DNA of 64,000 bases from Bradyrhizobium sp. CCBAU 53351 (GTDB lineage Bacteria > Pseudomonadota > Alphaproteobacteria > Rhizobiales > Xanthobacteraceae), in the NCBI RefSeq assembly GCF_015291745.1, contig NZ_CP030059.1, positions 3,623,501 to 3,687,500 of the forward strand. Direction: 5' to 3'. The position numbers and the translations under genes are program-made. The notes beneath the pieces were generated by a model. The model made no database searches and had not been told where the DNA came from. It worked only from the letters and a program-made list of their open reading frames with translations. The first letter of the stretch is position 1. Every line of letters starts with the position of its first letter. This document shows positions 1 to 64,000 of this stretch, piece by piece.

Positions 1-1
1 G

Positions 2-430
2 GCCGTGCGCGCCATCTACCGTGGCCTGAAACAGGTGTTCGAGACGCTGTTCTCGGGCAAGGGCTCGAGCTTCCGGAAAGTGGGCCTGGTCGAGTTTCCC
101 TCGCCGGGCATGTGGTCGATCGTGCTGATCTCGCAATCGCCGAATGAAGAGGTCGCGCGTAGCCTGCCGGGGCAGGAGGAGCACGTCTCGGTGTTCCTGC
201 CGTGCTCGCCGAACCCGACCACCGGGTTCTTCTTCTATGTGCCCAAGAGCAAGATCGTCGAGGTCGATATGAGCACGGAGGATGCCGCGACGCTGATCAT
301 GTCGGCCGGCGTGGTGCAGCCCGGCTCGGCACCAGATCCGAAGAAGGCCGCGGCGCTTGCCGGCATGGCGAATGCCGCGCGCATCGCCAATGCGTCGACG
401 ATTCGGCCCGAGCCTGCGAAGGTGGAGTAG
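2..430 (+). CDS. DUF502 family membrane protein, C-terminal part (5' end outside window)
   Basis: The reading frame is open from the first base, so this is the end of a gene that begins upstream. The visible 142 residues resemble the soluble C-terminal part of DUF502 proteins, with the stretches KVGLVEFPSPGMWSIVLIS and FLPCSPNPTTGFFFYVPKS. The transmembrane segments typical of the family's N-terminus would lie outside the window. The last 40 residues are an Ala/Pro-rich tail. The function of DUF502 is not established. The GTG at 5 is probably internal. Family assignment is by recognition of the motif pattern. Confidence 0.75.
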   Translation, partial: AVRAIYRGLKQVFETLFSGKGSSFRKVGLVEFPSPGMWSIVLISQSPNEEVARSLPGQEEHVSVFLPCSPNPTTGFFFYVPKSKIVEVDMSTEDAATLIMSAGVVQPGSAPDPKKAAALAGMANAARIANASTIRPEPAKVE

Positions 431-533
431 GGCCATTCCCGCGCGGGATGGCCGCCGGTCACGCTGCGTTCGCATCCTCTGCTATTCTCCGGTGACCTGA
501 GCGCCTCGCTCGGAATTCGATCTGGAGTGCATG

Positions 534-1391
534 ATGTCCAAAACCATCGCGATCCTCGCGCCCGGCGCCATGGGCAGCGCCGTCGCCCGCCGTCTCAGCG
601 AGCATGGCGCGCGGGTGTTGACGTCCTTGAAAGGGCGGAGCGAGGCGACGAAAAAGCGCGCAGCAGACGCCGGCATGATCGGCGCCGAGGACGAGGCGAT
701 TGCGGACGCCGACATCATTCTTTCGATCGTGCCGCCGGGTGAAGCCGTCGCGCTGGCCGAGCGGCTGGCGGCGCTGATCGTCAGGCGTGAGAACAAGCCC
801 ATCGTCGTGGATTGCAACGCCGTCAACGTCGACACCGTACGTGGGATCGAGGAGATCATCGGCTCGGCGCAGGCGCCGTTCGTCGATGGCGGGATCATCG
901 GCTTTCCGCCGCAGCCGGGCGGTAAAAGTCCTGCGTTCTACGTGTCCGGCGAGCACGCCAAAGACGTCGCGGTACTCAAGGATTTCGGGCTCGACGTGCG
1001 GATCGTCGAGGGCCCGGTCGGCGCGGCGTCCGCTCTGAAAATGTCCTATGCCGGCATCGTCAAGGGCCTCGCCGGCATCGGCTCAGCCATGGTGGTCGCG
1101 GCCACGAAAGCGGGCGCGGCCGATGCGCTGCGCGACGAGCTGGCACTGAGCCAACCCGCGATCCTGGCCCGGCTGGAGGTCGCGCTGCCGGACATGATTC
1201 CGAAAGCCTATCGCTGGGTCGCGGAGATGCGGGAGATTTCCGGTTTCCTCGGGCCCGACCATCCGGCCAGCCAGATCTACGAGGGCTTTGCACGCTGGTT
1301 CGAGCATCTGGCGGAAGACGCGAAGGGCGAGGCGGTGGATGCCGAGCTGATGAAGACATTCGCCGCGGGGATCGCGCGGACCAAATCCTGA
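534..1391 (+). CDS. NAD(P)-dependent oxidoreductase, 6-phosphogluconate dehydrogenase-like (DUF1932 C-terminus)
   Basis: A 285-residue dehydrogenase of the beta-hydroxyacid/6PGDH superfamily. The N-terminus is a Rossmann fold with the dinucleotide motif AILAPGAMGSAVARRL (residues 5-20), and the region around residue 175 carries SALKMSYAGIVKGLAG, where the family places its catalytic lysine (SxxKM). The C-terminal half matches the DUF1932 helical domain. The substrate is unknown. Two ATGs lie at 531 and 534; the GGAG at 524-527 is better spaced from the second. It stands alone, upstream of a gene on the opposite strand. Confidence 0.8.
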   Translation: MSKTIAILAPGAMGSAVARRLSEHGARVLTSLKGRSEATKKRAADAGMIGAEDEAIADADIILSIVPPGEAVALAERLAALIVRRENKPIVVDCNAVNVDTVRGIEEIIGSAQAPFVDGGIIGFPPQPGGKSPAFYVSGEHAKDVAVLKDFGLDVRIVEGPVGAASALKMSYAGIVKGLAGIGSAMVVAATKAGAADALRDELALSQPAILARLEVALPDMIPKAYRWVAEMREISGFLGPDHPASQIYEGFARWFEHLAEDAKGEAVDAELMKTFAAGIARTKS

Positions 1392-1403
1392 TCCGGATTG
1401 CGT

Positions 1404-1925
1404 TCACTCGCCGTTTGCTGAGACCGAGTCCAGAAAGCCCTGAATGTCCCGGTCGCGCCTCAGGCGCAGGACGGGGACATCGGGGCCGTACTGAAGACGT
1501 TCGGCCTCGATGACGGGCACGCGCTCGGTGTCGTAGCGCCATGCCTCCTGCATCAGCTTCCAGTCGAACTGTTCCGGGCATCCCTCCGGCAGATCGGGCC
1601 GCCTCGTATCGCGATCGAACGCCGAGCGCCAGAGAATGCGCCACAGGCAGAGCCAGCGCGGACGGTCGATGACAACGAGAATATCGGCGCGTGCGATCGT
1701 GAGATCGAAGGCCAGATCCGAGAAGCTGCCGTCGACGACCCAGGCGTCGCCGGCGATGGCTTCAGTGACACGTGCCCGAAAGCTCGCCTTGTCCGATGGC
1801 TTCCAGCCCGGCCGCCAATAGAGCACGTCGAGATGCACCACGGGCAGGCCGAGCTTGCGCCCGAGACTCAGGGCGAGGCTCGTCTTTCCGCTGCCCTGGG
1901 AGCCAACGACAATGATCCGGCGCAT
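1404..1925 (-). CDS. P-loop NTPase of the adenylate-kinase-like/FlaR (topology modulation) family
   Basis: A 173-residue cytoplasmic P-loop protein. Residues 5-17 form Walker A (VVGSQGSGKTSLA). HLDVLYWRPGWKP, around residue 32, is a hallmark of the FlaR-type small kinases, as is WVVDGSFSD near residue 62. The terms topology modulation protein and shikimate-kinase-like are both used for this family, but the true substrate is unknown. It is convergent with the upstream oxidoreductase and divergent from panE, with 136 bp between. Confidence 0.8.
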   Translation of the reverse strand: MRRIIVVGSQGSGKTSLALSLGRKLGLPVVHLDVLYWRPGWKPSDKASFRARVTEAIAGDAWVVDGSFSDLAFDLTIARADILVVIDRPRWLCLWRILWRSAFDRDTRRPDLPEGCPEQFDWKLMQEAWRYDTERVPVIEAERLQYGPDVPVLRLRRDRDIQGFLDSVSANGE

Positions 1926-2061
1926 CGCGAGAAGGTTTCACGAAAGCGGCCGCGGCGGAAGGGGCGGTCTGCTACAACAGCTTTATCCAAGCCGTCACGG
2001 AGGAGACGCTGCGGAGCGCATCTGCTATTGTCTTTGCGGTTCCTCTGCAACGGGAGTTCGA

Positions 2062-2991
2062 ATGAGAGTGCTGGTGATCGGCGCTGGCGCGCTCGGCGGC
2101 TATTATGGAGCTTGCTTGGTTCGAGCAGGCCGCGACGTGACCTTCCTGGTGCGCGGGACGCGGGCCGAACAATTGCGCCTGAACGGACTACAGGTCGTGA
2201 GTCCACACGGCGATTTTGCCGTGCAGCCGAGGATCGTTCTGGCGAAGGACCTCAAGGAGCCATTTGACGTCGTGCTCGTCGGGGTGAAGGCCTACTCGCT
2301 TGATGACGCGATGACCCAGTTTGCGCCCGCGGTCGGCCCGAGCACGCTGATCTTGCCGATCCTGAACGGGCTGAAACATGTCGACGCTCTCGCCGCACGG
2401 TTCGGCGCCGCGCGCGTCCTCGGTGGTCTCGCGAACGTCAGCGCCGGGCTGGATGCGGATGGCGGGGTGGTTCAGTTCATGGCCAACCAGACCATCGTCT
2501 TCGGCGAGGTCGAGGGCGCGCTGAGCGAGCGCGCGCTCGCATTGGAGGGGCTGCTCGACGTTCCCGGCATCGACGTGCGTGCCAGCGAAGCGATCATGCA
2601 GGACATGTGGGAGAAGTTCGTTCAGCTCTCGACGCTCGCCGGCATCACTTGCCTGATGCGCGCCAGCATCGGCGACATCCTGGCCGTGCCGAACGGCGAG
2701 CAGTCCATTTTCCGCTTGTTCGCCGATTGTTGTGCCGTTGCGACGGCGTCGGGTTTCGAGCCGCGCGCTCCCTTCATCGAGTTCGACCGCAAGCTCTTCA
2801 CGGCGCTGGATTCGCCGCTGAAGGCATCGATGCTGCGCGATATCGAGCGCGGTTCGGTCACCGAATCCGAGCACATCCTCGGCGATATGGCCAATCGCGC
2901 CCGAGAGCTTGGCATCGACACGCCGCTGCTGGATCTGGCCCGCGCGCACGTGGCAGCCTATGAGGTTGGACGACGAAGAACGGCAGGTTAA
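2062..2991 (+). CDS. panE: 2-dehydropantoate 2-reductase
   Basis: This NADPH-dependent enzyme reduces ketopantoate to pantoate in pantothenate and CoA synthesis. The 309-residue protein begins with MRVLVIGAGALGGYYGACL, the ApbA/PanE dinucleotide-binding start. GVKAYSLDDAM (around residue 74) and the helical C-terminal domain with WEKFVQLSTLAG (near residue 182, including the family lysine) follow. The frame is open further upstream to 1855, but that extension is not protein-like; the ATG at 2062 gives the normal family length. Some rhizobial paralogues act on other 2-keto acids. Its stop codon overlaps that of recG tail to tail. Confidence 0.88.
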   Translation: MRVLVIGAGALGGYYGACLVRAGRDVTFLVRGTRAEQLRLNGLQVVSPHGDFAVQPRIVLAKDLKEPFDVVLVGVKAYSLDDAMTQFAPAVGPSTLILPILNGLKHVDALAARFGAARVLGGLANVSAGLDADGGVVQFMANQTIVFGEVEGALSERALALEGLLDVPGIDVRASEAIMQDMWEKFVQLSTLAGITCLMRASIGDILAVPNGEQSIFRLFADCCAVATASGFEPRAPFIEFDRKLFTALDSPLKASMLRDIERGSVTESEHILGDMANRARELGIDTPLLDLARAHVAAYEVGRRRTAG

Positions 2992-5096
2992 CCCGCCCCG
3001 ATGAGCGGGATCGCCTCGTCCCGTTCGTAGAGATACAGCAGGCAGCGCAACGCCTCCCCGCGCTCGCCCTTCAGCTTCGGATCGTCTTTTAGGATGCGCA
3101 GCGCCTCGTCTCTCGCCTGGGTGATGAGCTGGCCGTGGACCTCCGAGCGCGCGATGCGGTAGCCGGGCAGGCCGCTCTGGCGCACGCCCAGCACGTCGCC
3201 TTCGCCGCGCAGCTTCAGGTCCTCCTCGGCGATTCGAAAACCGTCGGTGGTCTCGCGGATCACCTTGAGTCGGGCCTTGGACATCTCGCCGAGCGGTTCG
3301 CTATAGAGCAGGATGCAGGTCGAGGCCTCCGAGCCGCGGCCGATGCGGCCGCGCAACTGGTGCAGCTGGGCGAGGCCGAAACGCTCCGCGTTCTCGATCA
3401 CCATGATGGTCGCCGCCGGCACGTCGACGCCGACCTCGACCACGGTGGTGGCAACCAGAAGGCCAATCTCGTGAGCGGCGAACTGGCCCATCACGCGGTC
3501 TTTGTCGGTGCCCTTCATCTGGCCGTGGACGAGGCCGACACGATCACCAAAACGCTTTTGCAGGCTCTCGAAACGCTTGGTCGCGTTGGTGAGGTGCTCG
3601 GTGCCCTCGGCCTCGGATTCCTCCACCAGCGGGCAGATCCAGTAGACCAGCTTGCCGACGTCGAGCGCGCGGCCGACGCCGTCCAGAACCTCGCCGAGCC
3701 GGCTCATGGCGACGGCGCGGGTGTCGATCGGCTGCCGGCCGGCAGGCTTCTCGCGCAGCTCGGATATGTCCATGTCGCCGAAATAGGTCAGCACCAGCGT
3801 GCGCGGAATCGGTGTGGCGCTGAGCACCAGCACGTCGACGGCTTCCCCCTTCGACGTTAGCGCCAGGCGCTCGCGCACGCCAAAACGGTGCTGCTCGTCG
3901 ACGATTGCGAGCGCGAGGTCGTGGAAGATCACGTCGTCCTGGATCAGGGCGTGGGTGCCGACGAGCAGATCGATCTCGCCTGCTTCGAGCTGCGTGATGA
4001 TCTCGCGCCGCTCCTTGCCTTTCTCGCGGCCGGTGAGGATCGCGACGCGCATGCCGGCCCGCTCGGCGAGCGGGGCGATGGTCTTGATGTGCTGGCGCGC
4101 CAAAATTTCGGTCGGCGCCATCAGTGCGGCCTGCTTGCCGACCTCGGCGACGGCGGCGGCCGCGAGCAGCGCGACCACGGTCTTGCCCGAGCCGACATCG
4201 CCCTGCAGCAGGCGCAGCATGCGCACCGGCTGCTGCAGGTCCTCGGCGATCGCCGCCGCAGCGCTGCGCTGGGAGGGCGTCAGTGCATAGGGCAGGGCGT
4301 CGATGATCTTGTTGCGGAGGTGACCGTCGCCGGCATTGCGCATGCCGGCGGGGCGGCGCAGTTGCGCGCGGATGAGGGCCAGCGCGAGCTGCCCGGCCAG
4401 GAGCTCGTCGAAGGCGAGGCGCGACCAGAATGGCTGGTCGGGCAGGATGTCCGTGAGCTCGACAGGCTGATGCACCCGATTGAGCGCTTCGGCGATCGGC
4501 GGAAAATTACAGCGTCGCATCACCTCCGGGCTGATCCATTCCGGCAGCGCCGGCAGCTTCTGCAGGGCCTGCGCGATCGCGCGGCGCAGCGAGCCGAGCG
4601 CGAGGCCTTCCGTCAGCGGATAGACCGGATCGATGCCGGAGAGTTTCGAGATCGCTTCCTCGTCCAGCACGCGGTCGGGATGCACGATCTGCGGGATGCC
4701 GTCGTACATCTGAAGCGTGCCGGAGACGTAGCGCTTCTCGCCGACCGGCAGCAGCTTCTCGACATAGCCCGGCTTGGCGCGAAAGAAGGTCAGCACGACG
4801 TCGCCGGTGTCGTCGCTGGCGTAGACCAGATACGGTGCGCGCGAATTGCGCGGCGGGGGCGGGCGGTGGCGGTCGACGGTGACCTCCAGCGTCACCATGG
4901 TTCCCTGCACTGCGTCGCGGATCTTCGGCCGTGCCCGGCGGTCGATCACCTGGCTCGGCAGATGCAGCAGGAGATCGACGAGCCGCGGCGTCTCGCTGCG
5001 GCTGAGCAGGTACTGCAGCAGCTTGTCCTGCTTCGGACCGACGCCGGGCAGGCTGGTCACGGCAGCAAACAGCGGATTGAGCAGGCTTGGGCGCAT
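2988..5096 (-). CDS. recG: ATP-dependent DNA helicase RecG
   Basis: RecG remodels stalled replication forks and migrates Holliday junctions. The 702-residue protein shows the wedge/OB region with DDTGDVVLTFFRAKPGY near residue 90, Walker A QGDVGSGKT near residue 300, the DEQHRFG box near residue 400, and a complete C-terminal helicase lobe (LVATTVVEVGVDVP, QLRGRIGRG). The longer frame to 5210 adds non-conserved residues; the ATG at 5096 starts with MRPSLLNPLFAAVTSLPGVG, as in alphaproteobacterial RecG. It is divergent from sdhE-mfd. Confidence 0.95.
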   Translation of the reverse strand: MRPSLLNPLFAAVTSLPGVGPKQDKLLQYLLSRSETPRLVDLLLHLPSQVIDRRARPKIRDAVQGTMVTLEVTVDRHRPPPPRNSRAPYLVYASDDTGDVVLTFFRAKPGYVEKLLPVGEKRYVSGTLQMYDGIPQIVHPDRVLDEEAISKLSGIDPVYPLTEGLALGSLRRAIAQALQKLPALPEWISPEVMRRCNFPPIAEALNRVHQPVELTDILPDQPFWSRLAFDELLAGQLALALIRAQLRRPAGMRNAGDGHLRNKIIDALPYALTPSQRSAAAAIAEDLQQPVRMLRLLQGDVGSGKTVVALLAAAAVAEVGKQAALMAPTEILARQHIKTIAPLAERAGMRVAILTGREKGKERREIITQLEAGEIDLLVGTHALIQDDVIFHDLALAIVDEQHRFGVRERLALTSKGEAVDVLVLSATPIPRTLVLTYFGDMDISELREKPAGRQPIDTRAVAMSRLGEVLDGVGRALDVGKLVYWICPLVEESEAEGTEHLTNATKRFESLQKRFGDRVGLVHGQMKGTDKDRVMGQFAAHEIGLLVATTVVEVGVDVPAATIMVIENAERFGLAQLHQLRGRIGRGSEASTCILLYSEPLGEMSKARLKVIRETTDGFRIAEEDLKLRGEGDVLGVRQSGLPGYRIARSEVHGQLITQARDEALRILKDDPKLKGERGEALRCLLYLYERDEAIPLIGAG

Positions 5097-5203
5097 GGAT
5101 GCGAATCTAGGATCGTTTCGGCCCGTCTTGCCCGGCTTTGTGCTGGGCATCCACGTCTTTTTTCGTACCCTGCGCTCGCCGCTGGGCCATGCCAAATCGA
5201 GGG

Positions 5204-5231
5204 CTGACACGGCCCGGTCGAATGGCTATAT
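5204..5231 (+). promoter_or_regulatory. Putative housekeeping promoter of sdhE-mfd
   Basis: CTGACA at 5204-5209 and CTATAT at 5226-5231 are separated by 16 bp, close to the alphaproteobacterial sigma-70 pattern. They lie 50 bp upstream of the sdhE start in the recG-sdhE divergent region. Assigned from sequence only. Confidence 0.5.
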
Positions 5232-5281
5232 CGACCCCGCCCGGCACGTCCGGGCTTTCTGCGTTTGACTGGATTTGAGAC

Positions 5282-5572
5282 ATGACGGGAACGACACGAT
5301 CGAGCAGCGGGCTGGACGATCGCCGCAAGCGGCTTTTGTTCCGCTGTTGGCACCGCGGCACGCGCGAGATGGATCTGATCCTTGGCCGCTTCGCCGATGC
5401 CGAGATCGGCCATCTGTCGGATGACGAGTTGACCCAGCTCGAGGCGCTGCTCGAGGTCAACGATCCCGATCTCTATGCCGCCATCACCGGCGACAAGGTG
5501 CTGCCGGCTGACGTCACCGGCGCATTGTTCGCCCGCATCAAGGCCTATCCGATCGCGGACGGCGGCGTATGA
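5282..5572 (+). CDS. sdhE: Succinate dehydrogenase assembly factor SdhE family
   Basis: A 96-residue cytoplasmic protein of the SdhE/SDHAF2 family, which promotes covalent attachment of FAD to the succinate dehydrogenase flavoprotein subunit. The family signature RGxxE is visible as HRGTREMD around residue 25, followed by the helical segments LDDDELTQLE-like (SDDELTQLEALLEVNDPDLY). Length is normal. The stop overlaps the mfd start as ATGA (5569-5572), so the two are translationally coupled. Pairing of sdhE with recG and mfd is common in alphaproteobacteria. Confidence 0.9.
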   Translation: MTGTTRSSSGLDDRRKRLLFRCWHRGTREMDLILGRFADAEIGHLSDDELTQLEALLEVNDPDLYAAITGDKVLPADVTGALFARIKAYPIADGGV

Positions 5573-8500
5573 AACAGGGCATGAAATCGCCGGCCGAGCT
5601 GCTTGCGCCCGGCCGGGCGCTGACGCTTGCCAATGTCGCGGAAGGCGCCGAGGGGCTCGTCGTCTCCGATCTCGCGCGGGCCATCGCGGCGCGGCCGAAG
5701 AAGCCGGCCGTCAGCATGGCGGTGGTCTGCCGCGACGGCCCGCGCATGCAGCAGCTCGAACGCGCGCTGCAATTCTTCGCGCCCGATCTGCCGGTGCTGA
5801 CCTTTCCGGCCTGGGACTGCCAGCCCTATGACCGTGTCTCGCCGCATGGCGGCATCCTGGCGCAACGCCTGACGACGCTGGCGCGGCTTGCGTCCCTGAC
5901 CGGCAGCGAAAAGCCGCTGATCGTGTTGACCACGGTGAACGCCGTCGTGCAGCGCGTGCCTGCGCGCGAACTCGTCGCGGCGCAGGCGCTGTCGGTTGCC
6001 CCCGGCAATGTCGTGCCGATGGACACCATCGTGGCCTGGCTGGAGCACAACGGCTACAACCGCTCCTCGACCGTGCGCGAGCCCGGCGAATATGCCGTGC
6101 GCGGCGGCATCCTGGATCTGTTTCCGGCCGGCCTCGACCAGCCCGTGCGCTTCGACTTTTTCGGCGACAGCCTGGAATCGATCCGCAGCTTCGATGCCGA
6201 GACCCAGCGCACGCTGCTCGACATGCGCTCGCTCGACCTCGTGCCGGTCTCCGAATTCCAGCTCGTCACCGACACCATCCGCCGTTTCCGCATGGGCTAT
6301 GTCGCCGAGTTCGGCGCACCCGAGCGCGACGATGCGCTGTACGAGGCCGTCAGCGAGGGCCGCCGCCATCCCGGCATGGAGCACTGGCTGCCGCTGTTCC
6401 AGGACCGGATGGACACGCTGTTCGACTATCTGCAAGGCGCTCCGATCGCGATCGAGCCGCAGGCCGAGGACGCCGTCCGCGAGCGCTTCAAGCAGATCCA
6501 GGACTATTACGAGGCCCGCCGCGAGGCGATGGAGCATCCCGGCGGCGGCGCGATCTACAAGCCGCTGCCGCCCGATCGGCTCTATCTCACCGGCGAGGAA
6601 TGGACCAAGCGCGAGAGCGAGATGCCGCTGGTGCGGCTGACGCAGTTCTCGGTTCCCGCCGATGGGACTGGCGTCGTCGACGCCGGTGCGCGCAAGGGCC
6701 GCGACTTCGCGCCGGAGCGCAACGACACAACGGTCAACGTGTTCGAGGCCGTCGTCAGCCACGTCATGGCGCTGCAGGCGCAGCGCAAGAAGGTCGTGAT
6801 CGCACTGTGGAGCGAAGGCTCGCGCGACCGCATGACCTCGATGCTGCGCGACCACAAGCTGACCCATACCACCAGCGTCAACTCCTGGCGCACGGTGCAG
6901 GCGACCCCGCGCAACGAGACCATGCTCGCCGTGCTCGGTCTCGAGAGCGGTTTCGAAACCGACGAGATCGCCCTCATCAGCGAGCAGGACATCCTCGGCG
7001 ACCGCCTGGTGCGGCCGCGCAAGGCCAGCCGCAAGCTCGACAATTTCATCTCGGAGGTGACGAGCCTTGCCGCCGGCGACATCGTCGTCCACGTCGATCA
7101 CGGCATCGGCCGCTTCGTCGGCCTGCAGACGCTGGACGTCGCCGGCGCGCCGCACGACTGCCTCGAGCTGCATTATGCCGCCGAGACAAAACTGTTTTTG
7201 CCGGTCGAGAACATCGAGCTGCTGTCGCGCTACGGCTCCGACCAGACCTCGGTCGAGCTGGATCGCCTGGGCGGTGGCGGCTGGCAGACCCGCAAGGCGA
7301 AGCTCAAGAACCGCATTCGCGAGATCGCCGGCGAACTGATCAAGATCGCGGCCGCGCGCCATTTGCACGAGGCGCCGAAGCTGCCGGTGCAGCCCGGCCT
7401 CTACGACGAATTCTGCGCACGCTTCCCCTATGACGAGACCGAGGACCAGCTGGGGGCCATCGAATCCACACTGAAAGACCTCGAGCTCGGCCGCCCAATG
7501 GACCGGCTGATCTGCGGCGACGTCGGTTTCGGCAAGACCGAGGTGGCCCTGCGCGCAGCGTTTGCCGTGGCGCTCGAGGGCAAGCAGGTCGCGGTCGTGG
7601 TGCCGACCACGCTGCTCGCGCGCCAGCACGCAAAGACCTTCACCGAGCGCTTCAAGGGCTTTCCCGTGAACGTGGCGCAGGCTTCGCGCCTGATCGCGAC
7701 CAAGGAGCTCAACCTCGTCAAGAAGGGTATCGCCGACGGCTCGGTCGATATCGTCGTCGGTACTCACGCGCTGCTCGGCAAGGCCATCAAATTCCGCGAT
7801 CTCGGCCTCGTGATCGTCGACGAGGAGCAGCATTTCGGCGTCACTCACAAGGAGCGTCTGAAGGCGCTGCGCTCCGAGGTGCACGTGCTGACACTGTCGG
7901 CAACGCCGATCCCGCGCACGCTGCAACTCGCGCTGACCGGCGTCCGCGAGCTCTCGATCATCGCTTCTCCGCCCGTGGACCGCCTTGCGGTGCGCACCTT
8001 CGTCGCTCCGCACGACCCGCTGATGATCCGCGAGGCATTGCTGCGTGAGCGCTATCGCGGCGGCCAGGCGTTCTACGTGGTGCCGCGCATCGACGACCTC
8101 GCCGAGGTCAAGGACTTCCTCGACAAGAACGTGCCCGAGATGAAGGTCGCGGTCGCACACGGGCAGATGCCGCCCGCCGTGATCGAGGACATCATGACCG
8201 CGTTCTACGACGGCAAGTTCGACATCCTGCTGTCGACCACGATCGTCGAGTCCGGCCTCGACATCCCGAACGCCAACACGCTGATCGTACACCGCGCCGA
8301 CATGTTCGGCCTCGCCCAGCTCTATCAGCTGCGCGGCCGCGTCGGCCGCTCCAAGCTGCGCGCCTATGCGCTGTTCACGCTGCCGGCGCAGCAGAAGATC
8401 ACCGCGCAGGCCGAGCGCCGGCTCACCGTGCTGCAATCGCTGGAGACCCTCGGCGCCGGCTTCCAGCTCGCTTCCCACGACCTCGACATCCGCGGCGCCG

Positions 8501-9087
8501 GCAATCTGCTCGGCGAGGAGCAGTCCGGCCACATCAAGGAGGTCGGCTTCGAGCTTTACCAATCGATGCTGGAGGAGGCGATCGTCAACCTCAAGGCCGG
8601 CGTGTCCGAGCCCGCCGCCGACCGCTGGTCGCCGTCGATCACCATCGGGATGCCCGTGCTCATTCCCGAGGACTATGTCGGCGATCTCTCGGTGCGGCTG
8701 TCGCTGTACCGGCGGCTCGCAGATCTCGACACCGAGGAGGAGATCGAGAACTTTGGCGCCGAGATGCGCGATCGCTTCGGCGTTCTGCCCGACGAGGTGC
8801 GCTATCTGTTCAAAGTCGCCGCGATCAAGGCGTTCTGCCGCAGGGCCAATGTCGAGAAGATCGACGCCGGCCCGAAGGGCGCCGTGATCGTCTTCCGCGA
8901 CAATTCCTTCGCCCATCCCGATCGCCTGGTGAGCTTCATCCGCAGCTACGGACAGGCCGCCAAGGTGCGCCCCGACATGAAGGTGGTGTTTTTGCAGGAC
9001 TGGGAGACACCGGAGGAGCGACTTGCCGGCACGACGGAGATCATGCGGCAGCTGGCGCAGCTCGCGGAGAGCAAGAAGGCGGCGTGA
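5569..9087 (+). CDS. mfd: Transcription-repair coupling factor Mfd
   Basis: Mfd displaces RNA polymerase stalled at DNA lesions and recruits UvrA. The 1172-residue protein has the N-terminal UvrB-like domains, the CarD-like RNA polymerase interaction domain near residues 495-570 (GDIVVHVDHGIGRFVGLQTL), Walker A GDVGFGKTE near residue 649, the DEEQ box near residue 750 (VDEEQHFGVTHKE) and the RecG-like helicase lobe (QLRGRVGRSK). The C-terminal TRCF domain lies beyond residue 1000. Full length. It overlaps sdhE by 4 bp and is followed by a palindromic repeat before a convergent gene. Confidence 0.97.
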   Translation: MKQGMKSPAELLAPGRALTLANVAEGAEGLVVSDLARAIAARPKKPAVSMAVVCRDGPRMQQLERALQFFAPDLPVLTFPAWDCQPYDRVSPHGGILAQRLTTLARLASLTGSEKPLIVLTTVNAVVQRVPARELVAAQALSVAPGNVVPMDTIVAWLEHNGYNRSSTVREPGEYAVRGGILDLFPAGLDQPVRFDFFGDSLESIRSFDAETQRTLLDMRSLDLVPVSEFQLVTDTIRRFRMGYVAEFGAPERDDALYEAVSEGRRHPGMEHWLPLFQDRMDTLFDYLQGAPIAIEPQAEDAVRERFKQIQDYYEARREAMEHPGGGAIYKPLPPDRLYLTGEEWTKRESEMPLVRLTQFSVPADGTGVVDAGARKGRDFAPERNDTTVNVFEAVVSHVMALQAQRKKVVIALWSEGSRDRMTSMLRDHKLTHTTSVNSWRTVQATPRNETMLAVLGLESGFETDEIALISEQDILGDRLVRPRKASRKLDNFISEVTSLAAGDIVVHVDHGIGRFVGLQTLDVAGAPHDCLELHYAAETKLFLPVENIELLSRYGSDQTSVELDRLGGGGWQTRKAKLKNRIREIAGELIKIAAARHLHEAPKLPVQPGLYDEFCARFPYDETEDQLGAIESTLKDLELGRPMDRLICGDVGFGKTEVALRAAFAVALEGKQVAVVVPTTLLARQHAKTFTERFKGFPVNVAQASRLIATKELNLVKKGIADGSVDIVVGTHALLGKAIKFRDLGLVIVDEEQHFGVTHKERLKALRSEVHVLTLSATPIPRTLQLALTGVRELSIIASPPVDRLAVRTFVAPHDPLMIREALLRERYRGGQAFYVVPRIDDLAEVKDFLDKNVPEMKVAVAHGQMPPAVIEDIMTAFYDGKFDILLSTTIVESGLDIPNANTLIVHRADMFGLAQLYQLRGRVGRSKLRAYALFTLPAQQKITAQAERRLTVLQSLETLGAGFQLASHDLDIRGAGNLLGEEQSGHIKEVGFELYQSMLEEAIVNLKAGVSEPAADRWSPSITIGMPVLIPEDYVGDLSVRLSLYRRLADLDTEEEIENFGAEMRDRFGVLPDEVRYLFKVAAIKAFCRRANVEKIDAGPKGAVIVFRDNSFAHPDRLVSFIRSYGQAAKVRPDMKVVFLQDWETPEERLAGTTEIMRQLAQLAESKKAA

Positions 9088-9099
9088 GGCTCTTTGTGT

Positions 9100-9226
9100 C
9101 CCGGACAAGCGCAGCGAAGCGGAGCGCAGAGCCGGGACCGGGTTTTTGGAGGCAATGGTGGGCCCCGGTTATGCAGCGCACCGCGAAGAGCGCTGCGCTG
9201 CGCCCGGGGCACGAGAGCCGTTACGA
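9100..9226 (+). repeat. Dispersed palindromic intergenic repeat, copy 1
   Basis: The gap between mfd and the convergent GGDEF gene is almost filled by two imperfect palindromes built of cccgg, agcgca and gcgctgcgctgcg modules. The second half (about 9165-9215) is closely similar to copy 2 at 20308-20372: both carry cagcgcaccgc, a short spacer, gcgctgcgctgcg and ccggggcac. It runs to the last codons of the downstream gene. It is probably a REP-like element that can also end transcription from both sides. Confidence 0.6.
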
Positions 9227-10444
9227 CGCCGCCCGTGACGCGTCCGCCGACAGCCGGGCCAGCAGCGACCGTGCCGTGTCCGACGGCGACAGCGAGTCCA
9301 CGCTGACCACGGGCTCGCTGCGCATCTCATGCTTGCCGTTGGAGGTGTGGCGCATCACCGCCGACAAGCGCCGCGCGATCATATGCGCGGTGCGGAAGTC
9401 GGTCTCCGCGAACACGACGATCACCGAGCCGTCCTTCTGCGCCACGCCGAAATCCATCTGCCGCATCAGGCGGCTCAAAATACGCGCGGCGTCGAGTTGG
9501 GCGCGGGAATTGCCGGGGTCGAAGGCGAAGCGTGCGACCGAGAGGCCGCCGCCGCGCGCCAGTGTCTGCTCGACCGCCTTGGCGAAATCGCGGGCGAAGG
9601 CTTCCGCCGTCAGCAGGCCGCTGCGCGGATCGAGCCAGCCGCCGGCATCGATCGAGCGCAGCGTGCGGCTCAATTGGGCTTCCATCGCGTGCTGGCGGAT
9701 CAGCGGCAGCGCATTGGCCGCGACCCTGGCCGGCTCGCCGGGGATCAGTTCGAGATTGGGCAGGTCGTAGGTCTGCGTCAGCTGGTGCGCGGTGACGACC
9801 ACGGGCAGGCTGCGAAAGCGGGTGTCCTCGGCAAGCACCGTCAGAAAGGCGTCGGTGACGCGCGCGGTAAAGCCCTCGGCAAGGACGACGCCGTCGAGAT
9901 CGCGGGTGTTGAGGTGTTTCGCGGCGGCCTCGATCGAGAGCGCGCCGACGACGCCGACGCGTTCGCCGAGCGCGACGGAGAGTGCGGGGTAGGCCGCGCC
10001 ACGGCCGATCAGCAGCACGGTGGCATCGCGTGCGGGGTCACCCTCCGGCAGCGCGACTTTCACTTCGGGCAGACGGCGCAGCACCGTGGCGTGCAACGTG
10101 CGCACGCGTAGCGCGGCGCGAAGCCGTGCGATCAGGCGGTCGGGATGGCCGCCGCGCGAGGAAAAGGGCAGGGCGTTGTGAGGCAGCGTGCCCGCCGCAT
10201 CCACGGCGACAAAAGGAAGGTAGGGCGATTGCTCGGCGATCTTCCTTGCGAGCGATGCCATATGCGGCTCGTGTCCGCCCGACATCATGGCGAGAATCGC
10301 GGCCGGCTGCACCTCTTCGACCGCGCGTGCCGCGCTGGCCCAATCGATATCGACCACGGGAAACAGCCGGGCCTCGTCCAGCGCCCCGACGAAGGGCGGC
10401 CGATCGGCATTGGACACAAAGAGGATCGGGCCCGCCTGGGACAT
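9221..10444 (-). CDS. Response-regulator-like protein with degenerate GGDEF domain
   Basis: A 407-residue protein. The C-terminal quarter (about residues 270-390) has the layout of a GGDEF domain: DPRSGLLTAEAFARDF corresponds to the family's D-x-LTGL-x-NR start, and SVIVVFAETDFRTAHMIARRL to the segment after the active site. The GGDEF signature itself is replaced by QKDGS, so diguanylate cyclase activity is unlikely. The N-terminal half looks like two receiver-like folds without an obvious phospho-acceptor set. ATG at 10444 chosen because the upstream extension is short and basic. Possible c-di-GMP-network regulator; role unknown. Confidence 0.65.
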   Translation of the reverse strand: MSQAGPILFVSNADRPPFVGALDEARLFPVVDIDWASAARAVEEVQPAAILAMMSGGHEPHMASLARKIAEQSPYLPFVAVDAAGTLPHNALPFSSRGGHPDRLIARLRAALRVRTLHATVLRRLPEVKVALPEGDPARDATVLLIGRGAAYPALSVALGERVGVVGALSIEAAAKHLNTRDLDGVVLAEGFTARVTDAFLTVLAEDTRFRSLPVVVTAHQLTQTYDLPNLELIPGEPARVAANALPLIRQHAMEAQLSRTLRSIDAGGWLDPRSGLLTAEAFARDFAKAVEQTLARGGGLSVARFAFDPGNSRAQLDAARILSRLMRQMDFGVAQKDGSVIVVFAETDFRTAHMIARRLSAVMRHTSNGKHEMRSEPVVSVDSLSPSDTARSLLARLSADASRAAS

Positions 10445-10530
10445 TCGACAAACTCTGATCACGCGACAGATGCCGCGCAATGTAGTTTGGCCGCCTTAAT
10501 GCGGCGTCAACGTTCCAGGCGAAACTGCGC

Positions 10531-12033
10531 CTAGATCGGCCCGGAGCGGTCGCGAAAAGCTTCGACCATCAAAGGGTTAAGCCCGAGCTCGCTGAGCGCC
10601 TCGCGGGCGCGCGCATTGTCCTGGGCGCGCCCGGCCAGCCTGTGCCCGGACAACCGGTCGGGCAGTGCGGTGAGCAGCGCGCCCTGGCCGAGCCGGCGTG
10701 CCCATTCCTGCAAATCGTTCGAGAGGAAGCGGTAGCCGCCGACGGCCATGATGCCGGAGGGCGGCGCGGTGATGCAGATCGCGCCGCTCGGACGGTCGAG
10801 CCGCGCCGCATAACCGGTGTCGACAAAGTCGCGCGGCGGCTGCGCGATCAGGGTGTCACCGACCGGCTGCGGTGGGGCGTAGGCGGCGATCGGCACCATC
10901 GGGCCGCGCAGGCCGAGTGTGCCCTTCGGCGTCAGCAGGATCTCGCCGGCGATGGACGAGCCCGACTGCTCGCGCGGAGCGCCGTGCGGTCCGGGCATCA
11001 CCGCGACCGGCATGCCGTCCTCGCCGCGGCGGGCACCGAACAGGCCGGCTTCACCGAACAGATAGACGTCGGTCAGCGGCGAATGGGGCGCGATCCATGC
11101 TTCGCTCGCCGCCACTTGCTCGGGCGCGCGCCACAGGCCAATGACGTTGCGCAAGGAGGGCATCCGCGCCGCCAGGTCGGAATCGCCGAGCCGCAGCGCT
11201 AGCTGCGCCGGCGCGATCAGCACCTCGCATTCATGCTCGTTGATCTGCTGCTCCAGCACCTCGTTCTCGAAGGGATGATGCAGCGCCAGCGCGCCGCCCG
11301 AGAGCAGCCACACCGCGAGCGAGGAGGCGAGGCCGGCGAACGACATCGGCGCGAAGGCCGCCATCACCGTCGCGCCCTGCTTGATGTCGGCTCCGAGCGA
11401 CATCGCGAGCCCGCCGGCGATCAGGCTGAAATGCGGCCGCGGGACCGGACGAAAGCCTTCCGTGGTGACGTCGAAGGAGATCATCGCCGCCTTGCGGCCG
11501 TCCTGGATCACGGTGCGCGTGGTGCCAGGCGGGCGTGCCAGCACGTCGTCGAGCGACGCCATGCCTTCGGGCAGATCGGTCCCGAAGCCGCAGACGTAGC
11601 GGATCGAGAAGGCCTCGGCCGCCGCATGCATCGCGAGGTCGGCATAGCTGACGCCGTCGACCTTGCTCATGGTGACGATGGCGCGAGCCGCCGTCCGGTT
11701 GAGCGCGGCGGTCAGTTCCGCATGGCGCCACAGCAACGGCAGCACGGCGACGACGAGGCCGGCACGATGGGCGGCGAGCACCGTCAGCACGAACTCGACC
11801 GTGTTGGGCAGCTGGATCGCGATGACGGAATTGGCCGGCAGCCCCGATTCGACGAAATGGGCTGACAGCGCCTCGATGGCCGTGTCGGCCTCGGCGTAGC
11901 TCATTCGTCGCGGCTGGTGCCCGGTCACACGTGCCTTGTTGAGGGGATCGAGCAAAGCGGCCGCGTGCGGCTGCCGGGTCAGCGTGCGCTGAAACAGCGT
12001 GTCGAGCGTCGGCGATGCGGCTGGCTGGTTCAC
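10531..12033 (-). CDS. Acyl-CoA synthetase/AMP-binding family protein, probably inactive
   Basis: A 500-residue member of the class I adenylate-forming superfamily by overall layout: an N-terminal acyl-activating fold (RRMSYAEADTAIEALSAHF, VIAIQLPNTVEFVLTVLAAHRAGLV) and the A5-A8 region near residues 340-450. Key residues are lost. The A3 P-loop is SFDVTTEGFRPVPR rather than SGTTGxPK, the TGD aspartate reads TGY, and neither the A8 arginine nor an A10 lysine is recognisable. It starts at a GTG only 4 bp after the upstream binding-protein gene stops, so the two form one operon. A non-catalytic or altered function is inferred. Confidence 0.7.
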   Translation of the reverse strand: MNQPAASPTLDTLFQRTLTRQPHAAALLDPLNKARVTGHQPRRMSYAEADTAIEALSAHFVESGLPANSVIAIQLPNTVEFVLTVLAAHRAGLVVAVLPLLWRHAELTAALNRTAARAIVTMSKVDGVSYADLAMHAAAEAFSIRYVCGFGTDLPEGMASLDDVLARPPGTTRTVIQDGRKAAMISFDVTTEGFRPVPRPHFSLIAGGLAMSLGADIKQGATVMAAFAPMSFAGLASSLAVWLLSGGALALHHPFENEVLEQQINEHECEVLIAPAQLALRLGDSDLAARMPSLRNVIGLWRAPEQVAASEAWIAPHSPLTDVYLFGEAGLFGARRGEDGMPVAVMPGPHGAPREQSGSSIAGEILLTPKGTLGLRGPMVPIAAYAPPQPVGDTLIAQPPRDFVDTGYAARLDRPSGAICITAPPSGIMAVGGYRFLSNDLQEWARRLGQGALLTALPDRLSGHRLAGRAQDNARAREALSELGLNPLMVEAFRDRSGPI

Positions 12034-12037
12034 GGCG

Positions 12038-13912
12038 TCACTTTGCTTGAGTGGCTTGCGGCTGCCCCTTCGACCACCAGGTCTCCGGCAAATAGCCGGA
12101 GAGCGAGGTGGCCTTGGGCCGTTCTATCCGATTCCAGCGCGCGATCCATTGCTCGGATACGTTAAACAGGGGGATTGTGTAGAAGCCCGCGATCAGAGCC
12201 CGGTCGAGCGCTCGCACAGACGAGACGAACTCCGTATGTTCACGGGCCTCGAGCAGGGCGGCGATCATGGCATCGACCGCCGGATCCCTGGCGCCCATGT
12301 AGTTGCGGGTCCCTGGATTGTCCGCGGCCGCGCTGCCCCAGTAGAAAGATTGCTCGTTGCCGGGCGAAAGCGACTGGTCCCAGCGGTTCTGGATCATGTC
12401 GAATTCGTAAGCCAAACGGCGCTGGTCGAACTGCACGGGGTCGACCGACCGCACGCTCGGCTCGATGCCTGCGCGCCTGAGGTCGCGCTGGAACGCGAGC
12501 GCGATGCGCTCCTGGTCGCGGGTCGTGACCAGTATCTCGAAGCTGAAGGGCGCCTTGGTCGCGCGGTTGCGCAGCACCGTGCCGTCGAGATCGTAGCCGG
12601 CCTCGGACAACAGTTTCAGCGCCGCGCGCAACGTGGTGCGGTCGCGTCCCGATCCGTCGGTCACGGGAAGGCGGTAGCTGCCGTCCATGATGTCGGGTGG
12701 AATTCGAGCGGCGAACGGCTTGAGAAGCTCACGCTCGCGCGGGTCCGCTGGCCGGCCATAGGCCGACAGGTCGGATCCGGCGAAATAGCCGGCCACGCGC
12801 GAATAGAGCCCGAAAAAGTAGTTGCGGTTGACCAGCTCGAAATCGAACAGCAGCGTCAGCGCCTGGCGCACGCGGATGTCGGCGAAGATCGGCCTGCGCG
12901 TGTTGAACACCAGGAATTCGGAGGGCTGCGGCAGGCCCGGCCTGACGGTGTCGCGGATCACTTCGCCGCTTTTTGCGGCGGGAAAATCATAGCCGTCGTG
13001 CCAGCGCAGCGGCTCGTGCTCGACGCGGAAATCGTAGAGGCCGCGCTTGAAAGCTTCGAACTGACCGTTGGCCTCGCGAAAATAGTCCAGCCGGATCTCG
13101 TCGAAATTGAAGAGCCCGCGGTTGATTGCGAGGTCGCGGCCCCAATAGTCGGGATTGCGAGTGAGCGTCACGCTGGCGCCGGGTCTCACGGCCGTGACGC
13201 GATAGGGGCCGGAGCCAATCGGGCTCGTCAGCGTCGTTTCCTCGAAGGTCGCGACGTCGACCGCGTGCTTGGGCAGGATCGGCATCAGGCCGAGGATCAG
13301 CGGTAGCTCGCGATCATTGGCGCCGGTGAGGTCGAAGCGGACGGTGAGTGGATCGGTCGCCTCGGCCTTGGCGACCTTGGCGTAATACTGCCGGTGGTTC
13401 GGCCGGCCGTGGTCGCGCAGCAGCTGCCAGGAGAACAGCACGTCTTCCGCAAGCACAGGCTTGCCGTCGGAGAAGCGGGCGCGCGGATCGAGACGGAACG
13501 TGACGAAGCTGCGCTCATCGTCGGTCTCGATGCTCCTGGCGAGCAGGCCGTAAAGCGTGAACGGCTCGTCATTGCCGCGGGCCAGCAGGCTTTCGACCAC
13601 GTAGCTCCGCATCTGCTGCACGGCCAATCCCTTGACGATGAAGGGATTGAGGCTGTCGAAGGTGCCGAGAACGCCCCAGGTCAGGCGGCCGCCCTTGGGA
13701 GCATCGGGGTTGGCGTAGGGCATATGGCTGAAATCGGCAGGCATCGCCGGCTTGCCGTGCATGGCGATGGCATGGGTCTCGTCGGCGCGTGCGGCGCCTG
13801 TCGACGGTCCACTGACAAGCGCCAAGCCAAGGACCGAGGCCATCACCAGGGCCAGGACGCAAAGGCGGACACCGGGGCCCTCGAAGCGGCGTTGGAACAT
13901 GAACATCAGCAC
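12038..13912 (-). CDS. Periplasmic oligopeptide-type ABC substrate-binding protein (YejA-like, family 5)
   Basis: A 624-residue precursor with a long hydrophobic signal segment (LCVLALVMASVLGLALVSG, residues 17-35) and probable cleavage after ARA. The mature protein follows the SBP_bac_5 pattern: GTFDSLNPFIVKG, DDERSFVTFRLDPRARFSDG, GSGPYRVTAVRPG and VRQALTLLFDFE, resembling YejA, which serves microcin C/oligopeptide importers. No permease or ATPase genes are adjacent, so it is an orphan here. It is followed after 4 bp by the AMP-binding homologue. Confidence 0.82.
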   Translation of the reverse strand: MLMFMFQRRFEGPGVRLCVLALVMASVLGLALVSGPSTGAARADETHAIAMHGKPAMPADFSHMPYANPDAPKGGRLTWGVLGTFDSLNPFIVKGLAVQQMRSYVVESLLARGNDEPFTLYGLLARSIETDDERSFVTFRLDPRARFSDGKPVLAEDVLFSWQLLRDHGRPNHRQYYAKVAKAEATDPLTVRFDLTGANDRELPLILGLMPILPKHAVDVATFEETTLTSPIGSGPYRVTAVRPGASVTLTRNPDYWGRDLAINRGLFNFDEIRLDYFREANGQFEAFKRGLYDFRVEHEPLRWHDGYDFPAAKSGEVIRDTVRPGLPQPSEFLVFNTRRPIFADIRVRQALTLLFDFELVNRNYFFGLYSRVAGYFAGSDLSAYGRPADPRERELLKPFAARIPPDIMDGSYRLPVTDGSGRDRTTLRAALKLLSEAGYDLDGTVLRNRATKAPFSFEILVTTRDQERIALAFQRDLRRAGIEPSVRSVDPVQFDQRRLAYEFDMIQNRWDQSLSPGNEQSFYWGSAAADNPGTRNYMGARDPAVDAMIAALLEAREHTEFVSSVRALDRALIAGFYTIPLFNVSEQWIARWNRIERPKATSLSGYLPETWWSKGQPQATQAK

Positions 13913-14165
13913 ACGTTGATTCGAAGACCCGCGGGTCTGAATCCTATCACAGGGAATTCACTGGGCTCAGCTTGCGGCGTGGCCAAAGGCGCTTGTCGGC
14001 ATTGATCTTTTCGTCGGCCACGTTAAGAAGGCACCCAATCGCGCAAGAGCGTCGAGCCCGTCACTTATCCGCCTCAATTGACGGGGAGAGAGCCGCGCCC
14101 AAGGCGGCCAGGTTCGGCGCTTCGGAGCGGTTCGGGCACTTCCCGTTCAGAAAGGGTTTTCCGCA

Positions 14166-14984
14166 ATGAATTTCCGTTACTTGGCCGCGTCCGTCCGGCC
14201 GCGCGGGCGACTTCTCGCCTTGTTGACGGCGACGGCGTTGGCCGTCCCGTTTGCCGCCGAGGCCCAAACCCCGGCACCGGCCCCCGGCGCGCCCAAGGCG
14301 ACTCCGGCCCCGAAAGCGGCTCCCAAGGCTGCCCCCAAGGCTCCGGCGCCGGCCGCTCAGGCCCCGGCCCAGCAGGCTCCGGCCCAGGGCGCTCCGGCGC
14401 AGCAGGGCGCGGCCCAGCCGGCCGACCAGCAGATCCAGCTGATCTACGCTCCCTGGACCAAGTTCTGCCTGAAGGGTCAGGACGCCAATGCCAAGCAGGT
14501 CTGCTTCACCGGCAAGGACGGCCGCATCGAGTCGGGCCAGCCGGTCATCGCCGCCGTCATCATCGAGCCGGAAGGCGAGCCCAAGAAGATCCTGCGCGTG
14601 ACGCTGCCGCTCGGCATGCAGCTCGTGCACGGCACCCGCATCATCGTGGACAGCAACGCGCCGCTGCAGCAGCCCTATGTGATCTGCTTCCAGAACGGCT
14701 GCATGTCGGACTACGAAGCAACGCCCGAGCTCATCAACAACATGAAGAAGGGCCAGAATCTCGTTGTCCAGGCGATCAATGCCAACGGCGCGCCGCTGAC
14801 CCTGCCGCTGCCGCTCGCCGGCGAATTCCAGAAGGCCTATGACGGTCCGCCGACCGACCCGAAGGTGTTCGAGGAAACCCAGAAGAAGCTGCAGGAAGAG
14901 CTGCAGAAGAAGGCTGACGAGCAGCGCAAGAAGCTCGAGCAGCAGGGCACGCCTCCGGGCGCACCGCCCGCGGGTCAGAAGTAA
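14166..14984 (+). CDS. Invasion-associated locus B (IalB) family secreted protein
   Basis: A 272-residue exported protein. Residues 1-33 form a signal peptide ending in FAAEAQ. Residues 35-85 are an Ala/Pro/Lys-rich linker. Residues 90-230 match the IalB domain, with paired cysteines (KFCLKG, KQVCFTG, VICFQNGC), and the tail is a charged coiled-coil-like segment. IalB was named in Bartonella for erythrocyte invasion, but in free-living rhizobia it is a widespread periplasmic protein of unknown role. AAAGGG lies 9 bp before the ATG. A strong terminator follows at 15006. Confidence 0.85.
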   Translation: MNFRYLAASVRPRGRLLALLTATALAVPFAAEAQTPAPAPGAPKATPAPKAAPKAAPKAPAPAAQAPAQQAPAQGAPAQQGAAQPADQQIQLIYAPWTKFCLKGQDANAKQVCFTGKDGRIESGQPVIAAVIIEPEGEPKKILRVTLPLGMQLVHGTRIIVDSNAPLQQPYVICFQNGCMSDYEATPELINNMKKGQNLVVQAINANGAPLTLPLPLAGEFQKAYDGPPTDPKVFEETQKKLQEELQKKADEQRKKLEQQGTPPGAPPAGQK

Positions 14985-15005
14985 TCGGACCCAATCCCGG
15001 ACATG

Positions 15006-15034
15006 AAAAAGGCGCTCGTTTCGAGCGCCTTTTT
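15006..15034. terminator. Bidirectional intrinsic terminator
   Basis: A perfect 8-bp stem (GGCGCTCG at 15011-15018, CGAGCGCC at 15022-15029) with a 3-nt loop is flanked by A5 on the left and T5 on the right. It can therefore terminate both ialB (+) and hspQ (-), which converge on it. Confidence 0.9.
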
Positions 15035-15059
15035 GCTGGCCGCTGTCGGCGGAGAAATC

Positions 15060-15392
15060 CTAGTTCAGCGAGGGATTACGCGGGCGATAGCCGCCATCCT
15101 TGTTCTTGATGAAGATCTCGGCCACCTGGGAATGCCGGACCGGCTCGCCAGACTCGTCCGGCAACAGGTTCTGCTCGGACACGTAGGCGACGTATTCGGA
15201 CTCCGCGTTCTCCGCGAGCAGGTGGTAGAACGGCTGGTCCTTATGGGGCCGCACCTCCTCGGGGATCGACAGCCACCACTCCTCGGTGTTGTTGAATTCC
15301 GGATCGATGTCGAAGATGACGCCCCGGAACGAGAAGATCCGGTGGCGCACGACCTGTCCGATCTGGAATTTGGCGGTCCGCGCTTTAATCAT
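15060..15392 (-). CDS. hspQ: Heat shock protein HspQ
   Basis: A 110-residue hemimethylated-DNA-binding/YccV-fold protein; in enterobacteria HspQ acts as a specificity factor for Lon protease. FQIGQVVRHRIFSFRGVIFD (residues 9-28), EEWWLSIPEEVRPHKDQPFYH and YVSEQNLLPDESGEPV are all diagnostic. The frame extends upstream to 15437, but the ATG at 15392 (MIKARTAKF) matches the usual start. It converges with ialB across a bidirectional terminator. Confidence 0.92.
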   Translation of the reverse strand: MIKARTAKFQIGQVVRHRIFSFRGVIFDIDPEFNNTEEWWLSIPEEVRPHKDQPFYHLLAENAESEYVAYVSEQNLLPDESGEPVRHSQVAEIFIKNKDGGYRPRNPSLN

Positions 15393-15498
15393 TCCCCGTC
15401 GATAGACCAGGATTGTGGCCGATGCTAGTGGCCTCATCTGGAATTAGCGTTCACTAAAGGGGCGGATAGCCCCCAAATCTTCAGAAAACACTTCATCA

Positions 15499-16452
15499 AT
15501 GGTCGATATCCTCAATCTCGCGCTACCTTATTTCGGCCTGATCTTCGTCGGTTTCGCCTGCGGCAAGGTCAAATCCCTGCCGGAATCAGGCCTCGCCTGG
15601 ATGAACTTCTTCCTGCTCTACGTGTCGCTGCCGGCGTTGCTGTTTGCGATCATGTCCAAGACGCCGTTCTCGGAATTGAACAACCCTCCGTTCCTGGTCG
15701 CGACCACGCTGTCCACCGTCGCCGCCTTCACCCTGGCGCTGGTCGTGGGCAAGGTTTTCGGCCGGCTGACATTGCGCGAGGCGACGCTTGCGGGTTTGTC
15801 CGGCGGCTACGGCAATATCGGCTATATGGGGCCGGGGCTGGCGCTCGCCGTGCTGGGGACCAAGGCCGCGGCGCCGACCGCGCTGATCTTCTGCTGCGAC
15901 AGCATCTTCCTGTTCACCATCGTGCCGCTGCTGATCGAGCTCTCCGACCGCGACCATCCCTCGATGGTGCACGCCTTCGGCGTCGTGCTGAAGCAGATCG
16001 TGCTCAACCCGCTGATCATGTCGGCCTGTTTCGGCGCGGCCTTCGCATCGCTGCATCTCGAGATGCCGGTCGCGCTCGATCGCACGATCACCTTCCTGCA
16101 GAACGCGGCGGCCCCGACCGCGCTGTTCGTGCTCGGCGTGACCGTGGCGCTGCGCCCATTCGACCGCGTGCCCTGGGAGGTGCCGGGCGTGATCGCGATC
16201 AAGTTGCTGTTCCACCCGCTCGCGGCATTCGGCCTGATGCTCGCGTTCGGGCCGTTCGCGCAGCCCTGGGCCGCGACCGCCGTGCTGATGGCCTCGCTGC
16301 CACCGGCGCTGAACGTGTTCGTGATCGCCCGGCAGAACGACGCCTGGATCGAGTCCGCCTCCGTCGCGGTGCTCCTCGGCACCTTCGCATCCGTGGTCAC
16401 GCTGACCAGCGTGATGTGGCTGCTCCAGACAGGACGGCTGGCGTTTCCGTGA
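15499..16452 (+). CDS. AEC family (auxin efflux carrier-like) transporter
   Basis: A 317-residue integral membrane protein with about ten hydrophobic segments. It follows the Mem_trans/AEC pattern, with MVDILNLALPYFGLIFVGFACGK at the N-terminus, the glycine-rich GLSGGYGNIGYMGPG crossover region (around residues 100-114) and ASLPPALNVFVIARQ near residue 265. Bacterial members move small organic acids such as malate or malonate; the substrate here cannot be told. It stands alone and converges with the UbiH-type gene. Confidence 0.88.
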   Translation: MVDILNLALPYFGLIFVGFACGKVKSLPESGLAWMNFFLLYVSLPALLFAIMSKTPFSELNNPPFLVATTLSTVAAFTLALVVGKVFGRLTLREATLAGLSGGYGNIGYMGPGLALAVLGTKAAAPTALIFCCDSIFLFTIVPLLIELSDRDHPSMVHAFGVVLKQIVLNPLIMSACFGAAFASLHLEMPVALDRTITFLQNAAAPTALFVLGVTVALRPFDRVPWEVPGVIAIKLLFHPLAAFGLMLAFGPFAQPWAATAVLMASLPPALNVFVIARQNDAWIESASVAVLLGTFASVVTLTSVMWLLQTGRLAFP

Positions 16453-16473
16453 GCGGGCTTAGCGGCGCCAGAA

Positions 16474-17658
16474 CTACCTTCGCCAGGTCGGCGTCAGGCC
16501 CTCGCGCATCGCAAGACGGCGGAGCGGGCCAATGGCGCCGAGCAGGTGCATGCCGACGGCACGGACCGGCTGCAGCGGCAGGAAATCGTTGAGCAGGGAG
16601 CGGTTGGCGATGTCGATCGCAAAGGTCCGGCTCAGAATGTCCGGGCGCCGTGCGCGGTCGTAACGCTTGAGCACCTCGTCCGCGCCGGGATCCTGTCCCG
16701 CAATGACGGCTTCGCCGGCGAGCCGGGCGATGTCGGCGGCGTCGCGCAGGCCGAGATTGAGGCCCTGGGCGCCGATCGGGGGAACCACATGGGCGGCTTC
16801 GCCGACCAGCGCGATGCGGTCGCGGCCAAAGGATTTGGGGCGTTCGATCGCCAGCGGGAACAGGTTGCGCCCGGGCTCCACACTCATGCGTCCCAGGATC
16901 GAATGCGACTGCTTCTCGATCGCGGCGGATAGCTCCGCATCATCGAGGCTCCGCAGCCGCTCGGCCTCGGCAGGAGCCGAGACCCAGACGACGCTGGAGC
17001 GGTCGCCGGGCAGGGGAACGAACACGCAGGGACCGTACGGCGTGTGGAACTCGGTCGAGACGTTGCGATGCGGCCTGATGTGGCCGACGTTGAAGGTCAG
17101 CGCGGTCTGGGACAGCTCGCGCCGCGTCACCGCGATGCCGGCAGCCTCGCGGCACAGCGAATGCCGGCCGTCGGCGCCGACCACGAGGCGGGCGACGAGA
17201 AACTGCGCGGAGGCCGTGCGGATTGCGACGTCGTCGGCTTCGATCACGACGCTTTCGGCCTCGTCGTCGAACCGGACGAGATTTGGCAGCTCCGCCGCGC
17301 GCTCTTCCAACGCCAGCATCAGCGAGCGGTTGTCGATGTTGTAGCCGAAGGCGTCGAGCGCGATTTCGTGACAGGAGAACCGGACCTCGGGGCTGCGGAA
17401 CAGCCGGCCGGTGTCGTCGACGAGGCGCATGACCTCGAGCGCGGCCGCCTTGTCCCTGCAGCGCGACCAGACGTCGAGCGTCTCCAGGAAGTCGACGGAG
17501 GCACCCAGTAACGCTGTAGTGCGGTTGTCGGCATAGGGAACGCGCCGCGCCACCAATGCGGTCCGGGCACCCGCCTGCGCCAGGGCGATCGCCGCGGCAA
17601 GTCCCGCCGGCCCGCCGCCGATCACGGCGGCGTCATGGAGTGTCGATGCGTCTGTCAT
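16474..17658 (-). CDS. UbiH/UbiF-family FAD-dependent hydroxylase
   Basis: A 394-residue class A flavoprotein monooxygenase. The N-terminus carries the FAD dinucleotide motif GGGPAGLAAAIALAQAGA. VGADGRHSLCREAAG (around residue 160) and the second FAD motif ALVGEAAHVVPPIGAQGLNLGL (around residues 275-295) complete the family signature. The most likely role is ring hydroxylation in ubiquinone synthesis, but the exact carbon is not determinable from sequence. The ATG at 17658 was chosen over a 25-residue upstream extension. It is divergent from pcs. Confidence 0.85.
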   Translation of the reverse strand: MTDASTLHDAAVIGGGPAGLAAAIALAQAGARTALVARRVPYADNRTTALLGASVDFLETLDVWSRCRDKAAALEVMRLVDDTGRLFRSPEVRFSCHEIALDAFGYNIDNRSLMLALEERAAELPNLVRFDDEAESVVIEADDVAIRTASAQFLVARLVVGADGRHSLCREAAGIAVTRRELSQTALTFNVGHIRPHRNVSTEFHTPYGPCVFVPLPGDRSSVVWVSAPAEAERLRSLDDAELSAAIEKQSHSILGRMSVEPGRNLFPLAIERPKSFGRDRIALVGEAAHVVPPIGAQGLNLGLRDAADIARLAGEAVIAGQDPGADEVLKRYDRARRPDILSRTFAIDIANRSLLNDFLPLQPVRAVGMHLLGAIGPLRRLAMREGLTPTWRR

Positions 17659-17786
17659 GGAACGACAATTGACACGCCCGGCGGCAAATTCAAGCCCGAC
17701 GATTTTGCCTGATTTTTCGACGAATTGTGTCACCGGGCGGCGCCCTGGCGCATGTGCAAATCGGCCTCATTCTGATAGCAGGAGCC

Positions 17787-18512
17787 ATGGATAGCCAAGA
17801 GGATTCCCTGAAGCCCACGCCCGCGATCCGCGCCGCGGCTTTCTCGGTGCACATCTTCACCGCGTTCGGCGCGGCAATCGCGCTGCTCGCGATGCTGGAA
17901 GCCGTGCGCGAGCACTGGGCGGCGATGTTTCAATGGCTGGGCGTCGCCCTGATCATCGACGCGATCGACGGTCCGATCGCGCGCCGGCTCGACGTCAAGA
18001 ACGTGCAGCCGAACTGGTCGGGCGACGTGCTCGATCTCGTGGTCGACTTCGTCACCTATGTTTTCGTGCCGGCCTATGCGATCGTGGCCAGCGGTTTGCT
18101 GCTGCCGGTCGCAGCGCCCTTGCTCGGCGTCGCCATCATCGTCACCAGCGCATTATACTTCGCCGACCTGCGCATGAAGGCGGACGACAATCACTTCCGC
18201 GGCTTCCCGGCGCTGTGGAATGCGGCAGCGTTCTATCTGTTCCTGCTGCACTGGCCGCCGCTATGGTCGACGCTGCTGGTGACCGCGCTCGTCGTGCTGA
18301 CCTTCGTACCGTTCCACGTGCTGCATCCGGTTCGTGTCGTGCGGCTGCGCTGGCTGACGATGTCGCTGATCGCGATCTGGGCGGTGCTCGGCCTCTACGT
18401 GCTGGAGATGGATTTTCGGGTCGGCGCCGGCGTCACCATCGTGCTTTGCGCCATCGCGCTCTGGATCAGCTTCAGCGACGCCTTGATCCGCCTCGTCAGA
18501 TCCTTCGCATGA
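17787..18512 (+). CDS. pcs: Phosphatidylcholine synthase (CDP-diacylglycerol-choline transferase)
   Basis: Pcs makes phosphatidylcholine directly from CDP-diacylglycerol and choline in the inner membrane, a pathway typical of rhizobia. The 241-residue protein has multiple hydrophobic segments and the CDP-alcohol phosphotransferase motif: D58, D61-G62, A65-R66, then a 12-residue gap to G79, D83 and D87. The long gap is characteristic of Pcs rather than of other family members. The ATG at 17787 was chosen because the preceding frame is not conserved. Its stop overlaps the terC start as ATGA. Confidence 0.92.
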   Translation: MDSQEDSLKPTPAIRAAAFSVHIFTAFGAAIALLAMLEAVREHWAAMFQWLGVALIIDAIDGPIARRLDVKNVQPNWSGDVLDLVVDFVTYVFVPAYAIVASGLLLPVAAPLLGVAIIVTSALYFADLRMKADDNHFRGFPALWNAAAFYLFLLHWPPLWSTLLVTALVVLTFVPFHVLHPVRVVRLRWLTMSLIAIWAVLGLYVLEMDFRVGAGVTIVLCAIALWISFSDALIRLVRSFA

Positions 18513-19255
18513 TGCACCTCATCACCAGCCCCGAGGCCTGGGCCGCGCTGCTGACATTGACCGCGCTCGAGATCGTGCTCGGCATCGACAACGTCATTTT
18601 CATCTCGGTGATCGTCTCGCGCATCCCGGAGAAGCAGGCGCATCGCGCCCGCCAGATCGGGCTGACGCTGGCGCTGGTGTTTCGGCTCATCCTGCTCAGC
18701 CTGCTGGTCTGGCTGATCGGCCTGACCGCGCCGGTGTTCTCGGTTGCCAATCAGGACTTCTCCTGGCGTGACCTCATCCTGATCGGCGGCGGCCTGTTCC
18801 TGATCGCCAAGGCGACGCACGAGATCCACGCCGAGGTCGAGGCCGATGACGACAGTAGCGACCAGAAATCCGGCGGCAGCGCGTTCTTCTGGGTGATCGT
18901 CCAGATCATCATCATCGACATCGTGTTCTCGCTGGACTCGATCATCACCGCGATCGGCATGGCGCAGGACATCGAGATCATGATCGCGGCGGTCGTGATC
19001 GCCTGCCTGATCATGTACATCTCGTCGGGTCCGGTGGCGCGATTCGTCGCAGAGCATCCGACCACGAAAATGCTCGCGCTGGCCTTCCTGGTGCTGATCG
19101 GCGTCGCGCTGGTCGCGGACGGATTCCAATTCCATATTCCGCGCGGCTACGTCTATTTCGCCATTGCGTTCTCGGCGGCGGTCGAATTCTTCAACGTGCT
19201 GGCCAAGCGCAATCGCAGGAAGACCGGCAAGAAAACCGGCGAGCCGTCCGCGTAG
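18509..19255 (+). CDS. TerC family integral membrane protein
   Basis: A 248-residue polytopic membrane protein. The duplicated acidic intramembrane motifs of the family are clear: LEIVLGIDNVIFISVI (residues 20-35) and IIIDIVFSLDSIITAIG (around 133-149). A charged cytoplasmic loop (HAEVEADDDSSDQKSGG) sits between. TerC relatives handle metal ions, notably Mn2+ export to supply exoenzymes; tellurite resistance is not implied. It is translationally coupled to pcs by a 4-bp overlap. Confidence 0.88.
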   Translation: MMHLITSPEAWAALLTLTALEIVLGIDNVIFISVIVSRIPEKQAHRARQIGLTLALVFRLILLSLLVWLIGLTAPVFSVANQDFSWRDLILIGGGLFLIAKATHEIHAEVEADDDSSDQKSGGSAFFWVIVQIIIIDIVFSLDSIITAIGMAQDIEIMIAAVVIACLIMYISSGPVARFVAEHPTTKMLALAFLVLIGVALVADGFQFHIPRGYVYFAIAFSAAVEFFNVLAKRNRRKTGKKTGEPSA

Positions 19256-19329
19256 CCGTTCCAGTGCCATCGAGTTGACAAGGCGGGCGCGATGTCTTTC
19301 GCTGGCCCTGGAGAAGAGGAGGTCAGGTG

Positions 19330-20304
19330 ATGACCAAAGCGGTCCGTGTGCACAAGGTCGGAGGCCCCGAAGCCCTGGTCTATGAGAGCGTCGACGTGCC
19401 AGCGCCTGGTCCCGGCGAGGTGCGGATCCGCCAGCATGCGGTCGGCCTGAATTTCATCGACGTCTATTACCGCACCGGTCTCTACAAGGCCCCGGGACTG
19501 CCCTTCATCGCCGGCAACGAGGCCTCGGGCGAGGTGGTCGCGGTCGGGCCCGGTGTGACGCATTTCCATCCCGGCGATCGCGTCGCCTACTACCACAATC
19601 TCGGGGCCTATACCGGCGAGCGCAACATCCCTTGGGAGAAGCTGGTCAAGCTGCCCGACCACATCACCCACGAGCAGGGTGCCGTGCTGATGCTGAAGGG
19701 GCTGACCGTTTGGTATCTGCTGCACAAGACCTTCAAGGTCGAGCCGCACCACCGCGTGCTGATCCATGCCGCGGCCGGCGGCATCGGCCTTCTGGCCTGC
19801 CAATGGGCGAGGGCGCTCGGGGCGCACGTCATCGGCACCGTCGGCTCGCGCGAGAAGGCCGAGCTCGCCGAAGCCAATGGCTGCGACCACGTCATCCTCT
19901 ACAACGAGGAGGACTTCGTCGCCCGCGTCAAGCAGATCAGCCGCAACGAGGGCTGCGACGTCGTTTATGACGGCGTCGGCAAGGCGACCTTCCCGGGCTC
20001 GCTGTCCTGCCTGAAGCCGCGCGGGATGTTCGTTTCCTTCGGCAATGCCTCGGGTCCGGTGCCGCCGTTCTCGATCGCCGAGCTCAACAATCACGGCTCG
20101 CTGTTCGCGACACGGCCGAAGCTCAACGACTATGTCGGCACGCGCAAGGAGCTCCTGGAAGGCGCCGACACGCTGTTCGCCGCCGTCATCAACGGCAAGC
20201 TGCACGTGCCGATCAACCATGCCTACGCCCTCAAGGACGCAGCGAAAGCGCATATCGATCTGGAAAGCCGCAAGACCACGGGCGCGTCGATCTTGAAGCC
20301 TTAG
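19330..20304 (+). CDS. NADPH:quinone reductase (zinc-independent MDR family)
   Basis: A 324-residue medium-chain dehydrogenase/reductase of the QOR type. HKVGGPEALVYESVDVP begins the GroES-like domain, GLNFIDVYYRTGLYK gives the QOR substrate-site tyrosine, and AAGGIGLLACQWARALGAHVIGTVGS is the NADPH-binding motif. Catalytic zinc ligands are absent. AGGAGG at 19317-19322 lies 7 bp before the ATG at 19330, favouring it over the GTG at 19327. It is downstream of terC by 74 bp. Confidence 0.9.
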   Translation: MTKAVRVHKVGGPEALVYESVDVPAPGPGEVRIRQHAVGLNFIDVYYRTGLYKAPGLPFIAGNEASGEVVAVGPGVTHFHPGDRVAYYHNLGAYTGERNIPWEKLVKLPDHITHEQGAVLMLKGLTVWYLLHKTFKVEPHHRVLIHAAAGGIGLLACQWARALGAHVIGTVGSREKAELAEANGCDHVILYNEEDFVARVKQISRNEGCDVVYDGVGKATFPGSLSCLKPRGMFVSFGNASGPVPPFSIAELNNHGSLFATRPKLNDYVGTRKELLEGADTLFAAVINGKLHVPINHAYALKDAAKAHIDLESRKTTGASILKP

Positions 20305-20307
20305 TGT

Positions 20308-20372
20308 CGCGTCCCGGCTCAGCAGCGCACCGCCCAAGAGGCGCTGCGCTGCGTCCGGGGCACAAGCGGCTC
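20308..20372. repeat. Dispersed palindromic intergenic repeat, copy 2
   Basis: The whole gap between the convergent quinone reductase and argD genes is one imperfect palindrome: cccggct, cagcgcaccgc, a short spacer, gcgctgcgctgcg, ccggggcac. It is closely related to the second half of copy 1 (9165-9215) and more distantly to copy 3 (34428-34488). Confidence 0.6.
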
Positions 20373-21562
20373 TACGCCACCCGCCGTGCCGCGCCGGCCT
20401 TGGTCAAGATCCCGTCGAGACAATCGATCATCTCGGCGATCTCCGCCTTCGCGACGTTCAGCGCCGGCATGAAGCGCAGGGTGTCGACCTGCGGGGCGTT
20501 GAGCAGCACGCCTTGCTCGAAGGCCTGCGCGACGATGCCGGGTGCGATCGGCAGCTTGAGGTCGAGCGCGAGCAACAGGCCACGTCCCCGCACGCCGCCG
20601 AGGCCGTGCCGGGCCGAGACCTTCTGCAGCTCGCTTTCCAGCAGGAGGCCGGTCTCGGTGACCTGTTTCAGAAAGTCCGGCTGGCTGACCTCCTCGAGCA
20701 CCGCAAGGCCCGCGGCGCACATGATCGGATTGCCGTTGAACGTGCCGCCCTGATCGCCATGCTCGAAGCAGGAGGCGCGCTCGGTCGCGAGCAGGGCTGC
20801 GAGCGGGACGCCGCCGCCGATGCCCTTGCCGAGCGTCATGATGTCGGGCGAGATGCCCGTGTGCTCATAGTGGAAGAGTTTCCCGGTGCGGCCCATGCCG
20901 GTCTGGATCTCGTCGAAAATGAGCAGCAGGCCGTGCGCCTCAGTCAGCGCGCGGAGCTGCTGCAGGAACGCATCGGTGGCGGGCCACACGCCTGATTCAC
21001 CCTGGATCGGCTCGAGCATCACGGCAACGGTGTTGTCGTTGATCAGCGCTTCGACCGAGGCGATGTCGTTGAGCTTGGCCTTCTTGAAGCCCGCGACCTT
21101 CGGCTCGAACAGCGGCTCGAACGCCTTCTTGCCCGAGGCCGACATCGTCGCCAGCGTCCGGCCGTGGAAGCCGCCTTCGAAACTGATGATCTCGAACGCG
21201 CCGCCCTTGTGCAGGCTGCCGTATTTGCGCGCGAGCTTGATCGCGCCTTCGTTGGCTTCCGCGCCGGAATTGGCGAAGAACACCTGGTCGAAGACGCTGC
21301 CGGCGACCAGCGCCTGCGCCAGCTTCAGGCTCGGCTCGTTGTAGAAGGCCGGGCTCGGCGTTAGGAGCCGCCTCGCCTGGGCGCCAAGCGCGTCGGCGAC
21401 CACCGCCGGAGAATGGCCGAGGCAATTGACGGCCCAGCCCTGCACGAAGTCGAGATAGCGCTTGCGGCTGTCGTCCCAGAGGTAGGAGCCGGCGCCGCGG
21501 ACGAACACGGCCTTCGGCCGTGCGGTGATGTCCATCAGCGCGTCATACGGATGCGTCGTCAT
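20372..21562 (-). CDS. argD: Acetylornithine aminotransferase
   Basis: A 396-residue class III PLP aminotransferase. ArgD interconverts N-acetylglutamate semialdehyde and N-acetylornithine in arginine synthesis and often acts in lysine synthesis too. [20 protein letters not shown] (near residue 95), [29 protein letters not shown] and the PLP lysine in [15 protein letters not shown] (near residue 243) are all intact. The upstream arginine-rich leader and terminator support an arginine-biosynthetic rather than catabolic role. argF often follows argD in this group, but here a quinone reductase converges instead. Confidence 0.9.
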
Positions 21563-21608
21563 GTCGAACTCCTCTGGAGGCGGGTGGAAAAGGGGCGCAA
21601 AAAGCAGA

Positions 21609-21635
21609 AAGGCCGCACCTTGCGGGTGCGGCCTT
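21609..21635 (-). terminator. Attenuator terminator upstream of argD
   Basis: An 11-bp perfect stem pairs 21609-21619 with 21625-21635, with a 5-nt loop; on the minus strand it is followed closely by a T5 run (21599-21603 complement). It lies between the leader ORF and argD, so it would stop argD transcription rather than end a gene. Confidence 0.85.
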
Positions 21636-21692
21636 CTCGAAAAACTCGGCTGAATTCAGTGGTTCAGCGGCGTCCTCGGACATGGCGCACCC
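21624..21692 (-). promoter_or_regulatory. Candidate antiterminator pairing of the argD leader
   Basis: Seven bases inside leader codons 22-24 (complement of 21686-21692) are exactly complementary to the upstream arm of the terminator (complement of 21624-21630). A ribosome stalled near codons 14-16 would leave this segment free to pair and block the terminator, while one reaching the stop codon would cover it. Pairing is seen in the sequence; the mechanism is inferred. Confidence 0.6.
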
Positions 21693-21756
21693 TCTCGTCG
21701 TCGCGGGAGCGACGGCGGAGCATCTCGGTGCGCAGGTTGGTCCGGGCGTTGATCAT
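21664..21756 (-). CDS. Arginine-rich leader peptide of the argD attenuator
   Basis: A 30-codon ORF runs from ATG at 21756 to TGA at 21664. It encodes 11 arginines, at positions 5, 9, 14, 15, 16, 18, 22, 24, 27, 29 and 30, which include the run RRRSR. The stop lies 28 bp before the attenuator stem. There is no clear Shine-Dalgarno sequence, but a promoter ends only about 10 bp upstream, so the mRNA may be leaderless or nearly so, as reported for the trpL leader of Sinorhizobium meliloti. A second in-frame ATG is codon 12. Inferred role: ribosome stalling at Arg codons when charged tRNA-Arg is scarce. Confidence 0.75.
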   Translation of the reverse strand: MINARTNLRTEMLRRRSRDDERVRHVRGRR

Positions 21757-21766
21757 GGGGCGCGGC

Positions 21767-21794
21767 AATACATGCGGAGGGCAGGGCTTGTCAA
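21767..21794 (-). promoter_or_regulatory. Promoter of the argD leader
   Basis: On the minus strand a perfect TTGACA (21794-21789) is followed after 16 bp by TGTATT (21772-21767), only 10 bp before the leader ATG. The expected start of transcription is therefore at or just before that ATG. Confidence 0.7.
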
Positions 21795-21926
21795 GCGGGC
21801 GTTTTGCGGATGCTCGCCGAGCGAGTGCGGTTGCACGCGGTCATGCGAGGGGATTTCGCGCGCAGTTCGTCGATGGCGGCGAGAAACCATCCCGTCGCTG
21901 GCGCGTTTGTGATCGAAGGATGCGAC

Positions 21927-22934
21927 TTGGTTCGAACCGAACGCAACTCGGCTCAGACCAAGATTGGCGGGACCAACGAGACAGTTTCAGCCTTGTCCGA
22001 TACGCCTTATCCAATCGACCTCGACAGCATTCGCGGCGCATTTCCGCCGGGCATCGAAGCGCCCCCGCTGCTGGTCGACTTTGCCACGTGGCTCGACGGA
22101 CGCCCGTGGGGCAGCGTCGGCTGCTTTGCGCTGCAGGGCCAGTTCTCCGATCATGCGCCGATCGTCGACGGAAGTCCGTTGCGCGATCGGTTTTCGCTGT
22201 TCATGCGGCTGCCGGATGGTTCGGCCGTCGGCGGCTGGTACGGCGCAGGTCTCGACCGCGACAACCCGCCGATCGTGGGGCTGGGGTCGGAGGGCGATTA
22301 CGAACTGCTGGCGCCGAGTCTCGATGGTCTGCTCGCCAAACTGACGTCGCAACAATTCGACAATGCCTGGAGCGATCTCAAGCCGCATGACGAGGTCGAG
22401 TGCCAGACGGTCGAGCTCGCACAGTGGCTCGCCGGACGGCCGCATGGCGAGCCGACAACGCCCGAGGAGACGGCATCGGAGCTGCCCGATTTCCGCGGCT
22501 TCGTGGAGAAGTGGAGCCGGGATCGCGAAGACTATTGGGCCAATCATCGGCTGATGGCCGAGCTCGGCTGGCGGCTGGCCGCCCATTTGCCGAAAGGCAA
22601 GAACCCCTGGGACAAGACCCGTTTCGAGGTCGCGATCGTCGGCAAGCAGTACCAGGCGCGCGTGCTGTCGCGCGGGCCCCAGCCGTTCGCGGAAGCCGAT
22701 TCAATCGAATCTCTGCTGCGCGATCTGCGCGAGGAGATGCGCCGCGCGCAGCCCGAGCTTGGGCTGTGGTACGCGATGAATTTCGGCCTCTATGCGGACG
22801 GCCGCGTCATGCCCAGCTTCGAATACGATGTCCGCCCGACGATCGAGGGCGAACCGGCGCTGCTTGCTGAAGCCAAGGCCGATCTCGCCCGCGCCCCGCG
22901 CCCGGAGCGCTGGGTGCCGAAATGGCTGGCGTGA
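21927..22934 (+). CDS. Hypothetical protein
   Basis: I do not recognise this family. The protein of about 335 residues is acidic, tryptophan-rich and apparently soluble, with no signal peptide or membrane segment. Notable stretches are LVDFATWLDGRPWGSVGCFAL, QWLAGRPHGEPTTPEE, and a C-terminal LGLWYAMNFGLYADGRVMPS followed by a beta-strand pattern. The last region faintly recalls the YezG-type immunity fold, but that is only an impression. The start is uncertain: the frame opens at 21804 with ATGs at 21843 and 21873. The TTG at 21927 has AAGGA 6 bp upstream and avoids overlap with the argD leader promoter. Confidence 0.6.
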   Translation: MVRTERNSAQTKIGGTNETVSALSDTPYPIDLDSIRGAFPPGIEAPPLLVDFATWLDGRPWGSVGCFALQGQFSDHAPIVDGSPLRDRFSLFMRLPDGSAVGGWYGAGLDRDNPPIVGLGSEGDYELLAPSLDGLLAKLTSQQFDNAWSDLKPHDEVECQTVELAQWLAGRPHGEPTTPEETASELPDFRGFVEKWSRDREDYWANHRLMAELGWRLAAHLPKGKNPWDKTRFEVAIVGKQYQARVLSRGPQPFAEADSIESLLRDLREEMRRAQPELGLWYAMNFGLYADGRVMPSFEYDVRPTIEGEPALLAEAKADLARAPRPERWVPKWLA

Positions 22935-22943
22935 CGGAGTGCG

Positions 22944-24269
22944 TCAGAATCCCGCGACGCTGCCGTGCAGATCGTATTGATCGGCGCGCTCGATCTTGGC
23001 GGTGACGATCTCGCCGACGCGCAAGGGGCGGCGGCTCGTGAGGTACACCGCGCCGTCGATCTCCGGCGCATCGGCCTTGGAGCGGCCCTTGGCGACAGTC
23101 GGTCCGACCTCGTCGATGATGATCTGCTGGCGCGTGCCGACCTTGCGCTTCAGCCGGCGGACGGAGATCTTCTGCTGGCGGGCCATCAGCGCGTTGTAGC
23201 GCTCCTGCTTGACCTCTTCCGGCACCGGGTTCTCGATCGCATTCGAGGTCGCGCCGGCAACGGGCTCGTATTTGAAGCAGCCGAGGCGATCGATCTCGGC
23301 CTCATCGAGCCAGTCGAGCAGATAGGCGAAGTCGGCATCGGTCTCGCCGGGGAAGCCGACGATGAAGGTCGAGCGAAGTGCGAGATCGGGGCATTCCTCG
23401 CGCCAGCGCTTGATCCGCGCCAGCGTCTTGTCCTGCGCGGCCGGGCGCTTCATCGCCTTTAGCACGTCGGGGCTCGCATGCTGGAACGGGATGTCGAGAT
23501 AGGGCAGCACCTTGCCCTCGTTCATCAGCGCGATGACCTCGTCGACATGCGGGTAGGGGTAGACATATTGCAGGCGGACCCAGGCGCCGAGTTCGCCGAG
23601 CTCGCGCGCAAGGTCCAAAAATCTGGCGCGGACCTGGCGATCCTTCCACGGGCTCTCGGCATATTTGAGATCGACACCATAGGCCGAGGTGTCCTGCGAG
23701 ATCACCAAGAGCTCCTTGACGCCTGCGCCGACGAGGCGCTCGGCCTCGCGCAGCACGTCGTTGGCGGGGCGCGAGACCAGATCGCCGCGCAGCTTCGGAA
23801 TGATGCAGAACGTGCAGCGGTTGTTGCAGCCTTCGGAGATCTTCAAATAGGCGTAGTGGCGCGGCGTCAGCTTGATGCCCTGCGGCGGCACCAGATCGAC
23901 GTGAGGATTGTGCGCCGGGGGCAGCGCGCGATGCACGGCGTCCAGCACGCTCTCGTACTGCTGCGGCCCGGTGATAGAGAGCACGCCGGGATAGGCCTGC
24001 TCGATTTGCTCGGGCTCGGCGCCCATGCAGCCGGTCACGATCACCTTGCCGTTCTCGGCCATGGCCTCGCCGATCGCCGAGAGCGATTCCTGCTTCGCGC
24101 TGTCGAGGAAGCCGCAGGTATTGACGATGACGATGTCGGCCCCGTCATGCTTGCGGGCGAGCTCATAGCCCTCCGCGCGCAGGCGCGTGATGATGCGCTC
24201 GGAATCCACCAATGCCTTGGGACACCCGAGCGACACGAAGCTGACCTTGGGCGCAGCCGTCTGATCCAT
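22944..24269 (-). CDS. rimO: Ribosomal protein S12 methylthiotransferase RimO
   Basis: RimO is a radical-SAM enzyme that adds a methylthio group to a conserved aspartate of ribosomal protein S12. In the 441-residue protein the N-terminal MTTase cluster cysteines are C16, C52 and C81. The radical-SAM triad is C148, C152 and C155 in [17 protein letters not shown], and the C-terminus is a TRAM domain ([13 protein letters not shown]). [13 protein letters not shown] distinguishes RimO from MiaB. The ATG at 24269 was preferred over a TTG two codons upstream. It is divergent from nasT. Confidence 0.93.
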
Positions 24270-24380
24270 ATCCAAATCTGCCTGATTGACCGGCCTGAGC
24301 TAGTCCCAATTGCCCACAATTACAACCCTTTGCAGGGCGTTCCGGCGTGCTATGGATGAATCACCTGCCGTGAGTGAGCC

Positions 24381-24971
24381 ATGAGCGCCGACCAGTCGCC
24401 CAAAATCGTGATCGTCGACGAAAGCCCGATCCGGGCCGCGATCCTGGAGGACGGGTTGCGGGAGGCCGGATTCACTGAGGTCGTCCATATCCGCGAGATG
24501 CAGAGCCTGCTGGCCCGTATTTATGCGGTGGATCCCGACATCATCCTGATCGATCTGGAGAACCCCAGCCGCGACGTGCTGGAGGCGATGTTCCAGGTCA
24601 GCCGCGCCGTGAAGCGGCCGATCGCGATGTTCGTCGACCAGAGCGATTCCGCCTCGATCCAGGCCTCGGTCGAGGCGGGGGTATCCGCCTACATTGTCGA
24701 CGGGTTGAAGAAGGAGCGCATCAAGCCGATCCTCGACCTCTGCGTGTCCCGCTTCAATGCCTTCGCCAAGCTGCAGGAGGAGCTGGAGCGCACCAAGTCG
24801 CAACTCGAGGATCGCAAGATCATCGAGAAGGCCAAGGGCATCCTGATGAAGGTGAAGGGACTGACCGAGGACGAGGCCTACGTGCTGCTGCGCTCCACCG
24901 CGATGCGCGAGAAGAAGAAAATCGGCGAGATCGCCCAGTCGATCATCACCGCGTCGGAGATGCTGAAATGA
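24381..24971 (+). CDS. nasT: NasT-type ANTAR-domain response regulator (nitrate-responsive antiterminator)
   Basis: A 196-residue protein with a receiver-like domain (IVIVDESPIRAAILEDGLREAGF; DIILIDLENPSRDVLEAMF) and a C-terminal ANTAR RNA-binding domain (residues about 130-192: EDRKIIEKAKGILMKVKGL, EDEAYVLLRSTAM). The central aspartate is present, but control in this family is by partner binding: NasS holds NasT inactive until nitrate or nitrite binds NasS. Free NasT binds leader hairpins and prevents termination. It overlaps nasS by ATGA. The target leader probably lies just beyond nasS. Confidence 0.88.
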   Translation: MSADQSPKIVIVDESPIRAAILEDGLREAGFTEVVHIREMQSLLARIYAVDPDIILIDLENPSRDVLEAMFQVSRAVKRPIAMFVDQSDSASIQASVEAGVSAYIVDGLKKERIKPILDLCVSRFNAFAKLQEELERTKSQLEDRKIIEKAKGILMKVKGLTEDEAYVLLRSTAMREKKKIGEIAQSIITASEMLK

Positions 24972-26131
24972 CCGCCCCCCTGCGCATCGGGTTCATTCCG
25001 CTGGTCGATGCCGCCGCGCTGATTGTCGCCGTCGACAAGGGATTTGCCGTTGCCGAAGGGCTCGACGTCGAGCTGGTCCGCGAGGTCTCCTGGTCCAACG
25101 TCCGCGACAAGCTCAATATCGGCCTGTTCGACGCCGCGCATCTCCTGGCGCCCGTGGCGATCGCGTCCTCGCTCGGGCTCGGCCACGTGAAGGTGCCGAT
25201 CGCCGCGCCCTTCAATCTCGGTATCAATGGCAATGCGATCACGGTGTCGCCGGCGCTCCACGCCGCGCTGATGGAGGAGATCGACGGAGACCGTTTCGAT
25301 CCGATGGCTACGGCGAAAGCGCTCGCAAAGGTCGTGGCCGAGCGGCGCAAGGCAGGTGCCGAGCCGCTGACCTTCGGCATGACCTTCCCGTTCTCGACCC
25401 ACAATTACCAATTGCGGTTCTGGATGGCCGCGGCCGGCGTCGATCCCGACGAGGACGTGCGCCTCGTGGTGCTGCCGCCGCCCTACATGGTCGACAGCCT
25501 CAAGAGCGGCCATGTCGATGCGTTCTGCGTCGGTGCGCCCTGGAATTCGATCGCCGTCGATCTCGGCATCGGGCATATCCTGCATTTCGTCTCCGACATC
25601 CTCGACCGTGCAGCGGAGAAGGTCTTGGCAGTCCGCCAGGTCTGGGCCGACAAGCATCCGGACGTGGTCGCGCGCCTGGTGCGTGCGGCGGTGAAGGGGG
25701 CCGAGTTCATCGAGAATCCTGCGAACCTCGCCGAGGCGGCGCATATCCTGGCGCAGCCCGAGCGGATTGGCGTCGATGCCGAAGTGGTCCAGCGCACACT
25801 GACTGGACGCCTGAAGATTTCCCCTGACGGTACCTTCCGCGAGAGCGGTCGCTACCTCCTGGTGGGGCGGGAGCAGGCGGGGCGCCCCGATCCGGTTCAG
25901 GCCGCCTGGCTCTATGCACAGATGGTGCGGTGGGGGCAGACGGCGCTCACGCCGGAGGGCGTCAAGACGGCCATGGCCGTGTTCAGGCCCGACCTGTACG
26001 ATGCTGCCCTCGGTCGCCGGCCGCCCGAGCAGGCTCCCGCGGCGTTCGGCGCATTCGCCGGCCCGGTCTTTGATCCCGGCAACATCCGGGGGCATCTCGA
26101 GGCGTTCGAGGTCGGGCGTTGGAAGGCCTGA
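24968..26131 (+). CDS. nasS: NasS-type nitrate/nitrite sensor (NrtA/CmpA-like, cytoplasmic)
   Basis: A 387-residue relative of the ABC nitrate-binding proteins NrtA/CmpA: MTAPLRIGFIPLVDAAALIV, GMTFPFSTHNYQLRFWMAAAG and PPYMVDSLKSGHVDAFCVGAPWN are family hallmarks. It has no signal peptide, and no transporter genes are adjacent. With nasT immediately upstream this identifies it as NasS, the cytoplasmic sensor that sequesters NasT in the absence of nitrate, rather than a transporter component. In Bradyrhizobium diazoefficiens NasST controls nitrate assimilation and also affects nosZ. Confidence 0.88.
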   Translation: MTAPLRIGFIPLVDAAALIVAVDKGFAVAEGLDVELVREVSWSNVRDKLNIGLFDAAHLLAPVAIASSLGLGHVKVPIAAPFNLGINGNAITVSPALHAALMEEIDGDRFDPMATAKALAKVVAERRKAGAEPLTFGMTFPFSTHNYQLRFWMAAAGVDPDEDVRLVVLPPPYMVDSLKSGHVDAFCVGAPWNSIAVDLGIGHILHFVSDILDRAAEKVLAVRQVWADKHPDVVARLVRAAVKGAEFIENPANLAEAAHILAQPERIGVDAEVVQRTLTGRLKISPDGTFRESGRYLLVGREQAGRPDPVQAAWLYAQMVRWGQTALTPEGVKTAMAVFRPDLYDAALGRRPPEQAPAAFGAFAGPVFDPGNIRGHLEAFEVGRWKA

Positions 26132-26278
26132 TTCGCAGTTGCCTATTTTTTGTGCTGATGAGCGCATCGGCTAAATTTTGAGCCGCGTGCTCGAATTTCG
26201 TTAGCCGCGCGGCCACCGGGATGTTCCCGACCCCCGCGTAATCATCTGAAATTACTGAGCTTCCGTTTTGCTCCAAGC

Positions 26279-26420
26279 TGGCACGCAACTTGAATGTTGC
26301 AGTGCGGCCAGCTTGTCACAGGTGCCTGCTGAGCCAAGTCCCGCAGCAACGAAGCTGATCGGACCGCTGGGGTGGCGAAGCCGGCTCTTGGAGCCAGCCT
26401 AGGTCCTCGCGGGTCGCGCA
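26279..26420 (+). promoter_or_regulatory. Structured leader/promoter region of the nitrite-reductase operon (candidate NasT target)
   Basis: The 289-bp gap before the nitrite reductase gene is rich in hairpins. One is CAGC/GCTG around the hexaloop AACGAA (26344-26357); A at loop position 1 and G at position 4 match the ANTAR RNA consensus. Upstream, GCAC-GCAAC pairs with GTTGC-a-GTGC around another 6-nt loop (26281-26305), and GGCTC/GAGCC (26383-26395) forms a third stem. TGCTG at 26327-26331 could alternatively pair with CAGCA at 26344-26348. TGGCAC-N5-TTGAA at 26279-26294 is near, but not equal to, a sigma-54 promoter. Confidence 0.5.
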
Positions 26421-28250
26421 ATGTCCGTCGATGCCACCGAGGTGGCCGCAGGAGCTTCGTTACCGACCATGAAAATCGATACGCTCGCAGTCGACTTTAC
26501 CGACGAGCAGAAACGCTATCTCGAAGGTTTCACGACCGGTCTGCAGATCAGCCGGGTCGGGCGCGGCCTGGGTGGAGGCGGCGGCAAAGCGAATGCCGAG
26601 CCTGTTGGCCCCGATGCCGTGCACATCAAGGCGCAGGACAAGGTGATCGCGTCGGGCAAGAAGCTCGCCGACCAAGAGAAGTTCAAGCGCGACGAGCATC
26701 CCTTCGATGCCTATCCGCGGCTGCGCCAGCAGGCACTCGACAATGCGCCGCCGAGCCCGGCGGACAATTTCCGCTGGCGCTATTACGGCATCTTCTACGT
26801 CGCGCCGACGCAGGACTCCTACATGAGCCGGCTGCGGATTCCGAACGGCATCATGAAGCACTGGCAGCTGTCGGGCCTTGCCGATCTCGCCGACGAGCTG
26901 TGCGGCCCCTATAGCCACGTCACGACGCGCGCCAACCTCCAGCTGCGCGAGATCCCGCCGAAGCATGCGATCAGGCTGCTCGAGGGCATCCAGGAGCTCG
27001 GCCTGTGCTCGCGTGGCTCCGGCGCCGACAACATTCGCAACGTTACGGGGACGCCGACGGCCGGCGTCGATCCGCAGGAAATCATCGACACGCGCCCCTA
27101 TGCGCGCGAGTGGCACCACCACATCCTCAACGACCGTTCGCTGTACGGCCTGCCGCGCAAGTTCAACGTCGCTTTCGACGGGGCCGGCAGGATCGCGGTG
27201 CTGGAGGAGACCAACGACATCGCCTTCACCGCCTATGAGGTGAAGGACGGTTTCGGCGTCGAGCCGGGCGTCTGGTTCCGCCTCGGCCTCGGCGGCATCA
27301 CCGGGCACAAGGATTTTGCGAAATATTCCGGCATTATCGTCAAGCCGGAGCAGGCGACCGCCGTTGCCGACGCCATCGTGCGCGTGTTCATCGACCATGG
27401 CGACCGCACCAACCGCAACAAGGCGCGGCTGAAATACGTGCTCGACGCCATGGGCCATGACGGATTCCTTGGGCTGGTCGAGGAGCGGCTGAAGACGCCG
27501 TTCACGCGCGTGCCGGAGGAGGCATTTGCGCCGCGACCGGCCGCCGACCGCATGGCCCATGTCGGCGTGCACAAGCAGAAGCAGGATGGCCTCAACTGGA
27601 TCGGCGTGTCGCTGACGCTCGGCAAGCTCAGCTGCGACCAGATGCGGGGCCTCGCCAAGATTTCGCACGACCTCGGCGACGGCGAGATCCGCCTGACCGT
27701 CTGGCAGAACCTGCTGATTTCAGGAGTGCGCGATGAGAACGTCGAGCTCGCCATTGCAGCGATCAAGCAGATCGGGCTCGCGGTCGAAGCCTCGCACATC
27801 CGCGCCGGCCTGATCGCCTGCACCGGCAATGCCGGCTGCCGCTTCGCTGCCGCCAACACCAAGCGCCATGCCGCCGAGATCGGCGACTGGTGCGAGCCGC
27901 GCGTTGCGATGGACAAGCCGCTCAACATCCACGTCACCGGCTGCCACCATTCCTGCGCGCAGCATTACATCAGCGACATCGGCCTGATCGGTGCGCGCGT
28001 GCCGGTGAATGAGGACGACACGGTCGAGGGTTATCACCTGTTCACCGGCGGCGGGTTCGGCCCCGACGCCGACGTCGGGCAGGAGGTCTATCACGACCTC
28101 AAGGCCGAGGACGCACCGAAGACGGTCGAAAAACTGCTCAAGGCCTATATCGCCCATCGCTCGTCGCCTGACGAAACCTTCCTCTCCTTTGCGCGCCGCC
28201 ATGACGGCGAAACGCTGCGCAAGCTTGCTGATGCCGAGGTGTCCTCATGA
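26421..28250 (+). CDS. nirA: Siroheme/4Fe-4S nitrite (or sulfite) reductase, NirA type
   Basis: A 609-residue hemoprotein of the nitrite/sulfite reductase family, which performs six-electron reduction of nitrite to ammonium (or sulfite to sulfide) in the cytoplasm. Two ferredoxin-like half-domains and two siroheme/cluster domains are visible. The cluster cysteines are C467 and C473 (ACTGNAGC) and C508 and C512 (TGCHHSC), with siroheme-binding arginines in SHVTTRANLQLREIP. A lysine- and glycine-rich stretch (residues 48-95) is inserted before the first domain. The location directly after nasTS argues for nitrite. It overlaps the next gene by ATGA. Confidence 0.88.
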   Translation: MSVDATEVAAGASLPTMKIDTLAVDFTDEQKRYLEGFTTGLQISRVGRGLGGGGGKANAEPVGPDAVHIKAQDKVIASGKKLADQEKFKRDEHPFDAYPRLRQQALDNAPPSPADNFRWRYYGIFYVAPTQDSYMSRLRIPNGIMKHWQLSGLADLADELCGPYSHVTTRANLQLREIPPKHAIRLLEGIQELGLCSRGSGADNIRNVTGTPTAGVDPQEIIDTRPYAREWHHHILNDRSLYGLPRKFNVAFDGAGRIAVLEETNDIAFTAYEVKDGFGVEPGVWFRLGLGGITGHKDFAKYSGIIVKPEQATAVADAIVRVFIDHGDRTNRNKARLKYVLDAMGHDGFLGLVEERLKTPFTRVPEEAFAPRPAADRMAHVGVHKQKQDGLNWIGVSLTLGKLSCDQMRGLAKISHDLGDGEIRLTVWQNLLISGVRDENVELAIAAIKQIGLAVEASHIRAGLIACTGNAGCRFAAANTKRHAAEIGDWCEPRVAMDKPLNIHVTGCHHSCAQHYISDIGLIGARVPVNEDDTVEGYHLFTGGGFGPDADVGQEVYHDLKAEDAPKTVEKLLKAYIAHRSSPDETFLSFARRHDGETLRKLADAEVSS

Positions 28251-29857
28251 ACCAGATCACGCCTCCGCCCAGGCTCGATATCATTCCCGCCAGCGCACCG
28301 TTCTCCGATGCGCAGCGCTCCTGGCTGAACGGCTTCTTTGCCGGGCTGCTGTCGCCTGACGTCGCCGCGCCGCTGTCGGCGGAGCAGGGCGCAGCCGTCA
28401 TGCAGGGCGCAGCCGGTGACGGCGACGACGGCGAAGCGCCCTGGCACGACCAGACCATGCCGATCGCCGACCGCATGAAGCTTGCGGAAGGGCGCCCCGT
28501 CCGCCGCAAGATGATGGCGGCGATGGCGCAGCAGGATTGCGGCCAGTGCGGCTACAATTGCCACGACTATTCGGAAGCGATCGCCAGTCGCAGCGAAGCA
28601 CGGCTCAATCTCTGCGTCCCCGGCGGCAAGGAAACCGCGCGGATGCTGAAGTCGCTGTACGAGGAGCTCGACAAGGCCCCGGCAGCCAAAGCGGCGGACA
28701 AGCCTGACGCTCCGGCGCCGGCCGTGACGGTCACGATCGCTGAACCCGGCCGCTCGCGCGACAACCCTGTGGCCGCGACCTTCCTGTCGCGCCGCTTGCT
28801 CAACAAGGGTAAGTCGGAGAAGGAAACCTATCACATCGAGTTCGATCTCTCCGCGAGCAAGCTCGACTACATCGTCGGCGACAGTTTCGGCGTGTTTGCG
28901 CGCAACGATGTCGGCCTCGTCGACCAGATCATCGCGCTGCTTGGCGCCTCCCACACCACCAAGGTCAACGGCAAGACGCTGCGCGAGGTCTTGATCGACG
29001 ACGTCTCGCTGTCGCCGGCACCCGACACGCTGTTCGAGCTGATCTCCTTCATCACCGGCGGCGCGGCGCGCGAGAAGGCGCGTGCGCTGGCACAGGGTGA
29101 GGATCCCGATGGCGATGCCGCGACGCTCGACGTGATGGCGGCGCTGCAGAAGTTCTCCGGCACGCGGCCGCATCCGGAGGCCTTCGTCGAGGCGCTGGAG
29201 CCGCTGCAGCCGCGGCTCTATTCGATCTCGTCCTCGCACAATGCGACACCCGGAAAGCTGTCATTGACCGTCGATTCCGTGCGCTACGTCGTCGGCAAGC
29301 GCAAGCGACTCGGCGTTGCCTCGACCTTCCTCGGCGAGCGCATCAATGAGGGCGAAGAGCTCAAGGTCTATGTGCAGAAGGCGCACGGCTTCGGCCTGCC
29401 GCAGGATCCGAAGACGCCGATCATCATGGTCGGCCCGGGCACCGGCATCGCCCCGTTCCGCGCCTTCCTGCTCGACCGCAAGGCGACCGGCGCGCCCGGC
29501 AAGAACTGGCTGTTCTTCGGCCACCAGCGCAGCGATTGCGACTTCTTCTACCAGGAGGAGCTCAATGCGATGAAGACTTCGGGTCTGCTGACGCGCATGT
29601 CGCTGGCCTGGTCGCGCGACGGCGAAAAGAAGTTCTACGTTCAGGATCGCATGCGCGAGGTCGGCCGCGAGGTGTGGACCTGGCTCGCCGAAGGCGCGCA
29701 TCTCTACATCTGCGGCGATGCCAAGCGCATGGCCAAGGACGTCGAGCGTGCACTGGTCGACATCGTCGCCCAGTTCGGCGCACGTTCGACCGACGAGGCC
29801 GTCAGCTTCGTCGCCGAGCTGAAGAAGACGGGTCGTTTCCAGGCGGATGTCTACTAG
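28247..29857 (+). CDS. CysJ-like FAD/NADPH reductase with an N-terminal four-cysteine domain
   Basis: A 536-residue electron-transfer subunit. The C-terminal two thirds is a CysJ/cytochrome-P450-reductase-type FAD and NADPH module: RLYSISSSHNATPGKLSLTV binds FAD, MVGPGTGIAPFRAFLLDR binds NADPH, and the protein ends in a family-typical aromatic (DVY). The flavodoxin domain of CysJ is missing. In its place are residues 90-130, with C98, C101, C105 and C123 in DCGQCGYNCHDYSEAIA and LNLCVPGG, resembling a 4Fe-4S ligand set of the RnfB/Fer4 kind. It is coupled to nirA by a 4-bp overlap and is the probable NADPH-dependent electron donor. Confidence 0.85.
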   Translation: MNQITPPPRLDIIPASAPFSDAQRSWLNGFFAGLLSPDVAAPLSAEQGAAVMQGAAGDGDDGEAPWHDQTMPIADRMKLAEGRPVRRKMMAAMAQQDCGQCGYNCHDYSEAIASRSEARLNLCVPGGKETARMLKSLYEELDKAPAAKAADKPDAPAPAVTVTIAEPGRSRDNPVAATFLSRRLLNKGKSEKETYHIEFDLSASKLDYIVGDSFGVFARNDVGLVDQIIALLGASHTTKVNGKTLREVLIDDVSLSPAPDTLFELISFITGGAAREKARALAQGEDPDGDAATLDVMAALQKFSGTRPHPEAFVEALEPLQPRLYSISSSHNATPGKLSLTVDSVRYVVGKRKRLGVASTFLGERINEGEELKVYVQKAHGFGLPQDPKTPIIMVGPGTGIAPFRAFLLDRKATGAPGKNWLFFGHQRSDCDFFYQEELNAMKTSGLLTRMSLAWSRDGEKKFYVQDRMREVGREVWTWLAEGAHLYICGDAKRMAKDVERALVDIVAQFGARSTDEAVSFVAELKKTGRFQADVY

Positions 29858-29873
29858 GGACGACTTCGTGGGG

Positions 29874-29955
29874 GTGGGGTGAGCCGAAGGCGTAACCCAC
29901 CTCTTCTGTCACGGCCGATGCAGAAGTGGCGGATGACGCCTTCGGCTGATCCTCC
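29874..29955. repeat. Long inverted repeat of a rhizobial type after the reductase gene
   Basis: The left arm around 29880-29909 (agccgaaggcgt, then ccacctcttctg) is repeated in inverted orientation around 29920-29950 (cagaagtggcgg, then acgccttcggct), giving two near-identical arms of about 30 bp. The tail-to-tail arms form a large hairpin directly after the operon's last stop codon; it is a probable dispersed element and transcript end. Confidence 0.65.
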
Positions 29956-30164
29956 CACCGAAAGCTGTCATCCCGCCGCCATCGATCTCGGTTCCAGCTC
30001 GGTCGGATCTTAACGAAAAAGATTCTTGGAACCGGCGCTTGGAAAGAATTTGCACCTGCAAGAGGGCTTTTGGAGAGAACCCTCATCGCTATTTGCTCGG
30101 AAGTCTTGCCTGATACCCCGGTTGATCCCTCATAATCCCGCAAATGGGGCGTTGGAGATCGACC

Positions 30165-30317
30165 ATGCGCGAACTATCGGCGGAAGCCAGGTTGCACTTT
30201 TACGCGCGCTCGCTCTCGCGGCAGACCAGAGCGAGCGCCCATCATCTGGCGCTCTACAGCGCGTTTGCGGTTATCGCGGCCATCGTGCTCGGGTCGTTGT
30301 CGGTGCACCCGTTTTAG
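30165..30317 (+). CDS. Small single-pass membrane protein (50 residues)
   Basis: ATG at 30165 to TAG at 30315-30317 encodes 50 residues. An amphipathic, arginine-rich first half (MRELSAEARLHFYARSLSRQ) is followed by one hydrophobic segment (ALYSAFAVIAAIVLGSL, residues 29-45) and a short outside tail (SVHPF). TTGGAG at 30152-30157 lies 7 bp before the start. It has the shape of conserved rhizobial small proteins of unknown role. It stands alone between two different palindromic repeats. Confidence 0.65.
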   Translation: MRELSAEARLHFYARSLSRQTRASAHHLALYSAFAVIAAIVLGSLSVHPF

Positions 30318-30318
30318 G

Positions 30319-30390
30319 ATGTCGTTCCGGGGCGGCGAAGCCGAACCTCGAGATTCCGGGTCTGATGCTGCGGATCATCCCGGGATGACC
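30319..30390. repeat. Palindromic intergenic repeat of a second family
   Basis: The gap between the small membrane protein gene and convergent pxpA is a roughly 70-bp imperfect palindrome, from gtcgttccggggcggcgaag at the left to cggatcatcccgggatgac at the right, with a central attccgggt. This differs from the cagcgc/gcgctg family at 9100, 20308 and 34352. Confidence 0.55.
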
Positions 30391-30394
30391 ATCA

Positions 30395-31165
30395 TCACGC
30401 CCCGCGCTTGAACGGCGCGACCTCGATCCCCGCATCCTTCAACGCCTGACGCAAGGTCCGCGCGATCTCGACGGCGCCGTGGGTGTCGCCATGGATGCAT
30501 ACCGTGTCCGTGCGCATCTTGATGACCTTGCCCGTCACCGAGACCACTGCGCCGTCCTGCACCATGCGCACCACGCGCTCGGCAATCGCCTTGGCATCAT
30601 GCAGCACCGCGCCGGGCTTCTTGCGCGAGACGAGGTTGCCGTCGTCCTCATAGGCGCGGTCGGCGAACACCTCGTGCACCATCGGCAAATTGGCGTCCTC
30701 GCCGGCCTTCAACAGCTTGGAATTGGCGAGCACGACGAAGATCAGGCTGGGGTCGACCGCTTTGATCCCCGCGGCGATCGCCTTCGCGGTCATGTCGTCC
30801 TCGCAGGCGACGTTGGAGAGCGCGCCATGCGCCTTGACATGCGTGACCTTGTGCCCGGCCGCGGTCGCGATCGCCTGCAGCGCGCCGATCTGGTAGGCGA
30901 CGAGGTTCTCGATCTCGGAGGCTTTGAGGCCCGCGATCGGATGCCGGCCGAACCCATGCAGGTCGCGATAGCCGGGATGCGCGCCGACCGAGACGCCCCG
31001 CGCCTTCGCAAGCTCAACCGTCCGCCGCATGATGTCGGGATCGCCGGCGTGGAAGCCGCAGGCGACGTTGACCGAGCTTGCGAGCTCGATCATCGCGGCG
31101 TCGTTGCCCATCTCCCACGCGCCAAAACCTTCGCCGAGGTCGCAATTGAGATCGATCGTCTTCAT
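30395..31165 (-). CDS. pxpA: 5-oxoprolinase subunit A (LamB/YcsF family)
   Basis: PxpA with PxpB and PxpC forms the prokaryotic ATP-dependent 5-oxoprolinase, converting toxic 5-oxoproline to glutamate. The 256-residue protein starts [20 protein letters not shown] and has [45 protein letters not shown] and [16 protein letters not shown], all LamB/YcsF hallmarks. The ATG at 31165 follows a good GGAG; the upstream extension to 31234 overlaps poorly conserved sequence. It is the last gene of pxpBCA. Confidence 0.92.
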
Positions 31166-31199
31166 GGGTGCTCTCCGCCTTCCGGTCTTGATGTTACGC

Positions 31200-32237
31200 T
31201 TAAGGCTCCGCGGTGACCTGCCAGGTGCCGGCATCGATCGCGTTCACCGCATGGCCGGCAACGTTGGCATCGCTGAGCGCCTCGATATTCAGCGCGACGC
31301 TGTCGGAGGAGCGCAGGCGATCGGGCAGGGTGCGGATCAATTGCGCGAACTTCTTCGCCTCGTCCTGTGCTTCGATCATGCTGACGGCCTTGAAGCGAAA
31401 CGCCGTTCCTGCCGAGGTCTGTGCGAGGCGGCCGACATCGGCCGTGATGATGGTGGCGATCTTCGGATAGCCGCCGGAGGTGCCGCGGTCCATCATCAGC
31501 GCGATCGGCGCGCCGTTGCCGGGGACCTGGATGCTGCCGTTGACGGTGCCGTCGGAGACGATGTTGTGGCCGTGCAGATGCTTGATGGCGGGGCCTTCCA
31601 GTCGGTAACCCATGCGATCGGAGGTCGCCGATATCTTCCACTCGCTGTCCAGGAACAGCGCCTTGTTGGCATCGTCGAACTCGTCGTCCTGCGGCCCCAG
31701 CAGAATACGGATCGGGCCGCTCACGGGCTTCGGCAATTCGATGCGCATCTCGCCCGCGCCGCTCGCGGCATGGACGCTGAATTCGTCGCCGGCCTGGAGC
31801 GGGCGCGGGTAGGGGCTGCCGAGGCCGGCGCGGGCATTCACCGCGAGACTGCCGAACACCAGTTCGCCCGTGATGGCGCCTTCGATCGCCAGATAAGTGA
31901 AGGCGCCGCCGCGGGCAAAGCCCAGCGTCAGCGTCTCGCCGTCCTTCAGCGTCACCGAACTGTCCATGGCAACGGGGTTTCCGGCGACATCCGCGTTGCG
32001 CGGCGCGCCTGAAATGGCGACGCGCACGGCGCCGTCGCGGGCGGTGAAGGCGGCGCCGAACGGTCCGATCTCGACGGCAGCCGCGAACGGTTCGTTGCCG
32101 ACGAGCGTGTTCGCCGCAGCCAGCGACAGCCGATCCATCGCGCCGCTGACTGTCAAGCCATAGCGCTGCGCGCCGAAGCGGCCGCCGTCCTGGACGGAGC
32201 TTGCCGGGCCGATGCTGGCGACGACGAGCCGGCTCAT
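31200..32237 (-). CDS. pxpC: 5-oxoprolinase subunit C (biotin-dependent carboxyltransferase-like, AHS2)
   Basis: A 345-residue protein of the KipA/AHS2 family. [21 protein letters not shown] at the N-terminus, [19 protein letters not shown] and RIGLGPQ-like [11 protein letters not shown] define it, and [17 protein letters not shown] (around residues 245-261) is the conserved glycine motif near the active site. It overlaps pxpB by ATGA at 32234-32237 and precedes pxpA by 34 bp, so the three are one operon. The same family includes urea amidolyase domains, but the gene trio makes oxoprolinase the better call. Confidence 0.9.
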
Positions 32238-32965
32238 GCGACCACCTGCTCGGCGACGAGCTCGCCGGCCTCCGCGGCGCGATCCAGCTCCTCGAAGGTC
32301 TTGTGGTCGATGGCGAAGAACGTCACGCGATCACCGGGTTCGGTCAGGAACGTCGGGTTGCGATGGAGCTGATAGGTTCGCACCGGTGTGCGGCCGAGCA
32401 GATGCCAGCCACTGGGGGCGGCGAGGCACTGGATGCCGGCCTGGACGCCGCCGATCGAGATCGTGCCGGCAGGCGTCAGCAGCCGCGGATTTTGCCGCCG
32501 CGACATGTGCAGCGATTTGTCGAGGCCGCTGAGATAGGACCAGCCCGGCGTGAAGCCGATCATGGCCACCTTGTAGTCGCCGCCGGCATGCCGGGCGACG
32601 ATGTCATCAGGCGTGGTGCTCAGCGCCTTGGCGACATCCTCGAGGTCGATGCCGTACTCGCCGCCATAGGCGACGGGAATGCGCCAGCGGCGCGCCTTGG
32701 TCACCGGCGGCGGCGGCTGGATTGCAATTGGCAGCAGCTTCTCGCCAAGCGCGTCGAAGCCGATCTTGCAGGGGTCGTAATGCACCAGCAGCGAGCGATA
32801 GGTCGGCACGGTCTCGGTGATGCCGTCGATGGGGCTTGCAGCCAGCGCCTTGTCCAGCGCCAGCACGCGCTGGTTCGCATCCTCGTCGATGGTGCGGCTG
32901 AACTCGACCGTGACGGCGCTGTCGCCACTGGGCAGAAGGCGGGGCGGGGGAAGCGTCGCGGCCAT
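32234..32965 (-). CDS. pxpB: 5-oxoprolinase subunit B (KipI/AHS1 family)
   Basis: A 243-residue KipI/AHS1-fold protein, first gene of pxpBCA. RLLPSGDSAVTVEF opens the domain, and GFTPGWSYLSGLDKSLHMSRR and GTISIGGVQAGIQCLAAPSGWHLLGRTP are diagnostic. The frame extends to 33064, but the ATG at 32965 (MAATLPPPRLLPSGD) fits family length. In Bacillus the homologue KipI was described as a kinase inhibitor; the enzymatic role is now the accepted one for this operon. Confidence 0.9.
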   Translation of the reverse strand: MAATLPPPRLLPSGDSAVTVEFSRTIDEDANQRVLALDKALAASPIDGITETVPTYRSLLVHYDPCKIGFDALGEKLLPIAIQPPPPVTKARRWRIPVAYGGEYGIDLEDVAKALSTTPDDIVARHAGGDYKVAMIGFTPGWSYLSGLDKSLHMSRRQNPRLLTPAGTISIGGVQAGIQCLAAPSGWHLLGRTPVRTYQLHRNPTFLTEPGDRVTFFAIDHKTFEELDRAAEAGELVAEQVVA

Positions 32966-33221
32966 TGGGCTGTCGAAGAGCTGTCGAAATCGGGCTGGAA
33001 AGCGCGGGCTCGACCTTGAGTTCCGCGTCACCCCTGCTTCGCGTAAATGCGCCCGCAAGTCCAATAAATTAATGCAGGGGGAGGCGATAAAGCCTTGTTA
33101 TCGCGTCGCATAAAGGCCCATCGGCCCTGCGTAATTGCTAGCCTCTTGGCCCTTGACGCAAGGGCTGCGGCTCGCAAGATGCGCGCGTTCTTTCCCGCAC
33201 CTCCGGAGCTCTGCTGTTTCC

Positions 33222-33920
33222 ATGTCGCTGTCCCCCGAAGCCCGCAAGACCCTCGCCGGCATCACCACTGCCACCATCACCACGGTCCTGCTGAAGAAGG
33301 GCCTGCGCAATGTGTGGATGCGCGGAGCGCGGCCGCTGCGCCCCGGGCTGCCGCGGCTGGTGGGACCGGCCTTCACACTGCGCTTCGTGCCGGCGCGCGA
33401 GGACCTGGCGACGCCGGAATCCTGGTCCTCGCCGATCTCCACCCGCACCGCGATCGAGGCGATGCCCGACGGCTGCATCGCCGTGGTCGACGCCATGGGC
33501 ATCACCGATGCCGGCATCTTCGGCGACATCCTCTGCGCCCGCATGGTCAAGCGCGGCGTCACCGCGCTTGTCACCGACGGCGTGGTGCGTGACGTCGAGG
33601 GCGTGCTCGGCACCAATCTGCCGGTGTGGTGCGACGGCTATGCCGCGCCGCCGTCAGTTGCGGGCCTGACTTTCGTCGGCTGGGGCGAGCCGATCGGCTG
33701 CGGCGGCGTTGCCGTGTTTCCCAACGACATCGTGGTCGCCGACCAGGACGGCTGCGTGCTGATCCCGCAGGCAATGCTCGACCACGTGCTCAACGAGGGC
33801 GTCGAGCAGGAGCGCATGGAAGCCTGGATCGTCAACGAGGTGAACAACGGCGCGGTGCTGCCGGGCCTCTATCCCATGAACGCCGAGACCAAGGCGCGCT
33901 ACGCCGCCAGCAAGAAGTAA
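33222..33920 (+). CDS. RraA-like family protein (ribonuclease regulator/aldolase fold)
   Basis: A 232-residue RraA/HMG-aldolase-fold protein. Motifs are VGPAFTLRFVPARED, AVVDAMGITDAGIFGDIL (the family's GD-AG region), MVKRGVTALVTDGVVRD (with the conserved R-D) and FPNDIVVADQDGCVLIP. Members of this size with an added C-terminal helix are often 4-hydroxy-4-methyl-2-oxoglutarate aldolases or sugar-acid enzymes rather than RNase E inhibitors. Activity cannot be fixed from sequence. It is followed after 24 bp by a cupin gene on the same strand. Confidence 0.82.
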   Translation: MSLSPEARKTLAGITTATITTVLLKKGLRNVWMRGARPLRPGLPRLVGPAFTLRFVPAREDLATPESWSSPISTRTAIEAMPDGCIAVVDAMGITDAGIFGDILCARMVKRGVTALVTDGVVRDVEGVLGTNLPVWCDGYAAPPSVAGLTFVGWGEPIGCGGVAVFPNDIVVADQDGCVLIPQAMLDHVLNEGVEQERMEAWIVNEVNNGAVLPGLYPMNAETKARYAASKK

Positions 33921-33944
33921 CCGGGAAGCAAGCGAGGTAATCCC

Positions 33945-34349
33945 ATGGAGATCACTGTTGCAGGCACGCGGCCGACCCGCCGCGCGCCCAAGGAAAACTT
34001 CACCGGCACCGTATGGCAGGACCCCGTGATCATGGCGCCCGCGCCGGCACGGCTGAACTGCTCGCGCGTCGCCTTCGAGCCGGGTGCCCGCACCAATTGG
34101 CACCATCATCCGCTGGGACAGACGCTCTACGTGATTTCGGGCGTCGGCCGCGTCCAGACCAAGGGCGGTCCGGTCAGGGAGATCCGCCCCGGCGACACCG
34201 TCTGGATTCCGCCGGGCGAATTGCACTGGCACGGCGCCTCGCCGACCAACGGCATGTGCCACATTGCCATGCAGGAAGCGCTCGACGGAGTCTACTCGAC
34301 GTGGCTCGAGCCCGTCACGGACGCAGAGTACGGCGCCGCGCTGGGCTAA
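33945..34349 (+). CDS. Cupin domain protein
   Basis: A 134-residue single-domain cupin. The two metal motifs are visible: TNWHHHPLGQTLYVISGVG (histidines at about residues 53-55 and the downstream Gln/Tyr) and PPGELHWHGASP (His around 94-96). The layout resembles small manganese cupins such as bacterial (R)-mandelonitrile lyase homologues and carboxymuconolactone-associated cupins. Substrate is unknown. It probably forms an operon with the RraA-like gene and is followed by a palindromic repeat. Confidence 0.82.
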   Translation: MEITVAGTRPTRRAPKENFTGTVWQDPVIMAPAPARLNCSRVAFEPGARTNWHHHPLGQTLYVISGVGRVQTKGGPVREIRPGDTVWIPPGELHWHGASPTNGMCHIAMQEALDGVYSTWLEPVTDAEYGAALG

Positions 34350-34351
34350 TT

Positions 34352-34488
34352 CGCGGGCCCCGGACAAGACGCATCACCTGAAGGCGATGCTTCGCTGAGC
34401 CGGGCCCAGAGATTTTAGCGACCAAAAGATGCTGGGTCCCGGCTCTGCGCAGCAGCGCCAACGCGCTCAGCGCGTCCGGGACGCAGCG
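34352..34488. repeat. Dispersed palindromic intergenic repeat, copy 3
   Basis: Two imperfect palindromes fill the gap between the cupin gene and a convergent small secreted protein gene. The second (about 34428-34488, gggtcccggctctgcgcagc to cgcgtccgggacgcagcg) matches the module order of copies 1 and 2. This copy also marks the left edge of the lower-GC stretch that follows. Confidence 0.55.
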
Positions 34489-34489
34489 A

Positions 34490-34846
34490 CTACATCCTCT
34501 CCGCCGTCCACGTGCCCGTGCACAGCGCGCCGCGCCACGTACCGGAGCCCGAGGTCCCGCTGAGGCGGCCGAAGCCGACGGCGCGCTTGATGCCCGTGCT
34601 CAAGGTGACGTTGATGCTGCCGGCGTCGGCCACGCGGCCCGATGCCGTCACCGCCGCGCTCGTCGATGCGATCTGCCCGTTGTTGATACCGATCGCGACG
34701 GTGGCGCCGTTGCCGCAGGTCTCGCTCGAGGACGAGATCCGCACATTCCAGGCGCCGTCGAAGCTGGTCGATGCCGCATTCGCCTGGCCGCAGAGCAGGG
34801 TGACGGCGCAGATCGTGGCGAAGATACCTTTGTAGAGATGTCTCAT
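34490..34846 (-). CDS. Small secreted hypothetical protein
   Basis: A 118-residue precursor. MRHLYKGIFATICAVTLLCG is a clear signal peptide with probable cleavage after ANA. The mature part is small, Gly/Ser/Thr-rich and beta-rich, with two cysteines (SSSETCGNGATVAIG and RGALCTGTWTAERM) that could form a disulfide; conserved-looking strands are FDGAWNVRISSSSETC and GSGTWRGALCTGTW. No family is recognised. Start taken at the ATG of 34846 rather than 34858. Confidence 0.65.
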   Translation of the reverse strand: MRHLYKGIFATICAVTLLCGQANAASTSFDGAWNVRISSSSETCGNGATVAIGINNGQIASTSAAVTASGRVADAGSINVTLSTGIKRAVGFGRLSGTSGSGTWRGALCTGTWTAERM

Positions 34847-34990
34847 GACACGCCCCATTGGCTGAACCTGCCGGGCATCGTGTCACGACACGGAAGGGAC
34901 CGATGTGAGGGGTGTCACGCATGCGGTGCCAGCGCCCGCGTCCGGACGCCGTCTCATCAGCCAGGCAGAGCCTCGAAAGGCTCGTTCACC

Positions 34991-36232
34991 TCACTGTCTT
35001 GCTGTCACGGCACGATTGATCACGCGCGCCAGTGAGACGGCGGAGTCCGTACCGACCGGGGCGGCCTTGCCGATCGTCTTTCGCAGTGCGAAGGCCTCGG
35101 ACGCAAACAGCCTGTCCGGGTCCTCCGGGGCGTCCTTGATACCGGTGAGCAGGCGGACCTGCATGCCCTTCAGAAGCTCCGTCACGGCCGGTTTGGCGGT
35201 CGCCTTGTCGGCGGCGTCGGCCAGAAGAGCCTCCTGCCAGCCGCGGTGGGCATTCTTCGGCGTCACGCGCTCCACGAGCTTGTCGTAGCTGGTCTGGTAG
35301 GCGCCAATGGCGACGAGACGATCGTTCTCGGCAAGTTCCGGCGATGTGATCACCTCGGACCGCAGAGCCAGCATCTGCTCGTCCGCATGCTCCAACTCAC
35401 GCTTCATGATGCTGCTTGCAACACCCTGCCAGTGTCGATGAAATCCGAGCTGGGTGAGGGGATTGATCGTATCAGGCCCCTCGGGCAGCAGGCTGGCCGT
35501 GAACTCGATGGCCAGGAGGCAATAGTCCAATCCGGAGACACGTTGGCCGTCGAGCAGCAATCTGTCGTCGGTCACCACCAGCCGCTTGGCAACCGCCTCG
35601 TCGAGATCGGAGCCGGCAACCAGGAGATAGCCGCTGCGGCCGAGCGCATTGCCGTCGGCATACGAGAACAAGGGCGTGACGATGTTGAGCGCGAACAGGC
35701 CGGCGACCCGGTCGTAGATCTTTTCAGCCACGCGCAACCCCTCGGAAACACCCGGCGCGAGCCCGGTCTGCGTGGTCAGGTCGGCGGCCAATTGCAGGAC
35801 CTGCTGCGCGACGTCGTGAAAGGGAAGGCGGAACAGGCCGACGAACAGTGACAGATTGTCCTGCTTCATGGGCGCGCGCCTGACGGCGTAGATATTCTTG
35901 AAATCGACATAGCCTGGAGCGGCGCCGGCCGCCTTCAGCTGGGCGGCGATCTCGTCATTGCTCAAGATCGTGGGCCGGCGCTGGCGCCCGTCGCCGAAGC
36001 TGAACTCGGTGAGCACGACGCCGAGCGGAAGGAACGAGCTGAAGAACTTGCCGCCTTCCCGCAAGCCCATTTCGACCATGCGCACCCCGAAGTAGCTCGC
36101 TTCGGGCACGAAGGTCTGTCCAGCCGTCATTGCATTGCCGCCGCCCGAAGCGACGTAGCCGACATAGGGGCGCCGCAGCTCGCGGCTCGCCCAATGCTCC
36201 ACGACGTTCTTGAGTGTGGTCCAGACGGTCAT
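34991..36232 (-). CDS. Uncharacterised third protein of the sensor-CHAT operon (candidate effector or substrate)
   Basis: A 413-residue protein of no family I recognise. It has no signal peptide, no clear transmembrane helix and no obvious catalytic motif. Notable stretches are YVGYVASGGGNAMTAGQTF (residues 23-41), FFSSFLPLGVVLTEFSFGDG, NLSLFVGLFRLPFHDVAQQV and the acidic, helical C-terminal 130 residues. It begins 23 bp after the CHAT gene stops, so it is cotranscribed with it; an ATG at 36241 is also possible, but GGA at a better distance favours 36232. In other CHAT operons a neighbour is often the protease target; here that is only an inference. Confidence 0.7.
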   Translation of the reverse strand: MTVWTTLKNVVEHWASRELRRPYVGYVASGGGNAMTAGQTFVPEASYFGVRMVEMGLREGGKFFSSFLPLGVVLTEFSFGDGRQRRPTILSNDEIAAQLKAAGAAPGYVDFKNIYAVRRAPMKQDNLSLFVGLFRLPFHDVAQQVLQLAADLTTQTGLAPGVSEGLRVAEKIYDRVAGLFALNIVTPLFSYADGNALGRSGYLLVAGSDLDEAVAKRLVVTDDRLLLDGQRVSGLDYCLLAIEFTASLLPEGPDTINPLTQLGFHRHWQGVASSIMKRELEHADEQMLALRSEVITSPELAENDRLVAIGAYQTSYDKLVERVTPKNAHRGWQEALLADAADKATAKPAVTELLKGMQVRLLTGIKDAPEDPDRLFASEAFALRKTIGKAAPVGTDSAVSLARVINRAVTARQ

Positions 36233-36255
36233 GACAATCATCCACTACGAGCGGT

Positions 36256-37833
36256 TCACAGGCAGCGTGCTGCCCAATCGGTCGACTGCGCCAGCAGGAT
36301 CGGCGAGAGCCAGATCGGGCTTTCCTCGTCGTAGTTCAGGCTTTCCCACGATGCGCGGCACGCCTTCCGGAACGCGACGCAAACCGACCGCGTCTTGTGG
36401 AGTTCGTCATAGAACTCCTTGGCGAACTGCGGCGCGCGTTCGTCCTCCACGTTCCATCGGAAGCCCAACGCATAGGGGATTCCGTTCATCACCAATTGCT
36501 GAACGCAGCCCTTCGAGATGCCACGGCAGGCCGAGAGGTAGACCAGCGTCGTTGCTGACAGGCCGTCGGAGGCCGCCACCCTATCGAGTTTCAGGCCGAT
36601 CGCCTGCTCCGGCTGCATCCCGGGAAGGACCAGGGTCGCGGTCTGCTGGCCATCGCTGAAGGCGTGACCGGCATAGTGCAGAATGGTCGGCCGGAATGCG
36701 TCGAGCTGCTTCAGCAAATAGGCGGCCGCCTCGCCCGGAGGGGCATCCGACAGGTTGACGACCTTCAAATCGAAGCAGCCCGCGGCGCCCAGCTCTTCCA
36801 CGTGCTTCAGCTCGATGTCGATATTGCCGAGCTTGTCGAATCTCTTGCCGGCGCAAATCGCGCTGTCGAGTTTCATATCGGGATGCTCGCCGATCTGCGA
36901 ACGCACGAACATCAGTTTTGCGCCCGGCTTGATCCGCGCTCGCTCGCTGGCCCTTCCACGGACGAACGAGGGAATGCGCCGGACAATCGGCGCATAGAGA
37001 AGCACGAATGGTCCGTTTTCCTCCGAAAGATATCGGACGCTCGCCTCGAAGGGCACCGGGTAGAAGCCTGCGTCGCTGATGACAAATCGGAACGACAATC
37101 CCACCAGTCCACCCGCGGACTTCTCGATCTGCGAGAACAGATGTTCGCCGATCGCTTTGACGACGAAGCTCTTGAACAGGCGTGTTCCGACGTCGCGCGT
37201 CTGGCCGAGCCAATTGTTCGGCGGCATCTCATCGCGCGCATAGGCCAGAGCTGCAGACTTGAGGTCATCGAGATCGCTGATGGTGTTCCAGCGAAGCATC
37301 GAGCAGCCGTCTTCACCCGTTCCGAGCCGGCATTCCACCCTGGCGCTGTGGATTTCGATCTCAACCACCCGGAATGCGCCCGGAATGGCGTTCGTCTCGT
37401 CGGGGCGACCGGTGAGCATCGCAATGAACGGGCGCAGGATCCGGTGGCGGTGCAGCTGCAGGGCGTCCATCGGCAGGATCAGCGCATTGCCGGCGGCTCT
37501 GCACTCTTCCTCCAGGTCCGCGCAGGTCCCGAACGAGGGGGCGACCATCAGCACGGAGGTGTGCGGGTCCTGTGCCAAAACCACGGTGTTGAGCAAGTGC
37601 TTTGCACCGAGAGTCGTGCGTGTGTCGTAGCCTGCGCTCGGATCGATCGGCAACCGGGCATCGAGCACGAGCAGTTCGGTCTCGTTCGCGATGAGCCACT
37701 CGCTCGTCTGCGCCGGGGTCATCAGGGGCTTGTCGTACAAGTGCTCCGGGGCCACGCCTGCCGCGAGCAGATGTCCCCGCAGGGTTTCGAACATGTTTGG
37801 CTCGGCGGTGGCGATCGCAATCTTGGCTGTCAT
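36256..37833 (-). CDS. Pseudo-receiver fused to CHAT (caspase-like) protease
   Basis: A 525-residue protein. Residues 1-140 look like a response-regulator receiver (IAIATAEPNMFETLRGHLLA; ELLVLDARLPIDPSAGYDT, with D58 at the phospho-acceptor site), but the acidic pair after strand 1 is lost. Residues 150-525 form a CHAT domain: VPFEASVRYLSEENGPFVLL, then the catalytic histidine H390 in HYAGHAF, the catalytic cysteine C436 in VYLSACRG, and the terminal GFRWNVEDERAPQFAKEFYDEL. The fold matches clan CD peptidases (caspase, separase). Its ATG overlaps the sensor gene's TGA (37830-37833), so synthesis is coupled. Confidence 0.9.
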   Translation of the reverse strand: MTAKIAIATAEPNMFETLRGHLLAAGVAPEHLYDKPLMTPAQTSEWLIANETELLVLDARLPIDPSAGYDTRTTLGAKHLLNTVVLAQDPHTSVLMVAPSFGTCADLEEECRAAGNALILPMDALQLHRHRILRPFIAMLTGRPDETNAIPGAFRVVEIEIHSARVECRLGTGEDGCSMLRWNTISDLDDLKSAALAYARDEMPPNNWLGQTRDVGTRLFKSFVVKAIGEHLFSQIEKSAGGLVGLSFRFVISDAGFYPVPFEASVRYLSEENGPFVLLYAPIVRRIPSFVRGRASERARIKPGAKLMFVRSQIGEHPDMKLDSAICAGKRFDKLGNIDIELKHVEELGAAGCFDLKVVNLSDAPPGEAAAYLLKQLDAFRPTILHYAGHAFSDGQQTATLVLPGMQPEQAIGLKLDRVAASDGLSATTLVYLSACRGISKGCVQQLVMNGIPYALGFRWNVEDERAPQFAKEFYDELHKTRSVCVAFRKACRASWESLNYDEESPIWLSPILLAQSTDWAARCL

Positions 37834-40742
37834 GCCGGTGCCTCCTGCGCGCACAATGGCAGTTCGAACTCGAATCCCGTGCCGTCCAGCTCGGCCAGGG
37901 TACCGTCGTGCTGCTCGACGGTCTTGCGTATCGCCTCGACCGCGATGCTGGCCATCTGCCGTGCCCGGTGCTGGCTCTGCTCGATCGGGTCCACAGCCGA
38001 CGGAGCGATGGTGTCGGCAATCGTCGCGGGCAAGCGCATGGATACCGAGAGGCGATGCGGCTGCCGTTCTGAGATCGTCACGGTCAGCTTGTCGTTCGGC
38101 GTGATGCGCAACGACAAGAGGGAGCTGAGGGCGGAGCGAAACGCAAAGCTCAACCGCTTCGTCCAGCCCCTGACCAATAGGGTACGTCGGATCGCAATCT
38201 CGTCGACGAGGTGGATGGCCTCACGATCCTCGACGGGAAGGCCCTCGACCTCCTGATAGAGAAGTTCCAGGACGTCGAACTGTTCGGGCGCTTCCTGCGG
38301 GGTCTGCTGAACGACAAGACGCTCGGCCAGGCGCTCGAAGGTCAGATCGGCCCGAAGCAAATGGTTGGCCGCCTGCTCGAGCAGACCGGAGCAGTTTCTC
38401 ATAAGGTCCGGCTTGCCGAGGAGCGAGGCGGCGCTGCGCAGCAGGCCATCGGCCATCAACAGCGGAGCGCGGGTCTCGCGCGCGACAGCCGTGACGGTTT
38501 CCTCCAGATAGCCCCAGTCGCTCTCCCGGCTTTGGTCGGCGAGGCTGGTGAACAGCCAGAGCTGATGACCATAGTCGTCGTTCAACGGCTCGCGATTGGC
38601 GAGAACCGTCAGCTCGGTGCGCGGCGCATCTCCGATCGCCAAATGGACCCGCAGCCGGTGCTGGATGCCGGTTTCCGCCAGTTGCACGGAGTCTTCGTCC
38701 CGAGCGCCAAATGACGAGAGCTTCTTGTCACGTGCCTGGCCGAAGATGTTGGCCGCGGCACCATTCATGTGGCAGATCGTGCCGACGGCATCCACGATGA
38801 CGGCTGCCTGCTCGATCCTGTTCATGAGCGCATACTCGATCGCTTCGTGCCAGCGAGCCGCAAAGATCTGTTCGCAGTCGGCGGCAAGCCCGCTTGCCGC
38901 GTCCCGATCAGGTCCGCGGAACGCGTTCAGCTCCGACGATTCCATGTCCAGAATGAGCTCGATCTTGCCATTCACGAACAGAGGCACGGTCATGGCAGAT
39001 CGTTGATCGGGGGCGGTCTGGATGAAGCCGTAATTCCGCTCGGTGTCGCTGATATCAGGAACGACGAGAATGTCCCGCGCGGTCAGGCAGCTGCCGAGCA
39101 TGCCGCTGGACAGTTCCTGAGTGTATTCGGCCTTGCGGTCGGCCGATTTCACCAAAAGGTTTCTGTCGTTCTTGACGTGCTCGGAAACCAGCACGAACCT
39201 GCTGCGCAGGCGATCGACCCGGAACACGCCGACATACTCCCAGCCCAGGCATTTTGTGGTGCCGGTGGCCAGCAGTTCGGCGATGGCGCGCGCACTCGGC
39301 GCCTTGTTCAAGTCATCCTTGAGCTTGCGCAAGGCGTGCGCCTGAGCATGTTCCATGGCAGCGTTTGCGGCCTGCAAGATCTCCTCGACGCCGAGATTTT
39401 GCAGCGTGCGCAGGTCAGCGGCGGTGTATTTGTGCTTGCGGGACAGCAGAGCCAGCGAGCTTCCGAACCGGCCTCCCGCCTTGCGTATCGGCAGCACGAG
39501 CATCGACTCGAACTTGTCGTCGATGATGGCCTTGCTCACCGGATTGTCTTTTTCCTCCGGATTGCGGCTCTCGACGAACCCGGCCAGATCGTTGTCCCAC
39601 GTCTTGCCCTGCTCGAGCCACTCGATCACGCCAGGCGGCACCTTGAACCAACGTGTGCTCCACTCCCAGCTGGGTCGTGGAGAGATAGTGACGGCTCGCC
39701 AATAATCGTTGAGATCGTTGTAGACCCCGAACGTGCTCATTTCGAATGGGATAACCTTGCCGATCGCCTGAAGCGTCGCCTCGATGATCTCTTGCGGATC
39801 ATCGTGCCCGGCGAGAATCGTCTTGAGCTCGTGACGCGCGCGATCCTCGGCAAGAGGAGCGAACAGCACCAACAACCCTGCCGAGCTGTTCGGTGCTTCC
39901 ATGTAGGGCGTTCCGCTGACCCTTGCCAGAACGGACCGACCGTCTTTTGGACGGAGCCGGACGAAGCTGGAGAAGCCGGTCTGCTTGGTGATCCATTCGG
40001 CGAACAGGTTCGTCGTTCCGTCGTCGTCTGGCCCGAACACGTGAGAGAGCGACATCTCCTTGAGCTCTGATTCCGAGAACCCCAGGACCTGCGCGGCTCG
40101 CTCGTTCGCGAACCGGATCTTGCCGGTCAGGTCGGTGCGGAGCACGCCATCCTGCAAGGCATCGAGGCGGCTCTGTTCCGCGCTCTGATCGAGCAGGAGG
40201 GCGTAATTGCCCGGTTTGCCGTCTTCGTCGCGCAACGGGCCGATCTCGACTCTGACCTGACGAACCGTTTCGCCGGTCTGGATGTCGGCCCGCAAGCTCG
40301 TGTTGTGATTTGCCCGGAGCGCCATGTACACATCGGCCGCACGGGATCCGAACAAGCCGGAGAAGGGAGCGCCGCGTTTGCCGGGAATGAGCTTGTCGAA
40401 TGCCGCATTGGAATAGACGATGCGACCGTCATTCGCCAGTTCGACGAAGGGAATCTCGCTGTAATGCGCGGCTTCATCAAGCGCGTCATACCGCTCCGAC
40501 AATACGTTCAGCACGGTATTTTGCGATTGCAGGATTTTGCCGACGGTGTGAGCGTCGAAGCCGAATTCCGAGACGAGCATCCGCGCTTGCTCGTTGACCA
40601 GAGGCTGCAGCGCGGTGGTCAGGCTGGTCTGCCGATTTCGGAGCGCGCCGATGACGTGGCGCCTGACGACTTCCTCCGACGTCAACGAGCGAGGGCCCCA
40701 GTCACCTGAGACTAGCGATGGTGTCGCACGGAGTTCCTCCAT
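37830..40742 (-). CDS. Multi-domain PAS/GAF sensor with degenerate histidine-kinase core
   Basis: A 970-residue soluble sensor, first gene of the three-gene operon. Approximate domains: helical N-terminus 1-90; PAS 92-190 (FVELANDGRIVYSNAAFDKL); PAS 195-300 (GVLRTDLTGKIRFANERAAQVLG); GAF 310-465; GAF 480-635; PAS 640-735 (AVIVDAVGTICHMNGAAANIFG); then a HisKA/HATPase-like module. In the H-box AVARETRAPL the histidine is replaced by R755, and no N-box or DxGxG motif is visible, although the C-terminal AIRKTVEQHDGTLAELDGTG keeps the HATPase end. Autophosphorylation is unlikely. GAGG lies 6 bp before the ATG. Local GC is lower than the flanks. Confidence 0.85.
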   Translation of the reverse strand: MEELRATPSLVSGDWGPRSLTSEEVVRRHVIGALRNRQTSLTTALQPLVNEQARMLVSEFGFDAHTVGKILQSQNTVLNVLSERYDALDEAAHYSEIPFVELANDGRIVYSNAAFDKLIPGKRGAPFSGLFGSRAADVYMALRANHNTSLRADIQTGETVRQVRVEIGPLRDEDGKPGNYALLLDQSAEQSRLDALQDGVLRTDLTGKIRFANERAAQVLGFSESELKEMSLSHVFGPDDDGTTNLFAEWITKQTGFSSFVRLRPKDGRSVLARVSGTPYMEAPNSSAGLLVLFAPLAEDRARHELKTILAGHDDPQEIIEATLQAIGKVIPFEMSTFGVYNDLNDYWRAVTISPRPSWEWSTRWFKVPPGVIEWLEQGKTWDNDLAGFVESRNPEEKDNPVSKAIIDDKFESMLVLPIRKAGGRFGSSLALLSRKHKYTAADLRTLQNLGVEEILQAANAAMEHAQAHALRKLKDDLNKAPSARAIAELLATGTTKCLGWEYVGVFRVDRLRSRFVLVSEHVKNDRNLLVKSADRKAEYTQELSSGMLGSCLTARDILVVPDISDTERNYGFIQTAPDQRSAMTVPLFVNGKIELILDMESSELNAFRGPDRDAASGLAADCEQIFAARWHEAIEYALMNRIEQAAVIVDAVGTICHMNGAAANIFGQARDKKLSSFGARDEDSVQLAETGIQHRLRVHLAIGDAPRTELTVLANREPLNDDYGHQLWLFTSLADQSRESDWGYLEETVTAVARETRAPLLMADGLLRSAASLLGKPDLMRNCSGLLEQAANHLLRADLTFERLAERLVVQQTPQEAPEQFDVLELLYQEVEGLPVEDREAIHLVDEIAIRRTLLVRGWTKRLSFAFRSALSSLLSLRITPNDKLTVTISERQPHRLSVSMRLPATIADTIAPSAVDPIEQSQHRARQMASIAVEAIRKTVEQHDGTLAELDGTGFEFELPLCAQEAPA

Positions 40743-41065
40743 AACAACCTCGCTCGCTTACGCATACCGGCGCCGACAGAGCGTCGAGAAGCGGCTCTTT
40801 TCGGTCTACTCATCTCGGCGAAACGGTGCCTACTGCGTAGTATGAAAGTCGCAAATAGTCTGGCGATCAATCCAGACTAGAAGCAACGATCGCGTGCGGA
40901 GTATGAAATGGTTCACAATGGAGCCCTTGAATCGAGCAAGCGCACCACATGAGGCTCCGGCTCATCGGCGTGAGATCGCGACTGACATCTGACAGTCGCG
41001 TCATCCATTGCAGCGAGAATCGAAAGAAGGTCAGCCGAGCTGTGCCATGTTGGCTTCGGCGCTGC
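40743..41065. other. Low-GC intergenic region upstream of the sensor operon
   Basis: No gene is supported here. It contains two perfect inverted repeats with the same geometry: TAGTCTGG/CCAGACTA (40856-40863 and 40872-40879) and CGCGACTG/CAGTCGCG (40977-40984 and 40993-41000), each with 8-bp arms and an 8-bp spacer. agtatgaaa occurs twice (about 40839 and 40899). The first repeat is about 115 bp upstream of the sensor ATG and could be an operator; the second could end the DUF2147 transcript. Confidence 0.5.
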
Positions 41066-41929
41066 CTAGTTGACCCGTGTCCATGTCTGGCCGCCGCAGA
41101 ACATGCCGCCGAAGGCGCAGCCCTGCACGCGCAGGCGATCGGTGCCTTTCATCGCGATCGTCGAATCGTAAGTCGAGCCGGAGTTCGGATCGAGGATGCG
41201 CCCGGACCACTTCTGGTCCTTGCCGGGCTTCATGTTGATCAGAACCTGCTCGCCGTTCTGGTTCGATTTGCCGTCGACCGAATAGCCGCACAGATTGGTG
41301 CCGCATTGCTCGATGCGGACCTTGCCTTCCTTCTCCTCGGTGAGCCAGACGCCGAGCGGTGAATTGAGATCGCGCGTGGGGGCGGCTGCTGGAGCGGGCG
41401 GGGCGACGGCAGCGGCCTGAACGGGAGCAGGGGCCGGCGCGGGAGGCGGAGGCGGAGCCGGTGGCGCCGCAGCCACTGCGGGGGCCGGCGGCGGTGCTGC
41501 GGCGGGCGCTGCCTGCTGCTCGACTGGCGCAGGTGCCGGAGGAGGCGCGGCCGGCGGCAACACTGCCGTCTCGGCCGGCGCGTTGCTGGCCGTTGCCGCC
41601 GCAGGCGGAGCCGGCGGTGGGGCTGCGGCAGCGGGTGCGGGCGCCTGCACGGCGGCGGCGGGCGGTGTGGTGACGGGCGCGGGGGCTGGCGCGGCCGGCG
41701 CTTGCGGCTCGACCGTGGCTTGCTGCGGCGGCTGCTGGCCCGGAGACGCCTCGTTCTTCTTAGCCTTCTTGGCCTTGGGCTGGGGGGTGTTGTCGTACAC
41801 GCCGGGGATTTGCACCGTGCCGCGGTCCGGGTCGATGCGAATGGTGCGCCCGCCATATTCGAAAGTGTACTGCGCCTGCGCAGCGGTGCTCGCCAAAAGG
41901 AATGCGGCCGTGGCCAACAGCTTCCTCAT
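41066..41929 (-). CDS. Secreted DUF2147 domain protein with long Ala/Pro linker
   Basis: A 287-residue exported protein. Residues 1-19 form a signal peptide (MRKLLATAAFLLASTAAQAQ). A short N-terminal part (YTFEYGGRTIRIDPDRGTVQ) is followed by about 120 residues of nearly pure Ala/Pro, and residues 190-287 match DUF2147: PLGVWLTEEKEGKVRIEQCG, LCGYSV, GKDQKWSGRILDPNSGSTYD and a last strand ending in WTRVN. DUF2147 proteins are envelope-localised and of unknown function. The start was set at 41929 because AGGAG is 6 bp upstream. Confidence 0.82.
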   Translation of the reverse strand: MRKLLATAAFLLASTAAQAQYTFEYGGRTIRIDPDRGTVQIPGVYDNTPQPKAKKAKKNEASPGQQPPQQATVEPQAPAAPAPAPVTTPPAAAVQAPAPAAAAPPPAPPAAATASNAPAETAVLPPAAPPPAPAPVEQQAAPAAAPPPAPAVAAAPPAPPPPPAPAPAPVQAAAVAPPAPAAAPTRDLNSPLGVWLTEEKEGKVRIEQCGTNLCGYSVDGKSNQNGEQVLINMKPGKDQKWSGRILDPNSGSTYDSTIAMKGTDRLRVQGCAFGGMFCGGQTWTRVN

Positions 41930-42188
41930 TTCCATCTCCTGAACAGGTGGTCCCCGTACCGACGGCTTACGCACCGGCGGCATTCCAAAACGTGATCTAG
42001 ATCACTGTCACGGTATGAGTCGTCGTCCTGCGGTGTCGGGTTCAATAGGCCAAGGGCCCGTCCAAAGTTTGGCCGGGGCAAGCGACAGGAGGACGCGGCC
42101 GGAAGCGCCGTTCCAATGCAATCGGAACGGGATTCCGGCTCATCGCGTCACGGCGTCTGTCCTGACGCGACCGGTCCTTGAGATCGCT

Positions 42189-42968
42189 CTAATCGAACCA
42201 GGCGGCGTAGATCTTCCAGTAGCTGCCGTCCTCCATGGAAATGTGCAGCCACTGGTCGACGAAGGCCTTCAGCGCCATGTCGCGCTGAAGCCAGTAGGCC
42301 TTCTCGGAAAAATCGAAGGGTTTTTCCGGATGCACGGCGCACAGCACGCCCTGGTGCTGCTTCTGCTGGTAGCGCGTCTCCGAGGCGTCCGTCATCATGA
42401 GATCGGCATTGCCCTTGGCGATCTCGTCGAAAATCACGGTGTTGTCGGGGAAGACGGTGATGTCGGCATCCTTGATGTTGGCGCGTGCGAAGCGCTCGTT
42501 GGTGCCGCCGGGATTGACGATGACGCGAGTGCCCTTCTTGTCGATGTCGGCGATGCTCTGGTATTTGCCGACGTCGGCGCAGCGGGCGATCGGCGTCTTG
42601 CCCTCGCGCATGATCGGCGTCGAGAAGAAGCCCTTCTTCTGCCGGTCGAGCGTGACCGAGACGCCGCCCATCGCGATGTCGAACTGGTCGGCCTCGAAAT
42701 CCTTCATCAGCTTCGGCCAGGCGGTCGGCACGAACTCGACCTTGACCCCGAGCGCCTTGCCTAGCGCCTCCGCCATGTCGACGTCGAAGCCGCCGAATTT
42801 CTGCGTCGCCTTGTCCAGATAGGTGAAGGGCTTGTAGTCGCCGGTCATGCCGACGCGCAAGGTGCCGCGCTTGACGATCTCATCCAGGCGCGAGGGCGCC
42901 TGCTGCGCATGGGCCGAAAGGGTTGCCAGCAGTGCGACGGCCATAGCCAATGCGATTCGAACGATCAT
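42189..42968 (-). CDS. Periplasmic cyclohexadienyl dehydratase-like protein (SBP family 3 fold)
   Basis: A 259-residue precursor with signal peptide MIVRIALAMAVALLATLSAHAQ. The fold is that of amino-acid ABC binding proteins, but the sequence follows PheC, the periplasmic arogenate/prephenate dehydratase: VNPGGTNERFARANIKDADI, FPDNTVIFDEIAKGNADLMM, TDASETRYQ (the glutamate equivalent to PheC's catalytic Glu), LCAVHPEKPFDFSEKAYWL and FVDQWLHI. No ABC permease or ATPase is next to it, which also favours an enzyme. The ATG at 42968 follows GGAGAAGAG. Binding-protein function remains possible. Confidence 0.75.
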   Translation of the reverse strand: MIVRIALAMAVALLATLSAHAQQAPSRLDEIVKRGTLRVGMTGDYKPFTYLDKATQKFGGFDVDMAEALGKALGVKVEFVPTAWPKLMKDFEADQFDIAMGGVSVTLDRQKKGFFSTPIMREGKTPIARCADVGKYQSIADIDKKGTRVIVNPGGTNERFARANIKDADITVFPDNTVIFDEIAKGNADLMMTDASETRYQQKQHQGVLCAVHPEKPFDFSEKAYWLQRDMALKAFVDQWLHISMEDGSYWKIYAAWFD

Positions 42969-43071
42969 CTCTTCTCCACCCCAGCGCAAGCTGTCATTGT
43001 GCAGCTCATTACGGCGTGGATTTAGACCAGATGGGAGCTTCTGGCGAGGCGGAATTGAAAGGAATCTCGAC

Positions 43072-43581
43072 GTGACAATCTCGATGTACGAGGCCTCGGT
43101 CGGCCTCTTCGTGCCGTATTTGCGTAACCTGTCGGTCCTGCTCGACAAGGGTGTCGCCTATGCGGAGGCCCGCAAGTTCAATCCGGCGGTCCTGCTCGGC
43201 ATGCGCCTTGCGCCGAACATGTACGATTTGGCGCAGCAGGTCGGCGAGGCCTGCCGCCACGCCACTGTCGCGCCGGCCTTGCTGGCAGAGTGCGAGCCGG
43301 TGGCGCTGCCGGCACTGGAGCACGACATGGCCGGGCTTCAGGCGCGCATCGCGACCTCGCTCGAGTTCATTGGAAGCCTGCCCCGCGCGGAGATCGAGGC
43401 GGCGGCGGAGCGCAATGTCTTCTTCAAGCTGAAGAACGGGACCGAGCTGCCCTTCACAGGGCGGACGCTGCTGCTGACGTTCAGCGTCCCGCAGTTCTTC
43501 TTTCACGTCACGACCGCCTACGACCTGTTGCGGCACGCCGGCGTCGAGCTCGTGAAGAAGGATTATCTCGGAAGAAAATAG
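43072..43581 (+). CDS. DUF1993 family protein
   Basis: A 169-residue cytoplasmic helical-bundle protein of the DUF1993/DinB-like type. SMYEASVGLFVPYLRNLSVLLDKG at the N-terminus, LGMRLAPNMYDLAQQVGEAC and FSVPQFFFHVTTAYDLLRHAGV are characteristic. Function is unknown. The GTG at 43072 was chosen since AAAGGA is 8 bp upstream; an in-frame ATG lies at 43084. It is divergent from the PheC-like gene. Confidence 0.82.
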   Translation: MTISMYEASVGLFVPYLRNLSVLLDKGVAYAEARKFNPAVLLGMRLAPNMYDLAQQVGEACRHATVAPALLAECEPVALPALEHDMAGLQARIATSLEFIGSLPRAEIEAAAERNVFFKLKNGTELPFTGRTLLLTFSVPQFFFHVTTAYDLLRHAGVELVKKDYLGRK

Positions 43582-43590
43582 AGGCTTGGC

Positions 43591-43619
43591 GTGCACTCTC
43601 CCAGCGGGGAGAGGTGCAC
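43591..43619. terminator. Hairpin between convergent genes
   Basis: GTGCACTCTCCC (43591-43602) pairs with GGGAGA-g-GTGCAC (43607-43619) around a 4-nt loop, with one bulged base. It sits between convergent genes and can act on both strands, although neither side carries a long T run. Confidence 0.6.
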
Positions 43620-43636
43620 GGAGAAAGGCGGCAGCG

Positions 43637-44152
43637 CTAGGCTTCGCCCTTGCGCTCGTAATCGGCAAGTGAGCTGCGGCCGGCGATCTCGCTGCGCAGT
43701 AGCTCGAAGCGCCGCTGCGCCTCGTCTTCCTGGGTGTCGACGAAATGCACCGCGGCCTCGCTCGTCATGGGGCCGCTGACCACGGGCGCGGATTGTTCGC
43801 CGATGGTCTCGTGGACGTAATACTGTCCGTCATCGCCGCGATGGACCGTCCATTTGAGACGGATCGCCACCATCGGGCCGGGCCCCACCTTGCTGTAGCC
43901 GTCGGCATCGGTGTGCTCCGGCACCAGCGGCTGCTCCTCGACAACAGGATGTTGTTCGAGAGCCGGCTGCTCGTCGATCACTGCCTGCTCATCGGAAGCC
44001 AGATGCCCACGGTCTCCAGCGACCACGATTTCGGTCTCGGTGTGACGGACCACTTCGGTCTCGGTCTGGCGGACCACGAGGACGGGCTCGGGGTTCTCCA
44101 AAATGCTGGCGATGGTCGCCAGCGCGTGGTCGGTCGGGTCGATATCTGACAA
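43637..44152 (-). CDS. Hypothetical protein
   Basis: A 171-residue acidic soluble protein of unknown function. The N-terminal third is Glu/Val/Thr-rich, with an imperfect internal repeat (QTETEVVRHTETEIVV) and a stretch of E-Q pairs. The C-terminal half (VGPGPMVAIRLKWTVHRGDD, YYVHETIG, EAAVHFVDTQEDEAQRRFE) looks like a small folded domain. The start is a TTG, supported by GGAGG 8 bp upstream; an overlapping frame with an ATG is the shadow. Appears to be a lineage-specific rhizobial protein. Confidence 0.65.
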   Translation of the reverse strand: MSDIDPTDHALATIASILENPEPVLVVRQTETEVVRHTETEIVVAGDRGHLASDEQAVIDEQPALEQHPVVEEQPLVPEHTDADGYSKVGPGPMVAIRLKWTVHRGDDGQYYVHETIGEQSAPVVSGPMTSEAAVHFVDTQEDEAQRRFELLRSEIAGRSSLADYERKGEA

Positions 44153-44288
44153 GGGTCCATCCTCCAGCTCGACGCGGCCGGCTAGTTCTGTCCCACTGCC
44201 GCCGCGGCCTCGCTTATTACGCGCGTTTGATTAAGGCTGAGTTGGGGCTCGATCTGCACCAAAATGGGACGCTTTCTGGCGTTCCGAA

Positions 44289-44311
44289 GGCGGGCGCTTG
44301 CGTCGCCCGCC
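44289..44311 (-). terminator. GC-rich hairpin after the 2-hydroxyacid dehydrogenase gene
   Basis: A perfect 8-bp stem, GGCGGGCG (44289-44296) with CGCCCGCC (44304-44311) and a 7-nt loop, lies just past the stop codon of the dehydrogenase, the last gene of the sugar ABC unit. Confidence 0.65.
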
Positions 44312-44321
44312 CGGAGCTCGC

Positions 44322-45311
44322 TCAGCCCAGCACGTCCTGATTGATCACGTTCTGCCGGATCGGATCGCCGTCCAGCACACTCAGGATGTTGCGCGCGGTC
44401 TGCTCGCTCATGCGCTGGACCGCCTCGACCGTGACGCCCGCGACATGCGGGGCGATGATGACGTTGGGCAGGGCGAACAGCGCGTTGCTGACCGGCGGCG
44501 GCTCCACCTCGAACACGTCGATGCCGGCGCCGGCGAGCTTGCCGGAAACCAGGGCGTCGTAGAGCGCCGCTTCCTTCACGATACCGCCGCGCGCGGTGTT
44601 GATGAGATAGGATCTCGGCTTCATCCGGCCGATCCTGTCAGTATCGAACAGGCCGATCGTCTCCGGCGTCTTCGGGCAGTGGATGGTGACGAAATCGGCA
44701 TGAGGCAGCGCGGCATCAAGGTCGGCGACGGGCTCGCAGCCCGCGGCCTTGATCTCCGCGGCAGGCTTGTAGGGATCGTAGACCTGCACCTTCATTTCCA
44801 ATGCCAGGCAGCGCTTGGCGGTACGGCTGCCGATGCGGCCGAAGCCGATGACCAGCAGGGTCTTGCCGTAGAGATCGAATGGCAGCATGCCGAGCCGGTC
44901 GGCCCATTTGCCGTCCTTGACGCAGGCATGCAGCTCCTGTGCGCGCTTGGACAGCGTCAGCATCATGAACAGCGCCGCCTCCGCGACCGAAGGCGAGTTT
45001 GCGCTGCCCGCGACCATCAGCGGCACCTTGCGGCGGGAAAGGGCGGGCACGTCGACGGCGTCGTAGCCGACACCGATGCGGGTCACCACCTTCATGTCTT
45101 TCGACGCTTCGAGCTCGGTCTCGCCGAAGGCGGTGGCGCCGAGGGCGACACCGTGGACCGGCGCGTGGCTCTTCAGCAAGGCCTCGAAGTCTTTCGCCGA
45201 GATCAGGTTCGGAAACTCGACGAGCTCGATATCGTCGCGCTGGGTGAGGAGGGCGCGTGCCCCTTGCGACAAAGTTTGCGTAACGAAAATCTTCTTCTTG
45301 TTGGTCGCCAT
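44322..45311 (-). CDS. D-isomer-specific 2-hydroxyacid dehydrogenase
   Basis: A 329-residue NAD(P)-dependent dehydrogenase that interconverts a D-2-hydroxyacid and a 2-keto acid. The nucleotide motif is LLVIGFGRIGSRTAKRCLA (around residue 150), the catalytic arginine is in NTARGGIVKE, the glutamate in GIDVFEVEP and the histidine in APHVAG. Relatives include phosphoglycerate and hydroxypyruvate/glyoxylate reductases. It starts 34 bp after the ABC ATPase gene on the same strand, suggesting that it acts on a metabolite of the imported sugar. Confidence 0.87.
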   Translation of the reverse strand: MATNKKKIFVTQTLSQGARALLTQRDDIELVEFPNLISAKDFEALLKSHAPVHGVALGATAFGETELEASKDMKVVTRIGVGYDAVDVPALSRRKVPLMVAGSANSPSVAEAALFMMLTLSKRAQELHACVKDGKWADRLGMLPFDLYGKTLLVIGFGRIGSRTAKRCLALEMKVQVYDPYKPAAEIKAAGCEPVADLDAALPHADFVTIHCPKTPETIGLFDTDRIGRMKPRSYLINTARGGIVKEAALYDALVSGKLAGAGIDVFEVEPPPVSNALFALPNVIIAPHVAGVTVEAVQRMSEQTARNILSVLDGDPIRQNVINQDVLG

Positions 45312-45345
45312 CGTCCCCTGCCTGCGCGAGTTTCTTGAACCGGCG

Positions 45346-46446
45346 TCACAACACGACGCCGGTCGCCTCGTTTAGCAGGTGCATATTGTTGAGGTCCATC
45401 GCCAAACGCATGGGTGCCCCGTCCTTGGCGCCGGCATTGGGATTGACACGTCCGCAAACCGGCGTGCCCTCGAGCCCGAAATAGACCAGCGTCTCCATTC
45501 CCATCGGCTCGGTGACGTCGAGCACGGTGTCGAAGGTCTCGACGCCGGGCTCGAGATGCGCGTGCGCCTCGGTGAGATGCTCGGGCCGGAGGCCGAGGAG
45601 CAGCTTCTCGGTGCGCGGCAGCGCGTTATAGCGCGCGGCCCGGGCCGGCGGCAGCGCGAAGGCGATGCGGTCGGTGATGCGGATCTGCAGCGTGCCGCCG
45701 ACATCCTCGAGCCGGCACGGGATGAAGTTCATCGCGGGCGAGCCGATGAAGCCGGCGACGAAGCGTGTGGCTGGCTTGTGATAGAGCTCGTTAGGCGTGC
45801 CGATCTGCTCGATCCGTCCCTTGTTCATCACGACGACGCGGTCGGCCAGCGTCATCGCCTCGACCTGGTCGTGGGTGACGTAGACGGTGGTGGTGCGCAC
45901 CTTCTGATGCACTTTCTTGATCTCGATCCGCATCTGCACGCGGAGCTTGGCGTCGAGATTGGACAGCGGCTCGTCGAATAAGAAGACTTTTGGGTTGCGC
46001 ACGATGGCCCGGCCCATCGCGACGCGCTGGCGCTGGCCGCCGGAGAGCTGCTTCGGCTTGCGGTCGATCAGGTCGGTGATGTCGAGGAGGCGAGCGGCTT
46101 CCGTAACCCGCGCCGTGATCTCGGCCTTGGGATAATGCTTCAGGCGCAGCCCGAAGGACATGTTCTCCGCGACCGTCATGTGCGGATAGAGTGCGTAGTT
46201 CTGGAACACCATCGCGATGTCGCGGTCCTTCGGCGGCACGTCGTTGACGACGTCGCCGCCGATCATGATGTCGCCGTCGCTGATGTCCTCGAGCCCCGCG
46301 ATCATGCGCAGCGTCGTCGACTTGCCGCAGCCGGAGGGACCGACCAGCACGATGAACTCATGGTCTGCGATGTCGAGATCGATGCCGCGCACGGCTTCGA
46401 CGTCGTCGTAACGCTTAACTACCTTCCGCAAAGCAACGTCAGCCAT
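45346..46446 (-). CDS. Carbohydrate ABC transporter ATP-binding protein (MalK/UgpC type)
   Basis: A 366-residue ATPase of the CUT1 family. Walker A is GPSGCGKSTT, the signature is LSGGQRQRVAMGRA, Walker B is VFLFDEPLSNLDAKLR, and the switch histidine is in VYVTHDQ. The C-terminal 120 residues form the TOBE/regulatory domain (LGLRPEHLTEAHAHL). It probably energises the adjacent MalF/MalG-type permeases. It starts 6 bp after the MalG-type gene stops. Confidence 0.93.
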   Translation of the reverse strand: MADVALRKVVKRYDDVEAVRGIDLDIADHEFIVLVGPSGCGKSTTLRMIAGLEDISDGDIMIGGDVVNDVPPKDRDIAMVFQNYALYPHMTVAENMSFGLRLKHYPKAEITARVTEAARLLDITDLIDRKPKQLSGGQRQRVAMGRAIVRNPKVFLFDEPLSNLDAKLRVQMRIEIKKVHQKVRTTTVYVTHDQVEAMTLADRVVVMNKGRIEQIGTPNELYHKPATRFVAGFIGSPAMNFIPCRLEDVGGTLQIRITDRIAFALPPARAARYNALPRTEKLLLGLRPEHLTEAHAHLEPGVETFDTVLDVTEPMGMETLVYFGLEGTPVCGRVNPNAGAKDGAPMRLAMDLNNMHLLNEATGVVL

Positions 46447-46452
46447 GAGATA

Positions 46453-47364
46453 TCAACCCTTTGTCGCACCGGCGGTCAGGCCGGCAATGTAGTAGTCCAT
46501 CAGGAAAGCGTAGATGATCAACGGCGGCGCGGCGCCAAGCAGTGCGCCGGTCATGATCTGTCCCCAGTTGAAGACGTCGCCCTTGATCAGCGTGGTGGTG
46601 ATGCCGACCGGCAGCACGAGCTGATCCACCGACGTCGTGAACACCAGGGGATAGAGGAACTGGGCCCAGGACACCGTAAAAGCGAAGATGGTTGCGGCGA
46701 TCAGTCCGGGCAGCGCGACGGGGATGAAGATGCGCGTCAGGGTCTGGAGCCAGGAGGCACCGTCGATGAGGGCGGCCTCATCCAGCTCCTTCGGGATCGA
46801 GGCGAAGTAGCCGATCATGATCCAGGTGCAGAACGGCACGGTCAGCGTCGGATAGATGAACACCAGCACGTACCATCGGTTGAGCAGCGTGATGCCGGTC
46901 AGGTCCTGAACCATCCCGAGCACCTTGAACAAGGGAATGAACAGAAGGCTGTCCGGAATCAGGTAGGTGAGGAACACACCGGTCGCGAGTGTCGCCGAGC
47001 CCCAGAACTTCATCCGGGCCAATGCGAAGGCCGCGGGGATGCTGATCATCATGGTCACGATCACCACGATGATCGAGATGATCGACGAATTCCAGAAGAA
47101 GCGCAGAAACTGGTTCGAGCTCAACAGCTCGACATAGTTCGAGAGCGTTGGGTGAAATACCCACCACGGGTTGGTTGCCGCCGAGATCTCCGCACTGCTC
47201 TTGAGCGAGGTGATCAGCATGTAGACCGGCGGCGTCAGGAAGAAGATCGCGAACAGCACCAGGAAGAAATAGGACCAGCGCAGCGCCCAGATGCGGTCGC
47301 GGCTCATGCTGCCGTATTTGACCTTGCGGGACGGTCCGGCCTTGTCGATTGCGAGTGTGCTCAT
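46453..47364 (-). CDS. Carbohydrate ABC transporter permease (MalG type)
   Basis: A 303-residue inner-membrane permease with six predicted membrane spans. The EAA loop that contacts the ATPase is SIPKELDEAALIDGASWLQ (around residue 195), followed by IFIPVALPGLIAATIFAF. A leading cytoplasmic segment (MSTLAIDKAGPSRKVKYG) is usual for CUT1 permeases. The start overlaps the MalF-type stop by one base (TGATG). Confidence 0.92.
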   Translation of the reverse strand: MSTLAIDKAGPSRKVKYGSMSRDRIWALRWSYFFLVLFAIFFLTPPVYMLITSLKSSAEISAATNPWWVFHPTLSNYVELLSSNQFLRFFWNSSIISIIVVIVTMMISIPAAFALARMKFWGSATLATGVFLTYLIPDSLLFIPLFKVLGMVQDLTGITLLNRWYVLVFIYPTLTVPFCTWIMIGYFASIPKELDEAALIDGASWLQTLTRIFIPVALPGLIAATIFAFTVSWAQFLYPLVFTTSVDQLVLPVGITTTLIKGDVFNWGQIMTGALLGAAPPLIIYAFLMDYYIAGLTAGATKG

Positions 47365-48302
47365 CAGGCTTCGTTTCCGCGTTTGTTGACATCGCGCAGG
47401 ATGAAGATCGCAGCGACCGCCAGGATCGGCACCATGAACAGCGAGACGCAGGCGCCGAGCGGAATGTCGCTGCTCTGGATGCCGACCTGGAACGCCCAGG
47501 TGGCGAACAGATGCGTCGTATCCAGCGGGCCGCCCGATGTCAGGATGCGCACGATGTCGAAATTGGCGAAGGTGACGATCAGCGAGAACAAGGTGGTGAT
47601 CGCGATGATATTACGCATCATCGGCAAGGTGATGTGCCAGATCTTCTGCCACCAGTTGGCGCCGTCGATTTCCGCGGCTTCGTACAGCTGGTCGGGCACG
47701 GATTTCAGCGCGGCCAGATACATGATCAGGAAGAACGGCGCGCCGTACCAGACGTTGACGAGGATGACGGAGAAACGCGCCCAGAAGGTGTCGCCGAGCC
47801 AGGGGATGGGCCCGACACCGAAGAAGGAAAGCGTGTAGTTGAAGGCGCTGTAGGAGGGATCGAACAGCCACAGCCATGCCAACGTGCTCATCGCCGGCGG
47901 GATCACCCAGGGCACAAGCAACATGCCACGCCATTTGCGTTGTTTCTTGCCCGGTATGTTGTGGACGAAATGCGCGACGATGAAGCCAATCAGCGCCTTG
48001 AAGATCACGGCGGTGACCGCGAAGATGCAGGATTGCCGCACCACCATCCAGAACGTCTCGCGCTTGAACAGGAAGGTGAAGTTGCTGAGGCCGACGAACT
48101 TCGTCATCGCCTTGTTCAGCGTCGCGAGGTGAATCGAGTAGAGGGCGGGATAGAGCACGAGCAGCAGGATCAGGAGGATCAGCGGCAGCGTCAGGAAGAA
48201 CGCAACCGTCGATTTTCGCCCAAGCACGTTGCGCAGGCTCGATCCCTTTCGCGCGCCCGTCGCACGGACAACGCGACCTTGCTCGACGACGACATCAGCC
48301 AT
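47364..48302 (-). CDS. Carbohydrate ABC transporter permease (MalF type)
   Basis: A 312-residue inner-membrane permease with six predicted spans, partner of the MalG-type subunit. Its EAA loop reads VPDQLYEAAEIDGANWWQK (around residue 205), followed by HITLPMMRNIIAITTLFS. It is separated from the binding-protein gene upstream by 140 bp containing two strong hairpins. Confidence 0.92.
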   Translation of the reverse strand: MADVVVEQGRVVRATGARKGSSLRNVLGRKSTVAFFLTLPLILLILLLVLYPALYSIHLATLNKAMTKFVGLSNFTFLFKRETFWMVVRQSCIFAVTAVIFKALIGFIVAHFVHNIPGKKQRKWRGMLLVPWVIPPAMSTLAWLWLFDPSYSAFNYTLSFFGVGPIPWLGDTFWARFSVILVNVWYGAPFFLIMYLAALKSVPDQLYEAAEIDGANWWQKIWHITLPMMRNIIAITTLFSLIVTFANFDIVRILTSGGPLDTTHLFATWAFQVGIQSSDIPLGACVSLFMVPILAVAAIFILRDVNKRGNEA

Positions 48303-48340
48303 CTCAGCTTCCTTAAGTCAGCATTCTTGCAACTCTCCAG

Positions 48341-48429
48341 CCGCGAAGCCGGCAGAGGGTCGGCTTCGCGGTCATGCGGATCGGAGAACGGGATGCGGGC
48401 GGGCGCACGCACATGGCGTGAACCCGCCC
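48341..48429 (-). promoter_or_regulatory. Two intercistronic hairpins between binding-protein and permease genes
   Basis: Hairpin A is a perfect 11-bp inverted repeat (48341-48351 with 48361-48371, 9-nt loop). Hairpin B pairs 48397-48403 with 48423-48429 and, inside it, CACGC (48406-48410) with GCGTG (48416-48420). Such structures commonly stabilise the binding-protein mRNA and reduce read-through into permease genes; that role is inferred here. Confidence 0.65.
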
Positions 48430-48442
48430 GGTCAAGCCCCAC

Positions 48443-49783
48443 CTAGCTCCGCATGAAGCCTTCGCACTCGCCCTCGGCCCAGGCGAGCGCCTGATCCATG
48501 GTTTCGCCGCGCGCAAAACGCAGCGCCATCTTGGTCAGCGTCGCCTGGAAGTAGATCTGCTGCGCGATTTTGGGCGGCGCCGGCGACGCTGCGATCGACA
48601 GCGTCTGGTGCTTGTAGGGGTCCGGATAATGGAAGAGCGTTCCCTTCGGCGGCCCTTCCTCCTCCCAGGTCTTGAGCTTGGTCATGTTCGCATAGGCCGG
48701 CAGATCGTAGCCGCCGCTCACCGCGACGAACTTGGCGATCGACGAGGGCGATGACATGTGAACCAGCAGGCTCTTGGCCGCCTCCTTGTTCTTGCCAAAA
48801 CTCCAGACGCCCCAGAAGTAGGGCAGGTATGGCGCGAACCGTCCCTTCGGCCCGGACGGGAAGCCGTGTGTCCAGCATTGCTCGGCGACCTGCGGTGCGT
48901 CGCGCTTGGCAACGGCCCATGCGCTCGGCGGGTTCAGGATCATCGCGCCGCGGCCGGAGATCAGCCATTTGTTGTTGGAGGCGTCGTCCCAGGACGGCGC
49001 ATCCGACGGCAGGAAGGCGATCAGCTTCTTGTAGAACTCCATGGCCTGGCGAACCTGATCGGTCTTCACCGTGATATCGCCCTTGGCGTTGACGAGCTCG
49101 GCGCCGAACGACTGGAAGATCGCGCCGGCGGTGTCGACGCTGTCGGTGGTCTCGCCGAGACCGATGCCGAAGGGAACGCCGGCCTTGTGGCAGGCCTCGG
49201 CGGCCTTCAGGAAGGTCTCCATGGTCCAGTTCTCGACCTTGGGGGGGCCGCCGGCCGGATACATCTCCTGCACGTCGATGCCGGCATGCTTCTTCATCAG
49301 ATCGATGCGCGAGCAGGGGCCCTTGATTTGGCTGCCGGGTGTCGCGGGCACTGCGAGCCATTTGCCGCCCGATTGCCCGAGATATTTGACGGTGCCGTTG
49401 ACCTCGCCATTCTGCTTGAGCAGCGGCTCCATGACGTCGTTGAGCGGTTCAAGATTTTCGGAATAGGCCTGCGGCCACCAGCTCGGCATCTGAAGGATGT
49501 CGTGACCGGACTTGGCCTGGGCTTCCGCCGCGGCGGTGAGCTCGATCTTCTTGTTGTTGCTGGTGATGTAGTCGATGGAGACCTCGACCTTCTCCTTCGC
49601 GGCCCATTCATTGACCAGATCGGTCGAGGCCTTGTTGGCGCCTGGCACCCAATGATCCCAGAAGCCGATCGAGAGTTTGCCGGCGGCGTAGGCGCCCCGG
49701 ACATAGGGCGCCGTGATCAGCGCCGCGGAGGACATTGCAGTGGCAGCCACAAATTGACGTCGCGTCAGTTTCTTGCGTGACAT
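48443..49783 (-). CDS. Sugar ABC transporter substrate-binding protein, Tat-exported
   Basis: A 446-residue extracellular solute-binding protein of the family-1 (CUT1) type. The N-terminus MSRKKLTRRQFVAATAMSSA is a twin-arginine signal, cleaved near ARGAYA. The mature protein has IGFWDHWVPGANKASTDLVNEW, HDILQMPSWWPQAYSENLEPL, GRGAMILNPPSAWAVAK and the C-terminal ALAWAEGECEGFMRS. The frame is open to 50080, but the ATG at 49783 carries the Tat motif. The sugar cannot be determined. First gene of the five-gene unit ending with the dehydrogenase. Confidence 0.92.
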   Translation of the reverse strand: MSRKKLTRRQFVAATAMSSAALITAPYVRGAYAAGKLSIGFWDHWVPGANKASTDLVNEWAAKEKVEVSIDYITSNNKKIELTAAAEAQAKSGHDILQMPSWWPQAYSENLEPLNDVMEPLLKQNGEVNGTVKYLGQSGGKWLAVPATPGSQIKGPCSRIDLMKKHAGIDVQEMYPAGGPPKVENWTMETFLKAAEACHKAGVPFGIGLGETTDSVDTAGAIFQSFGAELVNAKGDITVKTDQVRQAMEFYKKLIAFLPSDAPSWDDASNNKWLISGRGAMILNPPSAWAVAKRDAPQVAEQCWTHGFPSGPKGRFAPYLPYFWGVWSFGKNKEAAKSLLVHMSSPSSIAKFVAVSGGYDLPAYANMTKLKTWEEEGPPKGTLFHYPDPYKHQTLSIAASPAPPKIAQQIYFQATLTKMALRFARGETMDQALAWAEGECEGFMRS

Positions 49784-50246
49784 CTCGTTTCCTCGCCTGG
49801 GTGTTGTTGTTGGAGTTTCCTCTAAGACTTCTTTTTCAAGTTCTTGTTGTTCGATTTTCTTATTGATGCCGTCGGCCACATGGCAATGCATGAAGCCGCG
49901 GCAAATTGGTAGCGCGATCAGATCATGATTGACTGCGTCTGTCGAGAAAGCCGAACGGCCTGCACATAGAACTAACGTTGTGTCCCGGAAGGTCGGCGTA
50001 TTGTGCCGGTCGTGAGCTGCGCGCGCATGTTTTTGCGACGCACACTTGGCATGAACCGGCCAGGACCGCGCCGTGCGCAATTACGCCGCAGTTTCGAATA
50101 AGCCTGCATAAACGCTTCGCGCGAAAGACTTTTCCCGCGTGGACAGCAATTGGCTGCGGCTGGACCGCGAAGCGGCGGAAACGATAGAGTTGCGGCGGGC
50201 GCCCCGGCTGCCCAACAGGCGAGTCAGATCGAGGATGGAGACGAGA
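49784..50246. other. Divergent intergenic region without a supported gene
   Basis: The part next to the sugar-binding gene (about 49795-49870) is distinctly AT-rich and runs of T and GTT suggest an unstructured 5' untranslated leader on the minus strand. The rest is ordinary GC-rich sequence. The open frame from 50139 to 50246 is not protein-like. No clear promoter or operator stands out. Confidence 0.4.
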
Positions 50247-51044
50247 ATGATCAACCCGGCGCCGTCAGCGCGGCTTCACATGCGGCGATGCTTCGCGCTG
50301 GGGGCCGTGCTCGCGCTGCTGCTCGGTGCCTCCGCGGTGTCCAATGCCCAAGGTTTGGTCAAGGGCGTTCAGGATGGTGCGGCGGCCGGCAACAAGGCGG
50401 CAGGTCCGGTCGGTGGCGTGCTGGGCGGCGCAATTGGCGGCGTGGTTGGCGTTTTCACCGGTGTGCTCGGCGTCGGCAACAACAATGGCAATCAGGCCCC
50501 GGCCGCCAAGGACGCTGGCAAGGATGCGGGCAAGGACGCCAAGCAGCAGGGCGCCGCCAAGGACAAGGATGCCAAGGGGGCCAAAGCGGGCAAGGGCTCC
50601 AAGGCGAGCAAGGAGGCGAAGAACGCACCGCAAGGCAAAGACAATAATAAGGACGTTACAGTCCTCACCCAGCCTGGCGCGCCGCAGCAGACCGCCGAAC
50701 AGATCGTCGCCAACAGCGATGCCTATATCGAGCGGATCAAGACCGAGCTGAATCTCACGCCCGATCAGGAGAAGCACTGGTACGGCTTTTCGAGCGCTAT
50801 GCACTACCTGGGGCATAATGGCGCGGAGCGGCTCAACTTGCGGGTTGCGCGCGCCAAGCGGGATCCGCCCGACGACATCATCGAGCAGATGCGCAACGAG
50901 TCGCAATTCTTGATCGACCGGGCCGCCGATCAGCGCAATGTCGCGGATGCCGCCGAGCCGCTGTTTTCGAGCCTCGACGACAAGCAGAAGCAGGTCTTCA
51001 TTCAGGAGATGGTGCGCCTGAGCCACGAGCGCGGATTGGATTAA
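50247..51044 (+). CDS. Exported Spy/LTXXQ-motif protein with Lys/Ala-rich linker
   Basis: A 265-residue envelope protein. Residues 12-35 form a signal peptide (MRRCFALGAVLALLLGASAV, then cleavage near SNA). A glycine-rich hydrophobic stretch (GPVGGVLGGAIGGVVGVF) resembles a glycine-zipper segment, and a Lys/Ala/Asp low-complexity linker follows. The C-terminal 110 residues are helical with LTPDQEKHW and LDDKQKQVF, matching the LTXXQ repeats of Spy/CpxP chaperones. ATG at 50247 with GGAG 6 bp upstream; the frame opens earlier at 50139. Periplasmic stress or packing role inferred. Confidence 0.75.
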   Translation: MINPAPSARLHMRRCFALGAVLALLLGASAVSNAQGLVKGVQDGAAAGNKAAGPVGGVLGGAIGGVVGVFTGVLGVGNNNGNQAPAAKDAGKDAGKDAKQQGAAKDKDAKGAKAGKGSKASKEAKNAPQGKDNNKDVTVLTQPGAPQQTAEQIVANSDAYIERIKTELNLTPDQEKHWYGFSSAMHYLGHNGAERLNLRVARAKRDPPDDIIEQMRNESQFLIDRAADQRNVADAAEPLFSSLDDKQKQVFIQEMVRLSHERGLD

Positions 51045-51156
51045 TCAAGTTGAATCGGATCGGGCGCGTCTGAATTAACGGCGCCCGCCACGATTTCGTG
51101 AATCCTTTCCGCAATTGATGTATGGTTAGCTTCGCAAGGCTGACTGCGGGGTTGAT

Positions 51157-51534
51157 ATGGCGGACGGACTCTCCGTTTTCCTGGTCGAAGACGAGGCGTT
51201 GATCCGGATGATGATGGCCGACATGGTGGTGGAACTCGGCCATCACGTCGTCGCGGAAGCGGACAATGTACGGGACGCGAGCGCGTTCGCCATGACCGCG
51301 CAATACGATCTGGCGATCCTCGACATCAATCTCATGGGCGTCTACGTCGATCCCGTCGCCGATCTGATCGAACGTCGCGGAAAGCCGTTTCTGTTCGCCA
51401 CCGGCTACGGACCTGAATTGCTGCCGTCCTTGCTCCGGCGCCGGCCGATCCTGCGCAAGCCGATCGCGATGGATCAGCTGAAGGCGATGATCGATTCGAT
51501 GTTTCCGGGAGCTCCGGTCAACGCGCCGCATTAA
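51157..51534 (+). CDS. Single-domain response regulator
   Basis: A 125-residue CheY-like receiver with no output domain. E11-D12 form the acidic pair (FLVEDEALIRMM), D56 is the phospho-acceptor (LAILDINLMG), T82 is in FATGYG and K101 in ILRKPI. It resembles receivers paired with HWE/HisKA2 kinases in rhizobia. No kinase gene is adjacent, so its partner lies elsewhere. A conserved stop-proximal terminator is shared with the convergent small gene. Confidence 0.88.
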   Translation: MADGLSVFLVEDEALIRMMMADMVVELGHHVVAEADNVRDASAFAMTAQYDLAILDINLMGVYVDPVADLIERRGKPFLFATGYGPELLPSLLRRRPILRKPIAMDQLKAMIDSMFPGAPVNAPH

Positions 51535-51581
51535 GTTACGGCAAGGGCGCCGGCCACGTGACGGCGAGAACGCCGCCAACG

Positions 51582-51611
51582 AAAATGGCCGCCCTTTTGG
51601 GGCGGCCATTT
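51582..51611. terminator. Bidirectional intrinsic terminator
   Basis: ATGGCCGCCC (51585-51594) pairs with GGGCGGCCAT (51600-51609) around a 5-nt loop, with AAA on the left and TT on the right extending the stem. It lies between the response regulator (+) and the small gene (-), which converge. Confidence 0.85.
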
Positions 51612-51633
51612 GGCGACGGATCTTGTCGCAATC

Positions 51634-51786
51634 TCACATCAGGCCGGCACCGAGGTCGATGCCATGTGCCATCAGGCCGAACGAGGCGACCAGGCCCGTG
51701 CAGCAGAACAGCAAGATGGTCTTGAAGGACGAATTGGCGAAACGCGTTTCGACGACGGCCGGCATCGCGGCGATCGAAATCATGCT
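51634..51786 (-). CDS. Small membrane protein (50 residues)
   Basis: The ORF encodes 50 residues with one hydrophobic segment (TILLFCCTGLVASFGLMAHG, residues 24-43) and a short polar N-terminus (MSMISIAAMPAVVETRFANS). AAGGGGG lies 8 bp before the ATG at 51786; a second ATG at 51792 is too close to it. The reading frame extends to 51822. A good terminator follows 22 bp after the stop. No family is recognised. Presence of a ribosome-binding site and own terminator argues for a real gene. Confidence 0.6.
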   Translation of the reverse strand, partial: SMISIAAMPAVVETRFANSSFKTILLFCCTGLVASFGLMAHGIDLGAGLM

Positions 51787-51932
51787 CATGTTCATTGCCC
51801 CCTTGTTGATCCTGAATTGCATCAGGTGAGGGAACTTCTAGAGCAAAAAGTTTGACATGAGATTGCGAGGCGTCGTTAACGGAGTCGCAATCCAATCCCG
51901 CGTTCTCATCGGCCCCGGCCGGATTGCAAGTC

Positions 51933-52136
51933 TCAGTTGCGGCCGTTCTTCAGCACCGTCGCAATGGTGTGGGCCGTCATGGCCGCGCGGTCCGAAGCGC
52001 GCTGGGCGGCCAGCCGGTCTCGCGCCTTTTCCTCGATCAGGAGGTCGATGAGGGCCAGCCGCTTGTTTTCGTCATCCGCCTCGCTCAGCAGGCGATGATA
52101 GCGGTGATAGTCAAAACCGAGATCCTGCTTACGCAT
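51933..52136 (-). CDS. Small hypothetical protein (67 residues)
   Basis: A 67-residue charged, helical, cytoplasmic protein: MRKQDLGFDYHRYHRLLSEA followed by a regular pattern of Glu/Arg/Ala (NKRLALIDLLIEEKARDRLA). It resembles small conserved rhizobial proteins of unknown role. A G-run (GGGGG) precedes the ATG at 52136. A longer version starting at 52184 is possible, but lacks a ribosome-binding site. The reading frame continues far upstream antisense to glk and is not real there. Confidence 0.6.
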   Translation of the reverse strand: MRKQDLGFDYHRYHRLLSEADDENKRLALIDLLIEEKARDRLAAQRASDRAAMTAHTIATVLKNGRN

Positions 52137-52282
52137 GTTACGCCCCCGCAGCCACCCCACATACAAGGCAGGATTGTTTCTCATCTGGAACACGCACACA
52201 AGCAGGATCCTGTGGGGAACCACGCGTGCGCCGCATTCAGCTGTGAATTGCTGGAACCGGAAGCAGGACTGATAACCTGATC

Positions 52283-53269
52283 TTAATCCAGATTGGACTC
52301 CGCAAACATCTTCAGGCCGACGAAGCTGGCATCGGGCTTGGTCACCAGCCTGGTCGGGATGTTGCGCAAATAGTCCTGGAACCGGCCCTTGGCTTCGAAA
52401 CGTGCCCGGAACGGGGAGTCCATCAGAAACTCGGGAAAGCGCGGGACAATTCCCCCGGCGATATAGACGCCACCGCGGGCGCCGAACGTCACCGCGAGAT
52501 TGCCGGCGACCGAGCCGAGGATGGCGCAAAACATATCGAGCGTGGCGCGGCTGACGGGACAACTGCCTTCGAGGGCGGCTTTGGTGATGGCCGCAGCGTC
52601 GCGATGCGGCACCTGAGCGCCGTCGACCTCCGCCAAGGCTTCGTAGAGATTCTGTAGTCCGGAACCCGAGAGCGCGCCACGCTCGATCGAGACATGGCCG
52701 AGACGTCGGCGCAAGCACGCGATCACGCGTTCCTCGCGCTCGTTCTCCGCCGGCAGGGTCGCGTGTCCGGCTTCGGTGACAACGGCAAGGCGCGCGCCAT
52801 GGCGTTCGACCAGACAGGAGACGCCAAAGCCGGTTCCAGGTCCGACCACCAGCAAGGGCTCTCCGGGCAGGCCCTCCTGACCGCCGAGCGAGATCAAATC
52901 GGCAGGCTGCAAGGCGGGCAGGGACCAGGCGACGACCTCGAAATCGTTGAGCACGTGGACGCTCTCGAAGCCCAGGGCCGGTTGCAGCTCGTTGCCGTCG
53001 ATGACCCAGGGACTGTTGGTCATGACGCAGCGGTTGTTGGTGACGGGACCCGCCACGGCCAGCACGGCCCTGCGGGGCTGCTCGCCACCGGCCCGGCGCG
53101 CCAGGACGTCCGCGATGGCCTCCCGGACGGTCGGGAAGTCGGCGACCTTCACATACTCGATCGGTCCGTCTTGATCGCCTTGAGCCAATTCGCTCCGGCT
53201 CAGCGCGAAGCGTGCATTGGTGCCGCCGATATCGGCGAGAAGAATCTGTCCTGTCTTGCCGATATTCAT
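52283..53269 (-). CDS. glk: Glucokinase
   Basis: A 328-residue ROK-independent (Glk-type) hexokinase that phosphorylates glucose with ATP, feeding the Entner-Doudoroff pathway. ILLADIGGTNARFALS is the phosphate motif; VLAVAGPVTNNRCVMTNSPWVID and VLNDFEVVAWSLPAL carry the sugar-binding and catalytic Asp; GPGTGFGVSCLV and EAGHATLPAENERE follow. The ATG at 53269 was chosen over a 73-residue non-conserved extension. It is divergent from pncA. Confidence 0.92.
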   Translation of the reverse strand: MNIGKTGQILLADIGGTNARFALSRSELAQGDQDGPIEYVKVADFPTVREAIADVLARRAGGEQPRRAVLAVAGPVTNNRCVMTNSPWVIDGNELQPALGFESVHVLNDFEVVAWSLPALQPADLISLGGQEGLPGEPLLVVGPGTGFGVSCLVERHGARLAVVTEAGHATLPAENEREERVIACLRRRLGHVSIERGALSGSGLQNLYEALAEVDGAQVPHRDAAAITKAALEGSCPVSRATLDMFCAILGSVAGNLAVTFGARGGVYIAGGIVPRFPEFLMDSPFRARFEAKGRFQDYLRNIPTRLVTKPDASFVGLKMFAESNLD

Positions 53270-53541
53270 GCCGCCCTCGTGGCTGCCGCCGCCTCGCGGC
53301 CGCGGCACCCCTGTCCTCCACTTTTCGACCCGATCCGCCTGCGCGAACAGTGCGAGAATCCGCCCTCGGGTGCACCTAGTCAACACGGACGAGGCCAAAG
53401 CGTTGCATCCCGGCAGTCCTCCGGTGACCAATTCGCGCAAGCTTTGCACGGTGCCGGCGGTTGCGAAGCTGCGCGGGAAGACCGACACTCAGGCAGCTTG
53501 TCCTGGCGCCGGCGCGCCGGGCACATCGAATGAGACAGGCG

Positions 53542-54168
53542 ATGAAGATTTCCGACTGCGACGTGCTGCTGGCGATCGACGTGCAGAACGACTTCTGCTC
53601 CGGCGGAGCGCTCGCCGTTCCCGGCGGTGAGAAGGTCGTCCCCGCCATCAACCGGATCGCCCAAAAATTCGCCAATGTGGTGCTGACCCAGGACTGGCAT
53701 CCGCGCGACCACGTTTCGTTCGCGCCGAACCATGCGGGCAAGCAGCCGTTCCAGACCATCGAGCTCGACTACGGCACCCAGGTGCTCTGGCCGGCGCATT
53801 GCGTGCAGGGCACTTCGGGCGCCGAATTCCATCGCGATCTCGACGTCGTCAGGGCGAGCCTGGTGGTGCGCAAGGGATTTCGCCGCGGCATCGATTCCTA
53901 TTCGGCATTGTTCGAGAACGACCATCAGACGCCGACGGGCCTGCTCGGCTATTTGCGCGAACGTGAGCTGAAGACCGTCTTCCTCGCCGGTCTCGCGCTG
54001 GATTTCTGCGTCCGCTTCTCGGCGGAGGATGCGCGCAAGGCGGGGTTACAGGTGGCGGTGATCGAGGATGCCTGCCGCGGCATCGATCTCGACGGCTCGG
54101 TGGCCGCGGCCCATCGCAGCTTTCGCGACCTCGGCATCTCCGTCGTCAGCCTCGAGGCGTTTCTATAA
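53542..54168 (+). CDS. pncA: Nicotinamidase
   Basis: PncA deamidates nicotinamide to nicotinate for NAD salvage. In this protein of about 208 residues the catalytic Asp is in LLAIDVQNDFCSGG, the metal ligands are in TQDWHPRDHVSFAPNH, the catalytic Lys in VVRKGFRRGIDSYS and the nucleophilic Cys in GLALDFCVRFSA. An alternative ATG lies at 53530. Together with nadE two genes downstream it supplies a salvage route to NAD. It is 16 bp upstream of the PhaC-like gene. Confidence 0.9.
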   Translation: MKISDCDVLLAIDVQNDFCSGGALAVPGGEKVVPAINRIAQKFANVVLTQDWHPRDHVSFAPNHAGKQPFQTIELDYGTQVLWPAHCVQGTSGAEFHRDLDVVRASLVVRKGFRRGIDSYSALFENDHQTPTGLLGYLRERELKTVFLAGLALDFCVRFSAEDARKAGLQVAVIEDACRGIDLDGSVAAAHRSFRDLGISVVSLEAFL

Positions 54169-54184
54169 GGATCTTGAGAACGTC

Positions 54185-55300
54185 ATGGTGGACAAGATCG
54201 GCAAACAGCCGGGCAGACCGGATCATGCTCCTGATGAGCCGCTGCTCTGGCCGTTCACGGCAGCCCGGCTCGCCATGGACGCTTGCTTCTGGTGGGTCGA
54301 GCGCGGCCGGGCCGAGCAGGATGAGAGCAACCTGCCGTGGACGACGCCCAACCGCGTTGCGCTGGAGCTCGCGACGATGCACCTGCGCGATTGCTCGCGA
54401 GAGCGCTCCGGTCAGCCAGTACTGGTCTGTGCGCCCTATGCGCTGCATCGGGCCTTGATCGCCGATTTCGCGCCGGGCCACAGTGTGGTGGGGTCCCTGC
54501 AGGACGGCGGCATCGGCCGGATCTACCTCACCGATTGGCGGTCAGCCAAACGTGACATGCGCTATCTCTCGATCGACAGCTATCTCGGCGATCTCAACGT
54601 CGCCGTCGACGAGATCGGCGCGCCGGTCGATCTGGTCGGCCTGTGCCAGGGCGGCTGGCTGTCGCTGCTCTATGCGGCGCGCTTCCCGGCCAAGGTGCGG
54701 CGGCTGGTGCTGGTCGGCGCGCCCGTCGACCTCTCGATCGAGTCCTCGCTCTCCCGGCTCACCCGTAACGCGCCGGGCGTGGTCTACGACCAGCTCGTCG
54801 CGCGCGGCGGCGGCAATGTCAGCGGCGGGGAGATGCTTCGCTTGTGGTCCAAGCCGCCGAACCGCGATGATATCGTGGCAGCGTTGCAGAGAGACCTGTT
54901 GGACGAGGAGGGCGCGGCGCTGCTCGCGCGCTTCGAGCGCTGGAACGCGGAGACGCTCGATCTGCCGGGCACCTATTATCTGGAGATCGTCAACCGGATC
55001 TTCCGGGAGAACCAGATCGCCCGCGGCAGCTTCAAGGCTCTTGGCCGCACGGTCGATCTGAAGGATGTCAAGGCGCCGGTGTTCCTGCTTGCCGGGCTCG
55101 ACGACGACGTCGTGCCGGCTGCGCAGGCGCTCGCCACAGCCGGTCTCCTCGGCACACCGCCGGCCTTCATTGCTGCGGCTTCCGAGCCGAGCAATCACCT
55201 CGGCCTGTTCATGGGCGCGCGCACCCACGCGCATGCCTGGCCGCGGATCGCCGAATGGCTGCGCGACGACCTGTCGGGCGTGCTGGCACGCAGCGCCTGA
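54185..55300 (+). CDS. PHA-synthase-like alpha/beta hydrolase
   Basis: A 371-residue alpha/beta-hydrolase with the features of polyhydroxyalkanoate synthases: the lipase-like box VGLCQGGW with nucleophile C154, an Asp in LLAGLDDDVVP (D306-D308) and the His in SNHLGLFMG (H338). TDWRSA and LPGTYYLEIVNRIFRENQIA are also PhaC-like. It is much shorter than class I PhaC (about 560-600 residues), lacking the long N-terminal part. It could be a short PHA synthase, a depolymerase-related enzyme or another thioester hydrolase. It lies between pncA and nadE, same strand. Confidence 0.75.
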   Translation: MVDKIGKQPGRPDHAPDEPLLWPFTAARLAMDACFWWVERGRAEQDESNLPWTTPNRVALELATMHLRDCSRERSGQPVLVCAPYALHRALIADFAPGHSVVGSLQDGGIGRIYLTDWRSAKRDMRYLSIDSYLGDLNVAVDEIGAPVDLVGLCQGGWLSLLYAARFPAKVRRLVLVGAPVDLSIESSLSRLTRNAPGVVYDQLVARGGGNVSGGEMLRLWSKPPNRDDIVAALQRDLLDEEGAALLARFERWNAETLDLPGTYYLEIVNRIFRENQIARGSFKALGRTVDLKDVKAPVFLLAGLDDDVVPAAQALATAGLLGTPPAFIAAASEPSNHLGLFMGARTHAHAWPRIAEWLRDDLSGVLARSA

Positions 55301-55440
55301 GCTCGGCGGGCGCTGAACCGGCGGCCCTGCAAGTCCGTTATGCATGACGGCGGATGGCCTGCACGGGACCCGGCCAATGGGCTACATATGATCCGGAGCT
55401 GACGGCTTCGGCAGCGAAGAGATCAAAGGTACTGCGCTCG

Positions 55441-57474
55441 ATGACTTTCCACTCGATCTACGCCCACGGATTTGCGCGCGTGGCCGCCTGTGTCACCACC
55501 TCCCACGTCGCCGACCCCTCGGCCAACGCCAAGGCCGTGCTGGCGGCGGCCAATGCCTGCCACGAGCAGTCGGTGGCGGTCGCCGTGTTTCCCGAGCTGT
55601 GCCTGTCCGGTTATGCGATCGAGGATCTGGTCAAACAGGATCCGCTGCTCGATGCGGTCGAGCGCGGCCTCGCGGGCCTCGTCGAGGCCTCCGCGGGTCT
55701 GCTGCCGGTCCTGGTCGTCGGCGCGCCGCTGCGCTTTGGCCATCGCATCTACAATTGCGCTGTCGTCGTCCATCGCGGCAACGTTCTCGGCGTGGTGCCG
55801 AAGTCTTACCTGCCGACCTACCGCGAATTCTACGAGGGCCGGCATTTCGCCTCCGGGGCCGGCATGGTCGGAGAGACGATCTCATTTGGCGGGCTGCATG
55901 CGCCGTTCGGCGTCGACTTGCTGTTTTCGGCCGAGGACGTCCCGGGCCTCACCATCGGCGTCGAGATCTGCGAGGACATGTGGATCCCGGTGACGCCGTC
56001 CGCCGAGCTCGCGCTTGCGGGCGCGAGCGTGCTGATCAATCTTTCGGGCAGCCCGATCACGATCGGCCGGGCGCGCTCGCGCGCACTGCTGTGCCAGTCG
56101 ACATCGGCGCGCTGTCTCGCGGCTTACGTCTACGCGGCCGCTGGCGCCGGGGAATCGACCACGGATCTGTCGTGGGACGGTCAGACCTCGATCTACGAGA
56201 ACGGCGTGCTGCTGGCCGAGGGCGAGCGGTTCCGCCAGGGCGGCCAGATCACCACTGCCGATGTCGATCTCGATCTGCTCAGGCAGGAACGTGTGCTGAT
56301 GGGCACGTTCGACGACAACCGCAGGCAGCGCGAGTCGTTCTACCGCAAGGTGACGTTCGCGCTGAAGCCGCCGGCCGCCGACATCGGCTTCCTGCGCAAG
56401 ATCGAGCGCTTTCCATTCGTGCCGAGCGACGAAAGCCTGCTCGAGCAGGATTGCTACGAGGCCTACAACATCCAGGTCGCCGGCCTCGTGCAGCGCATGC
56501 GCGCCACCGGCACCAAGCGCGTGGTGATCGGCGTCTCGGGCGGGCTCGATTCCACCCACGCCCTGATCGTCGCCGCAAAGGCGGTCGATCTGCTGGGCCT
56601 GCCGCGCGAGAACATCCTGGCCTACACCATGCCGGGCTTTGCCACCGGCAGCGAGAGCAAGACCCATGCGCTGGCGCTGATGCAGGCGTTGCAGACGAGC
56701 TGGCAGGAGCTCGACATCCGCACCACCGCGACGCAGATGCTGAAGGACATCGGCCATCCCTTCGGCAAGGGCGAGAAGGTCTACGACGTCACCTTCGAGA
56801 ACGTGCAGGCGGGCCTGCGCACGGACTATCTGTTCCGGCTCGCCAACCATCACGGCGGCATCGTGATCGGAACGGGTGACCTCTCAGAGCTCGCGCTCGG
56901 CTGGTGCACCTATGGCGTCGGCGACCAGATGGCGCATTACAACGTCAATGCCGGCGTGCCGAAGACGCTGATCCAGCATTTGATCCGCTGGGTGATCTCC
57001 TCGAAGCAGTTCAGCGACGACGTCAACCGCACGCTCGGCGCGATCCTCGTCGCCGAGATCTCGCCGGAGCTCGTGCCGGTGGAGCCCGGCCAGAAGCCGC
57101 AGAGCACGGAAGCGTCGGTCGGGCCGTACGAGCTGCAGGATTTCAACCTGTTCTACACGCTACGCTTCGGCATGCGGCCGTCCAAGATCGCCTTCATGGC
57201 TCAGCACGCCTGGAAGGACGTGGCCAAGGGCGAATGGCCGCCGGCGTTCCCGAACGACCGGCGCAAGGCCTATGACCTCAAGGATATCAGGCGCTGGCTC
57301 GAGGTGTTCCTGCGCCGCTTCTTCGCCTTCAGCCAGTTCAAGCGCTCGGCGATGCCGAACGGCCCCAAGGTCTCGGCGGGCGGTTCGCTGTCGCCCCGCG
57401 GCGATTGGCGCGCGCCGTCGGATTCGAGCGCGGCGGCATGGCTAGAAGATCTCGAGCGGAACGTGCCGAACTGA
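55441..57474 (+). CDS. nadE: Glutamine-dependent NAD+ synthetase
   Basis: A 677-residue bifunctional enzyme that amidates nicotinate adenine dinucleotide to NAD. The N-terminal nitrilase-type glutaminase has the triad Glu in FPELCLSGYAIEDL, Lys in VPKSYLPTYREFYE and Cys in GVEICEDMW. The synthetase domain begins near residue 350, with the ATP motif GVSGGLDSTHALI (about 364-376) and GTGDLSELALGWCTYG. Full length for the long actinobacterial/rhizobial form. The start at 55441 (MTFHSIYAHGFARVAACV) is family-typical; the frame opens earlier at 55354. Confidence 0.94.
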   Translation: MTFHSIYAHGFARVAACVTTSHVADPSANAKAVLAAANACHEQSVAVAVFPELCLSGYAIEDLVKQDPLLDAVERGLAGLVEASAGLLPVLVVGAPLRFGHRIYNCAVVVHRGNVLGVVPKSYLPTYREFYEGRHFASGAGMVGETISFGGLHAPFGVDLLFSAEDVPGLTIGVEICEDMWIPVTPSAELALAGASVLINLSGSPITIGRARSRALLCQSTSARCLAAYVYAAAGAGESTTDLSWDGQTSIYENGVLLAEGERFRQGGQITTADVDLDLLRQERVLMGTFDDNRRQRESFYRKVTFALKPPAADIGFLRKIERFPFVPSDESLLEQDCYEAYNIQVAGLVQRMRATGTKRVVIGVSGGLDSTHALIVAAKAVDLLGLPRENILAYTMPGFATGSESKTHALALMQALQTSWQELDIRTTATQMLKDIGHPFGKGEKVYDVTFENVQAGLRTDYLFRLANHHGGIVIGTGDLSELALGWCTYGVGDQMAHYNVNAGVPKTLIQHLIRWVISSKQFSDDVNRTLGAILVAEISPELVPVEPGQKPQSTEASVGPYELQDFNLFYTLRFGMRPSKIAFMAQHAWKDVAKGEWPPAFPNDRRKAYDLKDIRRWLEVFLRRFFAFSQFKRSAMPNGPKVSAGGSLSPRGDWRAPSDSSAAAWLEDLERNVPN

Positions 57475-57507
57475 TCGAGGCGGCGGAGCGGTGGGGGAGA
57501 TAATCGG

Positions 57508-57891
57508 ATGGCGGCGGGGGACAGAGCACAAGCGGAGGAAGAGGCCCGCGTCGTCAACGGCCTCTACATCTTCGACATCGAGATGCGCGACGGCAAACGC
57601 GGGCAGGCGAGGGGCGTCGTCGTGCTCTGCGACGGGCGCATCATGGGCGGCGACAGCTTCTTCTACTACACCGGCAGCTACACGTTCCGGAACGGCAAGT
57701 GGCGCGGCGACATGATCGTCAATCAGCATACCGAAGCCGTCGGCAGGACACTCGCATTCGGCGGCCGGGAGGTCACCTGCGGTTTCTCGGGCGACTATTC
57801 CGCCGGCGGCGCCGAGGTCGAAGGCATGGCGCTGGTCGGCAAGACCAGCGTGACATTCACGGCCCGCCTCACACTCAAGGACGCGATGTAA
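57508..57891 (+). CDS. GrlR family regulatory protein
   Basis: A 127-residue protein with the lipocalin-like GrlR fold: VVNGLYIFDIEMRDGKRGQA, GVVVLCDGRIMGGDSFFYYT, GSYTFRNGKWRG and a final set of beta strands. GrlR is the anti-activator of the locus-of-enterocyte-effacement type III secretion system, binding GrlA. No type III genes or GrlA homologue are in the window, so a different partner is likely. GGGGGAGA lies 8 bp before the ATG. It follows nadE by 33 bp and may be cotranscribed. Confidence 0.82.
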   Translation: MAAGDRAQAEEEARVVNGLYIFDIEMRDGKRGQARGVVVLCDGRIMGGDSFFYYTGSYTFRNGKWRGDMIVNQHTEAVGRTLAFGGREVTCGFSGDYSAGGAEVEGMALVGKTSVTFTARLTLKDAM

Positions 57892-57979
57892 TCCCCATCC
57901 TCCTTCATTCCTTCTGAGGAACCTTCGTCGCGACGGAGCGTTCGCGTCTGTTGCTGCGACATTGTCGAGGAGAGGGATC

Positions 57980-59260
57980 ATGCGTAAACACTTGATGTTA
58001 TCGACTGCGGCCGTCGGGCTTATGCTCGCGTCCGGCTTGGCCTATGCCCAGGCCCCCGGTGAGCGCCGAGATGAGCCGCGCCGAACCGAAGAACCGGCGA
58101 AGGGCGCTGCCCAGCGCGGCGGCGCCCAAGAACGAGTTCAAGAACGCGTTCAGGAACGAGTCCCGGAGCGCGCACAAGGCGCCCAGGAGCGATTGCAGGG
58201 CGCGGGCCGCGAAGAGAAGGGCGGCGCTGCCAAGCAGGAAGCGGCCGACGACAAGCGCCAGCCGGCCAATTCCGCCGATCGTAACCAACCCAAGACGAAG
58301 GATCAGGCACAAGAATCCCGCGAGCCCGCGCGCGATCGCAACCGTGAAGCGGAGAGCACGAAGCCGGGACGCGACAGCGGCAAGAGCAGCGCCGAGACCA
58401 AGCAGGACAAGTCTTCGCCGCAGAAATCGACGGCCGAGTCCGAGAAATCCAAGACCGGTCCTGCTGCTCAGCAGAACGAGCGGACTGGCGCTGCTGCCAA
58501 CCAGAAAGAGCAGAACCAGCCGCCGCGCAATGCAGCCGAGCAACAGCCGGCGCAGCAGAACAACCGGCCGGCGACCGCGACCGACACCAACCGGACGGCT
58601 CCGACCAACAATGCGCAGACCGCCCCCGGCACCTCGGGCACGCAGACCAATCAAGCCAATCAGACCACGCAGACCAACACGCAGGTCAATCAGCAGACCC
58701 AGGTGACGTCCGAGAAGCAGGTGCGGATCTCCGAAACGGTGAGTCGTACACGCCTGGCGCAGCCGGAGCGCAACCTGAACATTTCGATCCGGATCGGCGA
58801 GACGATCCCGCCACGCGTCCGTCTCTACCGGGTTCCGCCCGAGATCGTCTCGATCGAACCGGAATATCGGGACTATGAATATTTCGCCACGGAGGATGAG
58901 GTCGTCATCGTGGAGCCGCGCACGCATCGCATCGTCAGCCAGGTGCCGCGCGATCCGTCGCGGGCCCGGGCGCAGATGAGCGGCGGCGCTGCCTCGTCGA
59001 GTGTGGCCGCCGCCGGCAGCGCGACGGGCAACAACGTGAACTGTCAGGTCATGCGGCGTGACCCGTCGGGCAATGTCGCCCAGGCAGAACCGTCGACCGT
59101 CGGCTCGACCGCGCGCACGGATTCGCTGAGCGTGATTGTCCAGATGCCCGGCGGCGGCTCGTCGGCCCCGATCGCCCTCGGTGCCCCCGCAGGCAACATC
59201 GTCGTCGCGACGCAAGGGCAGGGCGACTGCACCGTGACGCTCGAGCCGCAGACGCGCTGA
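57980..59260 (+). CDS. Exported DUF1236 protein with long low-complexity region
   Basis: A 426-residue envelope protein. Residues 1-23 form a signal peptide (MRKHLMLSTAAVGLMLASGL). Residues 30-245 are low complexity, first Arg/Glu/Gln-rich with a short tandem repeat (QERVQERVQERVPER), then Gln/Asn/Thr-rich. Residues 250-330 form a DUF1236 domain (RISETVSRTRLAQPERNLNI; RLYRVPPEIVSIEPEYRDYE; VVIVEPRTHRIVSQVP). The C-terminus has two cysteines. Function of DUF1236 is unknown. GGAGAGGG precedes the ATG at 57980. Terminator at 59284. Confidence 0.85.
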   Translation: MRKHLMLSTAAVGLMLASGLAYAQAPGERRDEPRRTEEPAKGAAQRGGAQERVQERVQERVPERAQGAQERLQGAGREEKGGAAKQEAADDKRQPANSADRNQPKTKDQAQESREPARDRNREAESTKPGRDSGKSSAETKQDKSSPQKSTAESEKSKTGPAAQQNERTGAAANQKEQNQPPRNAAEQQPAQQNNRPATATDTNRTAPTNNAQTAPGTSGTQTNQANQTTQTNTQVNQQTQVTSEKQVRISETVSRTRLAQPERNLNISIRIGETIPPRVRLYRVPPEIVSIEPEYRDYEYFATEDEVVIVEPRTHRIVSQVPRDPSRARAQMSGGAASSSVAAAGSATGNNVNCQVMRRDPSGNVAQAEPSTVGSTARTDSLSVIVQMPGGGSSAPIALGAPAGNIVVATQGQGDCTVTLEPQTR

Positions 59261-59283
59261 TCGAACAACCACGCCGAAACGAC

Positions 59284-59319
59284 AACGCGCCGCCCGGATG
59301 CCCCACCGGACGGCGCGTT
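59284..59319 (+). terminator. Intrinsic terminator after the DUF1236 gene
   Basis: AACGCGCCG (59284-59292) pairs with CGGCGCGTT (59311-59319), and the inner CCGG pair (59294-59297 and 59306-59309) extends the stem. There is no strong T run, so efficiency is uncertain. Confidence 0.65.
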
Positions 59320-59707
59320 GCTGCGTTCGATTAGAAAGTTTCGAGGTCCGGAGTGCCTAGGAGTCCGGACCTCGTCACCTTGCCCCAGCCTTCAATCCCC
59401 CGCCCCATGTGGTCCCCCAACCCCATGTAGCGCGATCAGAGGGTGATGCCCGTGGAAGTGGCCGCCGATCGATGTCCCGCGATGTACGCGAAGGCTGATT
59501 AGGATTCCATTCCGGATCACTACGGACACGAATACCGATTGCCATGTCTTTCGACATCGGCATCGCGATCGCGGTCGTCTGAATCCGGAGCGCGCGACCG
59601 GCAGGATGTCCACATCTCCTGGCGCTACCGGAACCCAGGTTTCACCGGCCTGTCATTGAACTGGTCTAGCGCTGCTCCCGTCATTGCTGACGGCCAAGGA
59701 GCAAGCC
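59320..59707. other. Intergenic region without a supported gene
   Basis: About 390 bp between the terminator and the isomerase gene contain no ORF with coding character. The plus-strand frame 59539-59766 is arginine/serine-rich shadow sequence. AAGGAG at 59695-59700 is the isomerase ribosome-binding site. Nothing else stands out. Confidence 0.4.
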
Positions 59708-60523
59708 ATGTCGAAGCCGGTGCTGGGCGCCGCATTGTCCATCAAATCGATCCCTGCGCATCGTGACTGGCTTCTGGAGCGGCAGCGCGATCTCGAAATC
59801 CAGGACTTCTTCCGTGCGGATCTTCTGGACGGCGACTGGCGCAGCACGGTCGGGGAGATCAAGCAGATGCTGTCGGGCCATACCGGACGGCTCGGCATCC
59901 ACGGCCCGTTCTGGGGCTTCAAGATCGACAGCCACGATCCCATGATCCGCCAGGCGGTGACCAAGCGCCTGCTTCAGGGCCTGGATGCCGCAGAATTCCT
60001 TGGCGCGACCCAGATGGTGATGCATTCGCCGTTCACGACCTGGGATCACAACAATCTCGATCTCTATCCCGATAACCGCGCCAACATCGTGGAACGCGTC
60101 AAGGCGACGCTGGCGGAGGTGATCGCACGCGCCGAAACCATCGGCTGCGAAATCGTCATCGAGAACATCGAGGACAAGGATCCGAGCGACCGCGTGCGTC
60201 TCGCCAAGGCGCTCGAAAGCGCCAAGGTCCGCGTCTCGCTCGATACGGGTCACGCCAATTACGCCCACATTTCCACCGGCGCTCCGCCTGTCGACTATTA
60301 CGTGGAGACAGCCGGCGACATGCTGACCCACGTGCATCTGCAGGACACTGACGGCTTTGCTGACCGGCACTGGGCGCCGGGCGAAGGCAACATCCCCTGG
60401 GTCGCCGTATTCCGCGCGCTGGGACGGCTGACGTCGAACCCGCGCCTGATCCTCGAGCTTCGCAATCACGACGACGTCCGCGCCGGCGCAGCCCATCTCG
60501 CCGCGCTCGGCCTCGCTGAATAA
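59708..60523 (+). CDS. Sugar phosphate isomerase/epimerase (AP-endonuclease-2-like TIM barrel)
   Basis: A 271-residue xylose-isomerase-like TIM-barrel protein. Metal-site motifs are CEIVIENIEDKDPSDRVRLA (Glu), SLDTGHANYAHI (Asp/His), LTHVHLQDTDGFADRHW (His/Asp) and LILELRNHDDVRAGA (Glu). Substrate unknown. ATG at 59708 with AAGGAG 7 bp upstream. It is 28 bp upstream of the ABC binding protein gene on the same strand, so it probably acts on a compound taken up by that importer. Confidence 0.85.
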   Translation: MSKPVLGAALSIKSIPAHRDWLLERQRDLEIQDFFRADLLDGDWRSTVGEIKQMLSGHTGRLGIHGPFWGFKIDSHDPMIRQAVTKRLLQGLDAAEFLGATQMVMHSPFTTWDHNNLDLYPDNRANIVERVKATLAEVIARAETIGCEIVIENIEDKDPSDRVRLAKALESAKVRVSLDTGHANYAHISTGAPPVDYYVETAGDMLTHVHLQDTDGFADRHWAPGEGNIPWVAVFRALGRLTSNPRLILELRNHDDVRAGAAHLAALGLAE

Positions 60524-60551
60524 CCGCACCATCCAGGCAGGGGTCACCGCA

Positions 60552-62189
60552 ATGAGCAGATTTACCCGTCGTACCATCCTGAAATCCGGCGGCGCGGCCG
60601 CCAGTACATTGCTGCTGCCGCGCTTTGCCATCGCGCAAGGAGACAACCGTCCGGCGGTGACGATCGCCGTGCAGAAGGTCACCAACGCGAATGTGCTCGA
60701 CGTGCTGCGCGAGCAGTCCAATGTCGGCGAGCGCGTGTTCTTTTCCTCGATCTGGGAAGGCCTGATCTCGAAGAACTGGCGCGGCAACCTCGAAGCCGTG
60801 CCGGGCCTTGCCACCGAATGGCGCCGCATCGACGACCAGACCGTCGAGGTGAAGCTGCGCCAGGGCGTCAAGTTCCACAATGGCGATGAGCTCACGGCCG
60901 AAGACGTCGTCTTCACCTTCAGCCGCGAGCGCATGTTCGGCGAGACCGAGGCCAAGAGCCGCTCCACCATCCAGGCCTTCGAGAAGATTCCGACGCCGCG
61001 GCCCGGCAAGGAGCTGCCGCCTGACGTGCCCGCCGTCGCGCGCCGCATCTGGCCGGACCTCGTGCGCGTCGATGCCGTCGATAAATACACCGTGCGCTTC
61101 TACAACGCGACGCCCGACGTCACGATCGAAGGGCGGCTGTCGCGCTACGGCTCCGACATCATGAACCGCCGCGCCTGGGACGAGTCCGCGAGCTATCTCG
61201 ACTGGGCGCGCAAGCCGGTCACGACCGGCCCCTACAAGGTCGTCGAGCTCAAGCCCGACGTGTCGCTGACCCTGGAAGCGCACGACGAATATTGGGGTGG
61301 CCGTCCGCCGCTCAAGCGCATCCGCTTCCTCGAAGTGCCTGAGGTCGCGAGCCGCATCAACGGGCTCTTGTCGGGCGAATACCAGTTCGCCTGCGACATC
61401 CCGCCGGACCAGATCGCCGGCATTGAGAAGAATGCCGCGTTCGAAGTGCAGGGCGGCACCATCCTCAATCACCGCCTGACCGTGTTCGACAAGAACCACG
61501 CCGTACTCGCCAATCCGCTCGTCAGGCGCGCCTTCACCCACGCGATCGACCGCCAGGCCATCGTGGACAGCCTGTGGGCCGGCCGCACCCGCGTGCCGAA
61601 AGGCCTGCAGTGGGAGTTCTACGGCGACATGTTCAACGCCGACTGGAGCGTGCCGGCTTACGATCCGAAGCTCGCGCAGGATCTGTTGAAGCAGGCCAAT
61701 TACAAGGGAGATCCGATTCCGTATCGCCTGCTCAACAACTACTACACCAATCAGGTCGCGACCGCGCAGGTGCTGGTCGAGATGTGGAAATCGGTCGGCC
61801 TCAACGTCCAGATCGAGACCAAGGAGAACTGGTCGCAGATCATGGAGCGTGCGCCGACACGCGCCGTGCGCGACTGGTCGAACTCGGCGGCCTTCAACGA
61901 TCCGGTCTCCTCGCTGGTCGCCCAGCACGGCCCGAACGGCCAGCAGCAGCAGATCGGCGAATGGACCAATGCCGAGCTGAACAAGCTCTCGGAGTTCCTG
62001 GAGACCTCGACCGACCGCGCGGCGCGCAAGAAGGCGTTCCGTCGCATGCTGGAGATCGCCGAGCGCGAGGACCCCGCCTACACGGTGCTGCACCAGAACG
62101 CGACCTTCACGGCCAAGCCGAAATCGATCAAGTGGAAGGCATCGCCGGCCTTCGCGATGGATTTCCGCGCCGGCAATTTCGAGGCCTAG
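60552..62189 (+). CDS. Oligopeptide/opine-type ABC substrate-binding protein, Tat-exported
   Basis: A 545-residue family-5 solute-binding protein. MSRFTRRTILKSGGAAASTL is a twin-arginine signal ending near FAIAQ. The mature part shows VKLRQGVKFHNGDELTAEDV, TGPYKVVELKPDVSLTLEAH, DEYWGGRPPLKRIRFLEVP and VRRAFTHAIDRQAIVDSLW, as in DppA/OppA-like proteins. AGGGG precedes the ATG. It is followed after 3 bp by the first ATPase gene, with no permease genes between. Confidence 0.92.
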   Translation: MSRFTRRTILKSGGAAASTLLLPRFAIAQGDNRPAVTIAVQKVTNANVLDVLREQSNVGERVFFSSIWEGLISKNWRGNLEAVPGLATEWRRIDDQTVEVKLRQGVKFHNGDELTAEDVVFTFSRERMFGETEAKSRSTIQAFEKIPTPRPGKELPPDVPAVARRIWPDLVRVDAVDKYTVRFYNATPDVTIEGRLSRYGSDIMNRRAWDESASYLDWARKPVTTGPYKVVELKPDVSLTLEAHDEYWGGRPPLKRIRFLEVPEVASRINGLLSGEYQFACDIPPDQIAGIEKNAAFEVQGGTILNHRLTVFDKNHAVLANPLVRRAFTHAIDRQAIVDSLWAGRTRVPKGLQWEFYGDMFNADWSVPAYDPKLAQDLLKQANYKGDPIPYRLLNNYYTNQVATAQVLVEMWKSVGLNVQIETKENWSQIMERAPTRAVRDWSNSAAFNDPVSSLVAQHGPNGQQQQIGEWTNAELNKLSEFLETSTDRAARKKAFRRMLEIAEREDPAYTVLHQNATFTAKPKSIKWKASPAFAMDFRAGNFEA

Positions 62190-62192
62190 GCC

Positions 62193-63176
62193 GTGACACC
62201 GCTGGTCAGCATTCAGGATCTGCGCGTCGCCTTTGCCAGCGTGCCGGTCCTGCGCGGGATCGATCTTGCGCTCGGCAAGGGCGAGGCCGTCGGCCTCGTC
62301 GGCGAGTCCGGCTCCGGCAAGTCGGTCACTTGGCTTGCCGCCCTCGGGCTTCTGCCACGGCATGCGCAGGTCTCCGGCTCGGTGCGGCTCGAGGGGCGCG
62401 AGATCCTCGGCGCGCCCGCGGCTGCGCTTGACCAGGTCAGGGGCGGGCGCATTGCCATGATCTTCCAGGATCCGGCGAGCGCGCTCAACCCGGTGCTGAC
62501 CATCCGCAGGCAGCTCTGCGAAGCATTGGCGCTGCATCGCGATCTCCAAGGCAATGCCGTGAAGGCGGAAGCGCGGCGGTTGCTCGATCTTGTCGGCATC
62601 CCCGATGCAGGCCGGCGGCTGGAAGCCTATCCGCACGAATTCTCCGGCGGCCAGGTCCAGCGCATCATGATCGCGATGGCGCTCGCCGGAAATCCGGATC
62701 TCCTGATAGCGGACGAGCCGACCACCGCGCTCGATGCCACCATCCAGGCGCAAATCCTGGAGCTGCTCTCCACCGTTCGCCGCGAGTTCGGCATGGCAAT
62801 GGTCCTGATTAGCCACGATCTCGGCGTCGTTGCGGAGAACTGCGACCGCGTCGCGGTGATGTATGCCGGCCGCATCGTCGAGCAGGCCCCCAGCAACCAG
62901 CTCTTCGCCGATCCCGTGCATCCCTATGCGCAGGGCCTGATCGGCGCGCTGCCGCCGCTCGACGGACCCCGCCGGCGCCTCACCGCCATTCCAGGCACGG
63001 TGCCTGATCCCGCGAAGATGCCGTCCGGTTGCGCCTTTGCGCCGCGTTGCACGTTGGCCGCAGAGTCGTGCGGGCTTGCGGCACCAACCCTTGCACCGAT
63101 CGCGAATGACCGCAGCGTTGCCTGCATCCGCGCCGAGGCCTCGCGCCACGCGCTGCTCGGGATCGCTGCCGAATGA
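62193..63176 (+). CDS. Oligopeptide-type ABC transporter ATP-binding protein (OppD/DppD type)
   Basis: A 327-residue ATPase. Walker A is [16 protein letters not shown], the signature is [15 protein letters not shown], Walker B is [18 protein letters not shown], and the C-terminal cysteine set ([14 protein letters not shown]) is the Fe-S-like motif of OppD/DppD. The start is GTG at 62193, 3 bp after the binding-protein stop. It overlaps the next ATPase gene by ATGA. Confidence 0.92.
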
Positions 63177-64000
63177 GCGCGCCGCTCGTTGAGGTGTCTG
63201 CGATCTCGCGCAGCTACGCGATGCGCTCCGGCATGTTCGGCCGCGCTACGGCCGTGCACGCCGTCGACGGCGTATCGCTGACGATTGCCAGGGGCGAGAC
63301 GCTCGGTCTCGTGGGCGAGTCCGGCTCGGGCAAGTCGACCACCGGCCGCATCGTGCTCGGCCTCGAGCCGCCCGATCGCGGCGAGGTGCACTTCGACGGC
63401 AAGCCGATGGCCGTGCAGGGAACGGCCGCGTGGCGTGCGCAGCGGGCACGCATGCAGATGATCTTTCAGGACCCGCTCGGCGCGCTCGACCGGCGCCTGC
63501 CGGTCGCGGCGCAGATCCGCGAGCCCCTCGACATTCACGGCGTCGGCACGCCGGCGATGCGCGACGAGCGTGTCCGCGAGCTCCTGCGCGCGGTCGAGCT
63601 GACGCCCGCGCATGGCGCACGTTATCCCGGCGCGCTCTCCGGCGGCCAGCGTCAGCGCATCGTGCTGGCGCGGGCGCTCGCCACGAAGCCCGATTTCTTG
63701 GTCTGCGACGAGCCGGTCAGCGCGCTCGACGTCTCGATCCAGGCCCAGGTGGTGAACCTGCTCTGCGATCTCCAGGCCGAGCTGTCGCTGACGCTGCTGT
63801 TCATCAGCCACGATCTGCGCGTCGTCAGGCAAATCAGCGATGTCGTCGCCGTGATGTATCTCGGCCGCATCGTCGAGATCGGCAGCGCCGATGATCTCTT
63901 TGCCCGTCCGGAGCATCCCTACACGCAGGCCCTCGTCTCGGCATCGCCGGCGCCGGGCCGCCGCAGCGCCGGCCGCATCGTGCTTTCAGGCGATCCGCCG
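63173..64000 (+). CDS. Oligopeptide-type ABC transporter ATP-binding protein (OppF/DppF type), 3' end outside window
   Basis: The first 276 codons of the second ATPase; the frame is still open at the window end. Walker A is [16 protein letters not shown], the signature is LSGGQRQRIVLARAL, Walker B is FLVCDEPVSALDVSIQ, and HPYTQALVSASP marks the start of the oligopeptide-type C-terminus. It overlaps the OppD-type gene by 4 bp. Permease genes probably follow downstream. Confidence 0.93.
   Translation, partial: MSAPLVEVSAISRSYAMRSGMFGRATAVHAVDGVSLTIARGETLGLVGESGSGKSTTGRIVLGLEPPDRGEVHFDGKPMAVQGTAAWRAQRARMQMIFQDPLGALDRRLPVAAQIREPLDIHGVGTPAMRDERVRELLRAVELTPAHGARYPGALSGGQRQRIVLARALATKPDFLVCDEPVSALDVSIQAQVVNLLCDLQAELSLTLLFISHDLRVVRQISDVVAVMYLGRIVEIGSADDLFARPEHPYTQALVSASPAPGRRSAGRIVLSGDPP

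What the first reader, a model, noticed from the sequence alone, without database searches (positions are those of the whole stretch)
34991..40742. Candidate undescribed sensor-CHAT protease-effector operon
Three minus-strand genes form one tight unit (4-bp overlap, then a 23-bp gap): a PAS/PAS/GAF/GAF/PAS sensor, a pseudo-receiver fused to a CHAT caspase-like protease with H390 and C436 intact, and a 413-residue protein of no recognised family. Seen in the sequence: the domain layout and the catalytic pair. Known: CHAT proteases (for example the Craspase effector and those activating bacterial gasdermins) cut a partner when triggered. Inferred: this is a two-component pathway converted into a sensing-to-proteolysis pathway, in which the third protein is substrate or effector. 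Hand counts of single 60-base lines gave 35 GC at 39001-39060 against 43 at 7501-7560, suggesting transfer. If correct, it would be a defence or programmed-death system sensing redox, ligand or light.
Basis: partly seen in the sequence, partly recalled or inferred. Interest (0 to 1): 0.88.

Follow-up and report, generated by a model that had tools for sequence, protein, structure and literature searches.

The report
Pseudo two-component operon driving CHAT protease
A soil bacterium carries a mobile three-gene unit in which what looks like a disabled two-component sensor pair sits on a caspase-like protease, next to an exchangeable partner protein that may be the protease's target; what it senses and whether it defends or kills is untested.

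Summary
In detail: three minus-strand genes (34991-40742), 4-bp overlap, 23-bp gap, CHAT His/Cys pair. In the other four it is replaced (subtilase, pentapeptide-repeat protein, LCAT-type hydrolase) or absent. A Deltaproteobacterial relative has an intact kinase beside an intact receiver-CHAT protein. So a two-component pathway appears rewired to proteolysis. In the window's genome the unit is a ~6.1-kb insert at a site empty in relatives; 16 of 21 other loci share no flanking DNA with it. Third-family relatives also lie beside a caspase in a VMAP/MoxR locus, beside a papain-family peptidase and behind a STAND NTPase. Cleavage, effector action and defence are inferred, not shown. New variant of a known kind; interest 0.63.

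The parts
37830..40742 (-). Sensor gene, 970 aa: PAS/GAF array followed by a histidine-kinase-like C-terminus
   Evidence: ORF; PAS 192-293 E 3.9e-16, GAF_2 two stretches E 8.5e-10
37833..38531 (-). Degenerate histidine-kinase core (DHp + ATPase-like), sensor residues 738-970
   Evidence: Profile A7 hits kinases in PDB: 7zp0 E 4.5e-6, ZraS 9jfj E 3.7e-4; AlphaFold pLDDT 76, pTM 0.69; Foldseek best E 4.4e-9, prob 1.00
38478..38480 (-). Codon of sensor R755, at the place of the phospho-acceptor His (block reads ARETRAPL; canonical H-box recalled)
   Evidence: Aligned column is R, G, A, T, Q or N in 20 of 20 sensors; residue 18 of the model, inside its first long helix 2-37. The L054 kinase keeps YHELSNPL (read by eye; the alignment places another stretch of it there). 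6 of 20 have a His at another place of the 11-residue block
37830..37833 (-). 4-bp overlap of sensor stop and CHAT start
36256..37833 (-). Pseudo-receiver-CHAT protease gene, 525 aa
   Evidence: PF12770 E 7.5e-17
37444..37833 (-). Pseudo-receiver domain (about residues 1-130, limits approximate)
   Evidence: Aligns with the intact PF00072 receiver (E 1.8e-26) of L054 CHAT; weak by sequence alone (best non-CHAT PDB hit 3a0u, a response regulator, E 0.014)
36271..37086 (-). CHAT peptidase domain
   Evidence: closest solved relative 8tl0, a SAVED-CHAT protein, E 1.9e-9 with profile A8 (named in passages)
36664..36666 (-). Catalytic His codon (H390)
   Evidence: invariant in 12 of 12
36526..36528 (-). 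Catalytic Cys codon (C436)
   Evidence: invariant in 12 of 12
34991..36232 (-). Third gene, 413 aa, unnamed family; probable substrate/effector
   Evidence: No family hit; homologs beside sensor-CHAT in 18 of 22 loci
34921..41067 (.). Extent of the insert relative to the empty site
   Evidence: In G024 (L110) and G948 (L111) the flanks ending at 34920 and resuming at 41068/41066 lie about 100 bp apart

Best explanation
A three-gene, horizontally acquired signalling-to-proteolysis module. A PAS/GAF sensor ends in a dead histidine-kinase core. It holds a CHAT protease through the protease's dead receiver domain, using the old kinase-receiver docking surface without phosphotransfer. A ligand or redox signal changes the docking and frees the CHAT active site (His390/Cys436), which cuts the third protein; the cut third protein carries out the output, most likely growth arrest or cell damage in a stress or anti-invader response. 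Shown: gene order and its conservation, catalytic pair, kinase-like fold of the sensor end (model), loss of the acceptor His at the aligned place, exchange of the third gene, insertion at an otherwise empty site, purifying selection. Inferred: docking, absence of phosphotransfer, triggering, cleavage of the third protein, and its output.
For: Sensor-CHAT pairs in 22 distinct loci; third family adjacent in 18 of 22. Pairwise distances of the three proteins are correlated over 16 triads (Mantel rho 0.81-0.90; 0 of 2000 permutations reach them), though shared ancestry alone also gives such correlation. The third gene is exchanged for a subtilase (L011), a pentapeptide-repeat protein (L010) or an LCAT-type hydrolase (L093) behind the same core, as expected for a swappable downstream partner. 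Kinase-like sensor end, acceptor place not His in 20 of 20, and no row of 20 with all five receiver signature residues. Intact kinase next to intact receiver-CHAT in L054. Third family also next to a caspase in a VMAP-C/MoxR locus (L057), next to a papain-family peptidase (L058) and behind an nSTAND1 NTPase (L061). dN/dS 0.07-0.17.
Against: No direct evidence of cleavage or toxicity. AlphaFold of the third protein failed (pLDDT 49), so its fold is unknown. No strong membrane stretch (max 19-residue Kyte-Doolittle mean 0.86-1.58 in 16 family members) and few invariant polar residues, so neither pore nor enzyme is indicated. In the Prosthecochloris plasmid (L009) and L061 no peptidase is adjacent. 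In 6 of 20 sensors a His stands elsewhere in the H-box block, so an unusual acceptor is not excluded there. The L054 kinase does not hit the sensor profile at 1e-3, so descent of the sensor from such a kinase rests on layout, fold and the related CHAT protein. The G1028 hydrolase starts about 220 bp after CHAT, not tightly joined. No relatives in two viral-contig scans.
Confidence: 0.5

Rival explanations
1. The third protein is a regulator or scaffold of the protease (inhibitor, adaptor or substrate-recruiting partner), and the real substrate lies elsewhere in the cell.
For: Close adjacency and correlated divergence fit a binding partner as well as a substrate. In two Bradyrhizobium loci the CHAT frame is broken (G1140/L092) or apparently split (G1158/L101) while the third gene stays open, so the third protein is tolerated without an intact protease.
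Against: Replacement by proteins with their own catalytic domains (subtilase, LCAT-type hydrolase) at the same place looks more like an effector slot than an adaptor slot.
Confidence: 0.3
2. An ordinary stress-adaptation circuit: sensor-controlled proteolysis of a regulatory protein, with no defence or death role.
For: PAS/GAF sensors commonly serve metabolism and redox control (established knowledge). The insert site carries other DNA in three relatives; its ORFs were not searched against families. No PADLOC match to the three proteins.
Against: Patchy presence (15 of 265 genomes in the genus have the pair), plasmid copies, exchangeable third gene, and the third family's VMAP/MoxR, STAND and caspase neighbourhoods resemble conflict systems.
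Confidence: 0.25
3. A phosphotransfer two-component system that still works, acting through another kinase or an unusual acceptor.
For: The receiver acceptor Asp column is still Asp in 11 of 20 proteins, the window's among them. 6 of 20 sensors have a His elsewhere in the H-box block.
Against: Aligned acceptor place not His in 20 of 20 sensors, and no His in the window's block; no Lys at the receiver's conserved Lys place in 20 of 20; no HisKA or HATPase hit in 11 of 11 sensors at E<=1.
Confidence: 0.1

Closest known systems
Two-component systems (HisKA-HATPase kinase plus PF00072 receiver)
   Same: Gene pairing, kinase-core fold of the sensor end, receiver place at the start of the output protein; intact version with CHAT output in L054
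   Different: Acceptor His not at its place, receiver signature incomplete, output is a protease
SAVED-CHAT protein 8tl0
   Same: Nearest solved CHAT domain by sequence (E 1.9e-9); a signal domain is fused to CHAT (passages of PMC11417357; link to type III CRISPR partly recalled)
   Different: Its signal part is a SAVED domain; here a pseudo-receiver plus a separate sensor protein
Craspase (TPR-CHAT with Cas7-11)
   Same: CHAT protease controlled by a partner that senses a trigger (starts of abstracts of PMC9935389 and PMC9729208 in the listing)
   Different: No Cas or TPR family hit in the three proteins; its substrate Csx30 (recalled) was not compared
VMAP/MoxR ternary and related conflict systems (Kaur et al. 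2020, PMC7159879; passages)
   Same: Constant core plus exchanged effectors; caspases paired with neighbouring alpha/beta-hydrolases; a third-family gene lies in one VMAP-C/MoxR locus (L057)
   Different: No vWA, MoxR or VMAP in the window's operon; the trigger is a PAS/GAF sensor. [quoted passage not shown]
Receiver domains without kinases in conflict systems (Kaur et al. 2021, PMC8195603; passages)
   Different: Here the receiver-like domain is degenerate, fused to CHAT and next to a kinase-like sensor
DivL and RetS kinase regions
   Same: The model matches them (4q20 E 2.6e-8, 6dk8 E 2.4e-7); DivL also lacks the usual His (recalled)
   Different: They feed phosphorelay networks, not a protease (recalled)

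Membership tests
CHAT peptidase family (PF12770) | Domain match over curated cut-off | tested here: met
   62.1 bits against 24
CHAT peptidase family (PF12770) | Catalytic His and Cys | tested here: met
   H390/C436, invariant in 12 of 12
CHAT peptidase family (PF12770) | Proteolytic activity | not testable with these tools
   needs an assay
Histidine kinase | Kinase core fold | tested here: met
   on a predicted model (TM 0.39-0.53 in the 50 rows shown); profile hits
Histidine kinase | Phospho-acceptor His | tested here: not met
   aligned place not His in 20 of 20; 6 of 20 have a His elsewhere in the block
Histidine kinase | ATP-binding N/G boxes | tested here: inconclusive
   Not seen by eye in the alignment (motifs recalled); no HATPase Pfam hit in 11 of 11
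Response regulator receiver (PF00072) | Pfam match | tested here: not met
   1 of 11 and only at E 0.23; none in the window's protein
Response regulator receiver (PF00072) | Acidic pair, Asp, Thr/Ser, Lys signature | tested here: not met
   no row of 20 has all; Asp in 11 of 20, Lys in 0 of 20 (signature recalled)
Craspase | Cas7-11 and TPR-CHAT | tested here: not met
   no TPR or Cas family in the Pfam scan of the three proteins; rest of the genome not searched for Cas7-11
Bacterial gasdermin system | Gasdermin partner next to the protease | tested here: inconclusive
   third protein hits no Pfam family at E<=1; its model is too poor for a fold test
VMAP/MoxR ternary conflict system | vWA, MoxR ATPase and VMAP genes | tested here: not met
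   none among the three operon proteins; VMAP-C and an annotated MoxR ATPase lie near a third-family gene in L057
Known anti-phage systems (PADLOC 2.0) | Match to a PADLOC model | tested here: not met
   0 families for all three at E<=1

The most novel reading that the evidence does not exclude
A class of phosphotransfer-free two-component systems whose output is proteolysis: pseudo-kinase sensor and pseudo-receiver-CHAT protease form a fixed core that plugs into exchangeable protease-activated effectors, and the third protein founds a new effector family used by at least four unrelated trigger modules (pseudo-kinase/CHAT, VMAP-caspase, papain-like peptidase, STAND NTPase).
Probability: 0.4. 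Interest if true: 0.82.

Novelty: new variant of a known kind. Interest (0 to 1): 0.63.

Why it matters
It would show a route by which the two-component system, a very common bacterial sensing device, was turned into a trigger for caspase-like proteolysis, with a form that keeps intact kinase and receiver (L054) available for comparison. It gives a defined, testable protease-substrate candidate and an uncharacterised protein family that recurs beside peptidases and STAND/VMAP genes in several phyla. I found no paper describing such a system in these searches of open-licence PubMed Central papers, judged from titles and starts of abstracts: 0 papers; 8; 6; 2; 6; 397, of which 10 were listed. 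A figure legend in PMC13092281 (DefensePredictor, one passage seen) lists HATPase and receiver domains among its predicted systems; the figure is not held, so overlap is not excluded.

Tried and rejected
Reading the sensor as PAS/GAF only was rejected: its last 233 residues look like a kinase core. Structure of the third protein: model too poor (pLDDT 49); its Foldseek list (no hit at E<=0.001) is not used. Phage link: two viral-contig scans found no relative; one could not run. Defence-island test: 82 of 95 listed neighbour ORFs (13 dropped by me, among them three next to the cores of L093 and L094 that one search had scanned) around 12 loci gave scattered PADLOC hits (Gabija-, DISARM- and RT-like models, each in 1-2 of 82; 25 of 109 families shown); I could not assign most to loci and do not count this as evidence either way. 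A TIR-like reading of the Azospirillum third protein's C-terminus came from memory; phmmer against PDB gave nothing useful, so it is not claimed. A direct profile match of the sensor end to the L054 kinase was weak (hhalign P 0.005-0.01). The response-regulator hits were discarded because that profile contained the intact L054 receiver; without it is the fair, weak result. Broad surveys found the unit rare: with the CHAT profile, 21 of 398 phylum and 12 of 297 order genomes had some CHAT match (the samples overlap), but only the own genome's locus showed a sensor match; short flanks were scanned, so others are not excluded; G086, the next best CHAT, was read over 18 kb and has none.
Full report
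What is there. CHAT scores 62.1 bits over a cut-off of 24 and its His and Cys are invariant in 12 of 12 proteins. The third protein has no family in Pfam, NCBIfam or PADLOC at E<=1. Codon comparison with four relatives gives dN/dS of 0.07-0.17 in 11 gene comparisons, so all three are maintained.

The sensor ends in a kinase-like core. Pfam at E<=1 sees no HisKA or HATPase in 11 of 11 sensors. A profile of the last 233 residues finds histidine kinases among solved proteins (best E 4.5e-6). Its AlphaFold model (pLDDT 76, pTM 0.69) has 196 PDB matches at E<=0.001; the 50 shown are histidine kinases or photoreceptors with kinase-like parts (TM-scores 0.39-0.53 and large rmsd, so the arrangement of subdomains is not fixed). 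At the H-box the window reads ARETRAPL, residue R755 standing where the acceptor His would be. That place is R, G, A, T, Q or N in 20 of 20 sensors; 6 of 20 have a His elsewhere in the 11-residue block. The canonical motif is recalled, and the alignment did not register the L054 kinase's own H-box (YHELSNPL, read by eye), so the register rests on the motif and on the model (residue 18 of its helix 2-37).

The receiver is degenerate. Without L054, response regulators are only weak hits of the CHAT-protein profile (best E 0.014) and PF00072 is found in 1 of 11 at E 0.23. But the L054 homolog has a full receiver (E 1.8e-26) in the same place before CHAT, next to a kinase with HisKA (E 3.6e-6) and HATPase (E 8e-25). 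That kinase does not hit the sensor profile at 1e-3. None of 20 pseudo-receivers has the whole five-residue signature; Asp stays in 11 of 20 and Lys in 0 of 20.

Conservation. A genome-wide scan by one degenerate peptide pattern gave 11 loci: 8 of 11 hold sensor, CHAT and third gene in order; L054 has an intact kinase and no third gene; L055 and L056 are short contigs with other CHAT contexts. Because a single pattern was used, this is a lower bound. In the plasmid collection 3 records match the CHAT protein; all 3 have a PAS or GAF sensor gene before it, and 1 of 3 the third family after it. In the genus, 23 of 265 genomes match the CHAT protein. I examined 20 of these 23; 15 have the sensor-CHAT pair (two of them, L092 and L101, with a broken or apparently split CHAT frame, and L092 with a shortened sensor), and 13 of these 15 the third family. 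The five examined without a sensor have weak CHAT similarity (E 9.5e-7 or worse); three more (G1085, G1034, G951; E 1.7e-6 or worse) were not fetched. With the third protein alone, 2 of 296 family genomes match; with its profile, 2 of 398 phylum genomes. In the 12 triads measured the genes lie on one strand with gaps or overlaps under 70 bp, except in L101, where the CHAT frame is split (ORF starts not refined). The lineages are deeply diverged (roughly 20-30% identity between them), and 16 of the 21 other loci share no flanking DNA with the window's, so the unit has most likely moved repeatedly.

Exchange of the third gene. Behind the same core lie a subtilase in S. meliloti pCpl (PF00082 E 6.3e-31), a pentapeptide-repeat protein in Azospirillum, an LCAT-type hydrolase about 220 bp on, followed by a TCAD7-CHAT protein, in G1028, and no same-strand partner in G1038, which has a convergent metallo-beta-lactamase-like gene and a subtilase.

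The third family elsewhere. Distant members (17-35% identity) occur in a Pseudanabaena plasmid between two caspase-domain genes in a locus with VMAP-C, an annotated MoxR ATPase and an EAD10 protein; in a Sporomusa plasmid after a papain-family peptidase; in G446 after an nSTAND1 NTPase; and in a Prosthecochloris plasmid with no peptidase annotated next to it. So a cysteine peptidase is adjacent in 2 of 4 such places.

Insertion. Flanks ending at 34920 and resuming at 41066-41068 lie about 100 bp apart in G024 and G948; orthologs in G943 (L090), Rc3b (L089), L047, L091 and L048 carry the unit at the same place. Of 31 genus genomes searched, 26 have both flanking genes on one contig (my reading): 2 carry the unit, 3 (G946, G963, G945) have gaps of 7.5-8.7 kb without the third gene, 21 have gaps of 3.9 kb or less, too short for it. 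GC of the insert is 62.3% against 65.1%, a mild difference.

Mechanism. The best reading is that the sensor's dead kinase core docks the dead receiver of the protease and that a ligand or redox state seen by PAS/GAF domains controls the protease, which cuts the third protein. The exchange of the third gene for proteins with their own hydrolase domains argues for an effector slot. None of these last steps is shown. That the third gene stays open where CHAT is broken (L092) or apparently split (L101) shows it is tolerated without an intact protease; this fits both a latent effector and a harmless partner.

Verdict. Real, conserved, mobile, and not found described in the searches made; a new variant of protease-based signalling or conflict systems rather than a wholly new kind.

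Noticed in passing
L054:5502-10966: Deltaproteobacteria MAG with an intact Reg_prop-GAF-HisKA-HATPase kinase beside an intact receiver-CHAT protein: apparently a two-component system that ends in a caspase-like protease.
   Followed up: partly
L093:4848-8326: In G1028 the sensor-CHAT pair is followed by an LCAT-type hydrolase and a TCAD7-CHAT protein, joining this core to a domain named for ternary complexes.
   Followed up: partly
L092:8318-9595 and L101:8693-10181: CHAT gene in three out-of-frame pieces (G1140) and apparently in two overlapping frames (G1158) while the third gene is open.
   Followed up: partly
L057:1703-14139: Pseudanabaena plasmid locus with VMAP-C, MoxR, caspases and EAD10 that contains a third-family gene.
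   Followed up: partly
L009:9007-13437: Prosthecochloris plasmid third-family gene close to a Nif11-type peptide and its radical SAM maturase (annotation).
   Followed up: no
L061:8476-14131: G446: third-family gene behind an nSTAND1 NTPase and two smaller genes with no Pfam family.
   Followed up: no
L107:2784-8745, L108:1984-8884, L109:4411-7397: The same intergenic site holds other DNA in three Bradyrhizobium genomes.
   Followed up: partly
L010:11740-13676: Azospirillum locus continues with a DUF4231 gene and an annotated TIR-domain gene.
   Followed up: no
L094:3983-4879 and L101:5932-6828: Same-length (299 aa) genes with the same Walker A motif near two of the units; two IstB_IS21 Pfam hits were found among the 82 neighbours scanned, probably these.
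   Followed up: no
window 47001-52000: Stretch with several lower-GC kilobases (0.591-0.638) in a 65.1% GC window.
   Followed up: no
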